Assembly: GCF_028435365.1 (NCBI RefSeq) | Contig: NZ_JAGTJJ010000127.1 | Span: 1 to 11,232 of the forward strand | DNA from: Polyangium jinanense | GTDB lineage: Bacteria; Myxococcota; Polyangia; Polyangiales; Polyangiaceae | Reading direction: 5' to 3' | DNA: 11,232 nt | In this document: positions 1 through 11,232 of the stretch, in pieces | Position numbering within the stretch: position 1 is the first letter of the stretch | How the letters are laid out: each line of letters begins with the position of its first letter | Position numbers and translations under genes: made by a program | Notes under the pieces: model-generated | What the model was told of the DNA's origin: nothing | Seen by the model: only the letters and a program-made list of their open reading frames with translations | Databases searched by the model: none

Positions 1-25
1 CATCAGCCGCGGGCTCGAACGACTG

Positions 26-53
26 GCACCCGCAGCAGAGATGCTACGGGTGC
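26..53. repeat. Imperfect palindrome (12-bp stem, 4-nt loop)
   Basis: Positions 26-37 pair with 42-53 around the loop GAGA, with one mismatch (C33/A46 on the plus strand, a G-U pair if transcribed leftward). No T-tract follows on either strand, so it does not look like an intrinsic terminator. It lies in gene-free DNA that also carries the hairpin repeats at 113-143 and 240-359, but its sequence differs from theirs. It could be part of a larger repeat unit or the 3' end of something beyond the left edge. Confidence 0.5.
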
Positions 54-112
54 TCAGGGAGAATGGGCTCGCGAGATGAGACCAATGCTCAGGCCAGGGG
101 CTGGACCCGGGG

Positions 113-143
113 TCGATGAACTGCGCGATGCGCAGTTCATCGA
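113..143. repeat. Hairpin repeat H1 (14-bp perfect stem, GAT loop)
   Basis: Positions 113-126 are a perfect reverse complement of 130-143, with the loop GAT at 127-129. The inner nine stem bases (GAACTGCGC) match those of the hairpins at 240-270 and 11200-11230, while the outer bases are TCGAT instead of TGGAA or GGGAA. The preceding 90-112 (CCAGGGGCTGGACCCGGGG region) looks like a decayed version of the sequence next to the right-hand hairpin, in the same orientation. H1 is therefore probably a degenerate or shortened copy of that element. Function is unknown; a REP-like dispersed repeat is the best guess. Confidence 0.7.
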
Positions 144-239
144 ACAGGCCGATTCAAGACCAGCGAAGGCCCTGCCAAACCAAGACGCCGCGCTGACGTG
201 TCGATTGGCAACGCTGTCTGTAGTCTTGCCACCGGCCCG

Positions 240-359
240 TGGAAGAACTGCGCGATGCGCAGTTCTTCCAACTCGAGTCCAGGGCTTGCCCTGGTTCGGG
301 TCGAGGGGCGAACAGCCCCCGCGGGGCCCGGGGCAGCGCCCCGGCGCGGCGGCCCCAAG
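240..359 (+). repeat. Dispersed hairpin-plus-GC-rich repeat element, left copy
   Basis: The element starts with a 14-bp hairpin (240-253 pairing with 257-270, loop GAT). A short variable stretch follows (271-276), then an 83-nt block (277-359) that is identical to the reverse complement of 11111-11193. The block contains further self-complementary parts: CCAGGGCTTGCCCTGG at 279-294 and CCGGGGC-AGC-GCCCCGG at about 328-344. It ends seven bases before the stop codon of the leftward gene at 367, so it lies in that gene's 3' region and may affect transcript ending or stability. It has no coding signal of its own; the reading frames crossing it are not gene-like. A REP/REPIN- or MITE-like element is likely, of no family I recognise. 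Confidence 0.85.
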
Positions 360-366
360 GGTGAAA

Positions 367-927
367 TCAGGGCAGAAGCCGCGAGAGGAAGCTCCACTTC
401 GTCGACTGCCCGGACTTCATTGCTAGAACCGCCGTGATGCCGATGACGCCCGCTGTGCACGCCAGGTTGATCGGACCCATCACGCTCAGAAAGCGCATGA
501 GGCCTCTCGCCTTCTCGGGCGTCCGGGCTGACGGCTCGTTGCCCGATTGCACGGGCACGGCGCCTTCTGGGGCCTGCTTGCCGAGCTCCTGACCGCTCAG
601 GATGTTCGCCGCGCCCGTGAGGACGGCGGCGCCGAGCAGGATGTCCTTCGCCAGGACGAGCCCGTGCGTCTCCTTGTCGATCGACCGCCCCGAGATCGCC
701 GCGCGACCGATGAACCACGTCAGCGCCGCGATGCCCAGGCTCGCCGCGGTCACCATGTTGTAGCTGTTCCATGCGTCGTGCAGGACCTGCCCTCGCTCCT
801 GCTCGGAGTCGATGTCCTGGACCGCGCGGTGCAGCGCGAGCTTGCCGAACAGCGGACCACCGAAGCCGGCCGCGAGGCCGAGATCATGCAGCACCCAGGC
901 GGACGTCGAGAGCACGGCCATGGTCAT
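367..927 (-). CDS. Hypothetical four-helix integral membrane protein
   Basis: A 186-residue protein of no family I recognise. Hydrophobic segments at about residues 5-30, 57-76, 88-111 and 146-170 suggest four membrane helices in the inner membrane. Between helices 3 and 4 is a polar stretch rich in Gln, Glu and Pro (about 112-142), and the C-terminus is short and basic. The ATG at 927 follows AGGAAGGGAGA, a reasonable ribosome-binding sequence. A second ATG two codons on (921) is also possible. The open frame continues upstream of this start only because GC-rich DNA has few stops, and the translation there is low-complexity Arg/Glu/Gly-rich and not protein-like. The gene is divergent from the 1075 gene across 147 bp. 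The hairpin repeat element ends seven bases past its stop. The gene is probably real; its function is unknown. Confidence 0.72.
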   Translation of the reverse strand: MTMAVLSTSAWVLHDLGLAAGFGGPLFGKLALHRAVQDIDSEQERGQVLHDAWNSYNMVTAASLGIAALTWFIGRAAISGRSIDKETHGLVLAKDILLGAAVLTGAANILSGQELGKQAPEGAVPVQSGNEPSARTPEKARGLMRFLSVMGPINLACTAGVIGITAVLAMKSGQSTKWSFLSRLLP

Positions 928-968
928 TCTCCCTTCCTGACGAATGCATCGGCCCCGGGGGGACCGTC

Positions 969-994
969 TTGCACACCGGCGCGACGGTTTGCAC
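969..994. promoter_or_regulatory. Direct TTGCAC repeats, 20 bp apart
   Basis: TTGCAC occurs at 969-974 and 989-994, with start points exactly 20 bp apart, in the divergent intergenic region. Two copies on one DNA face at about two helical turns could be an operator for a dimeric or cooperative regulator. In GC-rich DNA a chance repeat of six bases is quite possible, so this is weak. Confidence 0.2.
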
Positions 995-1037
995 GAGCGA
1001 TGCCGCCGGCTCGACGTGCCCGCCTGGGCGCTCATCG

Positions 1038-1067
1038 TTGAAATCCCTCGCCCGACGCCTGTACAAC
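1038..1067 (+). promoter_or_regulatory. Candidate sigma70-type promoter, possibly giving a leaderless mRNA
   Basis: TTGAAA (1038-1043) matches five of six bases of TTGACA, and TACAAC (1062-1067) matches four of six of TATAAT, with an 18-bp spacer. Transcription would begin about 1073-1076, at or next to the GTG start at 1075. There is no good ribosome-binding sequence before that GTG, which fits a leaderless transcript. The evidence is sequence resemblance only. Confidence 0.35.
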
Positions 1068-1074
1068 GGACCTC

Positions 1075-2028
1075 GTGAGCCGGATCGACCCCTCCCAGAA
1101 GACGCTCGTCGAGCAGCTCCGCGCCCTCGCCGGCGTCTCTGCCGACACGAACGAGTTCGTCATCGTCAAGCAAGAGGGCCGGACCATTCACGTCCGCTTC
1201 AGCCCGGGATCGACCGACTCGCTCGACGTCAAGACACCCATCTCGGAGCAGGGCTCCTCGCCGCGCTTCGTCCAGGCGGGGTACCGCAATGGCCGCCGCG
1301 AGGGGCCGCTCCTCGTCCCGCGGCCCATGAACCTCGTGCTCCGCAAGGAGACTGCGGCGAATCGCCAGGGCAAGGCCGACGGCGTCGATCGCGAAATTCA
1401 GACCGGTGATCCCGCGTTCGACGACGCGGTCTTCATTGATACATTGCTCAACGATGATCTCGTCCGCGCCGTCCTCGCCTCCCCCGACGCCCGCGCCGCG
1501 ATCCTCTCGCTCCTCGGCGACAATTGCGCGGTGATCCGCATCGACGACTCGACCGCGGGCAACATCTCGCTCGACCTCGTCGAGTTCACCCAGCCCGCGC
1601 CCGATCAGCAGCGCGGCGCGCGTATTGTCGACGCCCTCGCCCGCCTCGCCGCGTCCTTGCCTCCCATCCGGGCGAGCGGCGAGACGCCTCCGGTCGACAA
1701 CCAGTCCGCGGCGGCCACGGCTGGCTGCGTCTTCGCCTTCCTCGGCCTCATCGGCACCCCCATGGCCGTGTACGGCCTCGCGCCGAGCGGCTGCGTCGAA
1801 TCGGACGGCGAAGGATCGAGCCTCGTGTGCAGCGCGGGCCCGCAATGTTGCGAGCCCCTCTGGACGGGTTTTTTCGTGGGCCTCCTTCTGAGCCTGCCAG
1901 TTATCGCTTTCCTCCATCGAATCGTGCGCGGAAAACCGAACTCCTCGACGAGCCGGTTCGTCTTGCAATGCGCCACCCTCGTCGTGTTCGCGGAGCTCGG
2001 GCTCGTCGCCTCGCGCCTGTGGCGCTAG
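1075..2028 (+). CDS. Hypothetical membrane protein, soluble N-domain plus three C-terminal helices
   Basis: A 317-residue protein with a soluble N-terminal part of about 210 residues. Three hydrophobic segments follow, at about 215-236, 262-284 and 294-315. The loop between helices 1 and 2 holds four cysteines (C240, C252, C258, C259), which could form disulfides if it faces the periplasm. Residues 111-119 (GDPAFDDAV) begin a stretch that aligns by eye with GDKLWDQHV in the 9242 protein. I recognise no named family. The start is GTG at 1075. The only GGA lies too close to serve as a good ribosome-binding site, and a candidate promoter sits at 1038-1067, so the message may be leaderless. It is the first gene of the rightward cluster, and the next gene begins 34 bp after its stop. 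Function is unknown. Confidence 0.78.
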   Translation: MSRIDPSQKTLVEQLRALAGVSADTNEFVIVKQEGRTIHVRFSPGSTDSLDVKTPISEQGSSPRFVQAGYRNGRREGPLLVPRPMNLVLRKETAANRQGKADGVDREIQTGDPAFDDAVFIDTLLNDDLVRAVLASPDARAAILSLLGDNCAVIRIDDSTAGNISLDLVEFTQPAPDQQRGARIVDALARLAASLPPIRASGETPPVDNQSAAATAGCVFAFLGLIGTPMAVYGLAPSGCVESDGEGSSLVCSAGPQCCEPLWTGFFVGLLLSLPVIAFLHRIVRGKPNSSTSRFVLQCATLVVFAELGLVASRLWR

Positions 2029-2046
2029 GGTCGGCGACGCGCTACC

Positions 2047-2061
2047 CGGAGGAATCCTCCG
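2047..2061 (+). promoter_or_regulatory. Ribosome-binding site inside a small hairpin
   Basis: CGGAGG (2047-2052) pairs perfectly with CCTCCG (2056-2061) around the loop AAT, immediately before the ATG at 2063. The GGAGG is also the Shine-Dalgarno sequence of the CapA-like gene, at a spacing of about 10. The stem would hide it unless melted, by ribosomes finishing the upstream gene (stop at 2028) or by another factor. This could couple translation of the two genes. Structure is seen in sequence; effect is inferred. Confidence 0.45.
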
Positions 2062-2062
2062 C

Positions 2063-3295
2063 ATGGCTCCGCCCCGTATCACCGCTCCCCTCGCCCTCGC
2101 GCTCGTCGTGGCCGCGGCCGCGTGTGGGAATGATCGCGAAGGCACCCCGAACCTCGCGCCCGCCCCGATGCCCTCGGCGACCGCGCCCGCGCTCCCGGAT
2201 CCTCGAGCCGAGGACGCGGGCGACGCTGCGCCGGATGCGCCGAAAACCCCCGCATTCGTCACCGTTTTCGCCGCGGGGGACGTGAGCTTCGGGCGCCTCG
2301 TCGGCCAGATCCTCCTGCGCGAGCCGGATCGCGCCCTGTTTGCCCCGATGGAACACCTCCTCCGCGCGGCCGACGTCCGGTTCGTCAACCTGGAGGGGCC
2401 CATCAGCGATCAGGGAAACGAGACCGTCTCTCCCGAGAACAACCTCGTCTTCAATGGTCCCCCCGCCTCGGCCGACGTCCTCGCGCGCGCCGGGATTGAC
2501 GTCGTCTCCACGGCGAACAACCACGCCTGGGATTACGGCAAATCGGCCATGCTGGAGACCCTCGATCACCTCGACCGCGTCTCCGTCCTCCACGCGGGCA
2601 CGGGCGCGACCCTCGAAAAGGCCTTCGAGCCCGCGATCCTCACGCGCCGCGGGTTCCGGCTCGCTTTCCTCGCGGTCACCGACGTCTGGAACCAGGGCGT
2701 CCTCTCCAGACACCCAGGCCGCGCCCACGTCGCCGGAGCCGATCGCGAAGCCCTCGTGCGCGCCGTGCGGGCCCTCCGCGAACGGAGCGACATCGACGCG
2801 ATCCTCGTCAGTTATCACGGCGGCGAGGAATACCGCGAAGACCCACTTCCCGGCACACGCGCCCTCGCCGAGGCCGTGATCGACGCGGGCGCCGACGCTT
2901 TCCTCGGCCACCACCCGCACGTCGTGCAGGGCGTCTCGTTCCACGCCGGAAAGCCCATCGTCTACAGCCTCGGCAACCTGCTCATGCGCATGCACAGCGG
3001 CCACCCGTGGACCGAGATGGGCCTCGCCGTCAAACTCGAGCTCGAAAAAGGCGCCCCTCCCCGCCTCTTCGTGTGTCCGTTTCGCATTCACGGCATCGAG
3101 CCGATCCCCCTCGCCAAGGATCCTCGACGCAAGGCCTACGAATCTCACTTTTTCGGTCGATTCCAGGCCTTGTCGCGCCGCGTCGGAAGCGCGAGCCTCG
3201 GCCCCGCCGGTGAGGACGGATGCGCGCCCGTCGCACTGCCTTCCAGCACCGAAAAGCCGAGATCCGCGGATTCTCCTGCATCGAACTTTCCGTAG
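2063..3295 (+). CDS. CapA-family metallophosphatase-fold lipoprotein
   Basis: A 410-residue protein of the CapA/PGA_cap family (metallophosphatase superfamily). The N-terminus has a hydrophobic segment ending in AAAC (C21), a lipobox, with Gly at +2, so it is probably a lipoprotein. A Pro/Ala-rich linker of about 40 residues follows. The catalytic-fold motifs appear in the usual order: GDVSFGR (D73), NLEGPISD (N109, E111), TANNHAWDYG (N153, H154), SYHGG (H252), GHHPHVVQG (H283, H284, H286) and YSLGNLL (about 301-307). These are the expected metal-binding positions. CapA itself takes part in poly-gamma-glutamate capsule export, but no capB or capC gene is present here and many homologues lack that role, so the substrate is unknown. 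It sits between a membrane protein gene and an exported propeller-like protein gene, with 34-bp and 26-bp gaps. The ATG at 2063 follows GGAGG, which lies in a hairpin. Confidence 0.88.
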   Translation: MAPPRITAPLALALVVAAAACGNDREGTPNLAPAPMPSATAPALPDPRAEDAGDAAPDAPKTPAFVTVFAAGDVSFGRLVGQILLREPDRALFAPMEHLLRAADVRFVNLEGPISDQGNETVSPENNLVFNGPPASADVLARAGIDVVSTANNHAWDYGKSAMLETLDHLDRVSVLHAGTGATLEKAFEPAILTRRGFRLAFLAVTDVWNQGVLSRHPGRAHVAGADREALVRAVRALRERSDIDAILVSYHGGEEYREDPLPGTRALAEAVIDAGADAFLGHHPHVVQGVSFHAGKPIVYSLGNLLMRMHSGHPWTEMGLAVKLELEKGAPPRLFVCPFRIHGIEPIPLAKDPRRKAYESHFFGRFQALSRRVGSASLGPAGEDGCAPVALPSSTEKPRSADSPASNFP

Positions 3296-3321
3296 TGCCG
3301 GCCGGGCATTACCCTTCCTAC

Positions 3322-4443
3322 ATGTTCACGCGAAAGCTCCTCCTCGGCCTCGGCGCCTCGTGCGTCGCGGTCGCACTCGCATTCGCTGCCGTCGAACCTC
3401 AGGGCACAAAGGCCGCCCACGCCGCCGCGCCGCCCGAAGTCCGCGGACCTCGCGTGGCCGTCCTGGCCACGTTCCCGGGCGCCGAACACACCTCGCTTTA
3501 TCTCGTCCAGGCCGGCGGAGGCGCGGATCCCGCCCCCGTCGCCACGTTCGCGCACCTGCCCGACGCCGCCGTGCGCGCCGCCGTCGTCCCGGGCACGCCG
3601 TACGTGCTCGCGACGGCCGATACCACGCCCTCGCGCGACGCCTCCTTTCATGCCTCCCTCTTCCGCCTGCGACCCCACGCGCCGCCCGAGGCGCTCGTCG
3701 ATCGGGTCGTCCACGCGAGCCGCCCCCTCGTCACCTCCGCGGGCCGAATCTTCGTCTCCCGCGGCCGCGCCGGCACCGAAATCGAGGGCGGATTGCGCGT
3801 CGATCCGCTCACCGTCGACGAGGTCGACCTTTCCACCGGAAAAACCCGCGCCGTCCATGCCGAGCACGGACACCTCCTTTTCCTCGCGGGCGCGGCGGGC
3901 AAGGAGATCGTCCTTTATCGTGTCCTGCCCGATCACGCCGACGTCGTCGCCGTCGATCCCGATACGGGTGCCGTGCGTCCCATCGTGAAAAACCTACCGC
4001 CCTTCGCCCGCGATTTTTCCATCGACGCGAGCGGTAAAAAGCTCGTCTTCCAGGGCCGCCACGAAACCGACAGCCGCACCTGGGTCATCGACGAGATCGA
4101 TCTCGCCTCCGGCCATGCGCGCCGCCTCTTTTCGAGCCCGAGCATGACCCTCGCCCCGGCCGTCCTCCCGAGCGGCGGTGTCCTTTACAATCCCCCGGGC
4201 CGCGGACTCTCCACGCTCGACGCCGAGGCGCGCGTCGCCGGCCCCCTCGGCCCCGGCGTCGACCTCGTCGCGGCCACGACTGCCGATTCCCGCTGGATCG
4301 CCGCCTTGCACACGCAGCCGAGCTCGCTCGCCGTACCTTTCCTCGTCGATACAGAGGCCGGCGTCGCCTCCGTCCTCCCCGCGCCTCGCGGGAGCCGCGT
4401 GGCCATTGCCGGGTTTTACCCCGCGAACGGAGGTGCTCTTTGA
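3322..4443 (+). CDS. Exported beta-propeller-like (TolB/WD40-like) protein
   Basis: A 373-residue protein. From the ATG at 3322 it has a classical signal peptide: basic FTRK, a hydrophobic core at about residues 6-24, and possible cleavage near AHA at about 32-34. An in-frame ATG at 3220 would bury this signal and overlap the CapA-like gene, so 3322 is preferred although no clear ribosome-binding site precedes it. The mature part is mostly beta-strand-like with repeated units such as EVDLSTGKTRAV, AVDPDTGAVRPIV and EIDLASGHARRLF (D-x-x-[ST]-G turns roughly every 45 residues). These resemble TolB-type or WD40-like propeller blades. No catalytic residues are evident, so it is more likely a binding or scaffold protein. 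It starts 26 bp after the CapA-like gene. Its stop overlaps the next gene's start (TTGA, 4440-4443), and the next gene's strong ribosome-binding site lies within its last codons. Confidence 0.72.
   Translation: MFTRKLLLGLGASCVAVALAFAAVEPQGTKAAHAAAPPEVRGPRVAVLATFPGAEHTSLYLVQAGGGADPAPVATFAHLPDAAVRAAVVPGTPYVLATADTTPSRDASFHASLFRLRPHAPPEALVDRVVHASRPLVTSAGRIFVSRGRAGTEIEGGLRVDPLTVDEVDLSTGKTRAVHAEHGHLLFLAGAAGKEIVLYRVLPDHADVVAVDPDTGAVRPIVKNLPPFARDFSIDASGKKLVFQGRHETDSRTWVIDEIDLASGHARRLFSSPSMTLAPAVLPSGGVLYNPPGRGLSTLDAEARVAGPLGPGVDLVAATTADSRWIAALHTQPSSLAVPFLVDTEAGVASVLPAPRGSRVAIAGFYPANGGAL
4429..4442 (+). promoter_or_regulatory. Strong ribosome-binding site deciding a TTG start
   Basis: GGAGGT at 4429-4434 lies five bases before TTG at 4440, inside the end of the upstream gene. 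The TTG overlaps that gene's TGA stop (TTGA at 4440-4443), a typical coupled arrangement. From this TTG the protein begins with a proper signal peptide, which supports the choice. Confidence 0.7.
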
Positions 4444-5633
4444 GCCCCAAGCACCCCCTCGCCGCCGCCGCCTCGCTCGCCCTCCTCGCCGCGAGCGGCG
4501 GCGCCGCCGCTTATTGCCCTTCGTATACCGCGTCGAGCCCCGCGAACGATCACGGCTGCGCCATCGAGGCCGTGGCCGGGACGAACCCGACGAACGACGA
4601 ATGGAACGTCATCTTCGACCTCGTCTCCCAGGGCCCCGCGGCCTGGGGTGACCAGGGCCCCTCCGTCACCGACATCGGCCAGGGCTGCGGCAAACCCGAG
4701 CCGTACCAATCCGTCTCTGCGCGTTTCCCTTGCGAATTGCTCAAGGCCCTCACGAAGGTCGAGTCCGGCTGGCGCCAGTTCTGCGTCCCCACCCTGCCCG
4801 CGGATCAGGTCGGCGGCGAATCGCGGACCATCATCTCCTTCGATTGCGGTTATGGAATCGGGCAGGTCACGAGCGGCATGCACGTCGGGGAAAACCCGGA
4901 CTTCGACCGTGAGCGTGTCGCCTCGGATCCGTTCTACAACCTCGCCACGAGCACCCGCATCCTCGCGGCGAAATGGAAGGCGACGAACTGCGTCGGCGAC
5001 AACCAGCCCAAGATCGTCGAACACTGGTACACGGCCACGTGGGCCTACAATGGTTTGGCGTACGTGAACAATCCGAACAACCCGAACTACGACCCGAACC
5101 GCGGTGTCTGGAAGCCGTCCGTGGGCGGCGCCGCGCCGTACCAGGAGAAGGTCTACGGGTTCATGGAATTCAATAGCCAGTGGGAGACGATCGAGCCGGC
5201 CTATCCGAACCCCGGCGACATCGGCGGAGGCACGAGCCCGCCCGATCTGCCCGAGCCCGATTGCGCTTCCCCCACGGATTGCGAGAACAAACGCCCGACC
5301 CACGTCACGGCGTGCGCGGGAGCCGTCGGCGGAAGTGGCGGCGCAGGCGGAGGCGGAAGCGGCGGCGCGGGCGGCGGCGGTGGAAGCGGAGGCGCAGGCG
5401 GAAGCGGCGGCGCAGGCGGAAACGGCGGCACAGGCGGCAGCGGAAACGACGGCGGAAGCGGCCCCGGCGGCGGCCCCGGCACCACGGACGACGGCAATGG
5501 CACCGTCCACGGCGTCGTCACGTGTCAGTGCCGCGCCGCGGGCACGAATGATCGGATTCCCGGGTGGCTCGGCCTCGGCTCACTCGCCGTCCTGGCGAGC
5601 CTCGGCGCGCGCCGCCGCCGTCCGCGCCTCTAG
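4440..5633 (+). CDS. Lysozyme-fold (SLT-like) secreted protein with Gly/Ser linker and MYXO-CTERM tail
   Basis: A 397-residue protein. It has a signal peptide (residues 1-24, cleavage likely after GAAA). A lysozyme-like domain spans about 90-250: LLKALTKVESGW with candidate catalytic Glu108, CGYGIGQVT (136-144), NLATSTRILAAKW (167-179) and WYTATWAYNG (196-205). These match the order of motifs in soluble lytic transglycosylases (SLT/GH23-type), which cleave peptidoglycan glycan strands. Many cysteines (26, 40, 83, 98, 115, 136, 184) suggest disulfides and an extracytoplasmic location. A Gly/Ser/Ala linker fills 297-347. The tail has TCQC (361-364), a hydrophobic helix (about 375-390) and RRRRPRL, which fits the MYXO-CTERM signal thought to be processed by myxosortase for surface display. 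The start is TTG at 4440 with GGAGGT five bases upstream. It is the last gene of the cluster, and the convergent gene's stop is 2 bp away. Activity is inferred from motifs. Confidence 0.85.
   Translation: MSPKHPLAAAASLALLAASGGAAAYCPSYTASSPANDHGCAIEAVAGTNPTNDEWNVIFDLVSQGPAAWGDQGPSVTDIGQGCGKPEPYQSVSARFPCELLKALTKVESGWRQFCVPTLPADQVGGESRTIISFDCGYGIGQVTSGMHVGENPDFDRERVASDPFYNLATSTRILAAKWKATNCVGDNQPKIVEHWYTATWAYNGLAYVNNPNNPNYDPNRGVWKPSVGGAAPYQEKVYGFMEFNSQWETIEPAYPNPGDIGGGTSPPDLPEPDCASPTDCENKRPTHVTACAGAVGGSGGAGGGGSGGAGGGGGSGGAGGSGGAGGNGGTGGSGNDGGSGPGGGPGTTDDGNGTVHGVVTCQCRAAGTNDRIPGWLGLGSLAVLASLGARRRRPRL
5328..5480 (+). repeat. In-frame Gly/Ser/Ala-coding low-complexity repeat
   Basis: Short imperfect units of the type GGC-GGA-AGC / GGC-GCA-GGC repeat through this stretch and encode a GGSGGAGG-type linker (residues 297-347 of the lysozyme-fold protein). 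The codons vary (GGC, GGA, GGT) but the amino-acid pattern holds. The linker probably spaces the enzyme from the cell surface. Such DNA is prone to slippage, so linker length may vary among strains. Confidence 0.85.
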
Positions 5634-5635
5634 CC

Positions 5636-6835
5636 TCATTCGCAGGCGAGCGACTTCATATCCGCCACGCGTTTCGGGAACTCGGTTTCCAGGATGAAAT
5701 TCGAGATCCGCGTCTCCGGGCCGTTGCGGCTCCTGCCCACGTGCAGGAAGTTCGTCCCCGTATCGCCCGCGTGGCAACCATTGCACGTCGCGATCGAGAA
5801 CGCCTTGCGGAGGTTTTCGGCCGCGCCGGGGACCTCCCAGGTGAAAGTGTTCGTCGGCACGCGCGACGATCCGCCGTTGAACGGCTCGCCCTTGAACCGG
5901 GAGCCTACCTTGTGCGTTCCGTCCAGGATCTTGCGCTCGTTCTGACGAACGAAATCGGCGAGCAGCGTCGTATTGTTGTGGACCAGGTCCGGCGTCAGAC
6001 CCACGCTCGCCGGCAGCAGTTTCCCTTTGGAGTTGATCTGGAATTGCCGCAGCTCCCACAGGGGCGTCGCGTCGCCGAAGGTCAGGGCAATCTCGTTCGT
6101 GCGCAGTTGATTGAGCACGCTCCCCGGCTGCATCCCTTGCCACGACTTCGCGCTCACGAATTTCTCCGTCAGCACCTCGAGCTTCGTGTTGTACTCCGGC
6201 CCGAACGGCAGCGCGCCGAGCGCGTGGAATTCGCGTGCCCAGCTCTCCGGCGTCTGTCCCCGGTTCGACGGCAGCCTGTATTCGAAGATCATGGTGAACG
6301 GCAGGGCGCGCCCGTCGGGCCCGTGCACGTTGTACACCATGCGCCCCTCGCCCACGCCCTCGCCGACGTTCAACTTCTTGCGTAAATCGAGCCGGTACAC
6401 GATGGCGAGCAGGGACATCGGCGCCTTGGCGAGATCGTACGTCTTGCCGTCCGCGCTCTTCGCCCGCCAGGGCCCGAGCACGAGCTCTTCCATCCGGGCG
6501 CGCGCCTTGATCGTCAGCCCGTCGACGACCTGGTCCGTGAGCCACGTTTCCATGAATCCCTTGATGAACTCCTGCTGGTCGTGGCCTTTCGCCATTTCCT
6601 GGACGACATAGCCGAACGACCATTTCCCGAGTCCGGTCGCCCGCGCGTCCTGGATTACCGACAGATCCGTGATGAAAAGCTCCTTCGCGGCATCGACGAC
6701 GCAATCGGTGAGCGCCTCCTCGTTTTCCCCGATGGGCTCCGCCTCTCCTGGGTCGGAGACCGGCACTTCACCGCAGCCCACCCCAAGCACGAGCGTCAGC
6801 GCAACCGTGAACAAACCATGCATGTTACGTTTCAT
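5636..6835 (-). CDS. Secreted lipoprotein with a single CXXCH (haem c-type) motif
   Basis: A 399-residue protein. From the ATG at 6835 it begins KRNMHGLFTVALTLVLGVGC, a lipoprotein signal with C21 (weak lipobox GVGC, Gly at +2). A Glu-rich spacer ending NEEAL follows, a pattern I associate with myxobacterial exported proteins. The body is of no named family I can give. Near the C-terminus is CNGCH (351-355) followed by AGDTGTNFLHVG, a form seen in myxobacterial exported proteins of unknown function. CXXCH normally binds one covalent haem c, so an electron-transfer or peroxidase-like role is possible. A lone motif could also be structural, and no second haem site or obvious distal ligand is seen. 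The open frame extends 39 codons upstream, but only the ATG at 6835 gives a signal peptide; a purine-rich GAGGGGCGGGGGC precedes it. It is convergent with the lysozyme-fold gene, and 211 bp separate it from the upstream gene. Confidence 0.8.
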   Translation of the reverse strand: MKRNMHGLFTVALTLVLGVGCGEVPVSDPGEAEPIGENEEALTDCVVDAAKELFITDLSVIQDARATGLGKWSFGYVVQEMAKGHDQQEFIKGFMETWLTDQVVDGLTIKARARMEELVLGPWRAKSADGKTYDLAKAPMSLLAIVYRLDLRKKLNVGEGVGEGRMVYNVHGPDGRALPFTMIFEYRLPSNRGQTPESWAREFHALGALPFGPEYNTKLEVLTEKFVSAKSWQGMQPGSVLNQLRTNEIALTFGDATPLWELRQFQINSKGKLLPASVGLTPDLVHNNTTLLADFVRQNERKILDGTHKVGSRFKGEPFNGGSSRVPTNTFTWEVPGAAENLRKAFSIATCNGCHAGDTGTNFLHVGRSRNGPETRISNFILETEFPKRVADMKSLACE

Positions 6836-7046
6836 GACTGCCCCCGCCCCTCGCGGAGTAACGCCCGGCCGTCTCGCAGGACAGAATGTCCCGGACGCGC
6901 CCCCGCGGGGTTCTATGGCCATCCGGCGCGCTCGGGCCTCCGAGCTTCGCACCGAAAACCTGCTCCCTACGGAACAGCCACCAATATCATGCGCTCATGG
7001 TGAGTCGAGAAGCCCCCCTCCCGCACCCCGTGCCCGGAGGGCATTT
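6836..7046. other. Intergenic region, 211 bp, no gene seen
   Basis: This lies between two leftward genes and should contain the promoter of the CXXCH lipoprotein gene. I see no convincing -35/-10 pair, operator or leftward terminator. The only structured element is a short terminator-like stem at 7031-7048 facing rightward. Confidence 0.5.
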
Positions 7047-7048
7047 TT
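7031..7048 (+). terminator. Terminator-like stem with T-tract facing rightward
   Basis: TGCCC-GGA-GGGCA (7031-7043) is followed by TTTTT (7044-7048) on the plus strand. The stem is only 5 bp and no rightward gene precedes it. The T-tract overlaps the TAA stop of the leftward PAS-STAS gene. It could stop antisense transcription, or be chance. It cannot serve the leftward gene, whose RNA would carry A's before the stem. Confidence 0.25.
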
Positions 7049-8180
7049 ACGTCCGCTCGCACCGCGCCGCCTCGATTCCGTCGCGCAAGCTCCGGAGCAA
7101 GAGAATCCCCTCGAGATCCACGTTCGCGTGGACCAACGTCCGCGCAAGCTTCGACGTGATGCCCGTGGCGATGGGGCGCGCCCCGAGCAGGCGAATCGCA
7201 CGTCCGAGGCGCGCCACCTGCTCGGCCGTCTCCGCCGTGAGCGCGTCCGCTCCGGTCAAATCCAGGATTACGGTCTCCGCGCCCCGCGCGGAGACGGCGT
7301 TCAGGATTCGACCTTCCATCTCCAGTGCGCGCGCGGAATCGAGCACCCCGATGATCGGCAGCGCGATCGTGCGCGACGAGACCTCGAGCACGGGCGCCGA
7401 GAGGGCCAGGATCTCCTGCTTCTGCCGCTCCACGATGGCGAGCGTCCCCCGAAGCTGCTCCGCGAGCTGCCCTTCCTCGGCCGCGCGCCGCTCCGCCCCG
7501 CGCCGCGCCGTCTCGTCGGTGTGGTGCACGAGGATCACCGTCTTGCCCGTCGCCGGATCCGGCAGCGTGCGCGCCTCGACCGCGTGCCAGCGCTCGCCCA
7601 CGGCCGTGTGCACGGCCGTCTCCAGCGAAAACACCTCGCCCGCCCGCGTCGCCGACAGCAGCGCCTCCGGAATCACATCGTCCGGAAAACGCGCGCGGAA
7701 TGGCGCGGCGGTCCCGAATGCGCTTTGCGCCGCCGGGTTTTGCAGGACAATCTCCCCTTCCATGTCGAGCAGCGTCACCATCACCGACGTGTGCCGCAGC
7801 GCCTCGATGCTTCGCACGAGATCCGGGCTCGGCGCCTTCTCCTTCACGACCGCCTGGATGAGCACACCCGTCCGGCCATCGTCGAGCGGCACGCCCGTCA
7901 TGAAGAGCTTCATCGTGACGGGCTCGCCCTTTGGATACAGCGTCCATTCCTCCTCGGCCGTCCGGCCCACGCGGAAACCGTCGATGTACCCGCGCATCCG
8001 CGTCCGCGTCGACTCCGACATATCGGAGTAATCACGCGCGTAGAGCTCTTCCGGGGTGCTCGCGCGCCAGAGCTCGAGGGCGGGCTTGTTCGCCCAGCGC
8101 TGGCGGAAGAAGTCGAGGTCGAACACCCAGGTCGGGACAGGGGAGGATTCCAGGGCGGCGAGCCGTTCGTGAAGCTTCAT
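7047..8180 (-). CDS. PAS-PAS-STAS regulator, RsbR-like (stressosome-type co-antagonist)
   Basis: A 377-residue cytoplasmic protein. Two PAS-like regions occupy about residues 8-115 (PVPTWVFDLDFFRQRWANKPAL) and 122-225 (TSVMVTLLDMEGEIVLQNPAA). A helical, probably coiled-coil linker follows at about 226-258. A C-terminal STAS domain (about 260-377) matches the RsbR family pattern: LPIIGVLDSARA, VILDLTGADAL, LLGARPIATGI, and LVHANVDLEGILLLRSL. T309 (DLTG) and T339 (ATGI) lie where RsbRA has its two phosphorylated threonines, so kinase control by an RsbT-like partner is plausible. Family knowledge: RsbR proteins assemble with RsbS into stressosomes and release RsbT on stress. No rsbS, rsbT or rsbU homologue is nearby. 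The ATG at 8180 has a weak ribosome-binding site. A membrane protein gene ends 69 bp upstream and might be co-transcribed. The ligand sensed by the PAS domains is unknown. Confidence 0.88.
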   Translation of the reverse strand: MKLHERLAALESSPVPTWVFDLDFFRQRWANKPALELWRASTPEELYARDYSDMSESTRTRMRGYIDGFRVGRTAEEEWTLYPKGEPVTMKLFMTGVPLDDGRTGVLIQAVVKEKAPSPDLVRSIEALRHTSVMVTLLDMEGEIVLQNPAAQSAFGTAAPFRARFPDDVIPEALLSATRAGEVFSLETAVHTAVGERWHAVEARTLPDPATGKTVILVHHTDETARRGAERRAAEEGQLAEQLRGTLAIVERQKQEILALSAPVLEVSSRTIALPIIGVLDSARALEMEGRILNAVSARGAETVILDLTGADALTAETAEQVARLGRAIRLLGARPIATGITSKLARTLVHANVDLEGILLLRSLRDGIEAARCERT

Positions 8181-8249
8181 GGGTCGGGCGTCGACGGGCG
8201 ACGCAGCACGTCGCAGGGGACCTCGTTTAGGACGGAACCAACGCGGTGT

Positions 8250-9155
8250 CTACCACGCCCGAGGCCCCTCCCCCAGGCCCGACTCGTGCTGTTCCACGGG
8301 CAAACCCGCAATCTCGCGCAGCGCGAGCGGAAAGAAGCTCTCGTTATCCATCGCCCCCGGTGCGCTCCCCGGGTAGCGGCGCTCGATCGAGCGCTTTCCA
8401 CGCATCGGATCGATCCGGCGGATCACGACCGTCCCGCCTTTCACGTGGATCTCATCCACCTCGATCGCGCTCCATCGCTCCACGCGCTCGCCATCGAAAA
8501 GCTCAATGAATTCGCGCCCAATCCGCGCCCGCCGTGAAAGATCCCGCGCGTCCCGCCCGATCTCGAGGGCGCCGTGGGATTCCACGTCCTCGCGCGCCTT
8601 CCGGAGCAGCCACTCGTTCCAGGCGCGCTCGGCCGCCACGGCGAACAGATATTCCTGATGCTCCGGCCGCGCCCCGGCCGTGGGCCTCTCGCCCTCGTAA
8701 ACACCGTGGATCCGGAACGCCACGAAGGCGCCCCGGCGCCCCATCCAGCGCAGATCGAATTCAACGCGGTTCGAATCGCCTTTTTGGCGGGTGCGCACAA
8801 CCTTTACCAGCGCGCGTGCGTCCTCGAAACGGAGCACCACGCGCGGCAGCGGATCGCCCCACGTGTGGCGCGCGAGCCCGTCCTTGCCCACATACGTGCA
8901 CGACGCGACCGGGCCATTCACCTCCCACGCGATCGGCGCCGCGAACCACGCCCCCACCGCGGCCGCGACGACCGTCAGCGCCGCGGCGATCGCCTCCGTG
9001 AGCGGCGCGCCGACGCCGAGCTGCCGGAGCAGCCACACGAGCATCCCGATGGGCACGAGCGAGACCACGCCCACCGCGACCGCGCTGAACGCCACGAGCA
9101 CGGACGTCCGCAGGGCCCGCAGAGAAAGCGTCACCGGCTTCTCCCCGGCCTGCAT
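8250..9155 (-). CDS. Hypothetical membrane protein with two N-terminal helices and a large soluble C-domain
   Basis: A 301-residue protein from the chosen ATG at 9155. Two hydrophobic segments (about residues 15-45 and 52-77) look like a helical hairpin in the inner membrane, leaving a charged soluble domain of about 220 residues. That domain has a beta-rich part (RVEFDLRWMGRRGAFVAFRI), a long amphipathic helix (AERAWNEWLLRKAREDVE) and a beta-rich end (WSAIEVDEIHVKGGTVVIRR). No named family is recognised, and a sensor or adaptor role is only a guess. The start is uncertain. ATG at 9155 is preferred because GGAAG lies four bases upstream, and the codons before it are less G/C-biased at third positions. 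ATGs at 9215 and 9272 would extend the N-terminus, the latter overlapping the divergent gene at 9242. It lies 69 bp upstream of the PAS-STAS gene on the same strand, so the two may form an operon. Confidence 0.72.
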   Translation of the reverse strand: MQAGEKPVTLSLRALRTSVLVAFSAVAVGVVSLVPIGMLVWLLRQLGVGAPLTEAIAAALTVVAAAVGAWFAAPIAWEVNGPVASCTYVGKDGLARHTWGDPLPRVVLRFEDARALVKVVRTRQKGDSNRVEFDLRWMGRRGAFVAFRIHGVYEGERPTAGARPEHQEYLFAVAAERAWNEWLLRKAREDVESHGALEIGRDARDLSRRARIGREFIELFDGERVERWSAIEVDEIHVKGGTVVIRRIDPMRGKRSIERRYPGSAPGAMDNESFFPLALREIAGLPVEQHESGLGEGPRAW

Positions 9156-9241
9156 GGTGCTTCCGACCGAACGAACGTCCCCGATCTCCGGCGGAGGCAG
9201 GGCGAACACCCGCATCCCGTCGGCCAGGCGATCCCCCGCGT

Positions 9242-9961
9242 GTGACGTCGCCCGTGGCGCGATCCGTGTCATGCCGTCCCGCGTCGAGGATATCCTCTCC
9301 GGCCGCGGCCCGCGAGCCCAACGTTTTCGGCCTTTACGTCGCCGAGCCTCCCGGATTACGCTCTCTCCGCGTGTCGGGCCACCTGAGATCCTTGGGCGCG
9401 GATCGCATCGGCGCATGGGCGTATGCGAATGGCTTCGCGTGGAACCCGTTCCCCGGGGAGAGCTGGTTCCGCCCGTGGGAGCCGCACGACAACATCGCCC
9501 CTCCGGGCCACTTTCTCCACTCGGTCACGCGACAGACACCTCACGGCCCGTACGTGCTCGTCGAACCCTGGTACGCGCCGGACCTCGAGACCGAGCCGCT
9601 CGAACGAACCATCTTCGCCTACGCCGCGCACCCGAACCTCGTGCGCCGCGCGGCCATGCGGGTCGGCGAGCACTTCGTGACGCGCGTCGCTTACCTCGAA
9701 AGCGCGCCGCCGCCGAAGGTCCAGATCGGCGACAAACTCTGGGATCAGCACGTCACGACGTTCGCCGCCTCGCCTGTCGAGGCCGCCGCCGCGTTCCCCC
9801 CGCGCCTGCGCTCGATGCTCGCGAGCTGGGGTTTTCAGGGGCACCTCGAGATGCGCCCTGGCGGCCTCGTGATCTTCATGGCGGGCCTGCGCCCCGTGGC
9901 CGAGCATTACCAGCGCTTGCTCGGCGTGGCGCGCGAGGTGCTGCACGCGACCCTGGGCTAA
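9242..9961 (+). CDS. Hypothetical soluble protein with a GDxx[FW]D motif
   Basis: Up to 239 residues, with no signal peptide or membrane helix, probably cytoplasmic. It is rich in aromatic residues in the first half (GAWAYANGFAWNPFPGESW, about 57-75 from the GTG at 9242). The second half (about 163-239) begins GDKLWDQHV and continues with R-LRSMLASWGFQG and an amphipathic C-terminal helix. This half resembles residues 111-190 of the 1075 membrane protein in motif order and spacing. No named family is recognised. The start is uncertain: GTG at 9242, 9254, 9266 or 9371 are all in frame and none has a good ribosome-binding site. The protein-like sequence clearly begins by about 9317 (NVFGLYVAEP). 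Its stop overlaps by 4 bp that of the convergent beta-barrel gene. The upstream gene is divergent, and its start may lie close or even overlap. Confidence 0.7.
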   Translation: MTSPVARSVSCRPASRISSPAAAREPNVFGLYVAEPPGLRSLRVSGHLRSLGADRIGAWAYANGFAWNPFPGESWFRPWEPHDNIAPPGHFLHSVTRQTPHGPYVLVEPWYAPDLETEPLERTIFAYAAHPNLVRRAAMRVGEHFVTRVAYLESAPPPKVQIGDKLWDQHVTTFAASPVEAAAAFPPRLRSMLASWGFQGHLEMRPGGLVIFMAGLRPVAEHYQRLLGVAREVLHATLG

Positions 9962-10941
9962 AAGACGAACGGCACGTCGACCTGCACGATCTTGTACTCG
10001 AGGCCGCCGCCCGAGAATCCCGTCGGCAGATCGAGCCCCATCGTCAAGGAGACCGCGGGGCGTAGCCACATCTTGTCGCTCAGCTTGAAGTGCCCGCGGG
10101 GCCCGAAGCCGAGCGTCCAGTTGTCGATCCGCGTGGGATCGGTGCCCTTCTCGATGGTCCCGTTCGAGACCCAGAGCTGGTAGCGGAGCTCGGTGCCGAT
10201 CGAGAGCTGCGGAATCACGAACCACCCGAAATGCAGGCCCGCGGTGAGGTTCGTCCGGGCCGCATCCTTGTCGAGCGTGGCGCCGCGCACGCGGAGGAGC
10301 TGCAAGAGCGTCACCTCGGCCTGGAGCGTGATCCCGTTCGCGATGTACCCGATGCCCGCACCGACGATCGGGGTCATGTAGTTGATCTGGAAGAGCGCGT
10401 TGTCCATCGAGGCGCGCGCATAGATGCCGTCGAGGTTCGCCGTGCGGGTCGCCATGTCGGGCGTGTCGCCGCCGCCCGTGCCCACGGGGATCGTGGTGGC
10501 GGCGAACAGGCCCACCTTCCACGACTCGCCGAGCGGAATCGAGTAGAGCGCGCCGATCGCGGGGTTGATGAACGACGTGGCCTTCGTGCCCTCGGGCCCC
10601 GACGTCTCGCTGTGGATCATGCCGAGCCGCACGATGGCGGCGAGGTTCGGCAGGATCTTGTAGCTCCCGAGCAGAAGCACCGGGACCGTGGTCTTCGTCT
10701 TCGAGAACGCGAACGTCGTGTCGAGACGAACCACGTTCCCCGCGGTCACCGGCCGGAGCATGAAGGGCAACGAGTACGGCGCCGGGGTCTTTTTCGCCGC
10801 GGGCTCCGGCGCGGCAGGCGGGGTCTCCGCCGGGGGGTTTTGTTGCGCGCGCGCTGGAAGGGCGGACGAGAGGCCGCCGAACGCGAGCCCTACCGCAACC
10901 AAACGTGACAGCCCACGACGAACCCCAATTCCGTTTTTCAC
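9958..10941 (-). CDS. Outer-membrane beta-barrel-like protein
   Basis: A 327-residue protein. The GTG at 10941 opens a signal peptide: KNGIGVRRGLSR, a hydrophobic core at residues 14-28, and cleavage likely after ARA at 30-32. A Pro/Ala-rich segment follows (about 33-55). The rest alternates hydrophobic and polar residues in short strands separated by turns (NVVRLDTTFAFSKTKTTVPVLLLGSYKIL, GLHFGWFVIPQLSIGTELRYQLWV shortened here: GLHFGWFVIP). It ends in a terminal phenylalanine (VDVPFVF), the usual BAM-recognition signature of outer-membrane barrels. The cargo or ligand is unknown; a transporter or porin-like channel is possible but unproven. The open frame continues to the window edge through the repeat element, but that part is not protein-like. 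AGGAG lies about 11 bases before the GTG, and a weak promoter candidate is at 10970-10998. It is convergent with the 9242 gene, with a 4-bp overlap. Confidence 0.82.
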   Translation of the reverse strand: MKNGIGVRRGLSRLVAVGLAFGGLSSALPARAQQNPPAETPPAAPEPAAKKTPAPYSLPFMLRPVTAGNVVRLDTTFAFSKTKTTVPVLLLGSYKILPNLAAIVRLGMIHSETSGPEGTKATSFINPAIGALYSIPLGESWKVGLFAATTIPVGTGGGDTPDMATRTANLDGIYARASMDNALFQINYMTPIVGAGIGYIANGITLQAEVTLLQLLRVRGATLDKDAARTNLTAGLHFGWFVIPQLSIGTELRYQLWVSNGTIEKGTDPTRIDNWTLGFGPRGHFKLSDKMWLRPAVSLTMGLDLPTGFSGGGLEYKIVQVDVPFVF

Positions 10942-10969
10942 GACCCTACTCTCTCCTCTCCGATCCCAA

Positions 10970-10998
10970 CGTATCCGAGAGCAAGCGCAAGGTGCGAA
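10970..10998 (-). promoter_or_regulatory. Weak sigma70-like promoter candidate for the beta-barrel gene
   Basis: Read leftward, TTCGCA (10998-10993) and GATACG (10975-10970) are separated by 17 bp. They match the -35 and -10 consensus at four and three of six bases. Transcription would start near 10963, leaving about 21 bases before the GTG at 10941, with a purine-rich AGGAG inside. The spacing is good but the boxes are poor. Confidence 0.22.
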
Positions 10999-11110
10999 AA
11001 ATCCGAGCCGTGTTCGTGCGCGGCTTGGCGTGCCAGACCACGGCGGCTCGACCCGACCCCGACGCGCGCGACCGCTGCGCGGGCAAACCATAACGTTCGA
11101 TACTCCTCTT

Positions 11111-11230
11111 CTTGGGGCCGCCGCGCCGGGGCGCTGCCCCGGGCCCCGCGGGGGCTGTTCGCCCCTCGACCCGAACCAGGGCAAGCCCTGGACCTCAGGG
11201 GGAAGAACTGCGCGATGCGCAGTTCTTCCC
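11111..11230 (-). repeat. Dispersed hairpin-plus-GC-rich repeat element, right copy
   Basis: This is the inverted copy of the element at 240-359. Positions 11111-11193 are identical over 83 nt to the reverse complement of 277-359. A short variable stretch follows, then a 14-bp hairpin at 11200-11230 (11200-11213 pairing with 11217-11230, loop GAT). The base of this stem is G-C where the left copy has T-A, so pairing is kept despite the change. The hairpin loop reads GAT on the plus strand in both copies although the rest of the element is reversed. The element lies about 170 bp upstream of the beta-barrel gene start, and the window ends two bases after the hairpin. Confidence 0.85.
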
Positions 11231-11232
11231 AC

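Follow-up and report, generated by a model that had tools for sequence, protein, structure and literature searches.

The transposase of IS50/Tn5 has the Tn5 DNA-binding and dimerisation domains; the element makes 9-bp target duplications, and its ends begin with CTGA. Among the small repeats of bacterial genomes, REPs are extragenic, occur in high copy number near gene 3′ ends and are frequent between convergent genes; they are either linked to RAYT transposases or have no known mover, according to the passages of PMC3733652 that describe them. Insertion sequences target REPs, as stated in a passage of PMC1525189. The pneumococcal SPRITE, BOX and RUP repeats are small, have been suggested to be terminators or RNA elements, and insert into one another, in the description given in PMC10969869.

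The Polyangium element analysed here is REP-like with Tn5-type ends. As far as the above passages describe them, REPs, BIMEs and REPINs resemble it: they too are extragenic palindromes of high copy number that often stand in inverted pairs, lie by gene 3′ ends and are targets of insertion sequences. However, whereas a REP is one palindrome of 20–40 bp, the Polyangium unit is about 110 nt long and has four hairpins, with no GTAG tag, practically no CGTC tag, no consistent Y1 transposase and ends of the IS4/Tn5 type. Like MITEs of that type, the element is short; some copies carry the terminal repeats of a resident insertion sequence, and one has a candidate 9-bp duplication (8/9). By contrast, most of its copies lack terminal repeats and its interior is a covarying A–B hairpin array. 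The likeness to SPRITE, BOX and RUP, which belong to a different phylum, is one of small size, suggested role and mutual insertion, judged from that published description.

The window and its inverted repeat

The window is the whole 11,232-nt stretch of Polyangium jinanense DNA that was analysed. It contains the following features.

1–92, + strand: right end of an IS4/Tn5-type insertion sequence (from DNA matches at contig ends and to full copies, the transposase families of locus L179 and a table of flanks)
2–79, + strand: 3′ end of the transposase gene, last 26 codons including the stop codon (TGA, 77–79)
74–92, + strand: terminal inverted repeat of the insertion sequence, AGATGAGACCAATGCTCAG
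93–112, − strand: remnant of a B-unit tail (box 1), broken by the insertion sequence (right junction shared with L179; model match at 75–143 that skips boxes 2 and 3)
93–101: presumed 9-bp target duplication, GCCAGGGGC; the second copy would fall outside the window
113–143, − strand: B-unit head hairpin with a 14-bp stem, TCGATGAACTGCGC
144–239, no strand: centre of the left element, between its two heads (from comparison with A–B pairs)
240–270, + strand: A-unit head hairpin, left copy, 14-bp stem, loop GAT
277–359, + strand: A-unit tail, left copy (box 1, 279–294; box 2, 305–319; box 3, 328–344; then the outer end)
367–927, − strand: gene with its stop codon at 367–369
11111–11193, − strand: A-unit tail, right copy
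11200–11230, − strand: A-unit head hairpin, right copy; a B unit would be expected past the window end

The right junction of the insertion sequence is identical in L179, which has no target duplication.

An 83-nt exact inverted repeat with hairpin heads, reported in the preliminary description, is confirmed by these coordinates: 277–359 is the exact reverse complement of 11111–11193, the identity stops at both block edges, and the same 14-bp-stem hairpin stands beside each block. The full inverted repeat (241–359 and 11111–11229; 119 nt, 93% identity) is the longest among the 16 inverted pairs reported. Model R1 matches a full unit at either end, at 240–350 (+ strand, E 9e-22) and 11120–11230 (− strand, E 1e-21). 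Read in the direction of the tail, the head loop is GAT in the first copy and ATC in the second, so one copy has its head flipped relative to its tail. Each block is the A-unit half of one copy of a dispersed Polyangium hairpin element, and the third head in the window (113–143) is the B half of the left copy.

Two other carrier genomes, G001 and G003, contain six occurrences each of a 73-nt core of the 83-nt block; the remaining four of the six carrier genomes searched contain none. Among the loci compared, the complete 83-mer was confined to the window. Because the core recurs in two other genomes, the identity of the window copies is, on sequence comparison, not special but that of a recurring subfamily sequence, and the recent spread or gene conversion proposed earlier is unnecessary to account for it. 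Recombination between the copies had also been raised as something that could invert the enclosed genes. No such inversion was seen: window positions 367–11046 align collinearly and in one piece with L163, and the alignments of L164 and L165 that cover this region retain its order and orientation. The alignment of L162 reaches only window position 5419, where L162 ends.

Architecture and range of the hairpin element

Each unit consists of one head hairpin and three tail hairpins, and a typical element of about 330 bp places two unlike units, A and B, head to head. Of 108 genomes searched in a single taxonomic family, six have exact heads, at 15 to 345 per carrier genome (132 in G003, 243 in G004 and 55 in G089). 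These copy counts bear out the suggestion of a dispersed, non-autonomous REP/MITE-like family. The range is drawn from 108 genomes searched by exact head and 13 by model R1 and, beyond these, from the matches listed of a wider scan. Two metagenome-assembled loci outside Polyangium (L092 and L093) contain chance palindromes without tails.

The hairpins covary: 96.3% of cells are paired compared to 87.1% in shuffles, and none of 500 shuffles reached as high a value. Pair types, a second measure of covariation, were no more numerous than in shuffles, 165 of 500 of which reached the observed number. The stem is perfect in 366 heads out of 385; among the tail hairpins the figures are 380/386 for box 1, 380/386 for box 2 and 369/383 for box 3, in a sample that leans to intact tails since the units were located by their tail profile. 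Selection on one RNA strand was considered when a first list of wobble pairs gave seven G–T and hardly any A–C; the fuller count of 11 G–T to four A–C (p 0.12) shows no significant strand bias, and the idea was dropped. Rfam gave no matches at E values up to 1 for the whole window. Neither 240–359 in phage and plasmid collections nor the exact head in viral contigs found a match, which speaks against a phage or plasmid origin.

The Tn5-type insertion sequence and its terminal repeat

The earlier statement that the window has no transposase was not quite correct, since 2–79 is the 3′ end of an IS4/Tn5-type transposase gene and 74–92 its terminal repeat. It was through this partial gene that the partner insertion sequence was recognised. 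L179 contains a full copy of 1504 bp, whose transposase scores 254.9 bits with NF033590 (cut-off 160) and lies above the cut-offs of PF14706 and PF02281; these domains assign the insertion sequence to the Tn5 subgroup of the IS4 family. It has the domains, 9-bp duplications (exact in three of five full copies) and CTGA ends of IS50/Tn5. Unlike IS50/Tn5, it strongly prefers box 1 of the repeat element, where 11 of 14 distinct right flanks lie and where the window copy (1–92) is lodged in the left element. Contigs of G002 and G004 terminate inside the insertion sequence. G003 has no copy of it, despite its 132 exact heads. Among recurrent neighbour genes, no transposase was seen by eye in the 14 largest protein clusters listed.

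A 19-nt terminal repeat is common to the insertion sequence and 47 of 398 element tails (at least 15/19 matches), and in 46 of these 47 it faces outward, 12–16 nt beyond box 3. With equal scoring, 100 shuffled motifs matched a mean of 0.33 tails and a maximum of four, and the reversed and reverse-complemented motifs never reached 15/19 in the 398 tails. The remaining 351 tails have no recognisable terminal repeat; a minority of copies thus share outward-pointing terminal repeats with the insertion sequence, as MITEs do. Counting against a transposon origin, just seven of 142 head-to-head pairs match the terminal repeat at both ends (at a laxer threshold), only one of these seven (L192) has a 9-bp duplication (ATCAGCCGC/CTCAGCCGC, 8/9 bases matching), and G003 is rich in elements without the insertion sequence.

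Position behind genes, origin and role

Elements lie between convergent genes in 72 of 125 cases, compared to 89 of 644 control pairs (Fisher p 1e-23), most of the loci having been chosen for an exact head. Within a contiguous 390 kb, eight of 13 scored elements are convergent against 147 of 940 (Fisher p 3e-4). Many extragenic copies are close to gene 3′ ends, as REPs are, with a median of 20 nt from the box 3 end to the stop codon (189 sides of paired elements). At tandem sites, 13 of 19 solo units face the gene end, which is no significant preference (p 0.17). A and B face the upstream gene without bias in tandem sites (17 to 14), and a half-specific role was rejected. No T-run was seen by eye past the hairpins of the window tails, so that the window copies do not look like textbook intrinsic terminators; in the G004 elements, an extra module has, also by eye, a T-run that begins several bases past a hairpin.

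Among 11 comparable orthologous sites of G003 and G004, two are occupied in both species and nine in only one, indicating high turnover. At one site, the element stands in place of a spacer with a terminator-like hairpin. At two sites whose empty versions have 3 nt or none between the stop codons, the occupied version leaves both gene ends in place.

The reading that we favour, with moderate confidence, is a non-autonomous MITE-like element, moved at least originally by the IS4/Tn5-type transposase, with a core that is probably kept as a two-way 3′-end structure. The transposase would recognise 19-bp ends (CTGAGCAYTGGTCTCATCT), make 9-bp target duplications and transpose the element in trans. 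The insertion sequence favours GC-rich palindromic targets, box 1 above all. The terminal repeats, which most copies lack while the hairpin core stays intact, may have been lost after insertion. Copies persist mainly behind genes, and the core is therefore probably a two-way 3′-end structure that could block RNA polymerase or protect the RNA end. The element may plausibly act as a two-way terminator.

Several other explanations bear on the same observations. A locus-specific inverted duplication or an assembly artefact could also yield two exact copies in inverted orientation at a distance of 10.75 kb, but this has a negligible probability: it is refuted by the copy counts, with many copies across independent assemblies, and L162 and L164 carry the element at the left window site, which in L163 and L165 is empty. 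A REP/REPIN family mobilised by a RAYT (Y1) transposase, the partner raised in the preliminary description, would fit the high copy number, the paired hairpins and the location behind genes, a position equivalent to that reported for REPs in the passages of PMC3733652 concerned, and Y1 matches are present in the carriers G001, G002 and G090. We consider it very unlikely. PF01797 (Y1) has no match in the other three of the six carriers (G003, G004 and G089), G087 and G088 have nine and three Y1 matches yet no elements, the GTAG tag is absent from all 172 head feet, and CGTC occurs at one of these 172 in the 8 nt on the 5′ side of the head and at none on the 3′ side. The terminal repeat and the duplication point instead to the IS4/Tn5 type.

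It is rather doubtful, if less so, that the mobile unit is the core itself, reaching from one box 3 to the other and excluding the terminal repeats, and that another mechanism sets it behind stop codons, with terminal repeats derived from nearby insertion-sequence activity. The predominance of tails without the repeat and the undisturbed gene ends at the two closely spaced sites agree with this, but stray insertions would not produce an outward repeat at a constant distance from box 3, and partial terminal repeats, for example at compared sites 4, 5 and 7, are consistent with trimming. There is a substantial chance, although we put it below an even one, that the element is a MITE, neutral or selfish, without a role in the host. 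It would be found behind genes only because insertions elsewhere are harmful and because the transposase favours GC-rich palindromes, native terminators among them. The targeting of box 1 palindromes and the high turnover agree with this, whereas stems that are nearly always intact (in the sample leaning to intact tails) while terminal repeats are mostly gone argue against it.

A bolder form of the favoured MITE-like reading, which we put forward tentatively, is that a Tn5-type MITE was taken up by Polyangium as a portable transcription terminator working in both directions, which inserts at gene 3′ ends, displaces native convergent terminators, sheds its transposon ends and is kept for its hairpins. 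These repeats break Polyangium draft assemblies, as seen at the contig ends of G002 and G004, and this should be borne in mind when such assemblies are used. Here, a minority of the copies of a REP-like hairpin array behind genes have the ends of a Tn5-type insertion sequence, which also inserts into one hairpin of the array. The origin and host role of such repeats are directly testable in these culturable soil bacteria. If the terminator proposal is true, hundreds of terminators per genome would be interchangeable mobile cassettes with a high turnover from species to species.

Anatomy and spread of the repeat

The preliminary description reported an exact 83-nt inverted match between the two window ends, with a 14-bp-stem head hairpin beside each block. 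We rechecked both features and found them as described; the whole inverted repeat measures 119 nt at 93% identity. The block is non-coding, lying outside all ten gene calls of the window and forming no part of a coding gene. The two copies belong to elements in which two unlike hairpin units (A and B) usually stand head to head over about 330 bp.

Features in the window
1-92, right end of an insertion sequence
113-143 (-), head of the B unit of the left element
240-359 (+), A unit of the left element
2063-3295, PGA_cap-domain protein (PF09587), matching the lasso-peptide tryptophan epimerase MslH far below the cut-off
4440-5633, protein without a Pfam match; it contains a Gly/Ser-rich repeat (5314-5487) and has at its C-terminus a hydrophobic stretch and an Arg cluster, presumably resembling the C-terminal sorting tails of myxobacteria
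7047-8180, PAS-domain protein; its STAS match falls just short of the cut-off, and a match to the YtvA photoreceptor family is also below it
11111-11230 (-), A unit of the right element

A unit reads GGTCTTG..GGCC, head (14-bp stem and 3-nt loop), box 1 (CCAGGGCTTGCCCTGG and variants), box 2 (GGGGC-GGACA-GCCCC), box 3 (CCGGGGCAGCGCCCCGG) and a ragged end. An A/B rule gathered 95 A-B pairs. Without that rule, the 30 most frequent pairings of adjacent heads also show A beside B and include no A-A or B-B, pairs with other head types (GCATCGA, GCGAGGA) excepted. The stems covary: among 32 diverse units, pairing held in 96.3% of cells (87.1% in shuffles), 16 pairs showed changes in both partners (10.3) and covariation scored 0.257 (0.094), none of these values being reached in 500 shuffles, a significance that is overstated because the unit sequences share kinship. 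Further pair types showed no excess in these units (26 vs 24.9 in shuffles, 165/500 as high), and sliding the partners by one column brought pairing down to 45-48%.

Box and head variants are linked only loosely (normalised mutual information 0.25-0.63), so the units look like mosaics. The 3-nt loop of the head is found in either orientation with respect to the tail (for example ATC 182, GAT 12; TTC 13, GAA 10), and the two window copies differ in this way, which suggests that the palindromic head flips now and then. Head sub-families with very different stems (GAAACCGCGC, GACAGCGCGC, GCATCGACCGC; L200:14820-15270, L203:2150-2420, L213:9890-10390) precede one kind of tail, and heads thus seem to be exchanged. 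Some elements of genome G004 (such as L012, L024, L029 and L040) have in their A half an additional module with a hairpin, GCATCGACTGCGC..GCGCAGTCGATGC. Read in the direction of the neighbouring gene, this hairpin is followed by GGGG and an A/T-rich run with several T, and the module resembles a terminator more closely than the other stems do.

The preliminary description named dozens of copies as support for a dispersed family, and such numbers were found. Exact heads occur in six of the 108 genomes from the taxonomic family to which P. fumosum (G002) belongs, at 345 (G001), 243 (G004), 148 (G002), 132 (G003), 55 (G089) and 15 (G090) per genome; a control pattern, the head read backwards, matched nowhere in the 108. 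These counts miss copies since the head sequence is variable. Our unit model gave at least 150 candidates in each of five carriers, 86 in the sixth and none in seven more of the surveyed genomes. The 21-nt head GAACTGCGCGATGCGCAGTTC had at least 120 matches in 84,980 species (one genome each); among the matches listed, 118 of 120 were in Polyangium. The other two, in metagenome-assembled genomes, were rejected as family members, being chance palindromes without a tail. Contiguous stretches picked for synteny around the window's relatives held six element loci in 200 kb of G003 (30 per Mb) and nine in 190 kb of G004 (47 per Mb); extrapolating from these two small stretches gives some 400-600 loci in a genome. 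Among the papers listed, mostly from outside subscription journals, on Polyangium, myxobacterial or Sorangium repeats, insertion sequences, MITEs, Tn5 and terminators, none describes the family as judged by its title and the opening of its abstract, and a term search of a REP paper (PMC3733652) returned neither Myxococcus nor Sorangium.

Occupied and empty sites

Four relatives of the window are 87-94% identical over 2.2 kb. At the left window site, the element is present in L162 and L164. L163 and L165 are empty there; each has a short spacer in which, by eye, a terminator-like hairpin stands between A- and T-runs that are clear in L165 and weaker in L163. At window position 9958, where two stop codons overlap, L164 has the element. 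P. fumosum (L165:11594-11723) has a different palindromic insertion there, with TTAACAGCCTGTGGA / TCCACAGGCTGTTAA ends, sitting where the stop codons of two convergent genes overlap. A third site has a terminator-like hairpin in G003 and the element in G004; the right flank alone is orthologous, so that replacement of one by the other is not sure.

Eleven syntenic sites were compared between G003 and G004, leaving out two further loci near stretch ends: three are occupied in G003 only, six in G004 only (a single flank being orthologous at two of these nine) and two in both. The first shared site has the element in opposite orientations, judged from the tail type; the second has a single unit in one genome vs a full pair in the other. 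Overlapping loci with heads yielded six other orthologous sets (S1-S6). Orientation differs between species in S1, S3 and S6 and agrees in S4; S2 is mixed with a solo unit, and S5 is empty in one species. The orientation differences could also reflect inversion in place, but independent insertion at favoured sites explains them most simply. We consider it very likely that the blocks are a mobile element.

Terminal repeats and the insertion sequence

The insertion sequence whose right end is matched by window 1-92 is about 1504 bp long and encodes an IS4/Tn5-type transposase (NF033590, PF14706, PF02281). Complete matches are found in G089 (four) and G004 (one), pieces ending at contig ends in G002 and G004, and fragments in G001 and G090; G003 and G088 have no match. 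Distant complete relatives (43-44%) exist in G086 and G087, genomes without elements. Three of the five full copies (L185, L189, L190) have exact 9-bp duplications (GGCACGGCC, AACCAGGGC, GGCCGTGCC), the duplicated bases being those of box 1. The copy in L193, inside a gene, has flanks matching at 8 of 9 bases; that in L179 has no duplication, its two flanks being different element parts. Judged by eye, box 1 holds 11 of 14 distinct right-end flanks and box 2 holds one; the remaining two lie elsewhere. Ten of the 14 came from a query ending in ten bases of box 1 sequence, and eight of those ten are box 1 flanks. The 14 include the window, indicating that the B tail of its left copy is interrupted by the insertion sequence. 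Use of REPs as targets by insertion sequences is described in PMC1525189.

The 19-nt terminal repeat of the insertion sequence also occurs at the outer ends of some units, tip outward. With three of the 19 positions scored loosely, at least 15/19 was reached in 47 of 398 tails, 46 of them with the repeat 12-16 nt past box 3; seven tails match exactly without leniency. Under equal leniency, reversed and reverse-complemented motifs reached 14 at most in the 398 tails, and 100 shuffled motifs gave 0.33 tails at this threshold on average (4 at most). Different hit tables or length filters gave 34/320 and 44/389. At a laxer threshold, 142 head-to-head pairs have the repeat at both ends (7), one end (30) or neither (105). 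As to target-site duplications, for which the preliminary description proposed a search, one of the seven both-end pairs, L192, has a candidate, ATCAGCCGC / CTCAGCCGC, outside its two ends, matching at 8 of 9 bases. A RAYT partner, which it also proposed to look for, is not supported; Y1 transposases do not track the element and had no match in three of the six carrier genomes. Three terminal-repeat-bearing ends (L150, L183, L109) sit in box 1 of an apparent other element, the same site choice as that of the insertion sequence. The shared terminal repeat and the shared taste for box 1 point to one transposase family having moved both, and a Tn5-type origin of the element is likely.

Placement at gene 3' ends and a putative function

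We called genes with a purpose-written codon-usage gene finder and fetched element loci mostly via the exact head. Orientation and distance to genes, another check proposed earlier, revealed mainly convergent sites close to stop codons. Of 129 unique loci whose flanks were long enough, 72 lie between convergent, 42 between tandem and 11 between divergent genes; the other four lie inside a called gene (two, one being a chance match, L093) or at an edge (two). Convergent sites thus make up 72/125 vs 89/644 among element-free gene pairs from those loci (Fisher p 1e-23), or 77/121 pairs when counted by tails. In the contiguous 390 kb, 8 of 13 loci with usable flanks (15 in all) are convergent vs a background of 147/940 (Fisher p 3e-4). 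The tail-profile end (about the box 3 end) lies a median of 20 nt from the stop codon (quartiles 14-29, 189 sides) and 114 nt from a gene start (53 sides). Of 34 solo units, 26 face a gene 3' end (p 8e-4 against 0.47), but 13 of the 26 are at convergent sites, which would suit a unit of either direction; those in tandem sites have no significant preference (13/19, p 0.17). The REP paper (PMC3733652) describes a very similar position for REPs, within less than 20 bp of convergent gene 3' ends; such placement is therefore already known.

The gap between convergent genes at element sites has a median of 352 nt and is filled nearly completely by the element; transcripts from both sides must therefore end in the element or read through it. 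The core stems are near-perfect, and terminal repeats are mostly absent. This pattern fits selection for a putative 3'-end structure. The same pattern could also arise through sampling bias and through mutational maintenance of palindromes. The T-run that follows the hairpin of standard intrinsic terminators is missing from these stems. A role of the element in termination or 3' protection is possible, and we propose it tentatively. Taken together, we lean towards a mobile element of Tn5-type origin with a probable 3'-end role. An element core at a convergent junction would then let transcripts from either side end there, or would protect the RNA 3' end.
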